Of a stretch of DNA of 64,000 nucleotides, positions 1 through 64,000 are shown one piece after another. The notes beneath the pieces were generated by a model. It was not told where the DNA came from and ran no database searches. It saw only the letters and a list, made by a program, of their open reading frames with translations. Numbering within the stretch: the first letter of the stretch is position 1; every line of letters begins with the position of its first letter. This stretch comes from Bacteriovoracaceae bacterium (GTDB lineage: Bacteria > Bdellovibrionota > Bacteriovoracia > Bacteriovoracales > Bacteriovoracaceae), in assembly GCA_024711325.1 (NCBI GenBank), contig JANJTC010000005.1, forward strand, positions 310,001 to 374,000, given 5' to 3'. The translations under genes were made by a program, and so were the position numbers.

Positions 1-521
1 GTGAAGGACGACATCTCACTGTCGAATACGGTGAACGTAAGGAGTTTATGCCTCTGATGGGCAAACTCACGAATAAAGGGATTTTGGATGATGTACGCGT
101 GACAATTAATTTTCTGGAAAACCTTCCCAAAACGGATCTGTCATCAGTCAGTACTGTTGGATTTTGTGTAGGAGGGTTTGCCTCCACACTTTGTGCGACT
201 AAGCTTAAACTTAATAAGATGATCGCTTTTTACGGGGCAGGCATTGTACACGCCAGGGAAGGGATTGCACTTACTCCTTTAGTGGATGAGTTAAAGTTGA
301 TTAAGTCTAAAAGTTTGTTCTTTTTCGGAGGCCAAGACGCCAGCATTCCCGACGATGAGGTTAAGCTGATTGAAAAGAAAATGACTGAAGCCAAAGTTCC
401 TTTTGAAGTGGTGATATTCCCACAATCCAATCATGGTTTTTTTTGTAATGAACGAAAGAGTTATGATCCGGAAGCTGCTAAAGTTGCCTGGAAAAAGACA
501 TTGGATTTTTTAAAAGCTTAA
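1..521 (+). CDS. dienelactone hydrolase family protein (5' partial)
   Basis: Alpha/beta hydrolase of the dienelactone hydrolase family, cut by the left edge of the window. The reading frame is open from base 3, upstream of the first in-frame ATG at 48, so the true start lies outside. The nucleophile elbow is G-F-C-V-G-G, with Cys rather than Ser as is typical of this family. It is followed by an Asp in the GGQDASIP segment and a His in SNHGFF, giving a complete Cys-Asp-His triad. Family members hydrolyse dienelactones or other small cyclic esters in the cytoplasm; the substrate here cannot be told. The gene ends just before a hairpin shared with the convergent gene at 560. Confidence 0.85.
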   Translation, partial: EGRHLTVEYGERKEFMPLMGKLTNKGILDDVRVTINFLENLPKTDLSSVSTVGFCVGGFASTLCATKLKLNKMIAFYGAGIVHAREGIALTPLVDELKLIKSKSLFFFGGQDASIPDDEVKLIEKKMTEAKVPFEVVIFPQSNHGFFCNERKSYDPEAAKVAWKKTLDFLKA

Positions 522-526
522 TAGTG

Positions 527-548
527 GCTCCCCGTAGATTCGGGGAGC
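527..548. terminator. bidirectional hairpin terminator
   Basis: Perfect 8-bp inverted repeat GCTCCCCG / CGGGGAGC with a 6-base loop, lying in the 38-bp gap between two convergent genes. The flank on the right is AT-rich but has no long T run, so it is probably a shared, moderately efficient terminator. Confidence 0.6.
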
Positions 549-559
549 GATAAAATTTC

Positions 560-1303
560 TTAAAGATTTACGTATTCTTCACATGGTTTCTTACTGCTTC
601 CCAAAGCTCTTCCGATTTTAGATGCAGTGGCTTCAACACAGGCCTGATAGAGCTCATCTTTATTAATTTCTGAACGTTCAACCCTGACTGGCGTTCCACT
701 CGCATCAACTCCTAAGAGATTCTTGGCAAGGACTTCCGGAGTCCAAATAGTGTGGGGAACAATCTTGTAGTAACAAGTATGTTGGCCGTAGGCCGTATTG
801 CGAGGGAAGACTTTCTCTTTGAATATTAGCTCAACCAATTCATTTTCAGATGCTTTGATTTCTTTACAGTTCTTGCTGAAAGCAAATTTCTCAGTCCATT
901 GTTCAATCGTATATGGGTTTTTGATGTATTTAAAACCTGCATCCATAACCCAGAGTTGGTTATTCTCATTTATAACTGGGGCCACATGGTACCACCAGGT
1001 TCTGCGGAAGCTAATATTGATTTCGCCTTCCGGTGTTTCTTCTTTCGTGAAGAAGAGGAAGACTTTAGCAGTATTAAGATCATATTTTCTTTTAAAATCA
1101 TTTGCCCACATCAGTGCACGGTTAGAGCAAATAGAGCTTTTAGTTTTGATGAAGTCCCGGTCCATTCTTGAAAAAAGAGTTTCTTTACTAAGACCACGGC
1201 CCGCAATGTCCGTTAGAGTCCAATTATAGTCCGTTAATTTTTGATCAGCCGCGCTCGCTGTCAGAGAGACAATAATTAATAATAATAAGGTGATAGCTTT
1301 CAT
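560..1303 (-). CDS. secreted protein-glutaminase-like (Gln deamidase) protein
   Basis: 247 residues. A signal peptide (about residues 1-19, ending SASAA-like) implies export. The start is fixed by a GGAGG Shine-Dalgarno 9 bases upstream. The core resembles bacterial protein-glutaminases, which deamidate glutamine side chains in proteins and share a papain/transglutaminase-like triad. Candidate residues are Cys59 (in SICSNRA), His106 (in WWYHVAPV) and Asp121 (in LWVMDAGF). The YHVAP and WV-x-D spacing is the part I recognise best; the rest is divergent. It may act on peptides of a prey cell or of the envelope, which is inference. Alternatively it could be another transglutaminase-fold hydrolase. 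The gene stands alone and converges with the hydrolase to its left. Confidence 0.6.
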   Translation of the reverse strand: MKAITLLLLIIVSLTASAADQKLTDYNWTLTDIAGRGLSKETLFSRMDRDFIKTKSSICSNRALMWANDFKRKYDLNTAKVFLFFTKEETPEGEINISFRRTWWYHVAPVINENNQLWVMDAGFKYIKNPYTIEQWTEKFAFSKNCKEIKASENELVELIFKEKVFPRNTAYGQHTCYYKIVPHTIWTPEVLAKNLLGVDASGTPVRVERSEINKDELYQACVEATASKIGRALGSSKKPCEEYVNL

Positions 1304-1645
1304 AGAGTCGGCCTCCGGTAATTTTTACAGGGTTGTACGAAGAGCGAGAGAGAATGTCATCCGGGAAATAGTTTATTCGTTAGACTTTATATTTTGCATT
1401 GTATCTTGTTGATATTAGAGTTTGTTTTTTGCAGTGTCTAAAAAAGTACTTTTAGTTCGAAGACGCTTAAGAACCTTACTTTTGGAATAATTAAGGTCGT
1501 TCAGCCGATGTCAACTTGACACCGACTCTGTAGAATTTATTTGAATTTGTCCAAGTTCAGTTAATTCTGAAAATTTTTCTTCCATGAAAGAGTTTTAATG
1601 GTTAAAGGTGAAAGAACATTAATCATTCATCAGGGCCGGTTTTTC
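1304..1645. other. intergenic region without a supported gene
   Basis: About 340 bases between divergent genes. It holds a 13-base palindrome TGTCAACTTGACA at 1509-1521 whose right half is a -35-like TTGACA, but no correctly spaced -10 follows. An in-frame ATG at 1598 could extend the next gene, but it would put the signal peptide internally. No RNA gene or riboswitch is recognisable. Confidence 0.5.
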
Positions 1646-2524
1646 ATGAAAATGTTTCTGATCCTCCTAGTTCTCTCCTCGCAAACTTTTGCTCAGACCT
1701 CTTCTTCCTCTGCCGTTAACACTTCCCAGTCTGATAGTTCCACTTTGTCGCTAATGAGATTGAAAGAAAAATTCAAGATCAGTTATTTTAGCCAGACATT
1801 AGGACCATCTATTAAGAAGTGGGAAGATAATGAGTTAGATGATGATGGGACTTTAAAAGACGATCCTATCACCATGTATCACTCTTTTAACTCGCGATAT
1901 CTTCTAACTGAAAAGTTTAATTTATTCATGAGTTCAAGATTTTCTACAGTTCTTGGAAATCGATCTGAGTTACCTGAATACTATGACCAACACGCTGTTC
2001 GGATGGATGATTGGCAGTTTGGATTTTTTTACAATTTTTTAAAAACCTCAAATTTTCAGTACAATCAGCGGCTTACTCACCGTGCTCCATTTAGTAAGAA
2101 ATCCAAGAATGAGCACATTGATTCCCAAATTGAATGGCAACATGACTTGACCTATAAAGTTTCAAATGAACTGCGAATCATTCATTGGAATACTTATCGT
2201 TACTACGCTTACAATGAGAAATCGACTATTGAGAGACATCGGATTAACTTCACGACTCTATTTAACTACACCCTGACTGATAAATGGTTACTTCAGTTCA
2301 TGCATACCTTAGATCTTCAGCATAGAAACAAAAAAGACGTATCCCATCCAAAACACCGCGACTTTAGTTATATGAAAAGATACCATCATTACTTAGATTT
2401 TGGTGTCGGTTATTCTCCTATTCGAGACCTCACTTTTATCCCTTTTCTCCGCTTCGTGGATGAAAGAGATATTCGAAATGAAACAACAACGGTGGGTCTG
2501 ACTATCCTTGGTCGCGTACTCTAA
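1646..2524 (+). CDS. predicted outer-membrane beta-barrel protein
   Basis: 292 residues from the chosen ATG, which places a clean signal peptide at the N-terminus (hydrophobic MFLILLVL core, cleavage near TFAQ). An earlier ATG at 1598 would add 16 residues before it and is less likely. After a Ser/Thr-rich linker the rest alternates polar and aromatic residues in short amphipathic stretches, as in 10-14-strand barrels: many Tyr/Trp/His girdle residues and repeated two-strand-plus-turn patterns. I do not recognise the family. A strong hairpin terminator follows, so it is probably monocistronic. Confidence 0.6.
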   Translation: MKMFLILLVLSSQTFAQTSSSSAVNTSQSDSSTLSLMRLKEKFKISYFSQTLGPSIKKWEDNELDDDGTLKDDPITMYHSFNSRYLLTEKFNLFMSSRFSTVLGNRSELPEYYDQHAVRMDDWQFGFFYNFLKTSNFQYNQRLTHRAPFSKKSKNEHIDSQIEWQHDLTYKVSNELRIIHWNTYRYYAYNEKSTIERHRINFTTLFNYTLTDKWLLQFMHTLDLQHRNKKDVSHPKHRDFSYMKRYHHYLDFGVGYSPIRDLTFIPFLRFVDERDIRNETTTVGLTILGRVL

Positions 2525-2533
2525 AATTTTTTA

Positions 2534-2565
2534 ATCCGGGGAGGGTAACCTCCCTGGATATTTTA
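2534..2565 (+). terminator. rho-independent terminator
   Basis: Hairpin ATCCGGGGAGG - GTAA - CCTCCCTGGAT (one G-T wobble) followed by ATTTTATT, 9 bases after the stop of the beta-barrel gene. Confidence 0.8.
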
Positions 2566-2609
2566 TTATCTCATTGCAATATTCCTTCCGATCGATCAAA
2601 CTTTTTCAA

Positions 2610-3098
2610 ATGAAGAGCTTGTTATTATTCCTGATTTTTTCGGTTTCTTTTTTCGTCGATATCTATGTTGATTTAAAAGATAACATTCCACTGTCGCATA
2701 TTTGGCATGAAGGCTTGCTCTTCTGTTTGTCCCTGGCTGCAACTGCTTGGCAGTTCAAACTGTTGTTAAAAAAAGATCGGCATATCAAGCATGTTGAAAA
2801 AGAATTGTTGGAAACTAAGGACTCCTATCGGGAGTGGCAACAAAGAAGCAAACAATCGGCCCACGAAATACGTAACATGATTGATCAGCAATTTAATAGC
2901 TGGTGCCTTTCGGCCAGCGAAAAGGATATTGCTCTTCTTCTCATTAAGGGCCTGAGTATGAAGGAAATTGCTGAAATAAGAACGAGTCATGAAAAAACGG
3001 TTCGTCAGCATGCAACTAATATCTACCGCAAGGCCAATATTTCCGGTCGTCAGGAATTAGCGGCCTTCTTTCTGGAAGATATCATTTCACAACCTTAG
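2610..3098 (+). CDS. membrane-anchored LuxR-type HTH regulator
   Basis: 162 residues from ATG 2610. Two N-terminal hydrophobic helices (about residues 3-20 and 32-50) are followed by a short charged coiled segment and a C-terminal LuxR/GerE helix-turn-helix: LSASEKDIALLLIKGLSMKEIA, then the recognition helix region around SHEKTVRQHATNIYRKANI. The organisation implies a membrane-tethered DNA-binding protein, perhaps sensing an envelope signal. There is no receiver or ligand domain. No clear Shine-Dalgarno precedes either ATG 2610 or the TTG at 2574, so the start is uncertain. Target genes are unknown; the b561/YceI/PAP2 cluster immediately downstream on the same strand is the obvious candidate. 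Confidence 0.75.
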   Translation: MKSLLLFLIFSVSFFVDIYVDLKDNIPLSHIWHEGLLFCLSLAATAWQFKLLLKKDRHIKHVEKELLETKDSYREWQQRSKQSAHEIRNMIDQQFNSWCLSASEKDIALLLIKGLSMKEIAEIRTSHEKTVRQHATNIYRKANISGRQELAAFFLEDIISQP

Positions 3099-3181
3099 CC
3101 TTCGATCCGGCATTTGTCGGATTGAATATTTCTATGCCTTCTTTGAAAATCATTCAAGAACATTTTCAAGAGGGAAGTTGT

Positions 3182-3709
3182 ATGAAGCTCTGGTTTTTAA
3201 TTCTTGGTTTTCTTTCCATTACTGCTCACGCCGAAATTAATCTAAATGATTTGGGTATAGGGCCACAAGTGAGTTCTGACAACCCAACCTTAACTAAGAA
3301 AGAATTTTCTGAGCGTACGAAGAAACTCAAACGTCATGAAGTTCTTGGATTAGTAACTTTGGGTGCAATGACCGCCACTATGTTTACTGGCGGTTCGGCG
3401 ATGGACAATGATCTGCATATGTATTTGGGTGTGGCGACTGGGGCCCTCTATGCGGCCACTGCATACTATGCTTTTACTGCACCTAAACCCTCAGGAGTGA
3501 TCGATAAAGGCAGGATCAAATGGCATAAAAGCCTCGCTTGGATTCATCTTCCCGCCATGATCATCGCCCCTTACCTCGGCTATATGTATAAAAAGCATGA
3601 AGAGAATGGTCAGAAACACACAGGCTTAGAAAAACATCATTCTACAGTCGCAGGTATTTTATATGGCTCCTTTGCTTTATCAGCAACCTTAATGGTCCTC
3701 GAATTTTAA
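3182..3709 (+). CDS. cytochrome b561-like membrane protein
   Basis: 175 residues from ATG 3182, which is preceded by GAGGGAAG and opens a signal peptide (WFLILGFLSITAHA). An upstream ATG at 3122 is rejected because it buries that signal. After a short periplasmic stretch there are about four membrane helices carrying conserved-looking His residues (RHEVLG, DLHMYLG, KWHKSLAWIHLP, LEKHHS). This matches the cytochrome b561-like proteins that often sit beside YceI genes. Haem ligation is inferred from the His positions, not shown. It is first in a three-gene run with YceI (11-base gap) and PAP2. Confidence 0.6.
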   Translation: MKLWFLILGFLSITAHAEINLNDLGIGPQVSSDNPTLTKKEFSERTKKLKRHEVLGLVTLGAMTATMFTGGSAMDNDLHMYLGVATGALYAATAYYAFTAPKPSGVIDKGRIKWHKSLAWIHLPAMIIAPYLGYMYKKHEENGQKHTGLEKHHSTVAGILYGSFALSATLMVLEF

Positions 3710-3720
3710 GGGGATATATT

Positions 3721-4242
3721 ATGCATTTAATCATCTTTAGCTTTTTTTTCGTCTTCAGCTTTCAAAGTTTTGCCCAGTCTTACTCATTGGAGTCTGGTAG
3801 CGCTATCTATGAAATAAAACATTTAATTAAAAGAGTTAGCGGTGAAAGTAACAAGTTAAAGGGCAAAATTGTTTGTGCTGAAACTGAGTGTGAGTTTCTC
3901 GTAGCAATACCTTTAAATACTTTTAATTCCGGTGACAGTAATCGTGATTTGAATATGCAGAATATTGTTGAGGCCTCGAAATTCCCATTAACTACTGCAA
4001 AAGGGAAATTTCCTTCTGCTTACATGATGCAAGAACGGTGGGAATTGCCAGTGGAGATAGATTTTCATGGTATTAAGAAAAAATATCATGCTCAGGTAAT
4101 CAATAAGAAAAACTTTAATACAGCGGTAAACTTAATCATTAAACTCGAAGAGCATCACATTGATCGACCTTCATTATTTGGAATTCAAATTAATGATGAA
4201 GTTAAAATAGGTTTTAACTTGCTTTGGAATCGCGGGAGTTAG
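3721..4242 (+). CDS. YceI-like family protein
   Basis: 173 residues with a signal peptide (cleavage near SFAQ). The mature part has the YceI lipocalin-like layout: SYSLESGSAIYEIKH at the start, N-R-D-x2-M-Q (NRDLNMQNIVEASKFP) in the middle, and a repeated strand pattern ending in EVKIGFNLLW. YceI proteins bind polyisoprenoid or other long-chain lipids in the periplasm. Its position between a b561-like membrane protein and a lipid-phosphatase-like protein fits a role with isoprenoid lipids, which is inference. Confidence 0.85.
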   Translation: MHLIIFSFFFVFSFQSFAQSYSLESGSAIYEIKHLIKRVSGESNKLKGKIVCAETECEFLVAIPLNTFNSGDSNRDLNMQNIVEASKFPLTTAKGKFPSAYMMQERWELPVEIDFHGIKKKYHAQVINKKNFNTAVNLIIKLEEHHIDRPSLFGIQINDEVKIGFNLLWNRGS

Positions 4243-4245
4243 CTC

Positions 4246-5052
4246 GTGCATTTCCAACCTTGGTTTCTTATTTTGATCCTGATTCAGTTTCAATCCTGTG
4301 CTCTATTGAATAAAGAGGGATCCTGGGGGAAAAATGCCTTATATCCTTTGCGGACTGGAAAGTTCCTGGAGGCCGTGCAAGTTAATGCCTCTTCACCACA
4401 TGTCTGGGGTCCTTTAGTGGGAGCAGGAGTTATCTTTGCTTCAAATACCGATGCCCGAATTTCTAATTGGGTCCACCATGAAGGAAGTGTATACAAGAAT
4501 GTTCAAGCGGCCGACAATTGGAGTGACAACTTTAACAATATTCAAAAATATGAAATGTATGCGATGATTTTATTCACACCTTCATATGATGAAGATAGAT
4601 CCTTCACAGGATACCTGAAGAATAAGTTGAGGGGAGGTTTGGCCGTTAATATTGCTTCCTCTTCCAGCCGGTTTTCAGTGGATCAGGTAAGAAAAGTTGT
4701 TCATCGAAAAAGACCGAATAACATGGATTATAAGAGTTTGCCATCAGGGCACGCTGCTGAAGCCGGCTCACGTAGAACAATAATTGGAAAAGGCGTGGAG
4801 GCAATTGACATGGCCCCAGTACAATTGAAAGTCGGGATTAATGTTTTAAATACAGCTATGTCGATGGGTACGGTTTGGGCGAGAGTGGAAGGTAAGAGAC
4901 ATTATCCAACGGATGTACTTGCCGGATATGCATTTGGTTCATTCGTCAGTGGAGTTGTATATGATACACTTATGAATTTGGATTCAAGTCAGTCTTTTGT
5001 TTTTCTTCCTTTAGGAAATAGATACGCTTTTCAATACACTTATCTATTTTAA
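4246..5052 (+). CDS. PAP2-superfamily phosphatase, lipoprotein
   Basis: 268 residues starting at GTG 4246, with GGGAG upstream and only 3 bases after the YceI stop. The N-terminus is a lipoprotein signal with lipobox FQSC (Cys18). The three PAP2 phosphatase motifs are present: a basic motif ending RP (VVHRKRP), PSGH, and R-x5-H-x3-D (RVEGKRHYPTD). The first motif is a near match to the usual K-x6-RP. Family members dephosphorylate lipid phosphates such as undecaprenyl pyrophosphate or phosphatidic acid, or sugar phosphates. Most are multi-pass membrane proteins; this one looks like a lipid-anchored periplasmic form of the acid phosphatase kind. Confidence 0.8.
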   Translation: MHFQPWFLILILIQFQSCALLNKEGSWGKNALYPLRTGKFLEAVQVNASSPHVWGPLVGAGVIFASNTDARISNWVHHEGSVYKNVQAADNWSDNFNNIQKYEMYAMILFTPSYDEDRSFTGYLKNKLRGGLAVNIASSSSRFSVDQVRKVVHRKRPNNMDYKSLPSGHAAEAGSRRTIIGKGVEAIDMAPVQLKVGINVLNTAMSMGTVWARVEGKRHYPTDVLAGYAFGSFVSGVVYDTLMNLDSSQSFVFLPLGNRYAFQYTYLF

Positions 5053-5055
5053 CCA

Positions 5056-6210
5056 TTATCTCATGTTTGTAATGATGAATTCGATACTACTTCCTGGCAT
5101 ACCTTTATTACTTCCTTTACCAACTGCTCTTACTCGCGTTTCATCAATTCCCCTGGCCTTTAATTCTTCTTTTATTGCTAGTGCTCGATCGTTTGATAGT
5201 TCTAAGTTATCATTATAGCTTTCAATCATAATTATCGTTTCGGGGAATTCTTTTAGCGCATTGGCAAGTTCATCGATTTCATTTTGAGAGCCTTTTATTA
5301 AAGCTGTTGAATCTGCCAGGAAATTCAATTCTTGAAACGTAAACCTCTTCGGTAGCTCTTCTATAGAACCATCCCTTAGAAATGACTTTAAGGCGTCTAA
5401 GCTCTCTACTGATGATCCTTCGGACGTTATCAATGTGGATGAAGTCGGGGAAGATTGTCCGACGACAGTATCTTCTTCAGAAAGATAGCTTAAGTTTTGA
5501 TTTAGAAACCACCATAGGGCCGTTAGAAATAATAAAGTTGATGTAGCAATCCAAAACCATGGTCTTGAAGCAGGACGATTATAATCAGCTACAACTCTTT
5601 CCCTTGAATTATAATGACCTTCGGACTTATCGATTGCCCCTCGCAGCTTATGGGCAACAGGTCCCAGCGCCGCGCGTGTTCCAGCGAGTTCCTTCCTTCC
5701 TATGTCATTTTGTCCACCGGTCTGAAAGCCAATAAGAACTTTTTTTTGCTGATCAAGAAAGCTCATGATTCCATCTGTCTTAAGCTTGTCATGATTAATT
5801 TTTCTTTTGATTGAACCCATAACGATAGGTGCAATCATACTCATTATTTTTGTTACTACGGATGAATTCATACCGGTGGTTGTACTTAAAGAATCAGTGA
5901 CTGATATCAGTCGATTTCCAAATATCTGATTTATAGCATCTTCACCTTTGCGAAGATAATGTGGATCGCTCAGGGAAACTGATGGATCAGCATTTTCAAC
6001 ACCATCATTTTCAGCAATGGCAATCAGACTGGCAGCGCCTTCACTTGAGGAACCTTTTCGAACCAAAGCTGAAAGGAAAGTTGGAATAACTGAGCGTAAA
6101 CCTATTTGAATTTTATCTGCAGGCTGACCAAGAATGCTGCTGAATTTCCTTACGCAATCAGGAGTGAGAAAGTTCTGTGTTGTGTTGAGAAGATTGTCTG
6201 CAGTCGCCAT
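5056..6210 (-). CDS. DUF937 (YidB-like) - TM - OmpA-like fusion protein
   Basis: 384 residues from ATG 6210, chosen because GGAGGATATCT lies directly upstream; the longer frame to 6279 has no such site. Residues about 5-180 match the DUF937/YidB-like all-helical domain (FLTPDCVRKFSSILG, then two repeats ending IAPIVMGSIK). One membrane helix follows (WFWIATSTLLFLTALWWFL). The C-terminal about 130 residues are an OmpA-type domain whose peptidoglycan-binding loop is shortened: the usual GHTD segment reads ESYNDN, while the later N-D-R-A remains. Topology predicts DUF937 in the cytoplasm and OmpA in the periplasm. It is convergent with the PAP2 gene, with a 3-base gap. Confidence 0.75.
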   Translation of the reverse strand: MATADNLLNTTQNFLTPDCVRKFSSILGQPADKIQIGLRSVIPTFLSALVRKGSSSEGAASLIAIAENDGVENADPSVSLSDPHYLRKGEDAINQIFGNRLISVTDSLSTTTGMNSSVVTKIMSMIAPIVMGSIKRKINHDKLKTDGIMSFLDQQKKVLIGFQTGGQNDIGRKELAGTRAALGPVAHKLRGAIDKSEGHYNSRERVVADYNRPASRPWFWIATSTLLFLTALWWFLNQNLSYLSEEDTVVGQSSPTSSTLITSEGSSVESLDALKSFLRDGSIEELPKRFTFQELNFLADSTALIKGSQNEIDELANALKEFPETIIMIESYNDNLELSNDRALAIKEELKARGIDETRVRAVGKGSNKGMPGSSIEFIITNMR

Positions 6211-6353
6211 AGATATCCTCCATAGTTGCCCCATAATACAATAAGGAACAGAGATATCTACTTGCTCTGCAAGTGACAAACCATGTTCATATTATTGTAA
6301 AGATAGAAACTATATGACAGTGGTCAGCTTATTCTGTGTTTATGATATTGATT

Positions 6354-6383
6354 TTGACAGAAGACAAATCAAGTAATGATAAT
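6354..6383 (+). promoter_or_regulatory. sigma-70 type promoter of the nrdGD transcript
   Basis: Perfect -35 TTGACA at 6354-6359, an 18-base spacer, and -10 GATAAT at 6378-6383. Transcription would start near 6390, just before the riboswitch. Confidence 0.7.
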
Positions 6384-6387
6384 GAGA

Positions 6388-6602
6388 TTAACGGTCTGAG
6401 GCATAGATGAAGTCGGTGAGAATCCGACACTGTCCCGCAACGGTAAGCAATTTATTGCAAGTCCGGTCTCTCTCAGTCGTTTTTATTAATTGTTCATTCT
6501 CCGAGGCAGAGAAGGAATAAGTCATAGTTGAAGAAAAATAATTAATTCTTCAGTTCCACTTATGTAACCCTTCATCCTTCTCCTCGAGATCAGTGAGGGA
6601 TG
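6388..6602 (+). promoter_or_regulatory. cobalamin (AdoCbl-type) riboswitch and expression platform
   Basis: The B12-box core is unmistakable at about 6414-6455: GGTGAGAATCCGACACTG, then GTCCCGCAACGGTAA. An upstream GGTCTGAGGCAT arm and a downstream AAGTCCGGTCTCTC arm also fit the family. The downstream part holds a hairpin at 6573-6602 (CATCCTTCTC with GTGAGGGATG, 10-base loop, eight contiguous pairs) that covers the Shine-Dalgarno and ATG of nrdG. Regulation is therefore probably at translation initiation: cobalamin bound, start blocked. No poly-U terminator is seen in the leader. Confidence 0.92.
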
Positions 6603-7070
6603 ATGAAATATCTAAGTTGTAAAGTGTCCTTGCAAGAAGTTCCGGGAGAAATCTCCCTGGTGTTTCTCATTTCAGAATGCCCTCATCGTTGTCCTGGTTG
6701 TCACTCACCTGAATTATGGGCCAGTGAAGGGACCTTACTAACAGTCGAAAAACTCCTGATTGAAATGAAGAGATATGAAAAACTCTTTAGTTGTGTGTGC
6801 TTTTTCGGTGGGGAAAGTGATGAGGATACTCTTGCTGGACTATTGAGCTTCGTTAGGGAATCAGGTTACAAGACTTGCCTCTATACGGGAGCAGATTCAA
6901 TTTCGTCGAAACTAAAAACATACTTAAATTATTTAAAAATAGGTCCGTGGAAAGAAGAGTTAGGGGGACTTTATGCCACTACGACCAATCAACGTTTCAT
7001 AAATTTAGATAGTGGAAAATGTCTAAATCACTTATTCCAACACACACAAGGAGTGACTTCACATGCTTAA
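6600..7070 (+). CDS. nrdG: anaerobic ribonucleotide reductase activase
   Basis: 156 residues, normal length for NrdG. It is a radical-SAM enzyme with the CX3CX2C cluster motif CPHRCPGC (Cys27, 31, 34), followed by an FFGGE segment that matches the SAM-binding GGEP-type motif. It makes the glycyl radical on NrdD using a [4Fe-4S] cluster and S-adenosylmethionine in the cytoplasm. Two ATGs are adjacent (6600 and 6603); the second is better spaced from GAGG. It overlaps nrdD by 8 bases, so the two are translationally coupled, and it lies directly under the cobalamin riboswitch. Confidence 0.92.
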   Translation: MMKYLSCKVSLQEVPGEISLVFLISECPHRCPGCHSPELWASEGTLLTVEKLLIEMKRYEKLFSCVCFFGGESDEDTLAGLLSFVRESGYKTCLYTGADSISSKLKTYLNYLKIGPWKEELGGLYATTTNQRFINLDSGKCLNHLFQHTQGVTSHA

Positions 7071-8862
7071 ACTTACTTCAGATCAAATTCAGGGTAAAAT
7101 TAACTTCATTGAGAACTATATAGAGGCCAATAACGCAGCATCTGGCTCTCTATTCGATTCGAATGCCAATGTTTCTTTTAAAAATATAGCGACTTTGGAG
7201 GCTGAGTTAAATAAAGACATCAATATTCAAGTCAATCGTAGATTGGTTTATTTAAAAATAAAAAGCCTCTTTGGTGAGGAACTAGCAGAGGAATATGTTC
7301 GCCAAATTCAGGATCATGAAATTTATGTTCATGATGAGACCTCTCTAAAGCCATACTGCGCCTCTATCAGCATGTATCCATTTTTACTTAATGGGATAAG
7401 GGATTTGGGTGGAGAATCACATGCTCCTGAGCATCTGGAGAGTTTTTGTGGATCATTCATTAATTTAATTTTTGCCGTTTCCGCCCAATTTGCAGGGGCC
7501 ATCGCTACTGTTGAGTTTTTATTATACTTTGATCATTTTGCCCGAAAAGACTATGGCACTGATTATTTAAAGACTCATTCGAGAATCATTGATAACCATC
7601 TTCAGCATATCGTTTATTCCATTAATCAACCTGCTGCAGCTAGGGGATATCAATCGGTATTCTGGAATATTTCCATTTATGACGAGAAATATTTTGATAG
7701 TCTTTTCGGAGAGTTCGTCTTTCCTGATTTTGACAAGCCTAATTATGAAAGCATCAAAAACCTCCAGAAATATTTCATGAAATGGTTCAATCAAGAAAGA
7801 AAAAAATCTGTCCTGACTTTTCCTGTAATTACTGCTGCCATGTTAGTCGATCAGTCGGGGCCCTGCGATGTAGAATTCGCAGTTAATTGCTCCCAGGATT
7901 TAGCCGAAGGGAATTCATTTTTCATCTATCAATCAACGAGTGCTGATAGCCTTGCGAGTTGTTGCCGGTTAAGAAATGAGATTAGCGATAATACTTTCAG
8001 TTATTCTTTAGGAGCGGGGGGAGTATCAACTGGATCCATTAATGTCATTACATTAAATATGAATCGATTAGTTCAAGATAAACGCAATCTTAAAACTGAG
8101 GTGCAGAAAATTCATAAGTACCAGATTGCATACCGAAAAATCATGGAAGAATTCCATTCGAAGGGTATGTTACCTGTCTATCAGGCAGGGTACATCTCAC
8201 TGAATAAACAATTTTTAACCATCGGTATTAATGGCATGGTAGAAGCCGCGGAATCTCAAGGGATTAAACCGGACAATAATGAAAGCTACATTAACTTTGT
8301 CTCAAGTCTTTTAAAGGTTATTTATGATGAAAATCTAAAGGCAAAAAAAGAAACTGGTTATATGTTTAATACAGAGTTTGTTCCTGCTGAAAACTTAGGT
8401 GTGAAAAACGCCAGTTGGGACCTTAAAGACGGTTATCAAGTGAATCGGGATTGTTATAATTCTTATTTTTATGTGGTCGAAGATGAAGCGACTAATGTTA
8501 TCGATAAGTTTATTCTTCATGGAAGCAAGATTAACCAATATCTCGATGGAGGATCAGCGCTTCATTTAAATCTTGATGAAAATTTAACCAAAGAAGGATT
8601 TCTTAGCATCTTAAAACTATCGGCTAAGACAGGATGTAACTATTTCTGCACAAATGTGAAAATCACAATTTGTAATCAATGTGAACACATTGATAAGCGG
8701 ACTTTGAAAAATTGTTCAAAGTGCGGCACTTCCGACATTGATTATGGAACCAGGATCATAGGATATTTAAAGCGAGTGAGTAGTTTCTCTAATCCTCGTC
8801 AAAAAGAGCAGGCCCTGCGTTTCTATCATCGAGAAGAGGGTCAAGCTGCTTTAAGGAACTAG
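7063..8862 (+). CDS. nrdD: anaerobic (class III) ribonucleoside-triphosphate reductase
   Basis: 599 residues. It reduces ribonucleoside triphosphates to dNTPs by glycyl-radical chemistry. Active-site cysteine candidates are Cys99 (KPYCAS) and Cys300/Cys301 (SCCRLRNE). The C-terminal zinc site is Cys537/540/551/554 (CNQC, CSKC), and the radical glycine is Gly567 in RIIGYL, 33 residues from the end. The N-terminus goes straight into the catalytic barrel with no ATP-cone, so the dATP-type allosteric activity control of longer NrdD proteins should be missing. It is second in the riboswitch-controlled nrdGD operon. The family needs anoxia, which is notable if the host is an aerobic predator. Confidence 0.95.
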   Translation: MLKLTSDQIQGKINFIENYIEANNAASGSLFDSNANVSFKNIATLEAELNKDINIQVNRRLVYLKIKSLFGEELAEEYVRQIQDHEIYVHDETSLKPYCASISMYPFLLNGIRDLGGESHAPEHLESFCGSFINLIFAVSAQFAGAIATVEFLLYFDHFARKDYGTDYLKTHSRIIDNHLQHIVYSINQPAAARGYQSVFWNISIYDEKYFDSLFGEFVFPDFDKPNYESIKNLQKYFMKWFNQERKKSVLTFPVITAAMLVDQSGPCDVEFAVNCSQDLAEGNSFFIYQSTSADSLASCCRLRNEISDNTFSYSLGAGGVSTGSINVITLNMNRLVQDKRNLKTEVQKIHKYQIAYRKIMEEFHSKGMLPVYQAGYISLNKQFLTIGINGMVEAAESQGIKPDNNESYINFVSSLLKVIYDENLKAKKETGYMFNTEFVPAENLGVKNASWDLKDGYQVNRDCYNSYFYVVEDEATNVIDKFILHGSKINQYLDGGSALHLNLDENLTKEGFLSILKLSAKTGCNYFCTNVKITICNQCEHIDKRTLKNCSKCGTSDIDYGTRIIGYLKRVSSFSNPRQKEQALRFYHREEGQAALRN

Positions 8863-8866
8863 TTAA

Positions 8867-8908
8867 AGAAACGGCTATTGTTCAAATGAATGAATAATGG
8901 CCGTTTCT
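8867..8908. terminator. bidirectional terminator after nrdD
   Basis: Long inverted repeat GAAACGGCTATTGTTC / GAATAATGGCCGTTTC (16-bp stem with two mismatches, 8-base loop) in the 49-base gap between convergent genes. The T-rich tract TTTCTTT is on the minus-strand exit side. Confidence 0.7.
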
Positions 8909-8911
8909 GCA

Positions 8912-9661
8912 TTATTGAATTTGCCTTGATAATACTTTTCCACCATTAGTATTCATTTCTAAAACCCACTGCTTGATGGTCTGAAGGTGTATATCTTCTT
9001 CTTCTTTTGCCTTCTGAAACCTTTCTGCCATCTTACTGAGTCCCACTCCATTTGCAAGTTCGACTAACGTCTCCCAGCAATTGTTATCCACTAATTCCGC
9101 TTGCAGGATAATTTCCAGTGACTGCTTAAAAGTGACTCGTGGATCAGATATGGCCTGAATCCAACCAAATCCCGCTACTCCTGCAACATCCGCGGATGGA
9201 GTCATGGCAGTTGCATCTCCACCTAATTCTTCCATCGCTTCTGAGACCATCAGGAAATGTTGGTATTCTTCAAGATGAAATCTTTCGAGTATCGATAGCT
9301 CGGGAAAATCTTCATTACCTTGTGAACCTTTATGCTTACTAATTAATGCTTCATATAGACGTGTTCCTGATCGTTCAAAAGCAATCCTTTCCCCAAGCTT
9401 ATCCATGAAGGTATGGTCGCCTTGCATGATCTTCTCTTTGAGCGCTGCGAATGCCCCTTTAAGGCTACCTGGCATGGGGACAGTTCCCACTGGATCTGAA
9501 TCTATCATAAAATCGATTCTATTTTCACCAAGGGCATTTGCATTGCCGACAGAGGGGGAAGTCAGTTTTCTTGAACCCTCAGCTGATTTAATGGCATCTT
9601 TAGGAGACATTTTAGCCCCTGTCCGATTCATTCCTACTTCACTTGTCATTTGATTATCCAT
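8912..9661 (-). CDS. ferritin-like domain protein
   Basis: 249 residues; the start is set by TAGGAG 7 bases upstream of the ATG. The first about 85 residues are low-complexity and polar. The rest is a four-helix ferritin-like bundle with acid/His metal-ligand patterns: FERSGTRLYEAL, LERFHLEEYQHFL (E-x2-H and E-x3-H type), AELVDNNCWETL, and EEEDIHLQTIKQW. A di-iron or similar centre is inferred from these; no ferroxidase activity can be claimed. It lies 9 bases downstream of another ferritin-like gene, so the two form an operon and probably a functional pair in iron or oxidative-stress handling. Confidence 0.7.
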   Translation of the reverse strand: MDNQMTSEVGMNRTGAKMSPKDAIKSAEGSRKLTSPSVGNANALGENRIDFMIDSDPVGTVPMPGSLKGAFAALKEKIMQGDHTFMDKLGERIAFERSGTRLYEALISKHKGSQGNEDFPELSILERFHLEEYQHFLMVSEAMEELGGDATAMTPSADVAGVAGFGWIQAISDPRVTFKQSLEIILQAELVDNNCWETLVELANGVGLSKMAERFQKAKEEEDIHLQTIKQWVLEMNTNGGKVLSRQIQ

Positions 9662-9670
9662 GGAAGACTC

Positions 9671-10849
9671 CTATTGTTTAATCATTGTTTCTAAGTTGTT
9701 AAGCTCAGTTCCCGGTTTCCAGATATAGCCGGCAGAAACTGTTTCAGTAGGAGAGCCTTCTGAATTCATTTGATCACGGTAATTTCTGGATGCTTCGCTT
9801 TCCTGATCCGGGCTTTGAACAAAGTCTTTACCAACTGAACGGTAATCTACTTCCTTAGAAAGTACATCACGAACAAAATTACGTTGGCTCTTATATTCGA
9901 TAGGAGCTGGAATCTTGTTGGGCAGAATCTCAGCTGGATCTCTTTTTTCAACTTTCTTGAAAAGTTCCATAACCATTTGCAATTGGCCTAACTCATATTC
10001 CAGAAATCTTTCCCAGATTGCTTTAATTCGAGGATTACTTTCGTAGGCCACACAACTGTAGTAATTATATACTTCATTTGCTTCATGAATGAGCCACTTC
10101 TCCATAAATGATTCAGATGGATCAATGATTGATTCATATTGAGTTACGTGCTGCTCTTCAATTGAAGCAATCTCTGCATAAAGCTGACGGGCCGTTGGAT
10201 CAGCAAACAACGGGCCAATATTCATGTAATAATTATGAGTCTGCTGTTCACCTGCCATAATAGTCAGTGCATGAAATTTAGTTAAAACTTCTGATTTAGT
10301 TCGGTCATAGTGATGTCGTAAGTCATCTTCCGGAGCACGATGTTCTACGATGGTCGGTCTTCCCGGAATAATGTCTGTATAACTTTGAAGAATGTTATTG
10401 GCATCTTTTCCTTCTAACCTATCGAGTAGGGCCGTGTATCTATACATATGATCGAAGTCTTCCAGTAGCCCGTAACGGTATACCTGTGCGAAGTATTCAT
10501 TTGGTTCCTGCTGTGCCACAGCTGCAGTGACTTCAATGGCAACCTGTTCATAACCAATCGTTGTTTCCAAAGGCGAATGGTCTGCTCCTAATAACCAATT
10601 AATCATTGTGGCCTGATGCTGCTCCACCCGTCGAATGTTAGCTAGCGGCAACTGCATTTCTTTATTCATCCTGGCAAAGGAATGACTGAAACGGTTCGCC
10701 TCCAATTCAATCCCATTCATGAGGATAATTCGGACTCTGGTAAAAGCGTCATCATTGAGCTTACTGATTGGCTTTTGGACCAGGTCACGCCATGTAAATT
10801 TTTGTTTTTCGAGGGGAGTTCCCTTATCTTTGAAGAAATCTAATCCCAT
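9671..10849 (-). CDS. ferritin-like superfamily protein, large
   Basis: 392 residues from ATG 10849, chosen for AGGAGG 5 bases upstream; the ATG at 10900 adds 17 residues without such a site. It is helix-rich throughout, with repeated E/H pairs typical of ferritin-like bundles: RRVEQHQATM (E-x2-H), YGLLEDFDHMYRY, MAGEQQTHNYYM, IASIEEQHVTQYE and LIHEANEVYNYYS. These suggest one or two di-metal four-helix bundles, with a proline-rich acidic tail. I do not recognise a named family. It is first in an operon with the gene at 8912. Confidence 0.6.
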   Translation of the reverse strand: MGLDFFKDKGTPLEKQKFTWRDLVQKPISKLNDDAFTRVRIILMNGIELEANRFSHSFARMNKEMQLPLANIRRVEQHQATMINWLLGADHSPLETTIGYEQVAIEVTAAVAQQEPNEYFAQVYRYGLLEDFDHMYRYTALLDRLEGKDANNILQSYTDIIPGRPTIVEHRAPEDDLRHHYDRTKSEVLTKFHALTIMAGEQQTHNYYMNIGPLFADPTARQLYAEIASIEEQHVTQYESIIDPSESFMEKWLIHEANEVYNYYSCVAYESNPRIKAIWERFLEYELGQLQMVMELFKKVEKRDPAEILPNKIPAPIEYKSQRNFVRDVLSKEVDYRSVGKDFVQSPDQESEASRNYRDQMNSEGSPTETVSAGYIWKPGTELNNLETMIKQ

Positions 10850-10967
10850 ATGAACCTCCTGCTTAATAACACCGAATTGGTATTTCCAAAACGATTGCAA
10901 GAGGGATGCCTGTTAATTCCTTTCTGGCCGACAGGACTTATGTGATCAGGTTCTTAACTATGATTCC

Positions 10968-11603
10968 TTAGAGAATGCGACCACGACCTAGTAGAGTTCC
11001 GTCGAGTTTTTTCTGAAATATATCCATTAAGGTGTTCTTTACCTGCTCTCCCTCAATGATCCCCAGTGCCATCGCTATGGCCTCCAGGGTTGCCATACCG
11101 GCCTCAGTGGTCTCGGCCCTAATATGAGACTTTGCTGTATTGGGAGTACTGATCTTTACACGAGGTACGCTTTGAAGCTCATGATGGCGATAATGTACTT
11201 TACTCGCCTGGCGCCAGTTGCCATCCGGAACGATAAGCTGAATTGGTCGAGGATCCTCTTTTACCAACTTCTCATCAAGTTCCAAGGCATTTTGAGAAGG
11301 ATAGAATAAGAGAGTGCGATAGGAAGAACTGAGAAGATCACTTAGATCCAAGGCTTCATGCTCTTTACCACGAATTCTCATCTCACTATTTATCAAGGCC
11401 TTCAGAGCAAGCCTTCCAGTATTGGTTGTGCGTTTTAATTCTTTGGCATGGATAACTAAGGAGATTTTAGTTTTGAGAGAGAGAGTTGGGAAATTTGCAC
11501 AAATACAACGCTCTTTATGCAGAAAGCATTCAGGACAGGGATCTTGCGGCTTTCTTTTTCTGGATAATGCTTTAATTGAATTCCCACAAAATAAAAAGGC
11601 CAC
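10968..11603 (-). CDS. DTW-domain protein, tRNA-uridine aminocarboxypropyltransferase family
   Basis: 211 residues. DTW proteins transfer the 3-amino-3-carboxypropyl group from S-adenosylmethionine to uridine in tRNA (acp3U, as in E. coli TapT/YfiP). Visible marks are the N-terminal zinc-like cluster CPECFLHKERCIC and the name motif, here DGNW (usually DGTW) in IVPDGNWRQASK. Downstream, RVKISTPNTAKSHIR and the TEAGMATLEAIAMAL helix also fit. The annotated start is a GTG at 11603 that lies inside the hairpin terminating the upstream gene. No ATG exists before the zinc motif, so the start is uncertain; an ATT nine codons on is an alternative. Confidence 0.85.
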   Translation of the reverse strand: MAFLFCGNSIKALSRKRKPQDPCPECFLHKERCICANFPTLSLKTKISLVIHAKELKRTTNTGRLALKALINSEMRIRGKEHEALDLSDLLSSSYRTLLFYPSQNALELDEKLVKEDPRPIQLIVPDGNWRQASKVHYRHHELQSVPRVKISTPNTAKSHIRAETTEAGMATLEAIAMALGIIEGEQVKNTLMDIFQKKLDGTLLGRGRIL

Positions 11604-11619
11604 CCAGAAGGTGGCCTTG
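11591..11619 (-). terminator. rho-independent terminator of the four-repeat gene
   Basis: On the minus strand, AAGGCCACC - TTCT - GGGTGGCCTT followed by TTTATTTT. The 3' arm contains the GTG used as start by the next gene. Confidence 0.85.
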
Positions 11620-11633
11620 ATGATTATTTCTTT

Positions 11634-12488
11634 TTACTGATATACCCGTCTTACGATTCTTTCACAGCTGGCAAGATCACTATAGCCGGCATTGTAGCTA
11701 GAATCTCCCATAATGGATCGTGTACGAAGATCAAACGGGTAGTAGAGAGCGTTTGATTGTTTGAAACAGACCAAATTCTCACCACGCACTGGAAGGGTCT
11801 TCGAGCACTCACTTTGATTTGAGTGGCCGGCCTGATAAGAAGTTGAGCCTACGATGCTGAAAGTGGCCACATCTACAGGGTAGAAAAGAGCGTTCGATTG
11901 TTTAGCACAAGCATACTCGGCATACTCACGTGGAAGTGACTGTTTACACTCAGGAAGACTGCCATAGCCTGCCTGGTATGAAGTTGAGCCTACGATTTGT
12001 CCATTTTGTGAATTAGATGGATAGAAGAGGCCATTTGACTGTTTAAAGCATGAGCGAGTTTCATATGGACCTGGAAGAGAAGATTCACAAGTCTGGAAAT
12101 CGCTGTATCCTGCCTGATAGCTTGAAGATCCGACAATCTCAAAAGTCTGACGACTTGTTGGATAGTAAAGACCGTTGCTTCTCTTTGAGCAAGTCAGCTG
12201 TGACTGAGGCTCAGGTTGTGGATAAGGAGGATAAGGTGGATATGGAGTTGGCCCAGGATTTGGACCTGGATTTGTTGGGCCTTCACGACGAAGCAGCTGG
12301 ATCGCCTCATTAACGTTACGAAGAACTTCCCTCTGTTCCTGAGGAGTCAGGTAGAGATGGGCCTTCTCGATTGCGACGAGCTGATTTAGTCTCTGAAGTC
12401 GAGTTTCAATTTTTTGCTCTAATCTATCAACTTGTGCCATGGCACTGAAACTTAAACCTACAAGTACAACTGACAAAAACTTCCTCAT
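11634..12488 (-). CDS. secreted protein with four C-terminal repeats
   Basis: 284 residues from ATG 12488, chosen for AGGAGAAAAG upstream and a signal peptide ending AMAQ; the frame open to 12590 is not needed. Residues about 20-65 form a charged helix (LEQKIETRLQRLNQL), followed by a Pro/Gly/Tyr linker (PNPGPTPYPPYPPYP). Four repeats of about 47 residues then run to the end. Each has Cys, K-Q-S-N-(G/A)-L-(Y/F)-Y-P, I-(V/M)-G-(S/D)-(T/S)-S-Y-(Q/N)-A-G-(Y/H), and a second Cys. Two Cys per repeat suggest disulphides in the periplasm or outside. Function is unknown. Confidence 0.75.
   Translation of the reverse strand: MRKFLSVVLVGLSFSAMAQVDRLEQKIETRLQRLNQLVAIEKAHLYLTPQEQREVLRNVNEAIQLLRREGPTNPGPNPGPTPYPPYPPYPQPEPQSQLTCSKRSNGLYYPTSRQTFEIVGSSSYQAGYSDFQTCESSLPGPYETRSCFKQSNGLFYPSNSQNGQIVGSTSYQAGYGSLPECKQSLPREYAEYACAKQSNALFYPVDVATFSIVGSTSYQAGHSNQSECSKTLPVRGENLVCFKQSNALYYPFDLRTRSIMGDSSYNAGYSDLASCERIVRRVYQ
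11637..12191 (-). repeat. four tandem about 47-residue protein repeats
   Basis: Coding repeat array within the preceding gene. Units share the SNxLxYP and SYQAG cores and differ in the segment between them (e.g. TSRQTFE, SNSQNGQ, DVATFS, DLRTRS), so they are diverged duplications rather than recent copies. Confidence 0.8.
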
Positions 12489-12625
12489 CTTTTCTCCTTT
12501 CGTGGGACCTAGATTGAGAATCCAAGTATCACGATAAATCGTCAAGACGAAGACAGAAAATGCTATAGGATAATGTTTACGTGGTGGCATTTTGAGACCG
12601 GTTTAACCTTAACCAAATCAGCGCG

Positions 12626-13108
12626 TTACCTCTTATAAGTTACTTTTTCACCTTTCTCTGTTCCACATACTAAGTGATGACCTGTTGTATGGACTTTCAC
12701 GTGATCACCAATTCTTACTTTAACCTTGCAGTGGTAGATGCCATCCTTCCCAAAAGCTTCGACTTTTAAAAATAGATTCTTTGCTCCAGCCGGAACCGTC
12801 GCACATTGAAAACGATGATTTTCCATCTGCATGGTAACAGCGAGAGGTTTTTTTGGTGCATCTTTGGAATAGATTTCCCAGTGTCCAATGTCATCATGGT
12901 CACTATCCACACAAATCGTAGATGCCGAATGTTGAGTCTTATGAACTAAGTATTCAGAGAAAGATTTTTTACCTTCTGGATTTTTTTCGAAATTTTTCGA
13001 AAGTTCTTCCTGCTCCGATTGTTTGGGAAAAATTGTCTTTTTCTTTGTCGCACAAGAAATTAAGAAAAGGGGAGTTAGGATAAGGACTATAATATTCATA
13101 TTTTTCAT
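12626..13108 (-). CDS. lipoprotein of unknown function
   Basis: 160 residues with a clear lipoprotein signal (ILTPLFLISC, Cys19). The mature part is Lys-rich at first, then has a possible beta-sandwich with Cys residues (TICVDSD, FQCATVP, YHCKVKV, LVCGTEK), which may form disulphides. I do not recognise a family. No Shine-Dalgarno precedes the ATG. Instead TAGCAT ends six bases before it, which would make the mRNA leaderless. Only 28 bases separate this start from the divergent gene at 13137. Confidence 0.65.
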   Translation of the reverse strand: MKNMNIIVLILTPLFLISCATKKKTIFPKQSEQEELSKNFEKNPEGKKSFSEYLVHKTQHSASTICVDSDHDDIGHWEIYSKDAPKKPLAVTMQMENHRFQCATVPAGAKNLFLKVEAFGKDGIYHCKVKVRIGDHVKVHTTGHHLVCGTEKGEKVTYKR

Positions 13109-13114
13109 GCCATG

Positions 13115-13144
13115 ATGCTAACACCAAGGAAATCTCATGATCAA
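13115..13144 (-). promoter_or_regulatory. predicted promoter giving a leaderless mRNA (lipoprotein)
   Basis: Minus strand: TTGATC (13144-13139), 18-base spacer, TAGCAT (13120-13115), then six bases, then ATG at 13108. The -35 lies inside the start of the divergent gene. Confidence 0.45.
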
Positions 13145-13706
13145 GATAACTCTAGCCGCATTCTTCTCTTTATTTTTCTCGTCACAAGCCTTTGCTTCCT
13201 TTGCCTATGGTGGCCGGGTCCAGATTGAGGATGGTATTAAATTAATTGAGAACATTCAGGTAGGAGATGAGGTTTCTGTTTTGGAAAATGGAAGTACGCC
13301 AGACTCCATATCTTTTTCCGAGGAGAGAGTGGCATTCTCAACTGGGACTGGACCACATACTCATATGGCCGGAATGATTTATCTTAGCTACGGAGATGAA
13401 GGAGCTGAACTGGTAGTTACTCCTGATCAAGTCTTCTTAACTGCAAAACAAAGATTAGTTCGTGCGAATAAATTAACAATTGTTGACCAGTTATTATCAA
13501 AAGATGGAAAACCTATTCAAATCCGACAAATCGCCTTTGGTGAATATGATGGCGGTGTTCATCATATTGCAACTGAATCAGATACCACATTCGGAAATTT
13601 TTTAATTATTGGTGGCGTTTGGGTCGGATCTTATAAAATTGAGATCTTTTATGATTCGGCCAGCTTGAAAGACATCAATGTTTTTGAGGATCGGTCGTTA
13701 CGTTAG
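13137..13706 (+). CDS. secreted degenerate Hint-domain (hedgehog/intein-like) protein
   Basis: 189 residues; the start is set by AAGGAAATCTC before the ATG. A signal peptide ends AFA after residue 20, so the mature protein begins Ser21-Phe-Ala-Tyr-Gly-Gly. That fits block A of Hint domains (CFxxGT, then an IE-x-I-x-V-G-D-x-V stretch, seen here as LIENIQVGDEVSV). Block B is present as VVTPDQVFL with Gln98 where the catalytic His of TPxH normally is. The C-terminal HN/Cys of splicing inteins is absent. Auto-processing is therefore doubtful, although a Ser at position 1 could still support an ester shift. The biological role is unknown. Confidence 0.6.
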   Translation: MIKITLAAFFSLFFSSQAFASFAYGGRVQIEDGIKLIENIQVGDEVSVLENGSTPDSISFSEERVAFSTGTGPHTHMAGMIYLSYGDEGAELVVTPDQVFLTAKQRLVRANKLTIVDQLLSKDGKPIQIRQIAFGEYDGGVHHIATESDTTFGNFLIIGGVWVGSYKIEIFYDSASLKDINVFEDRSLR

Positions 13707-13719
13707 AAGAGAACATACA

Positions 13720-15981
13720 TTATCGTACCAATGGTAAAATAATTGTGAAAGTCGTTCCCTTTCCAGCTTCACTTTGTACGAGTATTTTCCCTTTATGGGC
13801 CGAAATGATTTCTCGTGAGATATAGAGACCAACTCCAAGACCGCTTATGTACTTCGCTGAAATAGCACGTTCAAATCTTTGGAAAATTTTGTCATGAAAC
13901 TCCTTGCCAATGCCGATGCCTGAATCTTTCACTAGAATATGGACTTCATTACCGCACTCTAAAAGGGAGACTTCAATAGGCTTACCACCTCCATATTTTG
14001 CAGCATTCGACAGGATGTTATTGATCACTTGTTCAAATCTTGATCGATCTACGCATGCAATAATTCTTTTATCACAGCTGAATGTAATAGTAGGGCCAAT
14101 GTCTTGAAAATTTTCCCGGTGATTATCGATAACGTCTTCAATTAATTCTACTAAGTTAAATTCTTCACAGTGAACTTCTAATTTACCGGAGCTCATTCTG
14201 GAAACATCCAAGAGATCTTCTATTAGTCTTACAAGGCGATCAACTTGATTCATACTGCTTGCAAGACTTGTCTTGATATAATCTGGCAATGAGTCTGGCT
14301 CCTTTAGGGAGCGTCTATGAGTCATTTGTAGATTAAGTTTCAAGGAAGTAATAGGTGTTTTAAGTTCATGAGAGGCAATGATTAAAAATTCATCTCTGAT
14401 TTTAATTGCATCAACTAGTTCTGTAATGTCCTGACTAATAACGACCCCAGCAATGATATTGCCTTCTGCATCCCTTACTGGTGATGAACTTAGACGGATA
14501 ATTTTTTGACTGCCATTGATCTGTGGTACAATGCAATCTTCATTCTGTACGATCTCACCTTTAGTTATCGATCTGGCAAGTGGCCATTCTTCTGATTTAT
14601 ATGGTGTTCCATCCAGATGAAGACCTTGCCACTTATGGTATTCATCTATGTGCTTTGTAGGAATGAGTGGGTGCCCCCAAACTTCTTCAACCTTGCTATT
14701 TGAAAAGATAAATTTTCCATCTGGAGATTCTCCTATTATGACTGAAGCTGGAATCTGAGACATCGCTGTTTCAAAACGTCTTCGTTCAAATTCTGAAATT
14801 TGTAGCAATCGTTTCCTTTCGATGGCCAGTCTTCTTGATTCTGCTTCCCTCTCTTCTAGCCTCTTGTGAATTTCCTTCTCAGTCGTTATGTCACGAAACT
14901 CAATGACTGCACCTATCGGTCTTTTATCGCGCTCCAATGGTGCTACCGAGAAATTAACTGGATAAAGGTGTCCATCTTTGTGCACGAATATCTCTTCCTG
15001 GTTTTGAAGAGCAGTTAATTTAGCTTGTCCATTATCAATAGGACATTCTTCCATGGGATAAAAGCTCCCATCAGGTTTCTTATCGTGAATAGAGTAATGC
15101 GTAGGCTTCCCCTTTATTTCCTCTAATTTGAACCCGGTGATTTTTTCACCTGCAGGGTTTAAAAAAGTAGGATGCCCTTTTTCATCCATCATGAGGAGTG
15201 CAGAGGTCATATTATCTGTAACTGCTTTTAGAATATTCCTCTGATAGGTAAGTTCTTCCTTTGATTTTTTTTGTTCATCAATATCTTGAACGGTTGCGAT
15301 TGAATAAATTGGAATTTCTTTTTGATTTCTTACAATTGTACCTGTTACACAGACCCAGATATTTTCACCATCTTTACGCTGATATCTTTTTTCAATAGAC
15401 CAGCTCGTTTCGTTGCCAGTTAATAAATTTTCATAAAGTTTGAGTTCTCTTGCCCGATCACCAACATGCGTAATGTCCATAAACGTTTTTTGCAATAACT
15501 CTTCTTCCGTGTACCCTGTTATTTGGCAAAGTTTTTCATTCACCTTTAGGTATCGTTTAGAAACAGGGTCTACTTGCTCTACGCCTGTTCCTGCCAGATT
15601 AAAAAAGTCTCTATATTCTTTTTCAGATTGAAGCAGTTTCTGATTTCTTTTTCTTAAAATTTCATTAAAAAGGCTAAACAGGAGACCCATGCTGAGAAAG
15701 ATTACTAATCGAATGAGATACCCGGTACCCTGGAAGGACAGCCCCATTGGTGGAATGAAATAATACAATACCAGTAGGGTTGATAATAGTGTGCTGAATA
15801 CTCCTGGTCCTAAACCACCTACCCATGAACTAAAAAAGATTGCGGGATAGAACAATAAAAAAGTAATTTCTTTAACTAAAGGGTGAAGCCAACTTTGAGC
15901 AATTAAAGCAAATGCAGTTATAACAAATGCACTAATATATCTAAGCCAAAATTTTTTTGTCTCTGTCGGTGATTTGAACAT
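13720..15981 (-). CDS. membrane sensor histidine kinase with three PAS domains
   Basis: 753 residues. About residues 10-110 form four membrane helices of the DUF4118/KdpD type. Three PAS domains follow (about 118-240, 245-370 and 400-520); the first contains EQVDPVSKRYLKVN and the second LLMMDEKGHPTFLN. HisKA has phospho-acceptor His538 in SHELKTP, and the HATPase has NNILSNAAKYG, DSGIGIG, FQRFERA and GLGVGLYIS boxes. It autophosphorylates and passes phosphate to an unseen response regulator, as no receiver domain or regulator gene is adjacent. The signal is unknown; the PAS domains could bind small ligands or cofactors. It is convergent with the Hint gene. Confidence 0.93.
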   Translation of the reverse strand: MFKSPTETKKFWLRYISAFVITAFALIAQSWLHPLVKEITFLLFYPAIFFSSWVGGLGPGVFSTLLSTLLVLYYFIPPMGLSFQGTGYLIRLVIFLSMGLLFSLFNEILRKRNQKLLQSEKEYRDFFNLAGTGVEQVDPVSKRYLKVNEKLCQITGYTEEELLQKTFMDITHVGDRARELKLYENLLTGNETSWSIEKRYQRKDGENIWVCVTGTIVRNQKEIPIYSIATVQDIDEQKKSKEELTYQRNILKAVTDNMTSALLMMDEKGHPTFLNPAGEKITGFKLEEIKGKPTHYSIHDKKPDGSFYPMEECPIDNGQAKLTALQNQEEIFVHKDGHLYPVNFSVAPLERDKRPIGAVIEFRDITTEKEIHKRLEEREAESRRLAIERKRLLQISEFERRRFETAMSQIPASVIIGESPDGKFIFSNSKVEEVWGHPLIPTKHIDEYHKWQGLHLDGTPYKSEEWPLARSITKGEIVQNEDCIVPQINGSQKIIRLSSSPVRDAEGNIIAGVVISQDITELVDAIKIRDEFLIIASHELKTPITSLKLNLQMTHRRSLKEPDSLPDYIKTSLASSMNQVDRLVRLIEDLLDVSRMSSGKLEVHCEEFNLVELIEDVIDNHRENFQDIGPTITFSCDKRIIACVDRSRFEQVINNILSNAAKYGGGKPIEVSLLECGNEVHILVKDSGIGIGKEFHDKIFQRFERAISAKYISGLGVGLYISREIISAHKGKILVQSEAGKGTTFTIILPLVR

Positions 15982-16164
15982 GGATCATACTCTTTACTGT
16001 CAAAGACTTGCTCAGCTTAAACTAACAATTTTATTTGAGAAAACTAGGCCATGCGCCTTAACCTGAACGGTAATAAGTAAAGTGGAGAAGACCATTGCGG
16101 CCAAAGGCTGCACCGGAAACCAGAAGTCTCGAACCAATGATTGAATGTAAAATGAGATAAAAAG

Positions 16165-16241
16165 TGGCGGGAGAGACGGGACTCGAACCCGCGGCCTTCT
16201 GCGTGACAGGCAGACGTTATAACCAACTTAACTACTCCCCC
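16165..16241 (-). tRNA. tRNA-Asp (GTC)
   Basis: 77 bases including encoded CCA. The acceptor stem GGGGGAG pairs with CTCTCCC (one G-U). The anticodon loop CTGTCAC gives anticodon GTC, and the T-arm has GTTCGAGTC. A T-rich tract follows the CCA on the minus strand. Confidence 0.96.
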
Positions 16242-16383
16242 GGAGTGTAAATGTTCACCAAATATAAAGACATGATGCTTCCCCGTCAAGAATTATTACT
16301 TAAAAAATCTTTTTCCGTTTCGCGTCATGAGTGGTTCAGAATCAGGACCTGTGCTACTATTTTGTGACTTAAAAGGAAGTTGA

Positions 16384-17136
16384 ATGAAGACCGTTTTTAT
16401 TACAGGTGGAACGACTGGTATTGGGATGGAGTTAGCGAAACTCTATGCCAATAAGGGCTGGAAAGTCGGGGTTTGCGGTCGGGATAAACTGAAATTTGAA
16501 GCGAGCTTTCAGGTTGGAAGAGACAACGTCACTTTCTATCAGGTGGATGTGGCCAATCGGGATGAAATAAAAAAAGCTATTGGTGATTTTTCTAAATCAA
16601 TAGGCCTGGATCTTTTGATCGCTAACGCCGGAATTGGGTATGCCTACAAAACCAAGGTTCCAGATTTTGAATGGAGCTACCGGATGGTTCACGTCAATCT
16701 TTTGGGAGTGATGTATGCCTTTGAGGCCGCTCTGGATGTGATGATACCCAGGAGTAAAGGACAGTTAGTGGCGATGTCTTCCATTGCCGGTTATAACGGA
16801 CTACCGGGAGTTTCCGCTTATAGCGCCACCAAGGCTGCCGTTCAGAAATACTGCGAGTCTCTGCATCTGGATTTAAAGCAGTTTAATATTGATGTAACAA
16901 CTATATGTCCGGGCTTTGTGGATACCCCTTTGACTCAGACAAATGATCATATGATGCCCTTTATCGTTAAGGCACCGAAGGCTGCGGCCCAGATTGCTCG
17001 CGCGATTGAAAAAAAGAAAATGATTTATGCCTTTCCTTTTTTCTTTTCAACGATTGTCCGGATCATGGGTATGCTTCCACGTACCTGGTACCGTGCACTG
17101 ATGAGTTTTAAAGCAATTAATTACAGCAAGGATTAG
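16384..17136 (+). CDS. short-chain dehydrogenase/reductase
   Basis: 250 residues, standard SDR length. It has the NAD(P)-binding TGGTTGIG at residues 7-14, NAGIG, and the catalytic Ser/Tyr/Lys set in SSIAG and YSATK. The C-terminal about 30 residues are hydrophobic and basic, so it may associate with the membrane. It resembles the SDR group with YdfG- or SadH-like oxidoreductases, but the substrate cannot be assigned. AAGGAAGTTGA precedes the ATG. A small lipoprotein gene begins one base after the stop and is probably co-transcribed. Confidence 0.9.
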   Translation: MKTVFITGGTTGIGMELAKLYANKGWKVGVCGRDKLKFEASFQVGRDNVTFYQVDVANRDEIKKAIGDFSKSIGLDLLIANAGIGYAYKTKVPDFEWSYRMVHVNLLGVMYAFEAALDVMIPRSKGQLVAMSSIAGYNGLPGVSAYSATKAAVQKYCESLHLDLKQFNIDVTTICPGFVDTPLTQTNDHMMPFIVKAPKAAAQIARAIEKKKMIYAFPFFFSTIVRIMGMLPRTWYRALMSFKAINYSKD

Positions 17137-17137
17137 T

Positions 17138-17338
17138 ATGAAATTCGTTTTAGTAGGAATGTTTTTTTTAGTGAGTTGTATGGATTCAACACCAGTTCCT
17201 AAAGCAACTGAGACAGTTAAGGCTTCTGAAGTTACAGCAGTCGAAGAAGACTGCGACGATAAAGCGAAAAAGCCAATTGAAATTAAAGAAGAAACCATCA
17301 GTTTATCGGGTAATACCGGCTGTACTTTAGAAGAGTAA
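17138..17338 (+). CDS. small lipoprotein
   Basis: 66 residues with a lipoprotein signal ending LVSC (Cys14). The mature part is short, acidic and unstructured-looking, with a Cys pair (EEDCDDKAKK, NTGCTLEE). AAGGATTAGT precedes the ATG and the gene begins one base after the SDR stop, so expression as a pair is likely. I do not recognise it. Confidence 0.65.
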   Translation: MKFVLVGMFFLVSCMDSTPVPKATETVKASEVTAVEEDCDDKAKKPIEIKEETISLSGNTGCTLEE

Positions 17339-17421
17339 AACACTGTAAAATTTATGTAAGTGGCTATCTTTAGTTGAGAATGTGGTATGTAAGGCCATCT
17401 ATTTTCTTCTAAGGAGTACCT

Positions 17422-17709
17422 ATGAAATTTTTAGCAGTTGCGCTTATTGCACTTTCTTCTTTCTCGGCCTTTAGTGCTGGTATTAATTCTACCATCGCTA
17501 AAATTGAATCTAATAAAGATGCTGTATGCTCTCGTACAGGAGTTAGTGCTTTTAATTTCTGCACTGGTCCTGCTTCTTATGAGGCCCGTCTTTGTTATTA
17601 TTCAGTAAAATACGCTTGTTATTCTACCTCAGGTGATTTCACAGTTAAATTAAGAGTGAAAGAATCTGTCAAGGGAAGTGAAGTTACTAAAGTGACTTAC
17701 AGCAAATAG
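17422..17709 (+). CDS. small secreted Cys-containing protein
   Basis: 95 residues with a signal peptide (cleavage near AFSA) and a strong AAGGAG site. The mature part of about 75 residues has Cys residues spaced for two disulphides (AVCSRTG, NFCTGP, RLCYYS, YACYST) and a basic C-terminus. No family recognised. It ends overlapping the convergent exoD-like gene by 13 bases. Confidence 0.65.
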   Translation: MKFLAVALIALSSFSAFSAGINSTIAKIESNKDAVCSRTGVSAFNFCTGPASYEARLCYYSVKYACYSTSGDFTVKLRVKESVKGSEVTKVTYSK

Positions 17710-18287
17710 TTTTGAAACTGTTCCGTGATAATGTGATAGGAGAACATCGCCATCCATATCACGGACACAGTTATTCCCAATCCCATCAGAATTAAGATCA
17801 AATCTTCTTCAAGTAAACCCACACAAATTAAAAAAATACTTAAGGCCGGAATTAAATTCGAGAAGGGAATAGGCAAGGGCAAAGAGAGAAAAGCGGAAGA
17901 TAGAATAATGGCAAATCCACATATGATGTGCGAACCCCGAGTGTTAGTCAGAGGATGTTTGAAAGCGGAAATTTTTGAGGTAAAAGCACTGAATTTCAGA
18001 GCAGCTTTATAGATGTATTCAAACCTTTCATGAGTAATATTCAGATTCTTCATTCTCTTTGTCAGTAAAGGCTTACTCCAGAACATCAGGCCCAGTCCCT
18101 GGAGGAGGACGATCAATCCCAAAACACTGGAAAGTCCAGGAATTGGTATGGGCTGCATAAATGGCAGGATGGATATTAATGACAGGATTAAAAGAGCTTC
18201 GCCTTCAACGTGTTCCACGATTTTTCCCAGCGTAATATGCGGAAGGTCGCGAACGTCTTCCAATGCTTTTATGAGTCGATCGCTCAT
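17697..18287 (-). CDS. ExoD-family membrane protein
   Basis: 196 residues. It matches ExoD-type proteins, first named for an exopolysaccharide phenotype in rhizobia: the N-terminal LPHITLGKIVEHVEGEALLILSLISILP, the PIPGLSS turn and about five membrane helices. Biochemical function is unknown in the family. It is convergent with the small secreted gene on the left and divergent from terC on the right. Confidence 0.8.
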   Translation of the reverse strand: MSDRLIKALEDVRDLPHITLGKIVEHVEGEALLILSLISILPFMQPIPIPGLSSVLGLIVLLQGLGLMFWSKPLLTKRMKNLNITHERFEYIYKAALKFSAFTSKISAFKHPLTNTRGSHIICGFAIILSSAFLSLPLPIPFSNLIPALSIFLICVGLLEEDLILILMGLGITVSVIWMAMFSYHIITEQFQNYLL

Positions 18288-18443
18288 GAGTCTTAATCCA
18301 TGGTTAATAACAAGTTCATTTTATATGAATATGCTCTTAAACGAATATATATTAATTTGCCCAGGTTTTGACTGTGTCATTGATTGTCAAGGCCCGTAAA
18401 TGGCCTATAGAATAACAGACAACAAAGAATTGAGGAAATCATT

Positions 18444-19379
18444 ATGCATCATGAAACATCTCTCGCTATCTGGATTGGATTTGTTGTCTTTATCCTGCTG
18501 GTCCTATTGCTTGATCTTGGAGTCTTCCATAAGAAATCTCATACCGTAGGTTTTAAAGAATCAATTATTTGGTCTGGAGTCTGGATTGCTTTGGCCATGG
18601 CCTTTAACGTAGTTATTCTTTATTGGAGAGGCCAGGAAGACTTTATGCTTTTCTTAACCGGTTACGTGATCGAAAAGTCATTATCGGTGGATAACCTCTT
18701 TGTATTCCTTCTGATTTTTGGGTATTTCAAAATACCTAATCAGTACCAGCATAAGGTTCTATTTTATGGAATTCTTGGCGCTCTCATTATGCGTGCCTTC
18801 TTTATCTGGGCAGGGATTGCGATCCTCGATAAATTTACCTGGGTTATTTACATCTTTGGGGCCTTTCTGGTTTTCTCCGGAATCAAAATGCTCATGCCAC
18901 AAAGTGATGAGCATGATCTTGAGAAAAGCTGGGTGATAACCTGGACTAAAAAGCTCTTTCCAACTTCTCCTCATTTCCATGATGACAAATTTTTTGTGAA
19001 GTTAAATGGAACCTGGATGATAACTCCACTTTTTATCACGCTGATCTTTGTGGAGTTTTCGGATCTGGTCTTTGCCATTGACTCAATTCCTGCAATCATT
19101 GGGATAACCAATGATCCATTCCTGGTTTTTACTTCCAACGTTTTCGCCATTCTTGGGTTGCGTTCTCTTTATTTTGCTCTAAAGGGTTTTGCCGATATGT
19201 TTCACTATCTGAAATATGGTCTGGCAATTATTTTGATGTTTATCGGGATCAAGATGTTGATTACTCACTGGTATCACATGCCAGTGGCCGTTACCATGGC
19301 CGTGATTTTCCTGGTTTTACTGGGGTCGGTTCTGGCCTCTGTTATCAGCAATCACAAGAAAAAGAAATTAATTGGTTAA
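18444..19379 (+). CDS. TerC/Alx-family membrane protein
   Basis: 311 residues with about eight membrane helices. TerC family marks include SLSVDNLFVFLLIF (acidic/polar residues in a helix) and EFSDLVFAIDSIPAI. Members are linked to tellurite resistance and, for Alx-like forms, manganese export. A GAGGAAAT site precedes the ATG. The leader shows no yybP-ykoY (Mn) riboswitch that I can recognise, so control is unlike that of E. coli alx. It is monocistronic, with a strong terminator 4 bases after the stop. Confidence 0.9.
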   Translation: MHHETSLAIWIGFVVFILLVLLLDLGVFHKKSHTVGFKESIIWSGVWIALAMAFNVVILYWRGQEDFMLFLTGYVIEKSLSVDNLFVFLLIFGYFKIPNQYQHKVLFYGILGALIMRAFFIWAGIAILDKFTWVIYIFGAFLVFSGIKMLMPQSDEHDLEKSWVITWTKKLFPTSPHFHDDKFFVKLNGTWMITPLFITLIFVEFSDLVFAIDSIPAIIGITNDPFLVFTSNVFAILGLRSLYFALKGFADMFHYLKYGLAIILMFIGIKMLITHWYHMPVAVTMAVIFLVLLGSVLASVISNHKKKKLIG

Positions 19380-19383
19380 TTGG

Positions 19384-19409
19384 AAAGGGCCCTAAGGGGC
19401 CCTTTTTTA
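19384..19409 (+). terminator. rho-independent terminator of terC
   Basis: AAGGGCCC - TAAG - GGGCCCTT followed by TTTT; near-perfect 8-bp stem. It touches the end of the convergent TM2 gene. Confidence 0.9.
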
Positions 19410-19805
19410 TGTTAAAAGATTTCGTTCAGAGACGATGTCATTGATCTTGATGAAGTCATACAGATATCCAAGAGTAAACAGACCCCCGGTGCAAAGCCAA
19501 ATAATACCAGTGATCCATTTTCCCAGATAAAAGCGGTGAATGCCAAAGAAGCCCAGGAAAGTCAGAAGTAGCCAAGCGACGCTGTAGTCATAGCGACCTG
19601 GAGAATAACGACGTTTTGATTCCTGTTCCATAGAGGGAATCAGAAAAAAGTCTATGATCCATCCGATTAAGAAAAAGCCGAAGGTAAAGAAATACAGAAT
19701 TCCGGTCCAGACTCTACCGTAGTAAAAACGGTGGGCCCCCATGAATCCAAAGATCCATATGATGTAACCTAAAGGTATAGAGTGTGTTGAATTTTTTAGT
19801 TCCAT
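19407..19805 (-). CDS. tandem TM2-domain membrane protein
   Basis: 132 residues with two TM2 modules, each a pair of membrane helices with the G-x-H-R-F-Y-x-G signature: [11 protein letters not shown] with LIGWIIDFF, and [11 protein letters not shown] with TLGYLYDF. Single TM2 proteins are common and of unknown function; a duplicated version is less usual. It overlaps the lipoprotein gene upstream by 10 bases, so the two are co-transcribed. Confidence 0.85.
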
Positions 19806-20230
19806 TGAAATCTTAATCCGTCTGTTTCTTTGAAGGGAAGTATTTTAGGCGTGAGCAGCAATGAGTTTATGCCTTCTAAGCTTTTCTTAGGTTCACAGAT
19901 TTGAAAAGTATTCGTCCATTCCTCGACTCCGCCTTTAGGGGACGATGCCGGCGTACGCTGTTGTAAGCTTAAAAGGTAATACCTGTTCTGTGCATCCATC
20001 CAGGCAAGTGTCCAATTGGCCGCTTCAGCTATTTCCTGCTCAACATCCTGAAGTTTCAAGGTGACGTCAAAACAAAGTTGCTGGCCTTTGATCTTTCTGA
20101 TTGCTGTCCCCTTGATTTTCCCATCGGCCATGGAGTCAGTTGCAACATTCCTATCTGCTTCAGAGGGAGAGATTCTATGGTGAGCACAACTTGTGATACT
20201 GAATAAAAGGAGAGTTGTAATAAGTCTCAT
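19796..20230 (-). CDS. lipoprotein of unknown function
   Basis: 144 residues from ATG 20230, preceded by GGAGGTAGT; the frame extending to 20317 lacks such a site. Lipoprotein signal with lipobox ITSC (Cys14). The mature part may be a small beta domain ([21 protein letters not shown] and [12 protein letters not shown] strands). No family recognised. It is probably co-transcribed with the TM2 gene, which it overlaps by 10 bases. Confidence 0.65.
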
Positions 20231-20306
20231 ACTACCTCCATCCTGGAGTATTTTGACTATTTTAGCATGAATTGAAACCAGGGAATAGGGCCGGAATTTC
20301 CGGACT

Positions 20307-20672
20307 TTAAAGCTCAATTCCCAGGAGCATACTGAATATCAGGGAAATAGAGACGATGATGGCAATGGTCGCAAGAGCGTATTCTTTTTGTTTAATAAAT
20401 AAAACTGCAGTGAGAACGACCCTGATCAGCGGTAAGCTGATGAGGATAATTAATCCTAGATATGCAAGAAGTATCCCCCAGTTTCCTCGATAAATATGGA
20501 AAGGGATAATATCAATGAGAGGGAGCTTGTCGTAAAATTTAAATGTATAGAAAGTATTAGAGAACTTAAATAAGGTTAGCCAGCCACTAAGAATAACAAT
20601 TCCTGCCAGGATAACTCCATACCGTAAAAATTTTGCGATCCTATATTCAAGATCTTCAATGTTTTCTTTCAC
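20307..20672 (-). CDS. DUF1634 membrane protein, TSUP partner
   Basis: 121 residues starting at GTG 20672. I prefer this start because it overlaps the stop of the upstream transporter as TAGTG and has AGAGG 8 bases before it; the open frame to 20783 would overlap that gene by 112 bases. It has three membrane helices (VILAGIVILSGW, GILLAYLGLIILISL, ATIAIIVSISLIF). DUF1634 proteins are typically encoded beside TauE/SafE transporters, exactly as here, and may form a complex with them. Confidence 0.8.
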   Translation of the reverse strand: MKENIEDLEYRIAKFLRYGVILAGIVILSGWLTLFKFSNTFYTFKFYDKLPLIDIIPFHIYRGNWGILLAYLGLIILISLPLIRVVLTAVLFIKQKEYALATIAIIVSISLIFSMLLGIEL

Positions 20673-21487
20673 TATTTCAAACCTCTCATCATCATTTGAA
20701 GGGAAATGACCATCAGAACAACCACGAAAATTTTCCGGATGTGAGCGGCCGGCATACGGGTCATGACTTTTGCCCCAATCCAAGAGCCTACTATAATCCC
20801 CAACGCTACAGGGGAAGCAATCTCGGGGCGAATATCACCTTTCATTAAATAGGCCCCTGCACTGGCAGAAGCAGTAACCCCTATCATAAAGTTAGAAGTG
20901 GCAGAAGAGACTTTCATCGGCAATTTCATGGCCCCATCCATCGCCATAACTTTGAAAATTCCGCTACCAATGCCGAGTAGAGCAGAAAGAATACCGGCAA
21001 AATACATACTGATTAAACCCAGTGGAACTTGTGCGACTTTATAAAAAGTTAGTTCGCCTTTTTCATTGGGATAAGAACCCGCTAGTTTTAATTTTTGGGA
21101 CCATGGATGATCTATTTCTGAGCGCGCATCACCTTTTTTACGGAACATCATTATGGCCGAGAAAAAAAGAAAGCCTCCGAAGAGAAGAAATAGCCAGGAA
21201 GAATTTATATGGGAAGAAATAAGAAAACCAGTAATCGCACCACCAACAGTTCCTAATTCGAGTAAAACGGCTAAGCGCACATTGGTGAGATGATCTTTAA
21301 GGAATCCAGCTGCAGCGCCTGAAGAAGTTGCAATTATCGAAATAAGGCTTGCAGCAACTGCGTAGCGGATATCAATACCGAAAAAGAGAGTAAGAACGGG
21401 TACAACTATGATTCCCCCTCCTAAACCAAGAAGGGAGCCAAGAAATCCAGCAGAAATTGAAATAACAAGGAGTAATAAACTTAACAT
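20672..21487 (-). CDS. TSUP (TauE/SafE) family anion transporter
   Basis: 271 residues from ATG 21487; the longer frame to 21544 would overlap the upstream gene. It has about eight membrane helices with the family's duplicated glycine-rich signature: GFLGSLLGLGGGIIVVPVL near the start and GILSALLGIGSGIFKV in the second half. Members move sulphite, sulphonates or other small sulphur or organic anions across the inner membrane. It is translationally coupled to the DUF1634 gene. The substrate cannot be determined. Confidence 0.88.
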   Translation of the reverse strand: MLSLLLLVISISAGFLGSLLGLGGGIIVVPVLTLFFGIDIRYAVAASLISIIATSSGAAAGFLKDHLTNVRLAVLLELGTVGGAITGFLISSHINSSWLFLLFGGFLFFSAIMMFRKKGDARSEIDHPWSQKLKLAGSYPNEKGELTFYKVAQVPLGLISMYFAGILSALLGIGSGIFKVMAMDGAMKLPMKVSSATSNFMIGVTASASAGAYLMKGDIRPEIASPVALGIIVGSWIGAKVMTRMPAAHIRKIFVVVLMVISLQMMMRGLK

Positions 21488-21519
21488 TTGCTCTAAGTAT
21501 AGTGCCAGTACTGCAGACT

Positions 21520-23025
21520 TTATAGTGTGAATTTGTTTCCACACTTCTTATTCAGGAAGTTAACGAGTTTTGAATCATCAGAGTAACGAAAATCTTCTTC
21601 AATCCATAGTTCTGAGGCACGTACCTGACATTTTCTTCCATTTTGGGTAATTACAGCGTTGCCCGTGACCAGACGGGGATCTCCTCCACGTTTATCAACA
21701 CGAATGCTGATGCCGGTTCCACTATAATCAATTGGAGCAAACTTACGATTAAAACGATTAGGATTCAAATCTACTTTGCCCTCTTTGAGAACACCGGCCT
21801 TAATCATTTTTGTTTCACCATCATAGATGACTTTCTCACCAGTCGTGAGGGTTACATGCAAGTCACCGTTTTTGGATTCAATGGTTGGTTTCATTTTTCT
21901 TGGAACTATCAGGATGACCGACTCCATTAGTTGTGACAAATATCCTGAGCCGGCGTCATCTGTAATCCATAGATAAGCTTCACGTTTAGAGTTATCAGTT
22001 GAAACAAAACGCCATTCTCTTTCAACTTTCTCAGAGGGATCAATGGGGTCTCCTGCAATTGAATTAGGCCCTGCATTTGCCACTCTAAAGCCAGTTTCTC
22101 TTAAACCATCTTTTTTATCGCTTATAAAAGTATAATCCCAACCGCCTGGATTTGAGCGGGTTGTAGTAAAGTCAAAGTCCAGAGGCCGGGGTTCATCCCT
22201 GTCAAAAGGTGTGCCATCCAGGGTCACTTCACAATCTTCTTCTGAAGTAATCTGACTAATGCCCCGATTGGCAGTAATGATAGATTGGATAAGGCCTTTT
22301 TTTACATTTTCATCAGTCGTTTTTTTATTATCTAAAATAACAATCGGACTAACGACTGAGTCGTCAGAAGATTCTTCTTTTACCACAATAGTTTCTTTCT
22401 TCTCTGATTTTTTAAAGTGCCTCATCCGATCAACTGCGGCCTGTAGTCGTTTACACATACCAGTGCCGGCCTGCTTTCCCTCTCTGCAGATTTTATCCGC
22501 AAAATCCATCAATTCAAAAAGAGCCGCTTCTTTTCCATCTGCTCTGACTTCTTTGACGATTTCTTCGGGAGTTTTTTTTGAGGCCAGAAACTTTTTATCA
22601 CAAGTACTAAAGGCCAGTGATCGCTGCTGACTGGTTGAAGTTGGGACACATAACCCCTTACCAAAAAAAAGTGGCTGGCACTGCATTTGATTTTTTGCAC
22701 ATTGGCCATTCTGGTAATCGGGATTATGACGTGCAGGAGATGAACACAAATTGCTCACTCTGCGACTTGGCCACCCAGCATAAATGCAATCCATTTCTGA
22801 AGATGCCCATGCCTGATCTAGAATTGAAAAGGAGAAGGAGGTCTTGGAATCATTAATTTCATCCAGGGGAGTAATGCTTAAGGAATCATAATGTTTATAA
22901 AAGGCCTTATATTCATTGAGTAGATCAACTTTCCCACGGGTATTGGAAAGTTTCCATGCCTCTTTCCCGGAAAAACTCCAGCAATTGAAGGACATTAAAA
23001 AAGATAGAACAATTAGAATTTTCAT
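21520..23025 (-). CDS. large secreted protein, unknown function
   Basis: 501 residues; GAGGGAG precedes the ATG and a signal peptide ends near NCWS. Residues about 75-190 are Cys-rich (MDCIYAGWPS, NLCSSPAR, NGQCAKNQMQCQPLFFGKGLCVP, STCDKK, KICREGK, GMCKRL), a layout I associate with secreted proteins of predatory deltaproteobacterial lineages. A charged linker follows, then a beta-rich C-terminal half (about 265-500) with its own Cys pair near the end (KKCGNKF). No enzyme motif found. Its stop lies 32 bases before the TSUP start on the same strand, so the genes may be co-transcribed. Confidence 0.6.
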   Translation of the reverse strand: MKILIVLSFLMSFNCWSFSGKEAWKLSNTRGKVDLLNEYKAFYKHYDSLSITPLDEINDSKTSFSFSILDQAWASSEMDCIYAGWPSRRVSNLCSSPARHNPDYQNGQCAKNQMQCQPLFFGKGLCVPTSTSQQRSLAFSTCDKKFLASKKTPEEIVKEVRADGKEAALFELMDFADKICREGKQAGTGMCKRLQAAVDRMRHFKKSEKKETIVVKEESSDDSVVSPIVILDNKKTTDENVKKGLIQSIITANRGISQITSEEDCEVTLDGTPFDRDEPRPLDFDFTTTRSNPGGWDYTFISDKKDGLRETGFRVANAGPNSIAGDPIDPSEKVEREWRFVSTDNSKREAYLWITDDAGSGYLSQLMESVILIVPRKMKPTIESKNGDLHVTLTTGEKVIYDGETKMIKAGVLKEGKVDLNPNRFNRKFAPIDYSGTGISIRVDKRGGDPRLVTGNAVITQNGRKCQVRASELWIEEDFRYSDDSKLVNFLNKKCGNKFTL

Positions 23026-23266
23026 TGAGACTCCCTCTAGCTTATCGGGTGATTTTAAATAAAATTACACTTAACTTTTCTGCTCAATCTGTTCACCTTT
23101 TGTGGCTTAAGTAATTGATAATTAATGAGAGTCCTAGTGGGAATCTCCAGAATGTGTAAAAAGTGTGGAACCTTGGCATTGAGCGAATTGTTTCGGCACA
23201 AATTTCCGCTTTACTCGTACCCTGACTGTGGCAAAAAGGTTGTCTGCATAACATCAGGAGGATTAA

Positions 23267-23611
23267 ATGGCAGATCCAAAAAATCGAGATTTATCTCAAG
23301 AGTTAGTTTCTTTATTTGATCTTAGAAAATCAAAAGTTAGGGATGAAAAGTTACTGACCCAAGCCGCTTTTGAAGCGCAACGAGACATCCGTTATTTAAC
23401 ATTGATGTTTAGTGATGGTATTCCCAATTTATCCATGAAAGTGACTGATACAGAAACGATTAAATGGGATGCTCATACCCAAAAGCTTATTTACTATCAA
23501 GGTGAGACGGTTCAGTTGCTGGAAGCTGCTTCTAAGGAAACGAGGGTAAGGATGAGACCTTTTCTTACGGATCTGGTTAAGAAGGCGAGAGAATTCTACA
23601 GCAACGATTAA
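23267..23611 (+). CDS. small cytoplasmic protein, unknown function
   Basis: 114 residues; AGGAGGATTAA before the ATG is one of the strongest start sites in the window. No signal peptide or membrane helix. Mostly helical, charged, with a short beta hairpin (QKLIYYQGETVQLLEA). No family recognised. It sits 79 bases before the MEDS-domain gene on the same strand and may be its partner. The 240 bases upstream (23026-23266) hold nothing I can support as a gene. Confidence 0.6.
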   Translation: MADPKNRDLSQELVSLFDLRKSKVRDEKLLTQAAFEAQRDIRYLTLMFSDGIPNLSMKVTDTETIKWDAHTQKLIYYQGETVQLLEAASKETRVRMRPFLTDLVKKAREFYSND

Positions 23612-23690
23612 ACGAAAATACAGAATACCTTTAGGTGAAGAAACGTGAGCACTTTGCTAATGGTTGCTCAACATTTGCTTTGAGGTTTAG

Positions 23691-24533
23691 ATGTCTAATC
23701 TTAGTCGTAGTCTCCTTGAGTTCCCCGAGAAGTTGAAGGCCCATGATCACCTTGTTCAATTCTATGACGGTGAAGAATTTCTCCTTAAAACAGTAATCAA
23801 TTTTATTGCACCTGCCTTGTTATGTGGCGAAGGAGTAGTCCTTATTGCTACTGAACAGCACTTAAGGATTCTTAAATCCTCCCTGCAAGAACTCCAACTA
23901 CCACCAGAGGAGTTTATTGAGATGGGGCAGCTGAAAATGTTGGATGCAGAATTCATTCTTAAACAAATTATGAGTCATGATCAGATTGATCCCGTTAAGT
24001 TTGATGCTGTCGTTGGTGGCCTATTGGTTGAAATAGGACCTCGTTATGAAACAATCAAAGCTTTCGGTGAAATGGTAAATGTCTTGTGGCAACAAGGTAG
24101 GCACATTGCCGCTCATGAGCTTGAAAAGCTTTGGAATAGTTGTTTGGAAAATAAAAATGTCACTCTTCTCTGCGCTTACTCGATGGATGCTCTCTGTGAA
24201 GAAAAGGATGGTGTTTCCTTTATAGATATTTGTAATTGTCATTCTCATGTTCTGCCGGCAGAAGGTGTAATAGAAAGCCAGACCTCACGTGAGCTGATGA
24301 GGAAAATTGTAGAACTCCAGTTTCTCAATATGATTGGTGCCAAAAAAATGGAGCAAACTCAGATTAACTTGCAGGATCTGACTTTACCTCTTACTTCTAT
24401 GAAAATTGAATTATTGAATTTGAGAAAGTCCTTAGAGTTTAAGCAATCGCTAATGAAACATGAAATTTCCCATAATCTGGAGAATTGCCAGCAGCATTTG
24501 AATGTGCTGGAAAAAATGCTTGAGAGGTACTGA
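23691..24533 (+). CDS. MEDS-domain sensory protein
   Basis: 280 residues. The N-terminal about 190 residues match the MEDS domain (DcmR-type sensory domain, RecA-like): HDHLVQFYDGEEFLLKTV, GEGVVLIATEQHLR, and the late TLLCAYSMD strand. The C-terminal about 70 residues are helical (LTLPLTSMKIELLNLRKSLE and a coiled coil to the end). MEDS domains are usually joined to histidine kinase or DNA-binding domains; this protein has neither an ATPase nor an HTH that I can see, so it may signal by protein contact. GAGG precedes the ATG. Confidence 0.75.
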   Translation: MSNLSRSLLEFPEKLKAHDHLVQFYDGEEFLLKTVINFIAPALLCGEGVVLIATEQHLRILKSSLQELQLPPEEFIEMGQLKMLDAEFILKQIMSHDQIDPVKFDAVVGGLLVEIGPRYETIKAFGEMVNVLWQQGRHIAAHELEKLWNSCLENKNVTLLCAYSMDALCEEKDGVSFIDICNCHSHVLPAEGVIESQTSRELMRKIVELQFLNMIGAKKMEQTQINLQDLTLPLTSMKIELLNLRKSLEFKQSLMKHEISHNLENCQQHLNVLEKMLERY

Positions 24534-24548
24534 TTCAGTCGTTAAGCT
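24520..24548 (+). promoter_or_regulatory. predicted promoter giving a leaderless mRNA (GNAT)
   Basis: TTGAGA at 24520-24525, exactly 17 bases, TAAGCT at 24543-24548, six bases, then ATG at 24555. No Shine-Dalgarno is present. The -35 lies inside the end of the MEDS gene. Confidence 0.55.
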
Positions 24549-24554
24549 TGAATA

Positions 24555-25040
24555 ATGAGCACTACTATTAGAAGGGCTACGGCAGAAGATGCATTGGGGA
24601 TATTTACTGCTCATATGCGTTCAATTCGTGAAGTCTGTTCCAAAGATTATACCAGTCTCGAAATTACTGCCTGGTCAGGAAGGAACTTTCGTGCCGACTT
24701 CATATGCCAGTCCATTGAACGTGATTTTTTATGGGTCATAGAATCCCAAGGTACTATTCAGGGTTTTGGACACTTTGCCGTCATGTCTGAATTTGAAGGT
24801 GAGGTCATGGGTCTTTATTTGACCCCTGAAATATTAGGAAAAGGACTTGGTAAAAAACTTTTTTTAGAATTTTTAAATGTTGCAAGAAAACATCATCTTA
24901 AAAAAATAAGCCTTCATGCCACTAAAACTGCCAAGAGCTTTTATGAAGCTCTTGGCTTTTTGCAAATTGCCAGTGATACGAGTATTGAAATGAAAGGTGT
25001 TCCAATTCCATGCTTTCCGATGGAACTGGAACTCCATTAA
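24555..25040 (+). CDS. GNAT-family N-acetyltransferase
   Basis: 161 residues, normal single-domain GNAT length. It has the acetyl-CoA binding motif A (MGLYLTPEILGKGLGKKLFLEFL, with the R/Q-x2-G-x-G/A loop as GKGLGK) and the late KSFYEALGF helix-strand typical of small-molecule acetyltransferases. The acceptor is unknown. The start has no Shine-Dalgarno but has a well-placed promoter whose transcript would begin at or next to the ATG. It is convergent with the 25037 gene and the stop codons overlap by 4 bases. Confidence 0.85.
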   Translation: MSTTIRRATAEDALGIFTAHMRSIREVCSKDYTSLEITAWSGRNFRADFICQSIERDFLWVIESQGTIQGFGHFAVMSEFEGEVMGLYLTPEILGKGLGKKLFLEFLNVARKHHLKKISLHATKTAKSFYEALGFLQIASDTSIEMKGVPIPCFPMELELH

Positions 25041-26983
25041 TAGAGTCGAGTAGGCAATGAGATTGATTCGGCCTCACGGCGCAGATCAAGGCCATCGTCA
25101 TCTAGTGCGGCCTTGATTGTCAGAATCTTTTTATAGAGAGATGAAAGTTCATTATCTCCGTAAGAGAAATCAATCGTCGCTTTGTTAGATGAAATGTTAA
25201 GATCTAGATGATACCAACTTCTGATTTTGTCCGGATTGAGGGCCATAATGAAGCTGATACCGGTATCATCAAATATGACGTTTCTTCTTAGCTTGGTAAT
25301 CATTTCAATTCTTTCCGAAGCTGGAAGCTGAGGATTAAGTGCCTGGCTTAAAAGTTTTGCCAGGTGATTTAAACTCATGGTGAAAGTATCTTCAGCTGTC
25401 TGGACTGGTGCATTCATATCATCATTAAATGGAGAAGTTGCAAAGAAATCATCGGCAGTAAGACCTTTACTCAAAAGATGGTCACGATAAAGAACAACAA
25501 TTTCTTTTTCACTCAATTGAGGTGCCTTTAGGATGCTTTCAGGCGCCATCATAAGTTCATATCTTAAACCATAGTTAAGAAATTTCTTACCCGGGCTTTG
25601 ATTCCATTCTGTCCATGGAATCTGATTGTAAATCTCTGTGGGTAATGATTTACGCATTCTTAATTTAAGGTCTTTGAAGTTCCTATATGAGAATCGATTC
25701 TTTTTGTTGTGGATGTACTTTACGATATTGATAGGTTCAAGTTTTTCAAAAGTTTCATCTGCATGAAAAAGTGCGCGAAGACCTTCTGAGTTTTTGGTAC
25801 GTGACACGGAGTAAAGAAACCGACTTTCGAATTTTCCCTCCCATGATTTTAGTAAATACCTTTCGATAAAATCATCTTCCCGCGGAACACTCATATTGGC
25901 ACTGGAAGTGCCTTTGTTCAGTTTAAAGCCCAGGATTTTATTTCCAACGTCTAGTCCGAAACCATAGGAATCTTGCTCAGAAGAACTTTTTAAGTTTCTT
26001 TTTAACCGGCCAACCTGACCAGCAAGAAAGTCTTTTCGGTAAATCTCCTCAAGAGCAGTAAGATCCAACAGGAGATTGGCCTCAAGATTTTTTACGTTTT
26101 TAAAAGGAGATAATAACTCCAGATTTCTGAAGTCTTTCGCCTTGGGAAGTAAATTTTCATAGGCTTCCGTAACTTCAGGATCCGTCAGATCGAGGACATA
26201 ATCCACCATGAAGACCTTTGCATTATTGATATTTGCCTTCAATTTAACAGGTTTAGTGTTCAGGAATCGTTCGAGATGACTATTAAGTCTATCGACACTG
26301 AAAATATCAAATTCATTTTCATATCCTAGTCCCAGAGAAGCCCCATAGCCCTTTCCGCGATAAGCAACTATTTTAAGACGTAAATGGCTCTCATCAATTC
26401 TTACGACATGGACTTGATAAAAGCCATCGACCACGTAACTCCCTGACAGTCCTACACCCCAGAAAGAAGAACCAAGCATGCTGAAAATTTCTGCACTCGC
26501 TACGAAACCAAGTGAGCCGCGGAAAACAAAATAATCGCCGATATTAAACTTTGACCCCAAAGCCGTTTTGGCCTTAAGTGGAATTCTTTTCAAAGAATAA
26601 GGCTTTGCCAGCATTGCTTTACATGGGTCTTTGAAAAATCGAATAAAGGTGGCTTCCGTTTTACTTTGTACTCCGGCATTAAGACGTGAACTGATGATAT
26701 CACCCAGATCAATTCCTGGGATTGCTTTAAATCCAACTTGCCAACTATCAGTACGCTCATAAAGTCCATCAGTATGTGCCGGCTCTACTTCGTATTCATA
26801 TCCACCTACAATGCTGCCACCTGGAAAGATATCCAGATCAACCAGATCCAGGTCAAAACTTGGATCTAGTGTTGCTATCTGCTCGGCCGCAGAAAGCGTG
26901 CGTTCTGATTTACAATCACTGGCACCCCAGACCATTTGGGTAAAAATAAGAAGAAGAATTGTGAGAACACTGTAGAGCTTCAT
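25037..26983 (-). CDS. large secreted protein, unknown function
   Basis: 648 residues with a signal peptide (about 1-20, cleavage near VWGA) and TAGGATC before the ATG. The first half is beta-rich with glycine-containing strands (FRGSLGFVASAEIF, YRGKGYGASLGLGYENEF), suggesting a lipid-binding or barrel-associated domain. The second half is helical and charged. Only two Cys near the mature N-terminus region. No motif for an enzyme. Directly upstream on the same strand is a beta-barrel gene (138-base gap), so both may act in the outer membrane. Confidence 0.55.
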   Translation of the reverse strand: MKLYSVLTILLLIFTQMVWGASDCKSERTLSAAEQIATLDPSFDLDLVDLDIFPGGSIVGGYEYEVEPAHTDGLYERTDSWQVGFKAIPGIDLGDIISSRLNAGVQSKTEATFIRFFKDPCKAMLAKPYSLKRIPLKAKTALGSKFNIGDYFVFRGSLGFVASAEIFSMLGSSFWGVGLSGSYVVDGFYQVHVVRIDESHLRLKIVAYRGKGYGASLGLGYENEFDIFSVDRLNSHLERFLNTKPVKLKANINNAKVFMVDYVLDLTDPEVTEAYENLLPKAKDFRNLELLSPFKNVKNLEANLLLDLTALEEIYRKDFLAGQVGRLKRNLKSSSEQDSYGFGLDVGNKILGFKLNKGTSSANMSVPREDDFIERYLLKSWEGKFESRFLYSVSRTKNSEGLRALFHADETFEKLEPINIVKYIHNKKNRFSYRNFKDLKLRMRKSLPTEIYNQIPWTEWNQSPGKKFLNYGLRYELMMAPESILKAPQLSEKEIVVLYRDHLLSKGLTADDFFATSPFNDDMNAPVQTAEDTFTMSLNHLAKLLSQALNPQLPASERIEMITKLRRNVIFDDTGISFIMALNPDKIRSWYHLDLNISSNKATIDFSYGDNELSSLYKKILTIKAALDDDGLDLRREAESISLPTRLY

Positions 26984-27121
26984 AAGATCCTATTCAGTTG
27001 AATTTTTAAGAAATAAGAACCCGTATCTATTATGAATAGGCGCATATTGTCCACTTTCTCTAAAGGTTAAATTAAGAAAATTGATAAATAGCTAAAGTTT
27101 ACACAGATAACCTGACGTTTA

Positions 27122-28045
27122 TTAGAAAAAAATGGTCCCTGAGAGGGAAGTTTCGCCTAAAAGGAAATAATTGTAATTAATACCCACTATCAGGTGCCTT
27201 CCCAGTGAAGTCTGAACGCCGGCGAAATAATCACCTGTGCTTTTCTTCTCTTCTAGTTTTCCATCAATATATTTTACTGTGGGAGAGATTTCATTTCGGT
27301 AGGCCAGATTGAACATGATATTTCGATAGACGTAAGATCCTGCATAGAGATGAATCGTTGTATCCATTTCATCCCGTTCATATCTGGTTTTGATCACTCC
27401 GGCATCAACTGAAAAATTCCGATATTTAGTTCCAACTGAATATGTGGCCACTGAAAATTTCTCAGAATAATCGATGTCTTTTATATAAAAATCATCCTGA
27501 TACAGAGATGCTCCTAGTGTAAGTGGGCCAAGTCTGCCAGAAAGACCTACACCAGGATTTATTTTCTTAATTTCAGAATGTCGTTTCAGAATAAGACCAA
27601 CATCCAGGGCAACATTCTTTTTTCTAATTAACTTAGCACCCAAGGCGAGATTCATTTTATTCGTCCTGTACTGCTTTTTTTCTTCATTTCGTCTGAAATA
27701 ATCCTCTGTGGCTTCATACACGCGATTTCCAAAAAATGTATTCTCAAGACTAGAGCTTATGAGTGCTCCTCCAATCTTCCCGGTGCCGGAGGCCAGACTG
27801 AAAACGAGAGGATTACCACTTTGATGAATGACTTCAACTCCTAAACCTCGGTCAAAACTGACTGTCGCTGGATTGAGGATAGTGGAAGTCGTAGGTGAGG
27901 GAAGTGACAAAAGACTACTGCGCCGGCCTTGTTTCGTTACTCCAGCACAATTTTTCAAATCTAATAGATCGCAGATTTCATTTGCTTCCACTCTAAGAGG
28001 GACCAGGAGCAAAGTTAAAATGAAAAAAAATAAAGAAATAAGCAT
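27122..28045 (-). CDS. predicted outer-membrane beta-barrel protein
   Basis: 307 residues with a signal peptide (cleavage near VEAN). After an N-terminal segment with two Cys, the protein alternates short amphipathic strands and ends with the C-terminal Phe (GTIFF) typical of outer-membrane barrels. The stretch beginning SFDRGLGVEVIHQS suggests a FadL- or OmpP1-like or general DUF barrel, but I cannot assign a family. There is no Shine-Dalgarno; TAGAAT lies exactly six bases before the ATG, which predicts a leaderless mRNA. Confidence 0.65.
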   Translation of the reverse strand: MLISLFFFILTLLLVPLRVEANEICDLLDLKNCAGVTKQGRRSSLLSLPSPTTSTILNPATVSFDRGLGVEVIHQSGNPLVFSLASGTGKIGGALISSSLENTFFGNRVYEATEDYFRRNEEKKQYRTNKMNLALGAKLIRKKNVALDVGLILKRHSEIKKINPGVGLSGRLGPLTLGASLYQDDFYIKDIDYSEKFSVATYSVGTKYRNFSVDAGVIKTRYERDEMDTTIHLYAGSYVYRNIMFNLAYRNEISPTVKYIDGKLEEKKSTGDYFAGVQTSLGRHLIVGINYNYFLLGETSLSGTIFF

Positions 28046-28051
28046 TTAAGC

Positions 28052-28057
28052 ATTCTA
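28052..28057 (-). promoter_or_regulatory. predicted -10 box, leaderless start
   Basis: TAGAAT on the minus strand, six bases (GCTTAA) before the ATG at 28045. No convincing -35. Confidence 0.4.
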
Positions 28058-28159
28058 GCTTAGAAGCAGCGTTATCATCTTGGGAATTTTACACCAAAGA
28101 ATATTATCCGACCTTTTTAATCATTCTCCATGCGTCTATCATTCTCACTTCAAGTATTT

Positions 28160-28165
28160 TAGCAT
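28160..28165 (+). promoter_or_regulatory. predicted -10 box, leaderless start
   Basis: TAGCAT, six bases (CTTAGC) before the ATG at 28172. No convincing -35 and no Shine-Dalgarno. Confidence 0.4.
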
Positions 28166-28171
28166 CTTAGC

Positions 28172-29380
28172 ATGAAAAATTTTAATCCAGATCAAGCGAT
28201 CAGAGACATACAACATTTTGGGGAAGAAGGAGGAGTCGTGCCAGTCATTGATGTGGCCTCGACTTCAACTTTTATGGATCCTCAGGACATGGAGAAAACT
28301 TTTACCGGAGAACTGCAAGGCTGCTATCTTTACAGTCGACACTCTAATCCAACCGTGAATATTTTTGGCAAGAAAATAGCTGCTATGGAAAGTGCAGAAG
28401 CAGCCCTTGGAGTTGCCAGCGGGATGGCGGCCATTTCATGTACGATAGATCAGATTTTTTTGAATGAAGGTGAGCCCCGCGGGCATTTAATAGCATCGCA
28501 GACTTTGTACGGCGGAACTTACGCTCTTTTAAAGAATATTCTTTCAAAGCGCGGTATAGCGGTTACTTTCGTAGATACGACCGATCTTCAGGCGGTAGCC
28601 GCAGCTATTACTCCTGGGACCAAATTAATTTATGCTGAGACCATGAGTAACCCTTTACTCGCGGTCAGCGACATCAAGGCTTTGTCACAGTTAAGCAAAA
28701 AACATCACTTGAAATTGGTGGTAGATAATACTTTCACCCCAATGATTGTTCAGCCACTACTTCATGGTGCAGATGTTGTGGTTCACTCTTGTACCAAATA
28801 TATCTCTGGCTCAAGCGATTTCATTGCAGGAGCGATTGCGGGTAGTCATGAATTCATCTCTTCATTGATAGATGTAAATCATGGGACTGTTATGCTGACA
28901 GGTCCGGTAATGGATCCACGTGTGGCCCATGAATTATATTTACGTATGGATCATTTAGGAATTCGTATGGCAGCTCATTCCAAAATGGCCTTATTCCTGG
29001 CCGAAAAAATGAAAGAAGAGGGAATGCCCGTTATTTACCCTGGCCTGAGAGATCATCCTCAGCATTCACTACTAAAAGAGCTAGGTGGGGGAGGAGAGTT
29101 TGGTTACGGTGGAATTCTGACTTTAGAATGTAAGGACTCCTACGCGGCCAGATTGCTTTCAACTAAACTTCAGAATGATAAGTTTGGGTTGTATGCTGTC
29201 TCTCTGGGCTTCTCCCGTACTTTGATGAGTTGTTCAGCAAAAAGTACCTCAAGTGAAATCCCAGAGGAAGAAAGAAATAAGATGGGTCTGGCCGAAGGCT
29301 TATTGCGTTTTAGTATTGGTTATAGCGGGGATGCAAATATCATGTGGAGCCGCTTTATTAAATGTTACAAGGAAGGGTAA
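28172..29380 (+). CDS. PLP-dependent trans-sulphuration-family lyase
   Basis: 402 residues of the Cys/Met-metabolism PLP family. Seen: YSRHSNPT (Tyr56, Arg58 for phosphate binding of the neighbouring subunit), SGMAAI, the substrate-region TLYGGTYALL, Asp185 in VVDNTF, and the Schiff-base Lys209 in HSCTKYISG. The family includes cystathionine gamma-synthase/lyase, O-acetylhomoserine sulphhydrylase and methionine gamma-lyase. Length and the long ends suggest methionine gamma-lyase, but the Cys typical of that enzyme in TLYGCT is Gly114 here, so I leave the reaction open. It overlaps the next gene as TAATG and is probably co-translated with it. Confidence 0.85.
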   Translation: MKNFNPDQAIRDIQHFGEEGGVVPVIDVASTSTFMDPQDMEKTFTGELQGCYLYSRHSNPTVNIFGKKIAAMESAEAALGVASGMAAISCTIDQIFLNEGEPRGHLIASQTLYGGTYALLKNILSKRGIAVTFVDTTDLQAVAAAITPGTKLIYAETMSNPLLAVSDIKALSQLSKKHHLKLVVDNTFTPMIVQPLLHGADVVVHSCTKYISGSSDFIAGAIAGSHEFISSLIDVNHGTVMLTGPVMDPRVAHELYLRMDHLGIRMAAHSKMALFLAEKMKEEGMPVIYPGLRDHPQHSLLKELGGGGEFGYGGILTLECKDSYAARLLSTKLQNDKFGLYAVSLGFSRTLMSCSAKSTSSEIPEEERNKMGLAEGLLRFSIGYSGDANIMWSRFIKCYKEG

Positions 29381-30921
29381 TGGCAGGTTCAACTAAAAAG
29401 AAAGTTAACGTTAGAAAGACTCGCTTTAGCGATGCTCCCTTTATTAATGAAGTGGTTAGTAAGTGTTATCCTGGAGTGCCACCTTATCCCTTGGATGCTT
29501 TACGTGCTCACATCAATCACTTTCCGGAAGGTCAGATTGTTGTTGAATATGAAGGGAAGATTGTTGGCTTTTGTATTACATTTATCATTTCTGAGGCTGA
29601 GGCGATGCGCCCTCATACCTGGAAAGAGATCACCGGGTCATCATTTGCTAGCCGTCACGATCCTTTAGGGGACTTCTTGTACGGAATGGATATTTGTGTG
29701 GACCCTGATTATCGTGGGAAAAAAATAGGCGAGCGTATTTATAATGAACGAAGACGCTTATGCGAAAACTTTGGCCTAAAAGGCATTCTTTTTGGGGCCA
29801 GGATTCCGGGCTTTGCAAAGAAAAAGAAAACTTATCCTACGCCTGAGTTATATCTGGAAGCAGTAAAATCAAAAACAATCAAAGACCCTACCGTAAGTTT
29901 CCAGATGAATAATGGATTCCAACCAGTAAGCATTTTGAAGGATTATTTACCCTCTGACCAAGATTCTCAAGGCTACGCTGTGCTGATGCGCTGGGAGAAT
30001 CCACTCATAGATCCCCAGGGGAATCAGCCCTACATTGAAGATCAAAAAGATAATGTCAGAATTTGCACGATAAACTTTGAACAGCGGAAAATCTCTTCAT
30101 TTGAGGAGTTTCAATCCATTGCTGAATATTTCATTGGTGTGGCGGCCGACTACAGCTGCGATTTTGTTGTCTTCCCTGAATTTGTGACGATGTCGCTCCT
30201 TTCAATTATCAACAGAAAATTAGACCCAGTTCAATCTCTGGAACATTTAGGTCAGTTTACTGAGCCATTCATCAAATTCATGAATGAAGCCGCAGTAAGA
30301 TACAATATAAATATTATTGGCGGCACTCACATGATGAAAGACGCTCAAGGATTTATGAAAAATACTTGTCACGTCTTTTTGCGAGACGGGGCCATGCACC
30401 AGCAGGAAAAAATTCATCCCACACCCTCCGAAAAAGATTGGTGGGATATTCGTGGTGGAGATCAGCTATCCGTTATAAATACTGATCGAGGACCCATCGG
30501 AATTTTAATTTGTTATGATTCAGAATTTCCTGAACTTTCACGACACTTAACTGATCAAGGCGCAAAAATAATCTTTGTTCCTTTTGCCACGGACACTCGT
30601 CAAGGGTACTTGCGAGTCCGCTACTGTTGTCAGGCCCGGACTATTGAAAATCAATGTTATTTTGTTCTTTCAGGTAATACGGGAAATCTGCCACGTGTTC
30701 AGAATATGGATATTAACTACGCCCAAAGCTGCATCCTGACTCCTTCGGATTTTCCTTTTGCTAAGGATGGGATTGCTGCCGATACCGATACGAATGCCGA
30801 GATGGTGGCGATTGCTGATTTAAGTATGAGTGATCTGATTAAAGTCAGAAACAATGGCACGGTTCGGAATCTCAAGGATAGACGTCATGATCTCTATAGC
30901 GTTGTTTGGAAAGGTAAGTAG
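29380..30921 (+). CDS. GNAT-nitrilase fusion protein (YhcX-like)
   Basis: 513 residues from ATG 29380, with AAGGAAGGG upstream; the ATG at 29362 is poorer. The N-terminal about 205 residues are a GNAT acetyltransferase (motif A VDPDYRGKKIGERIYNERR). Residues about 226-513 are a carbon-nitrogen hydrolase with a complete Glu267-Lys344-Cys378 triad (FPEF, EKIHP, ICYDSEFPE). Domain order and length match B. subtilis YhcX, whose substrate I cannot state with confidence. Coupling to a PLP lyase suggests a pathway for an amino acid or its keto-acid amide, but that is inference. A hairpin terminator overlaps the stop. Confidence 0.9.
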   Translation: MAGSTKKKVNVRKTRFSDAPFINEVVSKCYPGVPPYPLDALRAHINHFPEGQIVVEYEGKIVGFCITFIISEAEAMRPHTWKEITGSSFASRHDPLGDFLYGMDICVDPDYRGKKIGERIYNERRRLCENFGLKGILFGARIPGFAKKKKTYPTPELYLEAVKSKTIKDPTVSFQMNNGFQPVSILKDYLPSDQDSQGYAVLMRWENPLIDPQGNQPYIEDQKDNVRICTINFEQRKISSFEEFQSIAEYFIGVAADYSCDFVVFPEFVTMSLLSIINRKLDPVQSLEHLGQFTEPFIKFMNEAAVRYNINIIGGTHMMKDAQGFMKNTCHVFLRDGAMHQQEKIHPTPSEKDWWDIRGGDQLSVINTDRGPIGILICYDSEFPELSRHLTDQGAKIIFVPFATDTRQGYLRVRYCCQARTIENQCYFVLSGNTGNLPRVQNMDINYAQSCILTPSDFPFAKDGIAADTDTNAEMVAIADLSMSDLIKVRNNGTVRNLKDRRHDLYSVVWKGK

Positions 30922-30950
30922 CTGATCCTATCCTTAAGATAAGATCAGCT
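30920..30950. terminator. bidirectional terminator
   Basis: AGCTGATC-CTATC / GATAA-GATCAGCT, 8-bp outer stem with an extended inner stem, between convergent genes and flanked by TTATTTACTTATTT. Confidence 0.7.
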
Positions 30951-30963
30951 TGAAGTTATTTAC

Positions 30964-31530
30964 TTATTTGTATTCATTCAATCTGAAAGCTTTGAGATTG
31001 GCCTCTTTAATTAATTCATCTAACTGATCTTTAGAAGCATTTAAAGAAGTTCCTTTTAAATGATCTCGTCGTCTAGGGATTTGACATAAACGAATGGCCT
31101 CTTCTTTAGAGTATGCTCCACGATAAGCCTCTAAAGCACATTGTGCAGTTTGAAGAGTCGCCCTAGGGTGTGAACAAAGTCGCAGAGATTCTTCTTTTGA
31201 AAAAGGTCCCCGATAGGCCGCTTCAGCACAATCGACTACACCTTCAGAAGTAGCTCGAGTACACATTTGTAACGCTTCTTCTTTTGAAAAAGAGCCATTA
31301 TAAGCACGAGTAGCACAACGGGCAGGCATTTCGTTATAGGCCCCCTGACATAGTCTGAAAGCTTCTTCTTTACTAAATGGCCCACGATAGGCGAGATCGA
31401 CACAGCTAACTGCACCTGAACCATTACCTATTGGTGTGCAAGAGTGCCTGACGCCTTGGATTTCAATTTCCAAAGTTTGAGCGAAAACATTAACCGATAG
31501 CAATAGCAATGAGAGTAAGAACAATTTCAT
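30964..31530 (-). CDS. secreted Cys-rich repeat protein (SKEEA repeats)
   Basis: 188 residues with a signal peptide (cleavage near VFAQ). The middle holds four repeats of about 30 residues with the consensus C-x3-A-Y-(R/N)-G-(P/S/A)-(F/Y)-S-K-E-E-(A/S)-x2-(L/M)-C. Each repeat has two cysteines bracketing a helix, so eight repeat cysteines could form four disulphides in the periplasm. The tail is basic and helical. I do not recognise the family. A T-rich hairpin terminator shared with the convergent fusion gene follows it. Confidence 0.7.
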   Translation of the reverse strand: MKLFLLSLLLLSVNVFAQTLEIEIQGVRHSCTPIGNGSGAVSCVDLAYRGPFSKEEAFRLCQGAYNEMPARCATRAYNGSFSKEEALQMCTRATSEGVVDCAEAAYRGPFSKEESLRLCSHPRATLQTAQCALEAYRGAYSKEEAIRLCQIPRRRDHLKGTSLNASKDQLDELIKEANLKAFRLNEYK

Positions 31531-31671
31531 TTTGGCCCCAATCCTGTAGAGTTTTTTGATTAAAGTTTTTTAGTGCAACATGAATGCCAATGTTGATTGA
31601 TACATTATTAAGTACATTACATAGTGCAAGGTGCATTTTGACTGGTTTGATTTGGCACTATGGTCATGTTA

Positions 31672-32526
31672 TTAAACTGACGCTTGTCTTCCTAATCCAA
31701 TTCCCTCCTGCCGAATTAGTGGCTTTCTGAAATTGGCGACTGAACCCATCGCTCCTCCAGCTACTGCTGCCAAAGAGCCTAGCAGTGTCAAAAGAAAGAG
31801 CGACCATCCAATGGATTTTAAGGCCGCGGCTGTTCCTTCTCTGGCATCTTCGATAATTTTATCAACCCTTGTCTTCATTTGGGCAATGCGAGTGTCTGCT
31901 TCGGCGGGAGTAATGCCTGCTTGCATTGAAAGGTAGTTCTTAGCACCTTCGGAGTCTCCTCTTACTAGCCGAGAGGCCACAGCTGTACCAACGGTTCTTA
32001 TGTCGGATTTTAGATTTAAATCCCCAATAGCATCTTCAGCAACACTTGAAACTGCATTATTGATAACAGGACTCTCAGTTGCTTTATCCACCCCTTGTGC
32101 GATCATACCACCTGAACCTTTGATCATGCCGCCCATTGCCTGACCTGCCATGCCAATGGTGGCCATCGTTTGATAAAGGAAAAATCCGACAAACAAAGCT
32201 GCGATGACTAAACCCTGGGCCGAACCAATTCTTCCTGTCCGGAATTTTGAAATTCTTGCGGCAAAATAACTCCCGACAAAAATTGAGATGAGGGCCGAGA
32301 CAACAAACCATATCCCGGTAAATATTCCTGCTCCTCGAGCACTGGTTTCGTCATCAAGGCCAATCCCACCGAAGGCCAGGCCCAGTCCAATAAGACCAGT
32401 CATGGTAAAGAAAGCCAGTAGTAGTCCGGCCACAATTGAGCGCCAACTTATGAGTGCATGGGGATTCACCAAATCGGATTCAAGAGGAAGATTGCTTCTA
32501 CCTGAATTAATGTTTAAATTGACCAT
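31672..32526 (-). CDS. multi-pass membrane protein, unknown function
   Basis: 284 residues from ATG 32526, preceded by AGGAGAATATT; the longer frame to 32586 lacks a site. It has about four to five hydrophobic segments (LLLAFFTMTGLIGLGLAF, WFVVSALISIFVGSYFAA, GLVIAALFVGFFLY, and SLFLLTLLGSLAAVAGGAMG near the end). Between the third and last lies a soluble loop of about 110 residues with Gly/Met-rich and helical parts. No family recognised; the layout resembles general YrzE/CTR-like membrane proteins of unknown role. Confidence 0.6.
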   Translation of the reverse strand: MVNLNINSGRSNLPLESDLVNPHALISWRSIVAGLLLAFFTMTGLIGLGLAFGGIGLDDETSARGAGIFTGIWFVVSALISIFVGSYFAARISKFRTGRIGSAQGLVIAALFVGFFLYQTMATIGMAGQAMGGMIKGSGGMIAQGVDKATESPVINNAVSSVAEDAIGDLNLKSDIRTVGTAVASRLVRGDSEGAKNYLSMQAGITPAEADTRIAQMKTRVDKIIEDAREGTAAALKSIGWSLFLLTLLGSLAAVAGGAMGSVANFRKPLIRQEGIGLGRQASV

Positions 32527-32709
32527 AATATTCTCCTGGAAAAAATATTCATTATTCAGGATAGTGCCCTCGCGTTGTGGGGACAATTCGCCGTGTTTCT
32601 GCAGGGAAAGACTTAAGTCCTGATTAGGCTTTGGGTCAGGCCTTCTCTATGAGCTACTCTTATAATGCTTACTGGAAAAGTTACCTGAATTAATTGAAAA
32701 GGAAATATT

Positions 32710-33078
32710 ATGGCAAATTATGTGGACGGCTTTGTATTACCAGTTCCTAAGAAAAACGTGGATAAATATAAAAAGGTTGCCAAGCTCGCTGCCAAAGTGT
32801 GGCTGGAATATGGAGCTCTCGAATATTATGAGTGTATGGGTGATGATGTGAAGCCCGGAAAAGTCACTTCATTTCCTCAAAGTGTTAAACTTAAAGCTGA
32901 TGAAGTCGTCTTCTTCTCGTGGATCGTTTATAAATCCCGGTCCCAACGTGACCGTATACTTAAGAAAGTGATGGCTGATCCACGGATTAAGGATATGGGT
33001 CCAGAGATGATGCCGTTTGATGGAAAGAGAATGATCTATGGTGGTTTTAAACCGGTTATCACTTTGATTGCTAAATAA
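32710..33078 (+). CDS. DUF1428 family protein (YbaA-like)
   Basis: 122 residues, the usual length. It opens with YVDGFVLPVPKKNVDKYKK and contains ALEYYECMGDDV and FSWIVYKSRSQRD and ends near KRMIYGGF, as in DUF1428/YbaA proteins, which have a ferredoxin-like dimeric alpha-beta barrel fold. Their function is not established; the fold is shared with monooxygenases and EthD-like proteins. AAGGAAAT precedes the ATG. It overlaps the convergent gene by 8 bases. Confidence 0.88.
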   Translation: MANYVDGFVLPVPKKNVDKYKKVAKLAAKVWLEYGALEYYECMGDDVKPGKVTSFPQSVKLKADEVVFFSWIVYKSRSQRDRILKKVMADPRIKDMGPEMMPFDGKRMIYGGFKPVITLIAK

Positions 33079-33853
33079 ATTCATCTTTTAGGACTAGAAG
33101 GTTTTTCTTCATTCTGACCTTGCAGTCGATAATTGAGATAATCGACATTCCAATAGAAATCATAAGAGGAATAAAAAAAGTTTTTAATCCTAATTTGGGA
33201 AAAATCAAAGCAGAAATGAGAGCTCCGGTCGAAAAGAAAGCGAAGGTAAGCATTCTAAGAATATTTACTTTTCTTTCTTCCTTAAATCTTGGACTTGGTT
33301 GTTCTTTATTGAATGTTCTTATTAAATTAAGCCCAATATCTGTTGATAGGCCTGTCAGATGCGTGACTCGCACTTTACCAAAAGTACTCCAGGTGACTAA
33401 GCCATTTTTTAAACCACAAATTAAACAGAGCATGGCAATGATTGAGAATTCAACATAATCATATTTGAAGTCTTTATCAAACTGTATCCCTGACTTGACC
33501 ATTCCCATCTCACCTAAGCTGATGATGATCAAAAGTAAAAAAGTGATTAGACTCTGAACTTTCCAGTAAGGCGGAGTTTCACCCATGTCATATTTTTTAT
33601 CCAGAAAATATGACGTAATGACTCCTCCCAAAATGAAGGAGATCGGTATAATAAATAACTCTGCTCCGAAGAAATAATCCTCATGGCCAACAGCAATTCC
33701 CACTTGTGTACCGAATCCTGTCACATGAGAGACGAATTTACCTGTAACAAGAAAACCCGCAGAATTAATAAAGCCGGCCTTAAAGGAAGAGATCAGCCAC
33801 AATGGAATATTTCTTTTGGCGTAAACTTCAGAAATATTTTCGGAATGTATCAA
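33071..33853 (-). CDS. DUF1275 (YoaK-like) membrane protein
   Basis: 260 residues with about six to seven membrane helices, matching the DUF1275/YoaK family: FKAGFINSAGFLVTGKFVSHVTGFGTQ near the start and VRVTHLTGLSTDIG later. The frame begins with TTG at 33853, with GGAG 7 bases upstream; no ATG precedes the conserved helix, so TTG is a likely real start. It lies 12 bases after the carbonic anhydrase gene on the same strand, which makes an operon likely. Possible transport function is inference. Confidence 0.8.
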   Translation of the reverse strand: MIHSENISEVYAKRNIPLWLISSFKAGFINSAGFLVTGKFVSHVTGFGTQVGIAVGHEDYFFGAELFIIPISFILGGVITSYFLDKKYDMGETPPYWKVQSLITFLLLIIISLGEMGMVKSGIQFDKDFKYDYVEFSIIAMLCLICGLKNGLVTWSTFGKVRVTHLTGLSTDIGLNLIRTFNKEQPSPRFKEERKVNILRMLTFAFFSTGALISALIFPKLGLKTFFIPLMISIGMSIISIIDCKVRMKKNLLVLKDEFI

Positions 33854-33865
33854 TGTTAACTCCGC

Positions 33866-34492
33866 TTATGTTTCGGCTTCAAAGAATTCCACAAGACCAC
33901 TGGATAGGTCATAAATCCCGCCTACGATTTTGATTTCACCTTTATAAACCATGTCTGCCAGGATCGTGGATTTATACTTTAAATCAATAATCCCTTGCAG
34001 GACGTTCTCTTTAGTCGCCTTTTGACATAATTCATCTTCATGTAAATGAGGATGCTCTTGTTTAATTCTTGGGAGACATCGTTGAATCTTATGAGTGATG
34101 AAATGGAGATGTCCCAGCTCCACATTTTTAACAGCGCCCTTAATCGCACCGCAATTGGTATGACCTAAAACCAGGATAACTTTAGCGCCTACTGCCTTAC
34201 ATCCAAATTCAGCACTTCCAATAATATCTTCATTGATTACATTACCGGCTATCCTGATGCTAAAAATATCTCCGAGTCCTTGGTCAAAAACAATTTCTGC
34301 CGAAGTTCGGGAATCCATACAACTAATAATGACAGCGAAGGGATGCTGTCCATCTGAAGTTTCGTTGGCCTGTTGGAGGAGATTACGGTTGAATTTTAAA
34401 TTATTAACGAATCTCTCATTACCCGCCTTAAGGAGTTCAATCCCTTGGAGGGGACTAATTTGATCTTGCAGGTTTTTGGTTAGGGTTTTCAT
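33866..34492 (-). CDS. beta-class carbonic anhydrase
   Basis: 208 residues from ATG 34492, preceded by GGAGATAATC. It interconverts CO2 and bicarbonate in the cytoplasm. The zinc ligands and partners are intact: Cys58, Asp60 and Arg62 in SCMDSRTSAE, and His111 and Cys114 in LGHTNCGAIKG. It is divergent from a LysR regulator and upstream of a DUF1275 membrane protein that may belong to the same operon. In many bacteria beta-CA genes are paired with SulP transporters instead, so this partner is slightly unusual. Confidence 0.93.
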   Translation of the reverse strand: MKTLTKNLQDQISPLQGIELLKAGNERFVNNLKFNRNLLQQANETSDGQHPFAVIISCMDSRTSAEIVFDQGLGDIFSIRIAGNVINEDIIGSAEFGCKAVGAKVILVLGHTNCGAIKGAVKNVELGHLHFITHKIQRCLPRIKQEHPHLHEDELCQKATKENVLQGIIDLKYKSTILADMVYKGEIKIVGGIYDLSSGLVEFFEAET

Positions 34493-34603
34493 GATTATCT
34501 CCAATGAGTTTGTTATCTATGGAGTCATTCTAGCCATTTTTTGGTTTTGATAAACTATATAAAAATGTAGTATTGATTCAGTATAATTGAACCAAGGAAG
34601 CTT
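34493..34603. promoter_or_regulatory. divergent regulatory region between carbonic anhydrase and LysR
   Basis: 111 bases. For the LysR gene TATAAT lies at 34582-34587. Inverted arms TTGGTT (34541-34546) and AACCAA (34590-34595) and an AT-rich centre with T-N11-A type elements suit LysR binding. This is a position-based guess; no site is proven. Confidence 0.35.
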
Positions 34604-35482
34604 ATGAACTGGCTTAACTATCATCACCTCTATTACTTCAAGCAAGTAGTTGATCACGGGAGTATTGCAAAAGCTTCTGAAGTACTTAGAATTGGCCAGC
34701 CTGCTATCAGCATGCAGATCAAGACTCTCGAAGATTATTTAAATAAGCAACTTTTTGAAAGAATGCATAAGAAGCTCATCCTGACGGAGACCGGCCAAAT
34801 TGTTTATGAGTATGCTTCACAAATCTTTAACCTGGGAAATGAGATGCTCTCGACGCTGAATGATCGGGAGTACAATCATATTAAAATTCAGATTGGTATC
34901 CAGAGCTCAGTCCCTAAAAATCTGATTTCTCAACTTACTTCTTATATTTATAAACATTTTAATTCAGTAATCTCAATCTATGATGGAACTCTGGATGAGG
35001 TTACTCTTGGCGTAATCACTCACAAACTGGACATTGCCGTCTTGAATCGCCGACCAGTAATTTCGGATAAAACAATTTTATACTCCAAGAGGATATTGAA
35101 CTCCCCGATCGTTCTTGCAGCTTCAAAAGAGTTTATTCACTTAAAGAATAAACCTATCTCGGCTTTTGCCACTGTTCCTTTGATTCTACCTACCGCTCAA
35201 AGTTCCATCAGGCATTCTATCGAGCACTATTTTAGCCAACATAATGTTGAGATGAACATAGTAGGGGAAGCAGATGATACGATCGTTCAAAAGAATATGG
35301 CCATTTCGGGCAACGGAGTTATCCCTATCCTAAAGGAGGCCATTGAAAGTTATGTAAAAAATAAGCAGCTCTATATCCTAAAGGAAATTAGTGAAATTCA
35401 GGACGAAGTTTGGTTAGTTGCTGGTAAAAGAAATATCGCGAATCCGATAGGGCATAAGCTGATTACAGATTTTCAGTTTTAA
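34604..35482 (+). CDS. LysR-family transcriptional regulator (NhaR-like)
   Basis: 292 residues, standard LysR size. The N-terminal winged HTH reads MNWLNYHHLYYFKQVVDHGSI, then KASEVLRIGQPAISMQIKTLE; the NYHHL-YFK opening is typical of the NhaR branch. The rest is the effector-binding domain with the family's two-lobe pattern. AAGGAAGCTT precedes the ATG. It is divergent from the carbonic anhydrase gene, its likely target. NhaR answers to sodium in enterobacteria; the signal here is unknown. Confidence 0.9.
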   Translation: MNWLNYHHLYYFKQVVDHGSIAKASEVLRIGQPAISMQIKTLEDYLNKQLFERMHKKLILTETGQIVYEYASQIFNLGNEMLSTLNDREYNHIKIQIGIQSSVPKNLISQLTSYIYKHFNSVISIYDGTLDEVTLGVITHKLDIAVLNRRPVISDKTILYSKRILNSPIVLAASKEFIHLKNKPISAFATVPLILPTAQSSIRHSIEHYFSQHNVEMNIVGEADDTIVQKNMAISGNGVIPILKEAIESYVKNKQLYILKEISEIQDEVWLVAGKRNIANPIGHKLITDFQF

Positions 35483-35489
35483 ATGATGA

Positions 35490-35948
35490 TCACTTCTTCT
35501 TCCGAGGATCATCAGAGGGATTCACATAGATAATATCCCATGGACCAATGCCATGAAGTTGGACGATTGTGAGTTGGTCTAATGTGAAGGCGTAGTGTTT
35601 AAATTTTATAGGCATAACGGCAATTCCGCCTTGAGGCAAAATAGTTGCTTTCGCTTTATCAAATTTCTCTCCAGCACCCATGGCAAATTCACCATCTAAG
35701 ACAGTTATATGCTCGATTGCTGGATGCCAGTGCGGGGGTATTTTATAGTTTGGTGGTAATTGAAGCCGTAAGGTGAAAGGCCCCGGCTGAGCGGGATCGC
35801 CCTCTACTAGCGATACTTTTGCCCCAGAGGGAAGTGATGCAGGACCATCTTTCCATTCCAGTTCATTAGGCTGTTTCATGATGTGATCATCTGCAAAAGC
35901 GAGCGGAAATAACGAGTAAACTAAAATTGAGAGAATTATTTTTTTCAT
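35490..35948 (-). CDS. secreted cupin-domain protein
   Basis: 152 residues from ATG 35948, with CAGGAGACTTCTC before it and a signal peptide (cleavage near AFAD). The cupin core is clear: PPNYKIPPHWHPAIEHITVLDGEFAMG gives the motif-1 G/H-x-H-x4-E-type residues (His-Trp-His, then Glu-His), and a second strand set follows with KHYAF. Metal binding is likely. Small secreted cupins of this kind are of unknown function and are sometimes quercetinase- or oxalate-like. It is convergent with the LysR gene. Confidence 0.85.
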   Translation of the reverse strand: MKKIILSILVYSLFPLAFADDHIMKQPNELEWKDGPASLPSGAKVSLVEGDPAQPGPFTLRLQLPPNYKIPPHWHPAIEHITVLDGEFAMGAGEKFDKAKATILPQGGIAVMPIKFKHYAFTLDQLTIVQLHGIGPWDIIYVNPSDDPRKKK

Positions 35949-36075
35949 GAGAAGTCTCCTGTCTAATCGTGAATTATGCAATTATTGGGCCTTCAATAGT
36001 TTTGAAGCCGCTGCGTCTAAATATCGTTGGTCTGTTAAGGGATTTTAAAGAAGAAAGTAGTTGTTAATACAAGGA

Positions 36076-36381
36076 TTAATAGAAAGTTATTCCCACCCTT
36101 TCAATATGTTCAAGAAGACTAGTATTTTCAATTTGGTGGAATAAGGATAAATCAACTTTATAAGGGAGCATGAGCTCTTCAATTTCATTCTCTATTCTGA
36201 GTAAGTCACTCATGGTCAATTCAGGAGCTTTCATAACAAGATCAATATCGGAACCTTCTTTAAAATTGCCTTTGGCCCTTGAGCCATACAGAATGACTTC
36301 TTTAATTTGAGGATATTTCAGAAGAATTGATCGAATAGATTGAATTGTGTTTAGGCTTAGTCCAAATTGATCAGAATTCAT
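36076..36381 (-). CDS. mntA: MNT-type nucleotidyltransferase (antitoxin of HEPN/MNT pair)
   Basis: 101 residues, a minimal nucleotidyltransferase with GSRAKG (Gly33-Ser34) and the D-x-D metal pair Asp45/Asp47 in SDIDLVM. In HEPN/MNT (HepT-MntA, type VII) systems this enzyme adds AMP groups to a tyrosine of the partner toxin to silence it. The catalytic residues look intact. It overlaps the HEPN gene by 4 bases in an ATGA junction, so translation is coupled, with toxin first. The symbol is by system analogy. Confidence 0.88.
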   Translation of the reverse strand: MNSDQFGLSLNTIQSIRSILLKYPQIKEVILYGSRAKGNFKEGSDIDLVMKAPELTMSDLLRIENEIEELMLPYKVDLSLFHQIENTSLLEHIERVGITFY

Positions 36382-36797
36382 CTTGATGATAACTCTGTCA
36401 TTTTCTGTTCAAAATTTTTGAATTGAGAAAAATAGGAATTTAATATTTTTTCGACAATACTATCAGCGACATTGAGATCATAAGTATGGGAAGTTTTATT
36501 ACGACTTTTGATCATGTCCATCCATTCTTCACCTTTATGGATGATGCCTTTATTAAATGCTTCTTTCGTAGCATCCCTTGAACCTGTTATTAAATCGGCT
36601 GCGCCTTGATATTCAAAGTAGTCCTTCATCACATTCCAGCTAAGTTCATGGGTGAACTCAAATGCTTGAATTAGGCCTTGTTTCTCTAAATCAGAGAGCT
36701 TCCTCTCTTCGGCCAGCTTTACTGCATTTTCAAGTTGGACGAGAGCACGAGAAAAGTTTTTGAGTCTTTGCTTCCATCTTATATCTGGTTGTGACAT
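36378..36797 (-). CDS. hepT: HEPN-domain toxin (HI0074/HepT-like)
   Basis: 139 residues, all helical, of the nucleotidyltransferase substrate-binding HI0074 family. The HEPN RNase motif R-x4-H-x-Y is intact as Arg99, His104 and Tyr106 (SRNKTSHTYD); the Tyr is the residue modified by MNT partners. GAGGTCTC precedes the ATG. It is first of the pair with the MNT gene. It lies 28 bases from the 3' end of tRNA-Leu on the same strand, so the RNase might act on tRNA, which is inference from known HEPN toxins. Confidence 0.88.
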   Translation of the reverse strand: MSQPDIRWKQRLKNFSRALVQLENAVKLAEERKLSDLEKQGLIQAFEFTHELSWNVMKDYFEYQGAADLITGSRDATKEAFNKGIIHKGEEWMDMIKSRNKTSHTYDLNVADSIVEKILNSYFSQFKNFEQKMTELSSR

Positions 36798-36824
36798 GAG
36801 ACCTCACAAAGAATTTTTGAAAAG

Positions 36825-36910
36825 TGGTGGCTCCCCCGAGACTCGAACTCGGACACCCTTGCGAGCGGCGGATTTTGAATCCGCTACGTCTACCATTCCG
36901 TCAGGAAGCC
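36825..36910 (-). tRNA. tRNA-Leu (CAA)
   Basis: 86 bases including encoded CCA, with the long variable arm of class II tRNAs. The acceptor GGCTTCC pairs with GGGAGCC (one T-G). The anticodon stem-loop GCGGA-TTCAAAA-TCCGC gives anticodon CAA, and the T-arm has GTTCGAGTC. Confidence 0.96.
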
Positions 36911-36960
36911 ACTTGAGCTAACGATTTTAATGAGAAGAAGCTTATTAGTCAATGAAACGC

Positions 36961-37917
36961 TTAGCGCAATTTAATTAATTCCAGGGCCTCTTTTATGGAA
37001 AACCTCAGAAAATTGGGACCAAGGTGTTTTTTGAGTTCTGAGTTTGAAATTAGACATGAAAATTTCAGGTAATCCAGCAGGTACTCCGGAACTTCGATAT
37101 TAAAGCGTTTAAGCAAGCGATTAAGCCCTCCACCCAGCATCATAGGGAAGGGAACTCCTTTGGTACCTACGACTTTCAGGGCCTCTCGCAAAGAAATAAA
37201 GTCATTACCGGCCACATTGTAGGTTCCGATCGGGAGCTTGGTCAGGGATTGATACAACACATGGGCCATATCAAACTCATGAATGAACTGAAAGAAAGGA
37301 TTATAGTCCATGGGACTTAAGGCCACAGGACCTGAGAGGAACTTAGTCATAGAGTTCTGAATCTGAGTTCCGATGATATTGCAGGGACGAAGAACAATGG
37401 TGGAAATAGTATTTTGATTTTTCCACATCCAGTTCGTGCACATCTGATCCATTTCAATAACATCCCTCAGTTCCGGATGACGGATACTTGCCCTCAAGGG
37501 AGCGTCTTCTGTCAGGAAAATGGAATTATCCGGAAGGGCACCATAAACGTGAAAGGTTGAAAGTATAATGACTTTTTTTACCTCAGATCTTTCACATAGA
37601 TCCAGAATGCGGTTGGTACCCATGACCGAGAGATCAATTCGTTTGGCCAATACATTTTGTTCATTGGAAGAGTGGCTGATTCTTCCCAGGTGGTAGACCA
37701 CATCAAATTTATGGGTACGGAAGAGATTTTCAAAGTTACCGCGGGAATATTTTAAATTAAGAAGTGTCAGGTTCGGGAGTTGAGGAAGTTTTGAAACGTC
37801 TCTTGAATCGATCCCGATAATTTCCCAGTCCGGATGTTCCGTTAGAATGAGTCTTGCAGTCATTTGAGCAAGTCCGCCGGCAATCCCTATGATGAGAATT
37901 TTTTTCATCTCATTCAT
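36961..37917 (-). CDS. NAD-dependent epimerase/dehydratase family protein
   Basis: 318 residues of the extended SDR type. The Rossmann start is ILIIGIAGGLAQMTAR (GxxGxxG variant G-I-A-G-G-L-A). HLGRISHSSNEQ follows, and the middle holds STFHVYG. The usual Y-x3-K is not evident in the expected place, since the region after HVYG reads DNSIFLTED; catalytic competence is therefore doubtful. It overlaps the acyltransferase gene upstream by 4 bases (ATGA), so the two work together, perhaps in lipid or surface-sugar modification (inference). Confidence 0.78.
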   Translation of the reverse strand: MNEMKKILIIGIAGGLAQMTARLILTEHPDWEIIGIDSRDVSKLPQLPNLTLLNLKYSRGNFENLFRTHKFDVVYHLGRISHSSNEQNVLAKRIDLSVMGTNRILDLCERSEVKKVIILSTFHVYGALPDNSIFLTEDAPLRASIRHPELRDVIEMDQMCTNWMWKNQNTISTIVLRPCNIIGTQIQNSMTKFLSGPVALSPMDYNPFFQFIHEFDMAHVLYQSLTKLPIGTYNVAGNDFISLREALKVVGTKGVPFPMMLGGGLNRLLKRFNIEVPEYLLDYLKFSCLISNSELKKHLGPNFLRFSIKEALELIKLR

Positions 37918-38801
37918 TTGTGCCCCTTATTCTTAAATTCTTTGATCACAAACTTTGAAATCGGTTTCCGGATAATATCAAAGAAAGGGCGGCGATTTTT
38001 TAAACCAGTGATTAGCATGCGCTTAATTGTGTTCTCAATGTGGAAAACATTCTCTTTTATTTCTTTTTCAGTCGCCTCGGCCTCAAGATGGACCGGTACC
38101 GGAATTTCGGGACCGATGTAAATGTCTATGGGAGAAGGCAGCGGCATTAGATTGGCCGTTATAGGTAAGGCCGGAACTTTCAGCAGTCGGGCCAGTTTCT
38201 TGGAATGAAAGACAAAAGGAAACATTTCTTCAGCGCCTATCACACACACCGGAAGAATGGGCGTTTTTTTCTGAAGGGCCATGCGATAGAAGCCTTCAGA
38301 GAAAGTTCTTAGCTTATAAAAATCTGAAGTGTTCTTGGAAATGCCACGCACACCTTCAGGGAAGACTAAGATAGATTCTCCATGATCAATCAGGAAGGCG
38401 CAGTTATTTCTGTCGCCCATAATCGCTCCGGTCTGGGCACTTAAATCCCCGATGAATGGAAGTTGTGCCATAAATCTTTCAACCATGACACGAAGAATAC
38501 GTGGAGGAGATACATCCATTAAGAACGCGATGGTGATCATCATGCCATCGATTGGCAGCTGACCGGTATGATTAGAAGTCACAATATAAGAATGGTCTTT
38601 TACGTTCTCGGCGCCAAAAACTCTGACTTTGAAATAAGAGCGATAAACCGGGACGAGCTTACGAAGTGCTTTTTCACACAATTCAAGATTCAGGCCCCAA
38701 GGGTCCTGATAATCCTTATACTTCTCACGAAGGTGATGAAAGATCTGGTTTATTTTTAAATCGTCCTCAGCTGAAAGGAGGAGGTGCTCAAGGTTCAACA
38801 T
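37914..38801 (-). CDS. PlsC-family lysophospholipid acyltransferase-like protein
   Basis: 295 residues. The PlsC acyltransferase motif 1 N-H-x4-D is present as SNHTGQLPIDG, and motif 3 as FPEGVRGIS. It moves fatty-acyl groups from acyl-ACP or acyl-CoA to a hydroxyl acceptor such as lysophosphatidate at the inner membrane. There is no strong membrane helix. It is coupled to the epimerase-like gene that follows. TATGAT ends nine bases before the ATG, which would give a very short leader. Confidence 0.85.
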   Translation of the reverse strand: MLNLEHLLLSAEDDLKINQIFHHLREKYKDYQDPWGLNLELCEKALRKLVPVYRSYFKVRVFGAENVKDHSYIVTSNHTGQLPIDGMMITIAFLMDVSPPRILRVMVERFMAQLPFIGDLSAQTGAIMGDRNNCAFLIDHGESILVFPEGVRGISKNTSDFYKLRTFSEGFYRMALQKKTPILPVCVIGAEEMFPFVFHSKKLARLLKVPALPITANLMPLPSPIDIYIGPEIPVPVHLEAEATEKEIKENVFHIENTIKRMLITGLKNRRPFFDIIRKPISKFVIKEFKNKGHK

Positions 38802-38867
38802 AGTCCAATCATCATAACCCGTGATGAGGCCATTCTCTAGAGAACAATTCTTTCAAGAGCAATTCGG

Positions 38868-39530
38868 TCAATTAAATCCCTTCATGTCACTGTTGCGCTT
38901 CACGAAGTTAATGATGGAGAGTTCCACTTCAGGAATACCATCACCTTTTTCTGCTGAAGTGAAATGAATCTGTTTAACCCACTTAAACTTATTATATATG
39001 GCCGGCATGCGTGCTTTAAGTTTTGCCCGTTCGCTTTGGGTTTTAAGTTTATCAATTTTGTTGAAGAGTACATAAGTCTCAAGATCAAAACTTTTAATAT
39101 AGTCATGAAAGACCATGTCACTTTCTTGCAACGGATGACGTGAATCCTGAATATTGAGCAGCAGTATTTTTTCACTGCAAAGTTGGAAAAAAGTATCCAA
39201 TAAGACTTGCCAATTTCTTGCCATCTCCTTGGAAACTTCTGCATGACCATAACCTGGAACATCAAAGAGATAAAAATGTTCCAGTGACTTAGTTTCTTTA
39301 TTTTCCACGACAAAATCAAAAATATTGATTTGGCGGGTACGCCCGGGAGTTTTTGAAACGCGGGCAGTTGATTTTCCAAATAAGGAATTAATGAGTGATG
39401 ATTTTCCGACATTGGATCGCCCAATGAAAGCAATTCCATTAGCGAAAGTGTGTTCATTAAGCCACTGCTGAAGTTGTTCGACAGTGTCAATGCCCATTAA
39501 GAATTCGGTTTTTCCTTTCTGAATGTTCAT
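38868..39530 (-). CDS. engB: ribosome biogenesis GTP-binding protein YsxC/EngB
   Basis: 220 residues, normal length. G1 GRSNVGKSSLINSL, G3 DVPGYG, G4 NKIDK and G5 TSAEKG are intact. It is an essential GTPase for large-subunit ribosome assembly in many bacteria. The upstream site is weak (CTGGAAT). It is divergent from the sigma-54 activator gene. Confidence 0.95.
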   Translation of the reverse strand: MNIQKGKTEFLMGIDTVEQLQQWLNEHTFANGIAFIGRSNVGKSSLINSLFGKSTARVSKTPGRTRQINIFDFVVENKETKSLEHFYLFDVPGYGHAEVSKEMARNWQVLLDTFFQLCSEKILLLNIQDSRHPLQESDMVFHDYIKSFDLETYVLFNKIDKLKTQSERAKLKARMPAIYNKFKWVKQIHFTSAEKGDGIPEVELSIINFVKRNSDMKGFN

Positions 39531-39616
39531 GCATTTATTCCAGGTCTTTAGTTTTCATTTCGTCCCATCTTAGCAGAAAAGGGTGAATGCGTCTTTAATT
39601 TAAAGGGAGTTCAGAT

Positions 39617-40891
39617 ATGTACCAAAGAAAATTAATGCAAAAACAGATTGAATTGAGTGGGGTCCGACTGGGAGACAGCTGCAGCATTTTTCCTGCTCAG
39701 GGAAGGAAGAAAGCTTTTACCTTGAATCGTCACTGCATTGATCTGATTTCCTCTCATTATCGGCCGGATGATTTGTCCTTGAGCTACATCGAGCTTCCCA
39801 ATACAGATGTTGGTCACTTTCATTACCGCCTGGAGCTTGACCAGGCGAAAACGGAAGGACGCTTTGTCTTAAAAACCATAAAGGGGAATGCTTTTTGGTT
39901 AAATGGTTCCGCCGCCAGAGAGGCCTATATTGAAAGGCTGGACCGATTATTTATTGATGATAACAAAGTGAATTTTGATCCGTTTGATTTGAAAGAGATT
40001 TTGAATCGTCATTTTGATCACCCAGTTTTGATGGAACAAAATCTTGTTGCTTCAAATTTAAAGATTCTTATTCAAGGAGAAACTGGTACAGGTAAAACTC
40101 ATCTGGCGCGTAAAATTCATGAGAAAAGTGGGAGGATTGGGGAATTTGTAGCTGTTAATCTTTCTTCTTTTAATTCTCAGTTAATTGAGTCAGAGCTCTT
40201 TGGGCATAAAAAAGGAGCTTTCACCGGGGCAGTACAGGAAAAATGGGGAGCTTTTAGAGCTGCTGAAAATGGAACCCTTTTTTTAGATGAGATTGATTCT
40301 TTGCCCATGGATCTTCAAACGAAGCTTCTTACTTTTCTCGATAATAATAAATTTCGCCGAGTGGGTGAGACAAAAGAAAGTAGCATTAACGCCCGACTGA
40401 TTTTTGCTTCTGGGAAACCACTGGAAGCATTGGTTCAGCAAGGTAGTTTTCGAAGAGATTTTTACTTTAGATTAAAGTCTGGGCATACGATTGATTTAGG
40501 TTCTCTTCGTAATGATGTTTTTAAAATCAGGGATGCTTGTCAGTATTATTCTCTTAAAAATGACATCGTGTTATCCCGGCGCCTGACCGAGTTTTATGAA
40601 ACCCTGGCATGGCCCGGTAATTTAAGACAGCTTTTTGGACATCTGGATAAAAAGAAAATTCTTTCCCGATCAATCAAACTCGACTTTGATAAACTGGATG
40701 AAGAGCTGCTTCTACAGAGCTCTGATCTCATGAGTCTTGCAGGAACAGCTGAATTGATTTCAATGAAAGAATTTAAGGAAGACTATGTTAAGAAAGCTGT
40801 TAATTTATGTGAAGGAAATATCTCTTTGACTGCAAAAAAGCTGCATGTGACAGAGAAAACAATTAAAACAATCTTAAGTAGTATTAGTTAG
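39617..40891 (+). CDS. sigma-54-dependent transcriptional activator, FHA-like N-terminus
   Basis: 424 residues; AAAGGGAGTTCAGAT precedes the ATG. The AAA+ core has Walker A GETGTGKT (154-161), the sigma-54 contact loop GAFTGA (200-205), Walker B LFLDEID (221-227), and a C-terminal Fis-type HTH (EGNISLTAKKLHVTEKTIK). There is no receiver domain. Residues about 55-120 look like a divergent FHA fold (HFHYRLE, FVLKTIKGNAFWLNG, LFIDDNKVNF). FHA-bHLH-type regulators of this form respond to Ser/Thr phosphorylation, but the FHA call is tentative. Targets are unknown; it converges on the FliL-like gene with an 8-base overlap. Confidence 0.9.
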   Translation: MYQRKLMQKQIELSGVRLGDSCSIFPAQGRKKAFTLNRHCIDLISSHYRPDDLSLSYIELPNTDVGHFHYRLELDQAKTEGRFVLKTIKGNAFWLNGSAAREAYIERLDRLFIDDNKVNFDPFDLKEILNRHFDHPVLMEQNLVASNLKILIQGETGTGKTHLARKIHEKSGRIGEFVAVNLSSFNSQLIESELFGHKKGAFTGAVQEKWGAFRAAENGTLFLDEIDSLPMDLQTKLLTFLDNNKFRRVGETKESSINARLIFASGKPLEALVQQGSFRRDFYFRLKSGHTIDLGSLRNDVFKIRDACQYYSLKNDIVLSRRLTEFYETLAWPGNLRQLFGHLDKKKILSRSIKLDFDKLDEELLLQSSDLMSLAGTAELISMKEFKEDYVKKAVNLCEGNISLTAKKLHVTEKTIKTILSSIS

Positions 40892-41729
40892 CGAGAATGT
40901 AGGTGATTTTGAGTTCAATCACATGTCCATCAATGGCATTGGTTTTAAGGAAATCATTAATTTCTCTCATGAGCTTATCACGGATGATATCCTTACCTTC
41001 CGCATTCAGTGGAAAGGAAGCCACGGACGGCTCTAACTGCATGAGAAGGTAATCACGTAAGTAAGAATCACTCTTTTCCAGGTATAATCGGCTATTGCGG
41101 TTGGATAAAGTCGCAGTGAAGTCTATATCAATTGAACGTATTTCATTTACTTCTGCCACATAAACGGGAAGACGGAAATTAGTTAAGTCAAAATGACGTT
41201 TTTCTTCTTTATAATAATCAGGTCGTTCATAGTGAATCTCTTCGGCACTTGCCGGAGTACGATTTTTTTCAGAGTGACTGCCTATCATCCTCTGACCTGA
41301 AAAGCCGATGCCTAGAACAGCAAGAAAAGATCCAGCAGTAAAAGTCATAAGGAGCAGCGATTGACCAGGCGTGAGTCCTTGCAACCACTGACTGAACATC
41401 AAAAAAGGCGTAAGTAGAAGTTTCTTAAACACTCCAGTCTGCTTAGCTTTACCCAGCTGATATTGAGTCATTGCTTTTTGGTAAGTCTCACTTAAGGCCG
41501 CTTTAAAATTAAAACTAGCAATGGCCTTTTTAAGGACTCCAATAAGATTTAGTAAAAAAGGAATTGATTTGGCCGGCAAGCTTTTAACTTGTTCAATCAG
41601 CCGCCCATACCAAAGAGATATTTTTCTAAAAAATATCCGGATAGGCATAGGCACAGCTTTCAGCATCAGCTCACCGAGCTTGATCAGAAGAAAGTTAATG
41701 GCATTTTCAAGTTTAGAAAATAAGTTCAT
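40884..41729 (-). CDS. FliL-like membrane protein with long N-terminal extension
   Basis: 281 residues. The C-terminal about 90 residues fit the FliL periplasmic domain (IDIDFTATLSNRNSRLYLEK, then DKLMREINDFL and the closing ITYILAN strand). One membrane helix lies at about 125-150 (SLLLMTFTAGSFLAVLGIGF). Before it are about 120 helical, basic residues with repeated amphipathic segments, unusual because FliL proteins normally start just before the helix. FliL is a stator-associated flagellar protein. No flagellar gene adjoins it, so a motor or other envelope role is inferred only from the fold. Confidence 0.6.
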   Translation of the reverse strand: MNLFSKLENAINFLLIKLGELMLKAVPMPIRIFFRKISLWYGRLIEQVKSLPAKSIPFLLNLIGVLKKAIASFNFKAALSETYQKAMTQYQLGKAKQTGVFKKLLLTPFLMFSQWLQGLTPGQSLLLMTFTAGSFLAVLGIGFSGQRMIGSHSEKNRTPASAEEIHYERPDYYKEEKRHFDLTNFRLPVYVAEVNEIRSIDIDFTATLSNRNSRLYLEKSDSYLRDYLLMQLEPSVASFPLNAEGKDIIRDKLMREINDFLKTNAIDGHVIELKITYILAN

Positions 41730-41877
41730 CAGACTTCTTTTCGGTCATTTATCCGGACAAATGAATAAAAAGCTCTCTAGTCAGGAATAAGGAAAAAATT
41801 TCCCTTAAGTCTAGAGACTTACGCCTGGAAGAAGACCTTCCGATGAGGCTTTTGACGATGGAGCAAAGGAAGGTTTT

Positions 41878-42513
41878 ATGTCACATCGACTTATCATATT
41901 GTCGTTTCTTTTAATATTACCTATGAGCTGTACCCAGTTTCAAACCGGTAGAACCTATCTGACCGAAATGGAACATGATGATTCTCGCTTTTTTAATCCT
42001 TCAGAAGATTTCCCTATCATGGCCGGTGACTCAGGACGTACCTGGAATACTGAAGAGGAACAACGGGCCCGTACTCCGGCCTCCAAGGAAGAGTATTCAC
42101 AAGATCGAATTGCCCGCTTATTGCGGCAAGAGTTAAGGGAGCTTGAAGGGATACAGTCAGAAAGAAGCCTTCAGTTTTATGACGAGCATAAGCACCAACT
42201 TCGTACTGTTTCTGAAAAAATTTATTTTCTAAAACTACCTCCTTACGAACGTCGTGATTATTTAATAGGGCGTGGCTTCATTGCTGAGCCTAAAGGACAG
42301 TTAGCAACTGCCAATGAACGGATGTTTGCCATTGAAAAACAAGACATCATGATGGGCATGACTAAAGATGATGTCCTGGGATCTTGGGGAAAACCCCTTC
42401 AGGTAGAGGTTGCCGGGAATCCGAGGAATGAGAATGAAAGATGGCTTTATCGTATGAATGGCGCATCAAAGTACATCTACTTTGAGTCTGGCGAAGTCCA
42501 GGGCTGGGAATAA
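41878..42513 (+). CDS. lipoprotein with SmpA/BamE-like C-terminal segment
   Basis: 211 residues, AAGGAAGG upstream of the ATG. The lipoprotein signal ends LPMSC (Cys18). The middle is charged and helical. The C-terminal about 60 residues resemble the SmpA/BamE fold (the MGMTKDDVLGSWGKP helix-turn, then ERWLYR and YIYFESGEVQGW strands). BamE is part of the outer-membrane protein assembly complex, but this protein is longer and otherwise different, so it is only a fold relative. Confidence 0.7.
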   Translation: MSHRLIILSFLLILPMSCTQFQTGRTYLTEMEHDDSRFFNPSEDFPIMAGDSGRTWNTEEEQRARTPASKEEYSQDRIARLLRQELRELEGIQSERSLQFYDEHKHQLRTVSEKIYFLKLPPYERRDYLIGRGFIAEPKGQLATANERMFAIEKQDIMMGMTKDDVLGSWGKPLQVEVAGNPRNENERWLYRMNGASKYIYFESGEVQGWE

Positions 42514-42546
42514 GCACTAGTTTTCAGGTATTTAGCGGTCCACGGT

Positions 42547-42573
42547 GAGAGGAAATTCGTGCAATTTCCTCTC
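42547..42573. terminator. hairpin between lipoprotein and accA
   Basis: Perfect 11-bp inverted repeat GAGAGGAAATT / AATTTCCTCTC with a 5-base loop, 34 bases after the lipoprotein stop. No T tract follows, so terminator function is uncertain; an mRNA-stability or attenuation role is possible. Confidence 0.4.
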
Positions 42574-42637
42574 GTTCAAGGTAATTTAACTCCACATTTT
42601 CAAGTCTTAAATATCAACTAGAGCCCCGAGGGTTTTG

Positions 42638-43618
42638 ATGGATTTTACATTAGAGTTCGAACGTCCGGTTTCTGAATTAGAAAATCAGATTCGTGAATTA
42701 AAACAGGCCTCAAATCAAAACATCGACATTTCTCATGAGATCGAGGCCCTCCAGGCCAAAGTCAATCGCATGCTGGATGAGATCTATACAAAACTTTCGC
42801 CTTGGCAGCGGACTCAATTGTCTCGTCATCAGCTTCGTCCTCATGCTTTGGATTACATTGAGAAAATTGTAACCGACTTTCATGAAGTTCATGGAGACCG
42901 ACGTTTTTCAGATGATCCTTCCATGATCACAGGTTTTGGTTTCATCGGTGGTAAAAAAGTTGCCGTGATTGGAATTGAAAAAGGCCGTAAGACGCAGGAA
43001 AAAATTAAACGCAATTTTGGGATGGCCAATCCTGAGGGCTACAGAAAAGCTCTTCGGGTGATGCAGCTGGCTTCTCAGTTTCAGATTCCGGTTGTGACTT
43101 TTGTTGATACTCCAGGCGCTTATCCAGGAATTGGCGCCGAAGAGCGCGGTCAGGCACTTGCCATTGCAGAAAATCTCGAAGAGATGTTCAATATCAAATC
43201 TCCAATTATCTCAATCGTCATTGGTGAAGGCGGTTCCGGCGGTGCTTTAGGTATTGCCGTTGCCGATAGAGTCTTCATGATGGAGTACTCAGTTTACTCT
43301 GTGATTTCTCCTGAATCATGCGCTTCCATTCTTTGGTCTGATCCTAAGATGGCAGAAACTGCGGCCAACTCACTTCAGCTTTCTCCTAATAAGGCCCTAG
43401 AGCTCAAAGTCATTGATGGCATCATTAAAGAGCCTGCCGGTGGAGCTCACAGGCATCCTGAGAAAGCAGTAGAACTGGTTAAGGAAGCTATTTTATCCAG
43501 CCTTGAAGGCCTTCAGAAAGAAGACCTCGATGTGGTGATGCAGAAACGTTTTGAAAAGTTTCGTCAGATGGGAAACCTCACTCTGACAATTGATAACTCT
43601 GACGAAGTGAAAGGTTAA
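42638..43618 (+). CDS. accA: acetyl-CoA carboxylase carboxyltransferase subunit alpha
   Basis: 326 residues from ATG 42638 with GAGGG upstream; a TTG at 42635 is not needed. It carries the alpha half of the carboxyltransferase that moves CO2 from biotin to acetyl-CoA, the first step of fatty acid synthesis. Marks: the helical N-terminal region (LENQIRELKQ), DDPSMITGFG, VVTFVDTPGAYPG and GEGGSGGALGIAV. It is first of four closely spaced genes (gaps of 1, 3 and 2 bases) with yicC, gmk and rel, so probably one operon. Confidence 0.96.
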   Translation: MDFTLEFERPVSELENQIRELKQASNQNIDISHEIEALQAKVNRMLDEIYTKLSPWQRTQLSRHQLRPHALDYIEKIVTDFHEVHGDRRFSDDPSMITGFGFIGGKKVAVIGIEKGRKTQEKIKRNFGMANPEGYRKALRVMQLASQFQIPVVTFVDTPGAYPGIGAEERGQALAIAENLEEMFNIKSPIISIVIGEGGSGGALGIAVADRVFMMEYSVYSVISPESCASILWSDPKMAETAANSLQLSPNKALELKVIDGIIKEPAGGAHRHPEKAVELVKEAILSSLEGLQKEDLDVVMQKRFEKFRQMGNLTLTIDNSDEVKG

Positions 43619-43619
43619 G

Positions 43620-44495
43620 ATGAGCGTTTATTCAATGACAGGCTTTGGTAAAGGTGAGGCAGTTGGCCCAAACTTTACTATCACTACAGAAATTAAAACT
43701 GTGAATAACCGTTTTAAAGATTTTAAATTTAGAATGAGTTCTTTGTTCAATGCTCTTGAGCTTGATCTCAGATCGAAACTAGAACAGGATTTCCGTCGGG
43801 GAAGTTTTGAAGTCAGCGTTACTTATAAGAGGAATGAAAAAGCGATTACTGAGTTTCAAATTGATCCAAAAAAAGTGGAAGCTTATTTGAATCTTATGAA
43901 ACCTATCTTTGAGAAAAACCAGATTCCCTTTCAGGTTAGTCCGACTGAGTTTTTAAGAAATGATTTTAATAAAGATGAAGATGACCAAAAAGATAAAGAG
44001 CTCGAACCTCTGGCCGTGGCATCATTTGAGAAAGCGGTAGAAGCACTTAAAATTTCCCGCTCTCATGAAGGTCAGAAGCTCGTTGATAAACTCCATGAAC
44101 ATCTGGCCATTTATGAAACTTGTCTTGGTCATGTTGAGGTTCTTAAGGCCCAGTATCCGGAAATGATGAAAGACAAGCTCACCAGTAAGTTGAACGAGAA
44201 ATTAAAAGATATCAAAATCGATGAATCCCGCTTTCTTCAGGAAGTAGTGTACTACCTCGAAAAACTGGAAATAGACGAGGAAATCAATCGGGCAAAGATT
44301 CATCTTATCAAACTCAAAACTGTTCTTAAGTCTTCGGGCGAGATTGGTCGTCAAATCGACTTCCTTTTGCAGGAATTAGGGCGTGAAACCAATACCATGG
44401 GATCAAAATCTGCCCATCCAGAAATTTCCTCAAATGTTGTTGAGATGAAAGTACAATTAGAGAAGATACGCGAACAGGCCCTAAATTTGGAATAA
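43620..44495 (+). CDS. yicC: YicC-family endoribonuclease
   Basis: 291 residues, typical for YicC. It opens with the family signature SMTGFGKGE and ends with the conserved helical block beginning FLLQELGRETNTMGSKS. Recent work describes YicC proteins as single-strand endoribonucleases. It lies one base after accA and 3 bases before gmk; yicC-gmk linkage is common in bacteria. Confidence 0.94.
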   Translation: MSVYSMTGFGKGEAVGPNFTITTEIKTVNNRFKDFKFRMSSLFNALELDLRSKLEQDFRRGSFEVSVTYKRNEKAITEFQIDPKKVEAYLNLMKPIFEKNQIPFQVSPTEFLRNDFNKDEDDQKDKELEPLAVASFEKAVEALKISRSHEGQKLVDKLHEHLAIYETCLGHVEVLKAQYPEMMKDKLTSKLNEKLKDIKIDESRFLQEVVYYLEKLEIDEEINRAKIHLIKLKTVLKSSGEIGRQIDFLLQELGRETNTMGSKSAHPEISSNVVEMKVQLEKIREQALNLE

Positions 44496-44498
44496 ACC

Positions 44499-45059
44499 AT
44501 GTCTGGCACTATGATCGTTATCTGTGCCCCTTCCGGTACGGGTAAATCGACATTATTAAATCGGCTTAAGGCCGATATCCCTGACCTAGTATGGTCAGTC
44601 TCATGTACGACCCGTCCTATAAGGAACGGCGAAACACATGGTAAGGATTATTATTTCATTAAGCGGGAAACTTTTGAAAAGCAAATTGCTGATGATGAAT
44701 TCATTGAATATGCCAAAGTTCATTCTAACTATTACGGAACTTCTAAACGTTTCGTGAACGAAGGTCTGGCACAAGGCTGGAATATGCTGTTTGATCTGGA
44801 TGTCCAAGGTGCTGATGCCATGAAACGTATTTATGGTGATGATGCCCAGGTGATATTCATTGAACCTCCTTCCATTGAAGAACTGGAGAAACGTCTTTTG
44901 GCACGTGGAACTGATTCCAAAGAGGTCATTGCTGAACGAATCAGTAATGCCCGCCGTGAATTAGAGCAAAAAGAAAAATATGACCATCTCATTTTGAATG
45001 ATGATGTGGATCGTGCCTATCAGAAACTTAAGGCCGTTGTTGAAAGGATTTTAAAATAG
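44499..45059 (+). CDS. gmk: guanylate kinase
   Basis: 186 residues. It phosphorylates GMP to GDP with ATP. The P-loop APSGTGKSTLLNRL, the GMP-binding SCTTRPIRNGETHGKDYYFI and the LDVQGADAM segment are all present. It sits in the accA-yicC-gmk-rel operon, so GTP supply and the (p)ppGpp enzyme are encoded side by side. Confidence 0.96.
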   Translation: MSGTMIVICAPSGTGKSTLLNRLKADIPDLVWSVSCTTRPIRNGETHGKDYYFIKRETFEKQIADDEFIEYAKVHSNYYGTSKRFVNEGLAQGWNMLFDLDVQGADAMKRIYGDDAQVIFIEPPSIEELEKRLLARGTDSKEVIAERISNARRELEQKEKYDHLILNDDVDRAYQKLKAVVERILK

Positions 45060-45061
45060 CT

Positions 45062-47263
45062 ATGTTCGCGGAACGGATCGATTTTACACATGAAGCAAAT
45101 CTAACGGTTGATGAACTCGTTAAAAGGGCAGAAGTTTTACTGCCTGACACTGATTTATCAATACTTCGTAAATGTTATGAGTTCGCTGAAAAAATGCACG
45201 CAGGTGTTAAGCGTTCATCTGGTGAACCCTATATCATTCATCCACTGAATGTTGCTGCGACTTTGATCAAACTTAAAATGGATCTGGATTCCATCATGGC
45301 CGGTCTGTTACATGACACTGTAGAAGATTGTGATGTCTCTCCGGAAGATATCGCCAAGATGTTCGGGCAAAGTGTTGCTCAGATCGTGGTCGGCTGTACC
45401 AAAATTTCCAAGATTAAGTTTAAAACAAAAGAAGAATCCCAGGCCGAGAACTTCCGGAAGATGGTTGTGGCCATGGCCCAGGATCTTCGTGTCATCATCG
45501 TGAAGCTCTCGGATCGCATGCATAACATGCGTACTCTGCAATATATGACTAAAGAAAAGCAGCAGGCCAAAGCCCAGGAGACCCTGGATATCTACGTGCC
45601 ACTGGCTTCACGTCTTGGGATTAACTCAGTTAAGGCCGATCTCGAAGATCTATGCCTGCGCTATATCCACCCTGATATCTACTATCGTCTCGCTGAAAAA
45701 ATCGCGATGAAAAAACGCGAACGCGAATCTTACATTGAAGAGACTCTGGGTCTCGTGGAAGAAAAAATGCTTGAGTACTCGGTAGTGGGTGAAGTCACCG
45801 GACGACCGAAGCACTTCTTTTCTATTTATCGAAAAATGCAGCAACGGGATGTGGACTTTGAACAGATCCAGGATCTCCTGGCCTTTCGTATTCTGGTGAA
45901 CAACATAACTGAATGTTATAAAGTGCTGGGGATCATTCACTCAGCCTTCACCCCGGTACCAGGCCGCTTTAAAGATTATATTGCCATTCCTAAGGTCAAT
46001 AATTATCAGTCACTGCATACCACGGTCATTGGGCCTAAGGCCGAACGAATTGAAATTCAGATACGTACTTTTGAAATGCATGAAGTGGCCGAACGTGGAG
46101 TGGCCGCTCACTGGAAATATAAAGAAAGGAATAAGGCAGACGCCACTTCCAAGCTAAAGTGGGTTGAAGAACTCATGGAATTTAACCAGAATGTCACGAG
46201 TTCATCTGAATTCATGGATGTGGTTAAAAATGACCTGGATGTTGGAGGCGTGTTTATTTTCACCCCGACCGGTGATGTAAAAGAACTTCGTTATGGTGCA
46301 ACTCCTCTGGATTTTGCTTACGCCGTCCATACTGAAGTAGGTAATAAAACGGTAGGTGCCAAAGTTAATGGAAAAATGGTGCCGCTAAAGTACCGTCTTA
46401 AGTCCGGTGATACGGTTGAGATTTTGACTTCCAAAACTCAGACTCCATCTAAAGATTGGCTTAAAATCTGCAAGACCTCTCGGGCCATCACTAAAATTCG
46501 TCAGTATTTGATGAAAATTGAACGTGATGAGCATAGAAATATTGGAGAAGAGATTTTAGAAAAGGCCCTCAAGAAGTTTGAAACCTCTATCAAGCATTTA
46601 GATAAAAAACATGAATTCCGGGCCCTGCTGGAGAAGTACCACTATAAAAACATGGAAGAGCTTTTTGTAAATATTGGCTCAAACCATCTTCCTATTAAGG
46701 AAGTTCTGATTGGAATACCATCCATTAGTTTCTCTGAAACTGATGAGATCGACTTTAAAGAAGAAGATAAGGAACTTGAAAGCTTTTATAAGCGGACTCA
46801 AAAGACTGCCAGAAAGAGCACTAGCAATGATAATGCTGTGATCGTAGATGGGCTGGATGATATTCTGGTTAAGATGGGTCGTTGTTGTAATCCGATTCCA
46901 GGAGATCCCATTACCGGTATCATAACCCGAGGCAGGGGGATTACTGTCCATGCCATAGGATGTAACCGGATAATTGAAATCGAAAACTCCCGTCACGTGC
47001 AAGTGGAGTGGAATAAGCACTATACTTTCAGTCATCCAGTGAATATCAAGGTTACGACTCACGATAAACCGGGAATTTTGTCTAAAATCTCCAAATCAAT
47101 CAATAATGCCGGCATCAATATTCGTTCTGCTATTGCCAGATCAATGCCTGACCAAAAAGGTAACTTTATCTTCGAGGTTGAGGTTAAAGATTATTCTGAG
47201 CTCCTTCGGACAATCAGTGCCATTGAGCAGATGGAAGAAGTCATTAGTGTGAACCGCGCTTAA
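45062..47263 (+). CDS. rel: RelA/SpoT-type bifunctional (p)ppGpp synthetase/hydrolase
   Basis: 733 residues. Domains in order: HD hydrolase (HPLNVAATL, LLHDTVEDCD; about 45-200), synthetase (RPKHFFSIYRKMQQR, and YQSLHTTV; about 235-350), TGS (FIFTPTGDVKEL; about 395-455), a helical/zinc region with CCNPIPGD, and an ACT domain at the end (VTTHDKPGILSKISKSI). Both the HD and synthetase residues look intact, so it should make and degrade (p)ppGpp. It ends the accA operon; rpoZ, often found between gmk and spoT, is absent here. Confidence 0.95.
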   Translation: MFAERIDFTHEANLTVDELVKRAEVLLPDTDLSILRKCYEFAEKMHAGVKRSSGEPYIIHPLNVAATLIKLKMDLDSIMAGLLHDTVEDCDVSPEDIAKMFGQSVAQIVVGCTKISKIKFKTKEESQAENFRKMVVAMAQDLRVIIVKLSDRMHNMRTLQYMTKEKQQAKAQETLDIYVPLASRLGINSVKADLEDLCLRYIHPDIYYRLAEKIAMKKRERESYIEETLGLVEEKMLEYSVVGEVTGRPKHFFSIYRKMQQRDVDFEQIQDLLAFRILVNNITECYKVLGIIHSAFTPVPGRFKDYIAIPKVNNYQSLHTTVIGPKAERIEIQIRTFEMHEVAERGVAAHWKYKERNKADATSKLKWVEELMEFNQNVTSSSEFMDVVKNDLDVGGVFIFTPTGDVKELRYGATPLDFAYAVHTEVGNKTVGAKVNGKMVPLKYRLKSGDTVEILTSKTQTPSKDWLKICKTSRAITKIRQYLMKIERDEHRNIGEEILEKALKKFETSIKHLDKKHEFRALLEKYHYKNMEELFVNIGSNHLPIKEVLIGIPSISFSETDEIDFKEEDKELESFYKRTQKTARKSTSNDNAVIVDGLDDILVKMGRCCNPIPGDPITGIITRGRGITVHAIGCNRIIEIENSRHVQVEWNKHYTFSHPVNIKVTTHDKPGILSKISKSINNAGINIRSAIARSMPDQKGNFIFEVEVKDYSELLRTISAIEQMEEVISVNRA

Positions 47264-47273
47264 AGTTTAATTT

Positions 47274-47303
47274 TTGACAATAGTTGATAGCGGGAAGCAT
47301 AAT
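47274..47303 (+). promoter_or_regulatory. predicted promoter, possibly leaderless transcript
   Basis: TTGACA at 47274-47279, 18-base spacer, CATAAT at 47298-47303, six bases, then ATG at 47310. No well-placed Shine-Dalgarno lies upstream (GGGAAG is about 14 bases away). Confidence 0.45.
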
Positions 47304-47309
47304 TATTCT

Positions 47310-48119
47310 ATGAATAAATTAATCCTCTTTGCTCTCTTGTTATCTGCTCCTTCTTTTGCCCAGGTTCTCATGATGGAATCCCCTGAGGTAGAAAAGAAAT
47401 ACAATCCCTATGAAAGCCACTTTATTACCTATTTCGGTTTTGAAGGTTTGAAGTATGAAGTTCCTTTTAATTTCAGAGGTGCTCGTCAAACCTTCTCGCC
47501 AAGAGATCAGGAACTTTGGGGTGGGCGAATCGGCATTGGAGAAGAAATTTATCTGGGTGGCGGGATCACCACAACAACCAAAGTGGAAGGCTATTATGTG
47601 GGAACGCTTTTTTCACGAGTGGTTAATGGCGGTCCTGAGGATGACAGTGTCGACTTTGCTTTCACCAAAAGAACCGGCCAGGTTTATGGTATAGATGCAT
47701 CTCAGGCCCTGGGTTTTATTTTTGATATGAAAACCAAGAATCCGTTTCTAGAGGAATGGAGTTACCTCACTGTAGAGCCATATGTCGAGATAGGTATTGG
47801 CTTTGCTTCGGCCTATAATCGATTGAATTATAATTATGATACCGGAAGTACCCCAACAGCGGCCCAGGAAGCCTATCGACTTAGAGTAACTGATCAGATC
47901 ATTAACTCTAAAATAGGAGCAGGAATTAACTTCACTTCAAGTGAGGGGTATTTCTTTTTCATGAAGGCCACTGTCAATAAATTCGACATTCCTAAAAGAA
48001 AGAGTGTAGGTTTTTCACAGCCCAACGGTCAGCCTATTGAATTGATAGATATTACTGACAAAACTGTTAAAATGGACCCAACCATGACATACGCCATCGG
48101 CGGGGGCTATAAGTTTTGA
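47310..48119 (+). CDS. predicted outer-membrane beta-barrel protein
   Basis: 269 residues from ATG 47310, which opens a signal peptide (cleavage near SFAQ); a TTG frame to 47274 is not used. The body alternates short aromatic-bordered strands (HFITYFGFEGLKYEVPF, LGGGITTTTKVEGYYVG) and ends in Tyr-Lys-Phe, typical of outer-membrane barrels. No family named. A well-spaced promoter lies directly upstream. It overlaps the next gene as TTGA, so the barrel and the following lipoprotein are coupled. Confidence 0.65.
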   Translation: MNKLILFALLLSAPSFAQVLMMESPEVEKKYNPYESHFITYFGFEGLKYEVPFNFRGARQTFSPRDQELWGGRIGIGEEIYLGGGITTTTKVEGYYVGTLFSRVVNGGPEDDSVDFAFTKRTGQVYGIDASQALGFIFDMKTKNPFLEEWSYLTVEPYVEIGIGFASAYNRLNYNYDTGSTPTAAQEAYRLRVTDQIINSKIGAGINFTSSEGYFFFMKATVNKFDIPKRKSVGFSQPNGQPIELIDITDKTVKMDPTMTYAIGGGYKF

Positions 48120-48931
48120 AAAATACCATTCTCATCGCTTTTATTCTTCTCTTAACAGTTGCCTGTAAGCAGGAAGAAATAAATGGCTACGACTCACTCA
48201 CCGAGCAAGAGCGTGAGAACATCCGTGCCCGTGGAACCAAGCTTTGTGAAGATCAAGCAACTCCCATTTTCAATCGATTTAAAACAGAATCTAATAAATC
48301 ATTTACCAGCTCAGCTTTTTCAAGAGGTAAGGTTTTTACTTACGAATTTAAAGAAGGCGAAACTGTTGTTAAGACTGTGGAATTAAAAGTCTGGAAGCAG
48401 ACGGCCGATGCAGTCTATTTTATCGTTTCAGATTCAAAAGCAGCTTTTGATTATTTTCTAAGAGTACTCAAATCAGACAATGAAAAGATCATCAGTGATC
48501 TTCAGGTTGCTCATTGTTCTCGACCGGTCATTTATACTTCTAGTGTTGGGACCAATGGACCATTAACCATTGTAAATGATTATGAACTGCCTAAGGCCCC
48601 GAATGATGAGGTTTATAAGGATACTTACACTCTATCTTTTGGAACTCTGGCCTATCTGGGATCTTTCAATATTTCGCGGAATTTAAAAGTTCAAGACAGT
48701 GAAGATCGACCTGTTGGAACTACCAAGAATTATACGACGACTCCGAAAAATAGCACAGTTACTTTCACTTCTGAAGATTGGAGTGATTCAAATCTGTACT
48801 CTCAAAACTTTTGTTCATTAGATTCCACTGAGGCGTATCGTTTCTCAAAACAGAGGAATGTTGAAGGCTTTAAAATTGATTTGAATGATTGTTTAACTGC
48901 TGAACCGACTGGTTGGAATCTGGATATTTAA
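48116..48931 (+). CDS. lipoprotein, partner of the beta-barrel
   Basis: 271 residues starting with TTG at 48116, overlapping the barrel stop; a lipobox TVAC (Cys17) follows a proper hydrophobic core. The mature part is beta-rich with few Cys (AHCSRP, NFCSLD, NDCLTA). I do not recognise it. Co-translation with the barrel suggests they work together in the outer membrane. It is convergent with the DUF218 gene, overlapping by 4 bases. Confidence 0.62.
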   Translation: MKNTILIAFILLLTVACKQEEINGYDSLTEQERENIRARGTKLCEDQATPIFNRFKTESNKSFTSSAFSRGKVFTYEFKEGETVVKTVELKVWKQTADAVYFIVSDSKAAFDYFLRVLKSDNEKIISDLQVAHCSRPVIYTSSVGTNGPLTIVNDYELPKAPNDEVYKDTYTLSFGTLAYLGSFNISRNLKVQDSEDRPVGTTKNYTTTPKNSTVTFTSEDWSDSNLYSQNFCSLDSTEAYRFSKQRNVEGFKIDLNDCLTAEPTGWNLDI

Positions 48932-49590
48932 TCTTCCTGAACAATCTCTTCACGGAATATTTTAATCAACACAAAAGTTCTGGTTATCTTAACGGCTTCT
49001 TTCAAGAGTTTCCTTGTCTCATTCCATGAAGAGTAGGTACTTGGCACACTATCAAAGTAAAACTCTGGTTTTTCGTCATCCATAAAATGTGAAATAATAA
49101 GTTTAATCCGCATAATGTGATAGTCACTGGAAATAATCAGTACATTCTTTAAATCAGGATTGGCCTTCAAGTATTGAACAGTTTCTCGAACATTTTCAAA
49201 GGTGTTTTTTGATTCGTAATCCAGATCAACTTGCATATCGTGACTGTCCAACTCTTTGTTGTCAGGGCCGACTTGTTTATTCAGTAAGGTCTGAAAAGAG
49301 TTTGTCGCATAAACTCCTGAGATAAAGAGCTTGGAAGTTGGATTTTTCTTTAAGAGCTCCATAGCATAAGCAATTCTTCCCTTATCACCGGTAAAGACAG
49401 CGATGATATCAGGTGAGCGCTCAAAAAAAGCATCCGCGGCACGGCTTTTCTGCATCTTTGCATAGATAGGGATATAAACAATAAAAGTTACTATGAGAGT
49501 TACGGTTAAACCGAAAAGAAATGCGCCACTTATAATTAAGCGGCGCAATCGAGTCGATTTAGTTTCAAAAACGTACTTAGGTCCAAACAT
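48928..49590 (-). CDS. DUF218-family (SanA/YdcF-like) membrane protein
   Basis: 220 residues from ATG 49590, just after the ridA stop; the frame to 49614 would begin with TTG. One N-terminal membrane helix (IISGAFLFGLTVTLIVTFIVYI) is followed by a DUF218 fold: IIAVFTGDKGRIAYAMELL, LFISGVYA, NTFENVRETV and LIISSDYHIMRIKLI. DUF218 proteins have roles in envelope or vancomycin tolerance (SanA) and lipid-carrier metabolism (ElyC); the exact reaction is unsettled. It is probably co-transcribed with ridA. Confidence 0.82.
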   Translation of the reverse strand: MFGPKYVFETKSTRLRRLIISGAFLFGLTVTLIVTFIVYIPIYAKMQKSRAADAFFERSPDIIAVFTGDKGRIAYAMELLKKNPTSKLFISGVYATNSFQTLLNKQVGPDNKELDSHDMQVDLDYESKNTFENVRETVQYLKANPDLKNVLIISSDYHIMRIKLIISHFMDDEKPEFYFDSVPSTYSSWNETRKLLKEAVKITRTFVLIKIFREEIVQED

Positions 49591-49591
49591 A

Positions 49592-49975
49592 TTATTTAGC
49601 AGCGATAACCTCAATTTCCACTACCGCTCCTTTAGGGAGAGCAGAAACTTGAACAGTTGAACGGGCAGGGTAAGGGGCTGTGAAGAAATTAGTATAGGCT
49701 TCATTCACTTTTCCAAACTGGGCCAGATCAGTCATGAAAATGGTGGTCTTAATAATATTAGTGCGGTTCAAATCCTGAGATTGAAGAAGACCATCAATGT
49801 TTTTTAGAACATTTTCCAACTGAGCATCAAAGCCTGAAGGCATTTCACCGGTTTTTGCATCAAGACCAATCTGTCCTGAAAAATAATAAACGCCGTTGTG
49901 GAATACACCTTGAGAGTAAGTACCGACTGCTGCAGGGGCCTTATCAGTCGCAATAATTGTTTTTTCAAATGACAT
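49592..49975 (-). CDS. ridA: RidA-family enamine/imine deaminase
   Basis: 127 residues, GGAGAAGACC before the ATG. RidA hydrolyses reactive enamine/imine intermediates from PLP enzymes such as threonine dehydratase. Family marks: APAAVGTYSQG, YYFSGQIGLD, the key Arg in YPARSTVQVS, and GAVVEIEVIA at the end. It lies between maeB (9 bases upstream on the same strand) and the DUF218 gene. Confidence 0.93.
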   Translation of the reverse strand: MSFEKTIIATDKAPAAVGTYSQGVFHNGVYYFSGQIGLDAKTGEMPSGFDAQLENVLKNIDGLLQSQDLNRTNIIKTTIFMTDLAQFGKVNEAYTNFFTAPYPARSTVQVSALPKGAVVEIEVIAAK

Positions 49976-49984
49976 GGTCTTCTC

Positions 49985-52309
49985 CTAATTTTTTGGTTGT
50001 TGAGTTCTGTAGGCCTTAATCTCCTGAGAAATAAGCGCCGTCAGGTGTGACATATTCACAATTTCATCAACCGTTGAAGTTCGCTGAACAATATTAATCG
50101 CATATTTAAGTGGTAGAAGGATTGGTCCAATTGGAGTGGCCCCACCCAGCTGTGCCAATAACTTATAACTGATATTGGCAGATCCTAAATCTGGGAATAT
50201 CAGAACGTCGGCCGCTTTATCCAATGAGCAGAAATCAAAAAGGTTTTTCATGATATCCGTGTTGGTTGCAACATCGGCCTGCATTTCACCATCAGCGATG
50301 AGATTAGTATCCTTTGCCTTTGCAATTTTCACGGCTTCTGCCATCTTAACAGCTTGTGGATCACGGTTGGATCCGAAGTTGGAGTAAGATAGGAAGGCCA
50401 CACGTGGCTCTTGCTTCATGACGTTTCGGTATAATTGAGCAGCAGATATTGCAATGTCGGCCAGGTCATTAGCATCCGGATTCATCTGAACAGTACAGTC
50501 TGCCAGAAAGATTACCCGTGATTTAAAGACGAGCATCATGATCCCTGCAACTTTGGCACGGTTAGGAGACTGAGTGCCGATGACTTTCATGATCGGACGG
50601 ATACATTCTGGATAGTTCTGAGTCGCACCGGTAATCATCCCGTCGGCTTGACCAAGTTTCACCATCATTGAGCCGAAATAATTTCCGCGCTTCAAAGTAT
50701 CTTTGGCAAATGAATATGAAACACCTTTACGTTGTCTTTGTGTGAAAAATTCCTTCACAAAACTTTCATAATGAGCGGATTCTTCCGGATAGATAATTTC
50801 CAGATCCTTAAGATTGGACACACCTAATTCATCCATCTTGCGATGAATGGTTTTCTTGTTCCCTAGAAGAATTGGTTGAATGAGACCTTCATCACGAAGA
50901 ATGGAAACTGCTTTTAGAATTCGGGCATTGGTGCCTTCAGGGAAAACGATTTTCGGTTTATCAGCACCAGGCAGACGAGAACGAATATTTCTCATGATGG
51001 AACCGGTCTGACCCAGTCGTTCCTGCAGCGATGTTGCGTAGGCATTCAAATCTTCGATTTGAATTCTGGCCACTCCTGAATCCATGGCAGCTTTGGCCAC
51101 AGCGGGAGCGACACGAGTGAGCACTCGCTTATCAAAAGGTTTGGGAATGAGGTAGTTACGACCAAAAGTAAATTCTTCATTTCCATAAGCGCGTTTCACA
51201 TCATCAGGAACTTCTTCTTTCGCTAAAGCAGCAAGGGCCAAAGCCGCCGCTTTTTTCATTTCCTCATTAATCTTGCGGGCGCGAACATCAAGGGCACCAC
51301 GGAAGATGTATGGGAAACCAAGAACGTTATTCACCTGATTTGGATAATCCGAACGACCAGTTGCCATGATGGCATCATCACGAACTTCGGCGACTTCTTC
51401 CGGCGTGATTTCCGGATCTGGGTTTGCCATTGCAAAGATAATCGGATTTTTTGCCATGGATTTAACCATGTCTTTTGAAACAAGACCTTTGGCCGAACAA
51501 CCAATGAAAGAATCTGCGCCTTTCATAGCATCGGCTAAAGTTCTTGCCTTGGTATCATTGGCAAAAATTTCTTTATACTTGTTCATTCCATCAACACGAC
51601 CCTTATGGATCACGCCTTTAGAATCACACATGATGACGTTTTCTTTTTTTACACCTAGTTCAAGCAAAAACGTAGCAGTTGCAATGGCGGCTGCTCCAGC
51701 TCCTGAAACGACAACAGAAGTTTTAGAAATATCTCTTCCAGTAATCTCGCAAGCATTAATAAAAGCCGCGCCACCGATAATCGCCGTACCATGTTGGTCA
51801 TCATGGAATACAGGAATGTCCATGATCTCTTGAAGTTGTTTTTCAACTTCAAAACATTCTGGAGCTTTAATATCTTCCAGATTAATTCCACCGAATGTTG
51901 GTTCAAGGGATTTAACTGTTCGGACAATGTCTTCTACAGTGCGGTTGTTGATTTCAATGTCAAATACATCAATGTCTGCAAAACGCTTAAAGAGTACACC
52001 CTTACCTTCCATGACTGGTTTACCGGCCAATGGACCAATGTCACCAAGACCAAGAACGGCCGTACCATTTGAGAGAACTGCTACCAGGTTTCCTTTAGCA
52101 GTATATTTGTAAACATCCTCAGGATTTTTTGCGATTTCTAAGCAAGGTGCTGCAACACCTGGTGAGTAGGCCAGTGAAAGATCTCTTGCAGTCAGACACG
52201 GTTTAGTCGGAGTAATTTCGATTTTACCAGCACGCCCGTGAGCATGGTAATCAAGGGCCAGGCGGTACTTTTCGTCGGCCGACGTCGTTTCATTTTTCGG
52301 TGTACTCAC
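49985..52309 (-). CDS. maeB: NADP-dependent malic enzyme with phosphotransacetylase-like domain
   Basis: 774 residues beginning at GTG 52309, with AAAGGATG upstream. The N-terminal about 430 residues are a malic enzyme ([33 protein letters not shown]). The C-terminal about 330 residues are a phosphotransacetylase-like regulatory domain ([33 protein letters not shown]), as in E. coli MaeB. It converts malate to pyruvate and CO2 with NADPH. It is followed by ridA and DUF218 at short gaps. Confidence 0.95.
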
Positions 52310-52410
52310 ACGTCATCCTTTTGTTAGCAAAAATGGCTAAAAATTGTGAGACGAAGATAACAGTTTTTAGACGAAAAGACACCTTGAATGCATTGAGACA
52401 AAAAGGAGAA

Positions 52411-53814
52411 TTAGGCTTTTTTCAGGAGGAGAGTGGGGATTAAAGGGATAGTTGTAAGCAGAAGCCCGACATAAAACTCATCTACTTCAGAAAAACCGTA
52501 AAGTTTATTGAGTATTCTCCATGACACAATGCCAAGACAACCAATTGATACGGCCCAACAAAAACGTGAATCTGAAATTGTTCCAGGTCTCCACTGGCCA
52601 ATGAGTATAGGAAACAAAAGGCAAGCGGCCGATAGGCTTCCCAACGTTTTCCAAACTTCAACCACGTTTCCTTCAAAGTGAAGTCCCAGGAGTACTGAAA
52701 CGACACTGACTGCCGCTAAGGCCATGTGGTGATGCCAGACTTTGAATCTTTCTTTGAAATTAAAAAAGTCATAACTCACAGATGTGGCCGCATTAAATAA
52801 GTAAGAATCCAAAGTGGAGAGAATGACTGCCAGAATTCCAGCAAGTATGAGTCCGCGCACACCATGGGGAACTAACTGAATGGAAAACTGCAAGTAGGCA
52901 TCTTGGGGATTGGCCTCTGGCATGGCCACTCGAGCGTACAAGGCCCCTAGAGTAGTACAGCAATCAAAGACAAACCAAATCATGGTAGAAAAGATGATTC
53001 CACGCTTGGCGGTTTTTTCACTGTCTGCAGCTAAAACACGTTGATAAAAATTAGGATCCACCAGAGTTGAAAGAGCGATAAAACCCCACACTAAAATAGT
53101 GCTGAGGGTTTCTCCGCCAGTCCAGTCCAGATGAGACGGAGGCAACTGGGCCATAAGCTCAATCGGAGAACCCATTTGAATCCAGGCAAAGACCACGACT
53201 AAAAAAACAGCAAGGATCATGAAGAAGAATTGAACAATGTCTGAAAAGACAACTGCTCGGAATCCACCCCACCAAGACCAGGCAGCAACCAGTGTGACAC
53301 CAATAGTGGTATTGAGAAACAGAGAACCACCAAAAACGCTCTTGAGAAAAAGCCCCAGACTGATGGTATAGGCCAGAGGTAGCAGATTTAAAAAGTTCAA
53401 ACCGGCCGTTAGTTTACCCGCCTTAGGCCCAAAAATTTTCTCGGCCATCTCGGGAATGGTCATGACATTATAGTTACGGATTTTTTTAACCAGAAAAAAA
53501 GCAAACAGCAGATAAGTGCCGTACCAGAAAATACCTTGAGTTAAAAGATTATAAATCCCTTTCTCAAAAGTTAGAGCAGTTACCCCAAAAATGCCACCAT
53601 ACCAAGTAGCAACTAAAGTTGCCACGAAGAGAGGAAGGGTCAATCTTCGTCCCATCAAGAGAAGCTCAACTGTACTCATCTGATCTGATTTTGAGAGGCG
53701 GCCCTTTAAGCGCTGGCCCCAGATCACACAGATCAAAGTCAGCAGTAGAATGCCGAAAAAAACTATCCAATCAGTGAGATTGAGAAATTGCAACAAAGTA
53801 GATTGGGAAACCAT
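52411..53814 (-). CDS. sodium:solute symporter (SSS) family transporter
   Basis: 467 residues with about 12-13 membrane helices. SSS family features: ATWYGGIFGVTALTFEKGIY in the second helix region, and SALSTLVDP-type polar residues (FIALSTLVDPNFYQRVLAAD). Substrate may be proline, pantothenate, or an organic acid; I cannot say which. There is no Shine-Dalgarno; a perfect TATAAT lies six bases before the ATG, which predicts a leaderless mRNA. It is divergent from the 53849 gene with 34 bases between the starts. Confidence 0.88.
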   Translation of the reverse strand: MVSQSTLLQFLNLTDWIVFFGILLLTLICVIWGQRLKGRLSKSDQMSTVELLLMGRRLTLPLFVATLVATWYGGIFGVTALTFEKGIYNLLTQGIFWYGTYLLFAFFLVKKIRNYNVMTIPEMAEKIFGPKAGKLTAGLNFLNLLPLAYTISLGLFLKSVFGGSLFLNTTIGVTLVAAWSWWGGFRAVVFSDIVQFFFMILAVFLVVVFAWIQMGSPIELMAQLPPSHLDWTGGETLSTILVWGFIALSTLVDPNFYQRVLAADSEKTAKRGIIFSTMIWFVFDCCTTLGALYARVAMPEANPQDAYLQFSIQLVPHGVRGLILAGILAVILSTLDSYLFNAATSVSYDFFNFKERFKVWHHHMALAAVSVVSVLLGLHFEGNVVEVWKTLGSLSAACLLFPILIGQWRPGTISDSRFCWAVSIGCLGIVSWRILNKLYGFSEVDEFYVGLLLTTIPLIPTLLLKKA

Positions 53815-53820
53815 GGCATG

Positions 53821-53826
53821 ATTATA
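53821..53826 (-). promoter_or_regulatory. predicted -10 box, leaderless start (symporter)
   Basis: Perfect TATAAT on the minus strand, six bases (CATGCC) before the ATG at 53814; no clear -35. Confidence 0.5.
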
Positions 53827-53836
53827 TGTTTTGGAT

Positions 53837-53842
53837 TAAACT
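53837..53842 (+). promoter_or_regulatory. predicted -10 box, leaderless start (53849 gene)
   Basis: TAAACT, six bases (TTTGCT) before the ATG at 53849; no Shine-Dalgarno and no clear -35. Confidence 0.35.
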
Positions 53843-53848
53843 TTTGCT

Positions 53849-54583
53849 ATGAAATATATTGTCGTCCTGACTATTGTCGTCTTTCTTGTCCGTATCGATT
53901 TTTTTCTAGGACTCATTGAAAAAACGGCTAAAAGATTCACGCCTGCTCCTCCAGAGATAGAGTCTTCAATCTCAAGACCAGGTCAGGCTCTTATTCCTGT
54001 TTCCAAGGATCAGAATTTAAAACAAACTCCTCGTGAGATTTTTCTCTCACTCTTAGGAAGTTTCCGAATCTCACCAGATAAATCCGTACGTGAAATGGCC
54101 TTGGAAGTTTTTAAAAATCATCCAACGATGTTTTCCCAGAAGCTTGATCCGGAGCTGGAAGCCCAGGTTTTCAGGTGGAGAGATCTTCTCCATAGTAATG
54201 AGCCTGAGATGGTTCAGTTCCTCTTGGAACTCCTGAATATACTGCAAGGTGAAAACCAGGCCATGGTCAAACGTTTCTTTGCTCTATGGATGGAAATAGA
54301 CATGGAAAATTTCTTGGCAGCTTATTCTCGGACTAAAGACACTAACTGCATGATTATCACGACTTTCGGAGACAGCATTCCAGAAGAAGAAAGATTGAAT
54401 GAATATTATGGCAGAGAAGATACGCTTAAAGCATTTCTTGCTAAAACTGGTATAGATGCTGTTCAAAAGAACCTGGCCACCAATTGTTTACTCGTACTTA
54501 GTCTGGAAATATCCAAGATTGCTCCGCCCCCCTCTCCTCAAGTTGAAGAAAGCGGAAATGAAGATGAAGAGGCTTCCCCATGA
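53849..54583 (+). CDS. membrane-anchored protein, unknown function
   Basis: 244 residues with one N-terminal hydrophobic helix (IVVLTIVVFLVRIDFFLGLI) as an uncleaved anchor, a Pro-rich linker and a helical soluble domain of about 150 residues (periplasmic by the charge pattern), ending in an acidic Pro-rich tail. No family recognised. It overlaps the ABC-F gene by 4 bases (ATGA), so they are co-translated even though the partner is cytoplasmic. Confidence 0.6.
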   Translation: MKYIVVLTIVVFLVRIDFFLGLIEKTAKRFTPAPPEIESSISRPGQALIPVSKDQNLKQTPREIFLSLLGSFRISPDKSVREMALEVFKNHPTMFSQKLDPELEAQVFRWRDLLHSNEPEMVQFLLELLNILQGENQAMVKRFFALWMEIDMENFLAAYSRTKDTNCMIITTFGDSIPEEERLNEYYGREDTLKAFLAKTGIDAVQKNLATNCLLVLSLEISKIAPPPSPQVEESGNEDEEASP

Positions 54584-56418
54584 TTCAAGTAGTAGGTCTT
54601 GAGAAAGGCTTTGCCACCCAGGTCCTTTTTCAGGATGTGACTTTTACTCTGGGCAAGGGCGAAAGAGTTGGTCTGGTGGGAAGAAATGGTACTGGGAAGA
54701 CGACACTTTTTAAAATCCTTTTAGGTGAGGAATTTCCCGATAAAGGTGAAGTGATCTTTCCAAAAAACTATCTTATTGGAACGTTAAAGCAGCATCTGAT
54801 TTTTACGAAACCCACTATCTTAGAAGAATGCATGACCGCTTTGCGAGGAGAGAACGCGGCTTTTGAGCAATATAAAGTGGAGAAGATGCTTTTAGGTCTG
54901 GGTTTTAAAACATCTGATTTTAACCGGCCACCTTCAGATTTCTCCGGCGGTTATCAGATTCGTTTAAACCTCGCCAAGGTTTTAATTGCAGAACCAGATT
55001 GTTTATTACTGGATGAACCTACCAACTATCTTGATATTGTTTCAATGCGATGGCTCTCAAAATTTTTACGGGAATTTAAAGGTGAAATGATCCTCATTAC
55101 CCATGACCGAGGATTCATGGATGAAGTGACGACCCATACCATGGGAATCTGGAGACAAAAACTGGTTAAGATTCCTGGTGGTTCTTCTAAATACTTTGAA
55201 CAGATTATTCTGGAAGAAGAAATTTATGAAAAGACACGTCAGAATACCGATCGTAAAAGAAAAGATCTGGAAGATTTCGTCAATCGCTTCAAGGCCAAGG
55301 CCAGTAAGGCCGCCCAGGCCCAGTCCCGGTTAAAACTTTTAGAAAAAATGCCGGAACTGGAAGCCTTAAGCATGATGGCCAATCTGGATTTTGAATTTAA
55401 TCATCAGGAGTGTCCTGGAAAAGTTTTGATGGAGGCCAGGGATATTTCTTTTGGTTATACGGAGCAGTCACTGATTGATCATCTGAGTTTTCCTATCCTG
55501 CGAGGTGATAAGATCGCTATCATAGGAAAAAATGGTAAAGGAAAATCCACTCTTTTAAATCTGTTGGCGGGAGAGCTTCAACCAACTTCCGGTGAAATTA
55601 ATAAGAATGTGAATCTTTTAATTGGTCACTTCGGTCAGACTAATATCAATCGACTAAGTCTTGAAAATACTATTGAGGAAGAAATTCTTTCGGTTAACCC
55701 CATGATGGGTGCACAACGGGCAAGATCCATTGCAGGGACGATGATGTTTTCCGGGGACCTGGGTAAGAAAAAGATTAAGGTCTTGTCCGGGGGAGAAAGG
55801 GCCCGGGTGCTTTTAGGTAAGCTACTCGCCAAGCCCAGTAACTTATTACTGCTGGATGAACCTACCAACCATCTGGATCAGGAGTCAGTTGAGTCATTGA
55901 CCCTGGAGTTACAAAATTATCCTGGGGCCGTTGTCATTGTGACTCACAGTGAATCCATGCTCCGTGAAGTGGCCCAGAAGCTTGTGGTGTTTCATCATGA
56001 CAAAGTTGAATTCCTTACTGAGACCTATGATGACTTCTTGAAAAAAATTGGTTGGGAAGAAGAAGAAGGGGCGACCACGTCGGTTAAAACTCAGGACAAA
56101 CCCAATCGTCAGGAAATCAAGAGACTTCGTTCTGAGATGATTATTGAAAGAGGCAGGGAACTTAATCCTCTTAAAAAGAAAATGGAATCTTTAGAAAAAG
56201 AAATCATGAAGCTTGAAGAAGAGCAGGAAAAACTTGAAGCTGCCTTAATTGATCTTGCCAGCAGTGGAGATTCTAAAAAAATTCAGGAAAACGCCCAACG
56301 ACTGGGATCAGTCCGAAAACGAGTTGACGATGCTTTCGAAGAGTTAACAGAAGTGACTCTTAATCATGACGAGATCTTTCAGAATTATGAAGGAAAACTA
56401 AGGGCCCTGGAAGTCTAG
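54580..56418 (+). CDS. ABC-F family ATPase
   Basis: 612 residues with two ATPase halves and no membrane helices: Walker A GRNGTGKT and GKNGKGKS, signatures FSGGYQ and LSGGER, and Walker B LLLDEPTNYLD and LLLDEPTNHLD. A C-terminal coiled coil of about 75 residues (LKKKMESLEKEIMKLEEEQEKL) is Uup/YheS-like and may bind DNA or RNA. ABC-F proteins act on the ribosome to relieve stalls or give antibiotic protection. The linker between the halves carries KASKAAQAQSRL, as is usual. It is convergent with the 56415 gene. Confidence 0.93.
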   Translation: MIQVVGLEKGFATQVLFQDVTFTLGKGERVGLVGRNGTGKTTLFKILLGEEFPDKGEVIFPKNYLIGTLKQHLIFTKPTILEECMTALRGENAAFEQYKVEKMLLGLGFKTSDFNRPPSDFSGGYQIRLNLAKVLIAEPDCLLLDEPTNYLDIVSMRWLSKFLREFKGEMILITHDRGFMDEVTTHTMGIWRQKLVKIPGGSSKYFEQIILEEEIYEKTRQNTDRKRKDLEDFVNRFKAKASKAAQAQSRLKLLEKMPELEALSMMANLDFEFNHQECPGKVLMEARDISFGYTEQSLIDHLSFPILRGDKIAIIGKNGKGKSTLLNLLAGELQPTSGEINKNVNLLIGHFGQTNINRLSLENTIEEEILSVNPMMGAQRARSIAGTMMFSGDLGKKKIKVLSGGERARVLLGKLLAKPSNLLLLDEPTNHLDQESVESLTLELQNYPGAVVIVTHSESMLREVAQKLVVFHHDKVEFLTETYDDFLKKIGWEEEEGATTSVKTQDKPNRQEIKRLRSEMIIERGRELNPLKKKMESLEKEIMKLEEEQEKLEAALIDLASSGDSKKIQENAQRLGSVRKRVDDAFEELTEVTLNHDEIFQNYEGKLRALEV

Positions 56419-57578
56419 TTTAATCCTTCTATATGAAAGGGATTAAAATCATTGGCCGCAAAATATAACCAGGCAGTCCCCGCTACAGAAGAGGCATTTG
56501 TGAAGTCGGGATTTGGTGTCGTGGTTGAATAAGCTATCCCACCATCTGACTTTTTCATTTTCTTAATACTCTTAAGATAATCCACCGAGCTTTTTCCCTG
56601 GCAGTGGAGAGCTTTCTTATTTATTTTAGTAATCTTACTCATGGCCAGGACCTGTCCCAGAGTTCCCTCTGACCAGACAAATTTTGATGAGGCCGGACGG
56701 CGAACAGGTTTAGAGTCCATAAAGCCATTTACTCCTTCATGCTTAACATAAAAGGCATCACAATTTAAATTCAAGGCTTCATCAGGTTTTATCTTTTGTA
56801 ATGTTTTATGATCCAGTGCCAATAGACTCCAGCTCTGATTATCCAGATAGAGTTCACTTTTATTGATCTGGCCGGTTTTGAAACTAGCGCCTGACCAGAA
56901 ATGAGATTGATTCTTATCCCACATCGCCAGAATGAATTTTTTTAGCTGCTGAATTTCTCCCAACCATTTTTTATGATTATTAATTTCGGCAAACTGCTGG
57001 AAGGCCGCATAGGCATCAAGATTATGTTCTAATGCCGCCACATCATTTTCTTTCCAGGCAGTGGAGGCCACATCAACCGGAGAAAAGCTAATGGCACGCG
57101 TTTGAACTCCATTGACTTTGAGGGGATGCATCTGCGACTCGAGATAACTAAGAATACGAAAGTTGAAGTTCAGAAACTCTTTGCTCTTAAACTTATGTTG
57201 ATAGTGAACGGCCGATAGAGCGACCCAGGCAATGGCCCCAGCAAATCTTTTATCACCTTCTTCAGGATAAGGTGATTTTCCGTTCAAGTAATAAGAAAAA
57301 TAGAGGGAGCCATCTTCTCGCTGTAAGGATTCAAGTCCAGTGAGAAGTTTTCGGGCCGTGATCTGATCATTATTTTTGGTAAAGGCTATGATTGCTAAGG
57401 CCTGATCATAAATATAACTTTGCGAGTGATTAGTGAAACTTTTGATAAGTGAGCCTCTGCCTTCCGGAAGAGAATGGAGTCGAGAATCCAGGTTTTTAAT
57501 CAGTTCGTGATCAGCTCCGGCCCAACTGGTAGTTAAGACACAAAACATTCCCACGAGAAATATTAATTTTCTCGACAT
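56415..57578 (-). CDS. secreted alpha/alpha-toroid-like protein
   Basis: 387 residues with a signal peptide (cleavage near SWAG). Repeating helix pairs with glycine/aromatic loops (DQALAIIAF, QREDGSLYFSYYLNG, AGAIAWVALSAV, SWSLLALD, SSVAGTAWLYFAAND) suggest an alpha/alpha barrel, as in six-hairpin glycosidases or terpenoid-cyclase-like toroids. No catalytic motif is certain; acidic residues in SEGTLGQ and the KSDGGIAYS segment are candidates. It may act on envelope or prey glycans, which is inference. Confidence 0.6.
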   Translation of the reverse strand: MSRKLIFLVGMFCVLTTSWAGADHELIKNLDSRLHSLPEGRGSLIKSFTNHSQSYIYDQALAIIAFTKNNDQITARKLLTGLESLQREDGSLYFSYYLNGKSPYPEEGDKRFAGAIAWVALSAVHYQHKFKSKEFLNFNFRILSYLESQMHPLKVNGVQTRAISFSPVDVASTAWKENDVAALEHNLDAYAAFQQFAEINNHKKWLGEIQQLKKFILAMWDKNQSHFWSGASFKTGQINKSELYLDNQSWSLLALDHKTLQKIKPDEALNLNCDAFYVKHEGVNGFMDSKPVRRPASSKFVWSEGTLGQVLAMSKITKINKKALHCQGKSSVDYLKSIKKMKKSDGGIAYSTTTPNPDFTNASSVAGTAWLYFAANDFNPFHIEGLN

Positions 57579-57669
57579 GAGGTAAGACCCTCTCCTAGCT
57601 AGCTTGTTTTTGGCGTTGGAGTCTTTTCGTCAGGAATTAAAAGAACTTGAGTAAAAAAGTCGAAACGGT

Positions 57670-58500
57670 CTAATTTAGATGACTTAGGAGCTTTCGATAG
57701 TAGGGAGAATGGACTGCCAGAGTTTGCAGGTACTGGGCGATATCATTTTTTTGGGGGGCCGGCAGTTGTTCTAGAGGATAGATATGTTCTTCCGGGACAT
57801 ACCGGAAAGTGAAATTGATCCTGCGGGTTTGAAAGCCCTCGATCTGAGGACCGAGTTTTTCTTTTCTTTTATCTTCTACTCTTTGAACCCGATGGAAGGT
57901 TTTGGTCTTCCACTTATCTCCACCAAAAATCTGGAGAGATGAATCTTCTAACCATTGAGAGTAAACAATGTTTTCTTCTTTCAAAGTTGATTTGCCGTTC
58001 ACAAACTGGAAGAAGGCGCGATCACCTAAGGAGAGTGAGCCCACAGGCCCTGGTTCAAAATCTTTATGCTCTCCCACCCGGGCCCGATCGACCCATTTGT
58101 CTTCTTCAAATTTATTCCCGTAGAAATTAATAAGACAGGTGTTGAGTTTCCATTTCTCTGGAAAAAAACTTTTGGGAAAACGTCTTTTAGCAGTGAATTC
58201 TATCCGGTCGACTAGTTTTTGTAATAAAGGAGGATAGGGCTCGCCCTTAAGGCATCGATGTAGAATCCCTTTAGGTGGATGGTAATAATCCAGACAGGCA
58301 AATTGCCAGTTCCCTAACCAGTATACGGGTCTTAAGAGCGGACGCTGTTCATCACCTTGAGGTGGTGGATTATTCTCGGAAAAACGCATCTCCCACAAGG
58401 GATGCAAAGTCTCAAGCCACGCCAATAGTTCTGCCCGGTCTTTCCGATCAATAAAAGGAAACTGGTAATATAGGCCTGTGGGAGTCTGGTTATTCTTCAT
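57670..58500 (-). CDS. AlkB-like 2-oxoglutarate/Fe(II) dioxygenase
   Basis: 276 residues, longer than E. coli AlkB by an N-terminal extension of about 60 residues. The AlkB core is present: NFYGNKFEEDKWVDRARVGEH, iron ligands His145 and Asp147 (EHKDFEP) and His203 (FHRVQRV), and the 2-oxoglutarate signature R-x-N-x-T-x-R (Arg227, Asn229, Thr231, Arg233) in RINFTFRYVP. It oxidatively removes alkyl lesions from nucleic acid bases or modifies RNA or protein; the substrate is unassigned. It is divergent from the GNAT-luxE-luxC operon with 65 bases between the starts. Confidence 0.88.
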   Translation of the reverse strand: MKNNQTPTGLYYQFPFIDRKDRAELLAWLETLHPLWEMRFSENNPPPQGDEQRPLLRPVYWLGNWQFACLDYYHPPKGILHRCLKGEPYPPLLQKLVDRIEFTAKRRFPKSFFPEKWKLNTCLINFYGNKFEEDKWVDRARVGEHKDFEPGPVGSLSLGDRAFFQFVNGKSTLKEENIVYSQWLEDSSLQIFGGDKWKTKTFHRVQRVEDKRKEKLGPQIEGFQTRRINFTFRYVPEEHIYPLEQLPAPQKNDIAQYLQTLAVHSPYYRKLLSHLN

Positions 58501-58565
58501 ATCAGGTCAGTGAGATTACACTTTCAAGCTTTTCACCGTCAAACACCTTGTAAAAAGGTAGAGGT

Positions 58566-59741
58566 ATGCTTGTGCTTAATCCGCAGAATGGTAGTCTCAA
58601 GCCCATGAAAGTACAATTGGCCACTGAGGAAGATGTTTTCCAGATTTCTCAGCTCTATTTTGATGTGTATCAGGGAACTTATCCCGATCCTTTGATGAAG
58701 GATTTTTTTCTCATTCGGGAATTTATTAAATCGGAAGCGGGCTTCTGGTTTATCACTAAAAATGAAAAGCAAGAGGTCGTGGCCTCGGTTCTTGCGGCCT
58801 ACGATAAAGAAAATTTAATTGCCAAGGCCTTTGGTGCAGTCGTGAGAAACGAGTGCCGGGGTCATGGTGTCATGGAAGAGCTTCTTTCTTTTGGGATTAA
58901 TTTTCTGAGAGAGAAAACTCAAGGTGTGGATGTTATTTACTCCACCACTAGAACGGTTAATGAGGCCGCTCAAACACTAACGGAAAAATTAGGATTTAAA
59001 AAATTGGGTATCTTCCCCAATGCCCACCGAACCAATGATTATGAGACACATTGTCTCACGGCGATTGTTTATCCTTCGGCCCTGGCAAAAAGGCATACGA
59101 ACTATAAAATTCATCATGAACTGGCCTCTCTGTATAATGTTGTCCAAAACGAAGTCGGTTTGGATCCTTTGGAGTCGATTATTCCAGAAAAGCCTTCTAA
59201 GGTGTTGTTGCCACCGGGAGAGCTTGAGGTGGTCAAATCACCGAAGTTTGTCACTTATCGTTACAATCATTTGAAGGCTGATAAAAAATTGGAATTTGAG
59301 TTTTTTCCATTTCATCAGCCTAATTTGATGATTATCTCACCTGATCAATCGATTGAACTCTTTTGTCATCTCTCTGCGGTCGACGGTTATTGTGTCATCG
59401 TGGGTGGTAAAATGCCTCCTAATCAGGATTTTACGGAACTCTTTTTAAGCGCTAATAAATTATTAAGAGATGCGGGAGCACGTTATATCGAGGTCATTGT
59501 AAGGTCAGATCGTCCCAAAATTCTGGAGAGTGTTCTCCGGGCGAAGTTCATTCCTTGTGGCCTCTTTCCCTCTTTCCAACAAATTGGAGATAAACGTTAT
59601 GACTTTGCAGTCTTTAGCCGCTCCTTTGAAATCTTTGATTTTCAGAATGTGAAACTCAAAGGCATGAATCAGGTTTATCTGGAAGAATACTTTAAGGCCT
59701 GGAAGCGCATGTCTTTAAATCCTAAACTACTAAAAGTATGA
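58566..59741 (+). CDS. GNAT acetyltransferase with second C-terminal domain
   Basis: 391 residues; AAGGTAGAGGT precedes the ATG at 58566, and an ATG at 58605 is a possible later start. The first about 165 residues are a GNAT with motif A AFGAVVRNECRGHGVMEELLSFG. The second half (about 225-390) has a GNAT-like beta layout (FTELFLSANKLLRDAGARYIEVIV, RAKFIPCGLFPSF), so it may be a duplicated or pseudo-GNAT domain. It is first in a three-gene operon and overlaps the LuxE-like gene by 4 bases. It probably N- or O-acylates a small molecule made by the rest of the operon. Confidence 0.75.
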   Translation: MLVLNPQNGSLKPMKVQLATEEDVFQISQLYFDVYQGTYPDPLMKDFFLIREFIKSEAGFWFITKNEKQEVVASVLAAYDKENLIAKAFGAVVRNECRGHGVMEELLSFGINFLREKTQGVDVIYSTTRTVNEAAQTLTEKLGFKKLGIFPNAHRTNDYETHCLTAIVYPSALAKRHTNYKIHHELASLYNVVQNEVGLDPLESIIPEKPSKVLLPPGELEVVKSPKFVTYRYNHLKADKKLEFEFFPFHQPNLMIISPDQSIELFCHLSAVDGYCVIVGGKMPPNQDFTELFLSANKLLRDAGARYIEVIVRSDRPKILESVLRAKFIPCGLFPSFQQIGDKRYDFAVFSRSFEIFDFQNVKLKGMNQVYLEEYFKAWKRMSLNPKLLKV

Positions 59742-60847
59742 ATACCCACTTCACTCAGGATTTATTAAACTCCGATCCCTTCGACAAATCTTTGGAAGCA
59801 AAAGAACTATTTCTTAAGAGCTTCAAAGAGAATGCTCTTCATCATTATAAAAAACATGAGTTCACTCGAAAGCTTTGGAATAAGCTAGGCTTTCACCCTG
59901 ATCAGTTGTTAACGGAAGATGATCTATCTTTAGTGCCTGGAACCATGGTTCACTTGTTTAAAGAGCATGAATTCTGCTCCGTCCCCAGGGAAGAGCTGGT
60001 GCTGACCTTGACCAGCTCAGGCACGGGCGGCCAAAAGTCCCGGCAGTTTTTGGATCAAAAAAGCCTGGATAATGTGAAGAAGCTTGCTCTGGCAATTCAT
60101 CAATCTCTGGGAATGGCGAGTCCTAAAGAATATAACTACCTGTGTTTTACTTATGATCCTGCGGTCGCCAATGATTTAGGAACTGCCTTTACCGATGAGC
60201 TTTTGACCAATTTTACAGGAAAAAAAGAAGTCTATTATGCCATTCAGTTTGATCCTAAGCTGAATGATTTTGTTTTAAATGATGAAGGGGTGGTGGAGAC
60301 CTTAAAACGTTTTGCCGCATCCGGAATTCCTACCCGAATACTGGGATTTCCCGCTCTTCTGTATGAGGTGATTGAAAAACATCAAATCGAGTTAAAGCTG
60401 GGAGATGATTCCTGGCTTCAAACCGGTGGCGGATGGAAAGGTAAGGCCGATAAAGAAATTCCTAAAAAAGAATTCAGACAGTTTATTTTTAAACATTTGG
60501 GAATTCCTGAGAAAAATCAAAGAGATCTTTTTGGAATGGTTGAACACGGTATCCCTTACGTCGACTGCGATAAAGGAAACCTGCATATTCCAAATTATGC
60601 GCGGGTTTATATCCGGTCACCTTTTGATTTATCTTTGAGACCTAAAGGAGAGCGCGGTCTGCTTCATTTTTTATGCTCGTATAATTTCAGCTATCCCGCT
60701 CCGAGTTTACTCACAACAGATTATGGAAGAATAGGTGAATGTGATTGTGGGCTTGGAACTGACATCCTCATTCTGGAAGGCCGGGCGGGAGTTTCCAAGC
60801 ATAAGGGATGCGCTTTGAAGGCGCTTGAACTATTGGAGAAAAACTAA
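59738..60847 (+). CDS. LuxE-like acyl-protein synthetase / acyltransferase
   Basis: 369 residues, the size of LuxE. Acyl-adenylate region TSSGTGGQKS (Ser93-Gly98 and on) plus the LuxE/PaaK-family layout, and a C-terminal block with DYGRIGECDCG and GRAGVSKHKGCALKALELL. LuxE activates a fatty or other acid with ATP and passes it to a Cys of the reductase LuxC. It overlaps the GNAT gene by 4 bases and the LuxC-like gene by 1 base (TAATG), so the products are almost certainly made in fixed ratio. Confidence 0.8.
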   Translation: MNTHFTQDLLNSDPFDKSLEAKELFLKSFKENALHHYKKHEFTRKLWNKLGFHPDQLLTEDDLSLVPGTMVHLFKEHEFCSVPREELVLTLTSSGTGGQKSRQFLDQKSLDNVKKLALAIHQSLGMASPKEYNYLCFTYDPAVANDLGTAFTDELLTNFTGKKEVYYAIQFDPKLNDFVLNDEGVVETLKRFAASGIPTRILGFPALLYEVIEKHQIELKLGDDSWLQTGGGWKGKADKEIPKKEFRQFIFKHLGIPEKNQRDLFGMVEHGIPYVDCDKGNLHIPNYARVYIRSPFDLSLRPKGERGLLHFLCSYNFSYPAPSLLTTDYGRIGECDCGLGTDILILEGRAGVSKHKGCALKALELLEKN

Positions 60848-63246
60848 TGTACTGGTTTGGGAAAGATCTTTCAGTCAATTTTAACTGGCAGAATCCGGAA
60901 TTATGGAAAGATCTGACTTTCAAACGTCAGGCATTTTCTCGCACGAAGCTTGAAAGCATCATTGATTTATTAGATGCTTTTGGAAAGACTTCTTTTCTGG
61001 AGGCACTTCCGGAACTGATCAAGGAATCTGGATTCTCAGAAGTTGAGACCCGTAAAACTCTCGCTCTCTTGCCCGGACTTCTTAAAAAAGAGAATTTGGA
61101 AAAAAGAGTTAAGGCCGAATTTATTCACCCGGAAGTTTTGGACCAATTCACCAAACTTCCCCATGCCCTGGCCAAAACCCGTGCCGTTCCTCAGGGGATT
61201 ATCCTCCACGTGACGGCAGGAAATGTTTTTTTAAGCTGCATTGATTCTCTGATCATGGGTTTTTTAACCAAGAATCTTTCTGTGGTTAAAGTGAGTAGTC
61301 AGAATAAATTCTTTCCCACTTTCTTCGCTGAAAAATTAAAGGCTTTTGATAAGAATAAAATTTTATCAGATAAATTTGCCATTCTTCACTGGAAAGGTGG
61401 AGATCTTCAGGCAGAAACTTTTATTAAATCCAAAGTCCATTCGATCATCGCCTGGGGTGGAGAAGAGATGATCTCTTCTTATAAAAAGGATTTACCTTCA
61501 CATATCAAGTTTTTGGATTTTGGCCCAAAGATTTCTCTGCAAGTGATTTCGCAAGAAGGACTTCTCAATAAGAATTTAAGAAAAGTCGCTCAAAAGATTG
61601 TTTCAGATATTGTTCCTTGGGATCAGTCGGCCTGCGCTTCTCCTCAGAATCTCTATTTGCAAGAAGGAATTAACGAGAGTGAATTATTGCAGGAATTGGA
61701 AAAAGCTTTTCAGGAAGCTCCCATACGTGGTGACATTTCTGAAGATGAGGCGACAGAGATTCTTAAAGAAAAATATCGGGGTTATTATTCAGAACTAATG
61801 GAAGGCGGTAGTGTGGCCTCGGGTTCTGAGTTTCTGCTGCATTTGGAGACTAATAAACTCTTAAAACCGTCTCCGCTTCATCGTTCGCTTATTATTAAAC
61901 GTTACAATGACCTGACTGAACTTTACTCTGTCTTAGAACCATTTTCATACTATCTCCAATCTTGTTCTTATCTTCTTGGAGATAATGAACGGGAAACTTA
62001 TCTTGAGTACCTCGCTATGACAGGTCTCAAACGGTTTGCACCTCTGGGTACCATTACCTGGGGCATGGAAGGAGCACCTCATGACGGGCGTTTTGTTTTA
62101 AGAGAATTAGTTCATTTTATAGGAGATGAAAGAAGAATCCAGGACTATGGAGAAAAAATTCAGACTGTTACTAATTCAACCATTTTGAGGTCGCACTTTG
62201 AAAATACTCCTCACCCCAGAGGATATATCTTCTCTTCTGGAGGAACCACCGGAGAGCCAAAGTTTCTACACTTCAGTTATGAAGAATTCGATTATATGAG
62301 TGATATGCTGGCAGAAAATTTCATCCGTCATGGGGTTCGTCCCGGGATGACAGTGGCCAATCTGTTTGTTGCCGGAAATCTCTGGTCTTCTTTTTTATGT
62401 GTAGAAAAGGCATTGGAAAAAGTTGGTGCGATTCAGTTACCCATAGGAGGAATTTGCTCCAGTGACAATGTCCTGCTTTATCTGAAGAAATTCAAACCTC
62501 AAGTAATCATGGGCATTCCTTCAATGCTTGTGATGAACGCAGAGTACATGGAGACTAGTGGCGAAAAGCTGGAAATCCCAATGGTCTTTTATGCCGGAGA
62601 GGCACTTTCTGAAATTCGCCGGGATTATCTGGAAAATGTTTGGGGAACAAAAGTCTTTGCTTCTGCCGGTTACGCTTCCGTTGATGCCGGAGTGATTGGT
62701 TATCAGTGTCCCTCTTGCGGACCGGGTGAACATCACGTCTTCAGTGATTTAATAGAATTGAATATTCTGGAAGATGAGGCCGTTGTTACCAGTTTGGCCC
62801 GTGAGAGTATGGGGGTTAAAAACTATCGCACAGGTGACAGGATTGAATGGATCGAAAAATGTCAGTGCGGAAGTGAAGATAAGCGCTTCAAGCTTTTAGG
62901 AAGAATCGATAATGTGATTCAAATCTGGTCCTGTCGTTTACTCACCAGTGATGTTGAATCCGCCATGAATGACAAAGGTATCCTGACTTTTCAATTAACT
63001 ATTACCGAGGCCCGTGAGGCCAATTTAGTCCGTGAAAAGCTCCAGATTACTTATGAGAAACCTCATTCCGAAGTTGATGTCGAAATGCTCCTGATTGATA
63101 TCTATCAGCGGTCTCGTGACCTCAAAGACACCCTTAAATTTCAAGAGTTTAAGAAAGATGTGTTAATCAAAGCGGTGGCCTCTGGGGAAATTCCTCGAAA
63201 TCCCAGAACTGGAAAAATAGGGTTGGTAGTCGATCAACGGCGCTAG
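60847..63246 (+). CDS. LuxC acyl-CoA/acyl-protein reductase fused to PaaK-like adenylating domain
   Basis: 799 residues. Residues about 1-400 fit LuxC (aldehyde-dehydrogenase fold) with HVTAGNVFLSCIDSL, AWGGEEMI and the probable catalytic Cys263 in DQSACASPQ. Residues about 440-799 are an AMP-binding PaaK/LuxE-like domain: SSGGTTGEPK (463-472), YAGEALS, SVDAG and YRTGDR (660-665). A zinc-like set is also present, Cys621/624 (CPSC) and Cys672/674 (CQC). The fusion could activate an acid and reduce it to an aldehyde with NADPH in one protein. LuxC proteins elsewhere make the aldehyde for luciferase, but no luxAB gene is present here. The substrate is unknown. Confidence 0.82.
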   Translation: MYWFGKDLSVNFNWQNPELWKDLTFKRQAFSRTKLESIIDLLDAFGKTSFLEALPELIKESGFSEVETRKTLALLPGLLKKENLEKRVKAEFIHPEVLDQFTKLPHALAKTRAVPQGIILHVTAGNVFLSCIDSLIMGFLTKNLSVVKVSSQNKFFPTFFAEKLKAFDKNKILSDKFAILHWKGGDLQAETFIKSKVHSIIAWGGEEMISSYKKDLPSHIKFLDFGPKISLQVISQEGLLNKNLRKVAQKIVSDIVPWDQSACASPQNLYLQEGINESELLQELEKAFQEAPIRGDISEDEATEILKEKYRGYYSELMEGGSVASGSEFLLHLETNKLLKPSPLHRSLIIKRYNDLTELYSVLEPFSYYLQSCSYLLGDNERETYLEYLAMTGLKRFAPLGTITWGMEGAPHDGRFVLRELVHFIGDERRIQDYGEKIQTVTNSTILRSHFENTPHPRGYIFSSGGTTGEPKFLHFSYEEFDYMSDMLAENFIRHGVRPGMTVANLFVAGNLWSSFLCVEKALEKVGAIQLPIGGICSSDNVLLYLKKFKPQVIMGIPSMLVMNAEYMETSGEKLEIPMVFYAGEALSEIRRDYLENVWGTKVFASAGYASVDAGVIGYQCPSCGPGEHHVFSDLIELNILEDEAVVTSLARESMGVKNYRTGDRIEWIEKCQCGSEDKRFKLLGRIDNVIQIWSCRLLTSDVESAMNDKGILTFQLTITEAREANLVREKLQITYEKPHSEVDVEMLLIDIYQRSRDLKDTLKFQEFKKDVLIKAVASGEIPRNPRTGKIGLVVDQRR

Positions 63247-63331
63247 CCCTGTAACCTTTTTATGGGTCAACATTAAATCTGTTGGTAAATAACGTTCCGT
63301 GTTATTTCTTCTCCACTATCCAGGAGAATAT

Positions 63332-64000
63332 ATGAAAACCCTAGCAGTTCTATCTCTCGCCCTAACCATGTCAACCGCTTTTGCGGCCCAGGAGTTTGGG
63401 GGAATCTCATTTCATTCATCCGTTCCTCAGGAGCAGGTAGATGCACTAAAAGTTGATATTAGTTATCTTTATCAAAATCCGGTCACAAAGTCTGATCCCG
63501 AATTTCTGGCCATGAGTGGTCTGCCAGTTGCTGATGGAGCTAATATGCACAACTGGCTGGTGAATCGAGTTAAACACATTATTGGTGAGGGCTTCGAACT
63601 AAATGAAGAAAACATCGCTGTTTGGCTATTCCATAGCTTCCCTAAAACACCGCTACCTGATGCTTTCAAAGAAGTATCTGGAAAAGAAGAAGTTACCACG
63701 ATCATGTCCAATATTGGGACGGCCTTATATCTGGTTGGGAAAAAAGAAGATCTTTTATTCGGTCTTAAGCTCGATGGTGACAAAGTTTACGCTAAATCAT
63801 CACGTGTAGGAATTCTGCAAGTAGGTAAGGGTCTCTTTCTGGAAAGATTCCGTTTAAATAAAGATCTGAATGCTCCTGCAAACTCAGTCTCAAGATTGGG
63901 AACACTTTTCCATGAGGCCCGTCATAGTGATGGTAATAGCGCTCATACAGGATTCACTCATGATATTTGTCCATCAGGTCATGCTTATGAAGGTCACGCT
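63332..64000 (+). CDS. secreted HExxH-motif putative metallopeptidase (3' partial)
   Basis: At least 223 residues, running off the right edge; AGGAG lies 5 bases before the ATG at 63332. A signal peptide (MSTAFAAQ region) indicates export. The mature part has the zinc motif H-E-A-R-H (in LGTLFHEARHSDGN), followed by HTGFTHDICPSGH with more possible ligands. The region before it is alpha/beta with no known domain that I can name. Proteases of this kind are plausible in a predator, but the substrate and the third ligand cannot be seen in the truncated gene. Confidence 0.7.
   Translation, partial: MKTLAVLSLALTMSTAFAAQEFGGISFHSSVPQEQVDALKVDISYLYQNPVTKSDPEFLAMSGLPVADGANMHNWLVNRVKHIIGEGFELNEENIAVWLFHSFPKTPLPDAFKEVSGKEEVTTIMSNIGTALYLVGKKEDLLFGLKLDGDKVYAKSSRVGILQVGKGLFLERFRLNKDLNAPANSVSRLGTLFHEARHSDGNSAHTGFTHDICPSGHAYEGHA

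Follow-up and report, generated by a model that had tools for sequence, protein, structure and literature searches.

The window, which is the whole 64,000-nucleotide stretch of Bacteriovoracaceae DNA that we analysed, contains an operon of three genes for a GNAT acyltransferase, a LuxE-like acyl-protein synthetase and a LuxC reductase fused to a PaaK-like adenylating domain. We put it at just short of an even chance that these proteins make an N-acyl amino acid or short peptide and reduce it to a leupeptin-like aldehyde, with neither an NRPS nor a ribosomal precursor. Leupeptin is a peptide aldehyde (Ac-Leu-Leu-argininal), and the aldehyde is the reactive group of protease inhibitors of this type. 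The proposal draws on the logic of the genes, on PaaK-type ligases elsewhere and on a Streptomyces operon in which relatives of LuxE and LuxC accompany a RiPP-maturase-family gene and an FPFR-repeat ORF. If it is correct, predatory and environmental bacteria carry a large and little-studied group of small clusters that make protease-inhibitor aldehydes without an NRPS, and relatives of these clusters reside on Streptomyces and Salmonella plasmids. The number of PaaK domains would then provide a testable rule for peptide length, and the persistence of luciferase-free LuxC/LuxE genes would have a reason.

Organization of the operon

The three genes (Table 1) are conserved as a unit, and their order, families and catalytic residues are established. 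The ORF coordinates bear out the overlaps reported in a preliminary description of the cluster, which are 4 bases between GNAT and LuxE (ATGA) and 1 base between LuxE and LuxC-PaaK (TAATG), and the motifs quoted there (TSSGTGG in LuxE, SSGGTTGEPK and YRTGDR in the PaaK half) are present to the letter. Compared with one relative whose fusion is 94% identical, all three genes are under purifying selection (dN/dS of 0.026 for the GNAT, 0.054 for LuxE and 0.085 for the fusion). No Pfam, NCBIfam or PADLOC model gives the operon a known pathway name. A link to phages or defence was considered and rejected: the PADLOC anti-phage models matched no family in any of the three proteins (E 0.01), and viral_contigs contained no relative in a leupA-primer scan and two protein scans.

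Table 1. Positions of the operon genes, domains and predicted catalytic residues in the window.
Feature	Position	Strand	Size or context	Evidence
GNAT gene, predicted two-domain acyltransferase	58566..59741	+	391 aa; start 58566 or 58605	Pfam Acetyltransf_1 1.7e-9
LuxE-like acyl-protein synthetase	59738..60847	+	369 aa	Pfam LuxE 3.1e-34; 7xc6_E 1.7e-20
LuxE Cys358, predicted acyl-thioester site	60809..60811	+	KHKGCA	Aligned with KGCS of 7xc6_E
LuxC-PaaK fusion	60847..63246	+	799 aa	Pfam, NCBIfam, 7xc6_A alignment, AlphaFold, Foldseek
LuxC reductase domain	60943..62115	+	aa 33-423	Pfam LuxC 9.2e-63
LuxC catalytic Cys263	61633..61635	+		Invariant (47/47 and 45/45) in two alignments
PaaK-like adenylating domain	62212..63240	+	aa 456-798	Profile match; NCBIfam PaaK model 7.9e-22
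ATP-binding loop of PaaK half	62233..62265	+	SSGGTTGEPKF	Loop Lys in 17/17 of the window's branch
PaaK Lys790, C-terminal catalytic lysine	63214..63216	+		17/17 of the window's branch; invariant in both fusion alignments

LuxE and LuxC active sites

LuxC Cys263 (DQSACASPQ) aligns with the cysteine of the luminous LuxC 7xc6_A (DQQACFSTQ) and, like Lys790 of the PaaK half, does not vary across 45 aligned fusions or across an alignment of 47, confirming that it occupies the catalytic position, as first proposed. Of 74 family members, 95% or more retain the cysteine (Cys358) and the alanine of the C-terminal LuxE motif (KHKGCA), near-duplicate same-genus loci (L034, L037-L041) having been left out of this and the neighbour counts. 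Further, the AlphaFold model of the fusion (pLDDT 90.1, pTM 0.82) matched 7xc6_A and PaaK structures in Foldseek. Both active-site cysteine positions and the LuxC fold are therefore features that the window proteins have in common with the luminous LuxC-LuxE fatty-acid reductase (7xc6). The two systems differ, however, in that the window's genome lacks luxAB, LuxC is fused to PaaK, a GNAT is present and the scores fall below the equivalog cut-offs. The sole PF00296 match in the genome belongs to the MsnO8 family, which extends the lack of luxAB noted beside the operon to the whole genome. The active-site residues and the absence of luxAB support the predicted acid-to-aldehyde chemistry without a luciferase.

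Homology to the luminous enzymes could also mean that the operon stays near the original Lux chemistry. A lipid, wax or surface molecule would then be built with its fatty aldehyde or alcohol, and the GNAT would produce an N-acyl lipid. We regard this as distinctly unlikely, because LuxE and LuxC score far under the NCBIfam long-chain equivalog cut-offs (82.8 vs 550 and 121.8 vs 750 bits, respectively), no ACP or LuxD was seen among the window's neighbouring genes by ORF inspection, and related clusters contain a transporter. Modification of a cell-surface glycan is very improbable. It is suggested by flagellar glycosylation islands of Aeromonas, for which luxE and luxC are listed with an ACP and an AMP synthetase (PMC7874193), but no glycosyltransferase family was found among 7 flanking proteins, only 2 of which have any family above cut-off. 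The gene unit is, in addition, found in changing genomic neighbourhoods, which argues against the same idea.

The PaaK half of the fusion

Two NCBIfam PaaK models match residues 461-798 of the fusion at 2.2e-23 and 7.9e-22, both below cut-off, and the Pfam AMP-binding score is also below its cut-off (17.1 vs 29.9 bits). The second adenylating site proposed in the preliminary description keeps its loop lysine and Lys790, and both lysines of these adenylating motifs are retained in 17 of the 17 fused PaaK domains of the window's branch. With these residues present, a dead PaaK half was rejected for the window. The ATP-loop lysine is missing from 22 of the 44 fused PaaK domains of the four-part branch, which has a further PaaK. 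These residue counts group with the four-part loci six that are labelled 'F3' in the PaaK tree (L029, L084, L087, L088, L094 and L116; fused PaaK domains for which the free PaaK is truncated, too short to be counted or beyond the stretch) and set aside as 'odd' two loci with 3 domains (L089 and L130).

The fold and adenylating residues of the PaaK half are common to the PaaK-type ligases NatL2, AjiA1, ClxA and PaaK, although the window domain sits behind LuxC and its profile match starts only after ~80 positions of the PaaK models. NatL2, AjiA1 and ClxA, which are sequence or fold matches, are bond-forming ligases of benzoxazole-type pathways. The structure of ClxA, a neighbour in both sequence and fold, was solved with 3-amino-4-hydroxybenzoate. 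Such a ligand would suit an aryl carboxylic acid reductase like GriC/GriD (grixazone), in which PaaK and LuxE would activate an aromatic acid, LuxC would reduce it and the GNAT would acylate an amino group; the PaaK models are also the best NCBIfam matches of this half. GriC/GriD are described as adenylating and reducing 3,4-AHBA (PMC10179220), and in this description they resemble the window in that two proteins of a metabolite pathway reduce an acid with ATP. We nevertheless consider an aryl reductase unlikely, because the PaaK half falls far under the cut-off of the phenylacetate-ligase (PaaK) NCBIfam equivalog (77.4 vs 646.3 bits) and the two PaaK sites plus LuxE of 37 of 75 phylum loci exceed the need of one acid. 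The aryl or fatty acid initially suggested is a possible substrate, but we infer that an amino acid or peptide fits better. A single-chain carboxylic acid reductase likewise joins adenylation and reduction in one chain. In the fusion, however, the reductase comes first, no carrier domain was matched by Pfam or NCBIfam, and the NCBIfam carboxyl_red score was 9.8 against a cut-off of 1300 bits.

Distribution and phylogeny

The gene content of 75 stretches from the Bdellovibrionota phylum, picked from matches, was surveyed. LuxC is fused to PaaK in 69 of the 75, so within this sample of the phylum the fusion is the norm and not a local peculiarity. GNAT, LuxE, LuxC-PaaK and a further PaaK occur together in 37 of these stretches, which therefore have up to three adenylating sites; the second site first noticed in the window stands, but it is not the limit. 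In 21 of 80 loci, an exporter-type gene is either part of the cluster or separated from it by at most 4 bases, and in one further locus the distance is 1.4 kb. All 6 transporters tested are MFS by Pfam. Transporters in such clusters favour the peptide-aldehyde proposal; counting against it, none of the 22 loci with a transporter is from the window's three-gene branch.

Near-duplicate same-genus loci were removed before trees were built (L034 and L037-L042 in the case of the fused-PaaK tree). The fused PaaK of the window forms a branch of its own, and the three-gene loci form clades for LuxE and LuxC (17 leaves in each clade, with support of 0.984 for LuxE and 0.991 for LuxC). These sequence relationships place the window in a distinct three-gene branch. 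Because the fused PaaK is separate and LuxE and LuxC form clades, derivation of the window form from a four-part cluster by simple loss of the second PaaK is not favoured. In the midpoint-rooted GNAT tree, seven loci from a different branch are nested within the three-gene group, contrary to the LuxE and LuxC clades.

The GNAT and the proposed pathway

The AlphaFold model of the GNAT (pLDDT 92.4), in which the second half by eye repeats the GNAT strand/helix order, supports its description as a probable two-domain protein. The start of the gene is uncertain because same-genus homologues divide between both candidates: L028, L033-L036, L042 and others begin at an ATG matching 58605 (377-379 aa), and L031 and L038 begin near the earlier one. 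Acyl transfer by this protein is predicted from its family membership. Its Foldseek matches were RimJ, ArsN, PAT and SpeG (the alignments shown span 156-173 columns), ArsN and PAT being amino-acid acetylases, which favours the proposed acylation of an amino acid. The range of fold neighbours is broad and includes polyamine and protein N-terminus acetylation, which counts against a peptide product.

In the proposed route to a leupeptin-like aldehyde, for which we infer the substrates, step order, product and protease-inhibitor role, the GNAT would acylate the first amino acid on its amine, and the PaaK domain would adenylate the N-acylated acid and couple it to a second amine. LuxE would then adenylate the carboxylate of the product and hold it as a thioester on Cys358, from which the acyl group would pass to Cys263 of LuxC, which would use NAD(P)H to reduce it to the aldehyde. 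A second PaaK site, as some relatives have, could allow one more bond. No NRPS Condensation domain was found in the genome (assembly 93% complete), so the reported lack of NRPS genes beside the operon holds genome-wide for this domain. With low confidence, we suggest that Bacteriovorax-type predators could make N-acyl dipeptide aldehydes on a minimal line of three proteins, that the PaaK count would set the number of peptide bonds (one here, two in four-part relatives) and that the inhibitor would govern proteolysis during predation.

Plasmid-borne relatives and the leupeptin operon

Streptomyces plasmids carry a like gene set and Salmonella plasmids a related one, with the genes in differing orders. 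In S. europaeiscabiei, an MbnB/TglH/ChrH RiPP-maturase-family gene is followed by LuxE and LuxC relatives (51% and 46% identity, respectively, to their counterparts in the Streptomyces four-part cluster) and then by a 53-aa ORF in which the FPFR repeat occurs four times. A tandem-repeat search found no DNA array in this ORF, the repeat being visible at the protein level only. The maturase and the repeat ORF around LuxE and LuxC suggest that a peptide is reduced at its C-terminal residue, perhaps Arg. Against a close parallel, the window LuxE is only 32% identical to this RiPP-linked LuxE, and the window LuxC scores higher against LuxC of SDR-linked plasmid operons (145 bits for Azospirillum, 141 for Lactiplantibacillus and 128 for Pantoea) than against the RiPP-linked LuxC (101 bits).

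The Salmonella GNAT (294 aa) is remote from the two-domain GNATs, with a profile match (1.7e-6) to the first half only and a best BLAST match of 31% over 135 aa. A search of E. coli with the Salmonella LuxE/LuxC-PaaK DNA found nothing. A transporter remnant proposed upstream of the Salmonella genes was withdrawn; the 121-aa ORF at that place has no Pfam match. The leupABCD operon is present in Klebsiella michiganensis, Photorhabdus and Xenorhabdus and its product is leupeptin. Its four genes span 5,781 bp from the leupA start to the cluster end (from coordinates in PMC8283571), and the four Salmonella genes span 5,759 bp, a coincidence in length that favours the leupeptin-like reading but concerns the Salmonella relative only. 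An adjacent transporter gene is counted as a likeness, whereas the window operon consists of three genes with a single PaaK; the comparison was by length, coordinates and primers. Identity of the gene unit with leupABCD (CP011636, locus tags AB185_06775 to 06790) is conjectural. The published leupA primer had no match in the Salmonella stretch with up to 3 mismatches, and the peptide encoded by the leupB primer could not be assigned to a unique position in the Salmonella proteins. The first residues of leupA (MKIAIHN) may belong to a different enzyme, such as an ATP-grasp.

Gene content and genomic context

Open reading frames confirmed the three plus-strand genes of the operon, a GNAT, a LuxE-like protein and a LuxC-PaaK fusion, with overlaps of 4 and 1 bases. 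All three are under purifying selection when compared with locus L038, whose fusion is 94% identical (dN/dS of 0.026, 0.054 and 0.085). The host genome (3.55 Mb, 7 contigs) carries one LuxE copy, and a search with the fusion gave one full-length match plus a weak one spanning 85 residues. The preliminary description of the operon as Lux-like but devoid of luciferase holds genome-wide, as the single luciferase-like protein belongs to the MsnO8 family. A whole-genome search of the assembly (93% complete) found no Condensation domain. We saw no account of this operon in literature searches that covered few subscription journals and were judged in part from listings.

The AlkB-like oxygenase gene, divergent from the operon, has relatives near it in 11 loci, three of them from another genus (g5), and the 387-aa protein has such relatives in 8 loci. 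The 379-aa protein on the 3' side contains the motif HEARHSDG and is perhaps a zinc metallopeptidase; similar-length ORFs follow the operon in some relatives.

Coordinates of the operon, its neighbors and related loci
Feature	Location	Strand	Remarks
GNAT, LuxE-like and LuxC-PaaK genes	window 58566-63246	+	operon
AlkB-like 2OG-Fe(II) oxygenase	window 57670-58500	-	
387-aa protein	window 56415-57578	-	probably secreted; no Pfam match above cut-off
379-aa protein	window 63299-64000, extending as L037:8299-9438	+	probably secreted; no Pfam match
Luciferase-like protein	C1:1509680		host genome
Fusion gene as two ORFs	L042:8001-10397		genome G007
Salmonella enterica IncF plasmid cluster	L076:12560-18318		
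Second Salmonella enterica conjugative IncF plasmid cluster	L077:10560-15437		
GNAT-like further protein	L106:9338-10798; L083:4312-5778; L089:9048-10505		also L090, L113, L114, L030, L116
MBL-fold, MNIO-type maturase, LuxE, LuxC, FPFR ORF	L141:8337-14725		S. europaeiscabiei plasmid NZ_CP109155.1
leupABCD	CAV1374 315,353-321,183		PMC8283571

Distribution and forms of the operon

In a first set of 58 genomes, 29 matched at 1e-10, the host included: 23 of the 25 others in the genus (three, G006, G013 and G022, as contig-end fragments), 5 of 10 from other genera of the family and 0 of 22 outside it. The named relatives, covering five loci, comprised Bacteriovoracaceae MAGs together with one MAG recorded as Proteobacteria and another as Bacteriovorax stolpii. 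A LuxC family search across 368 genomes of the phylum matched 233 at 0.001, with 208 exceeding the cut-off (controls: 8 of 14, 7 over it). Among the matches listed, ranked by E-value, the weak ones were mostly frames of 450-530 aa, which we took for ordinary aldehyde dehydrogenases, and 108 in 102 genomes reached about 1e-21 or better, separated by a gap from the next (9e-15). Frames of at least 670 aa, a length that alone does not prove fusion, held 99 of these 108.

We scanned 75 stretches from the phylum, the window plus picks from these matches, with home-made profiles. LuxC was fused to PaaK in 69, adjacent to it as a separate gene in two (L102, L133), paired with LuxE without PaaK or GNAT in three (L131, L132, L140) and absent from one (L030). 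A full four-part set of GNAT, LuxE, fusion and further, free-standing PaaK was present in 37 stretches; this set minus the further PaaK in 22 (stretch ends cutting three of these); and LuxE, fusion and further PaaK, with GNAT not found, in seven. Three more stretches were cut. L029 and L030, from small contigs of G020, may be contamination. One MAG (G012), perhaps a strain mixture, has two diverged copies of the region, L040 and L041, whose fusions share 65% and 63% identity with that of the window. In the MAG filed as B. stolpii, the in-frame TGA that splits the fusion gene may be a sequencing error.

In a tree of PaaK domains, the window's domain grouped with three-gene loci, apart from both fused and free PaaK of the four-part form; LuxE and LuxC of three-gene loci likewise formed clades. 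The four-part locus L023, from g5, lies next to the AlkB-like, 387-aa family and ABC-F genes that, in the window's genus, border three-gene loci. The operon proteins of the two are nevertheless just 27-41% identical (ABC-F, 62%), so one form may have replaced the other at the same site.

Catalytic residues and predicted structures

Neither Cys263 of LuxC nor the C-terminal Lys790 of PaaK varied across the 45 aligned fusions, or across all 47 sequences once one Salmonella and one Streptomyces row were added. LuxE retains the ATP loop and a C-terminal cysteine aligned with KGCS of the luminous LuxE structure 7xc6_E; one report gives LuxE Cys362 as the catalytic cysteine (PMC12655506). After sorting 125 PaaK domains (3 set aside), we found both the loop and C-terminal lysines in 17 of 17 domains of the window's branch. 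The fused PaaK of the main four-part branch kept the loop lysine in 22 of 44 (C-terminal lysine, 44/44), that of a second branch in 10 of 11, and free-standing PaaK in every domain of its two groups (42 and 8). From these counts, the second adenylating site proposed for the window looks complete, and many four-part relatives may depend on the free PaaK instead of the fused one.

The AlphaFold model of the GNAT (54 sequences, pLDDT 92.4) appears, by our reading, to have the GNAT strand and helix order in both halves; the 50 Foldseek matches listed (RimJ, ArsN, PAT, SpeG and others) span 156-173 columns at target-normalised TM 0.69-0.81. The fusion model (45 sequences, pLDDT 90.1, pTM 0.82) resembles luminous LuxC (7xc6_A; target-normalised TM 0.74) and also matches PaaK-type ligases in Foldseek, including AjiA1, NatL2 and ClxA, which we take to be amide- or ester-bond formers of benzoxazole-type pathways.

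Plasmid relatives and associated genes

The order is PaaK-MFS-GNAT-LuxE-LuxC-PaaK fusion on the plasmid of Streptomyces sp. NBC_00158 and LuxE-LuxC-PaaK fusion-PaaK-GNAT on a Salmonella IncF plasmid (L076). PaaK, GNAT, LuxE and the fusion are present on megaplasmids of S. cattleyicolor and Streptomyces sp. BHT-5-2; LuxE, fusion and PaaK are annotated on the second Salmonella plasmid (L077); and the match is restricted to 44% of LuxE on two more. The Salmonella GNAT (294 aa) is a GNAT by Pfam, only remotely similar to the two-domain GNATs. Of 80 loci, 21 have a transporter gene of one BLAST group within the cluster or at most 4 bases away, and another has it 1.4 kb off; all six tested were MFS, and none of these 22 loci belongs to the window's branch. 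Eight loci encode a further protein, mostly of 478-489 aa, with a GNAT-like half (weak Pfam matches to GNAT in one of two tested, no Pfam match at all in the other) and an N-terminal part that we read as an apparent RsbW-type ATPase domain joined to a two-domain GNAT.

Proposed pathway and a possible link to peptide aldehydes

In the most likely scheme, whose substrates, product and step order are all proposed, the GNAT would cap an amine, PaaK would activate the capped acid and couple it, LuxE would load the coupled product as a thioester and LuxC would reduce it. Leupeptin (Ac-Leu-Leu-argininal) requires one N-acetylation, two couplings and one ATP- and NADPH-dependent reduction; the four-part unit contains one GNAT, two PaaK and LuxE/LuxC. 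According to PMC8283571, leupABCD adjoins a transporter gene. From the leupA start it measures 5,781 bp by the coordinates given there, and the four genes on the Salmonella plasmid measure 5,759 bp. The resemblance in length and steps is suggestive only. The leup operon yields leupeptin and a derived pyrazinone (PMC11480411); a search of that paper showed no ligase, reductase, acetyltransferase or other gene family for leup, and no locus tag.

A Streptomyces europaeiscabiei plasmid hints independently at a peptide substrate. Its LuxE and LuxC genes follow an MbnB/TglH/ChrH-family gene (Pfam 7.6e-25, above cut-off; NCBIfam BufB 1.1e-18, below) and precede a 53-residue ORF with four FPFR copies; a gene annotated as YcaO-like is nearby (SagD model 2e-16, below cut-off). 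This gene content points to a likely RiPP with a reduced C-terminal Arg, a peptide argininal. Compared with the Streptomyces four-part cluster, its LuxE shows 51% and its LuxC 46% identity; with the window's proteins the values are 32% and 26%.
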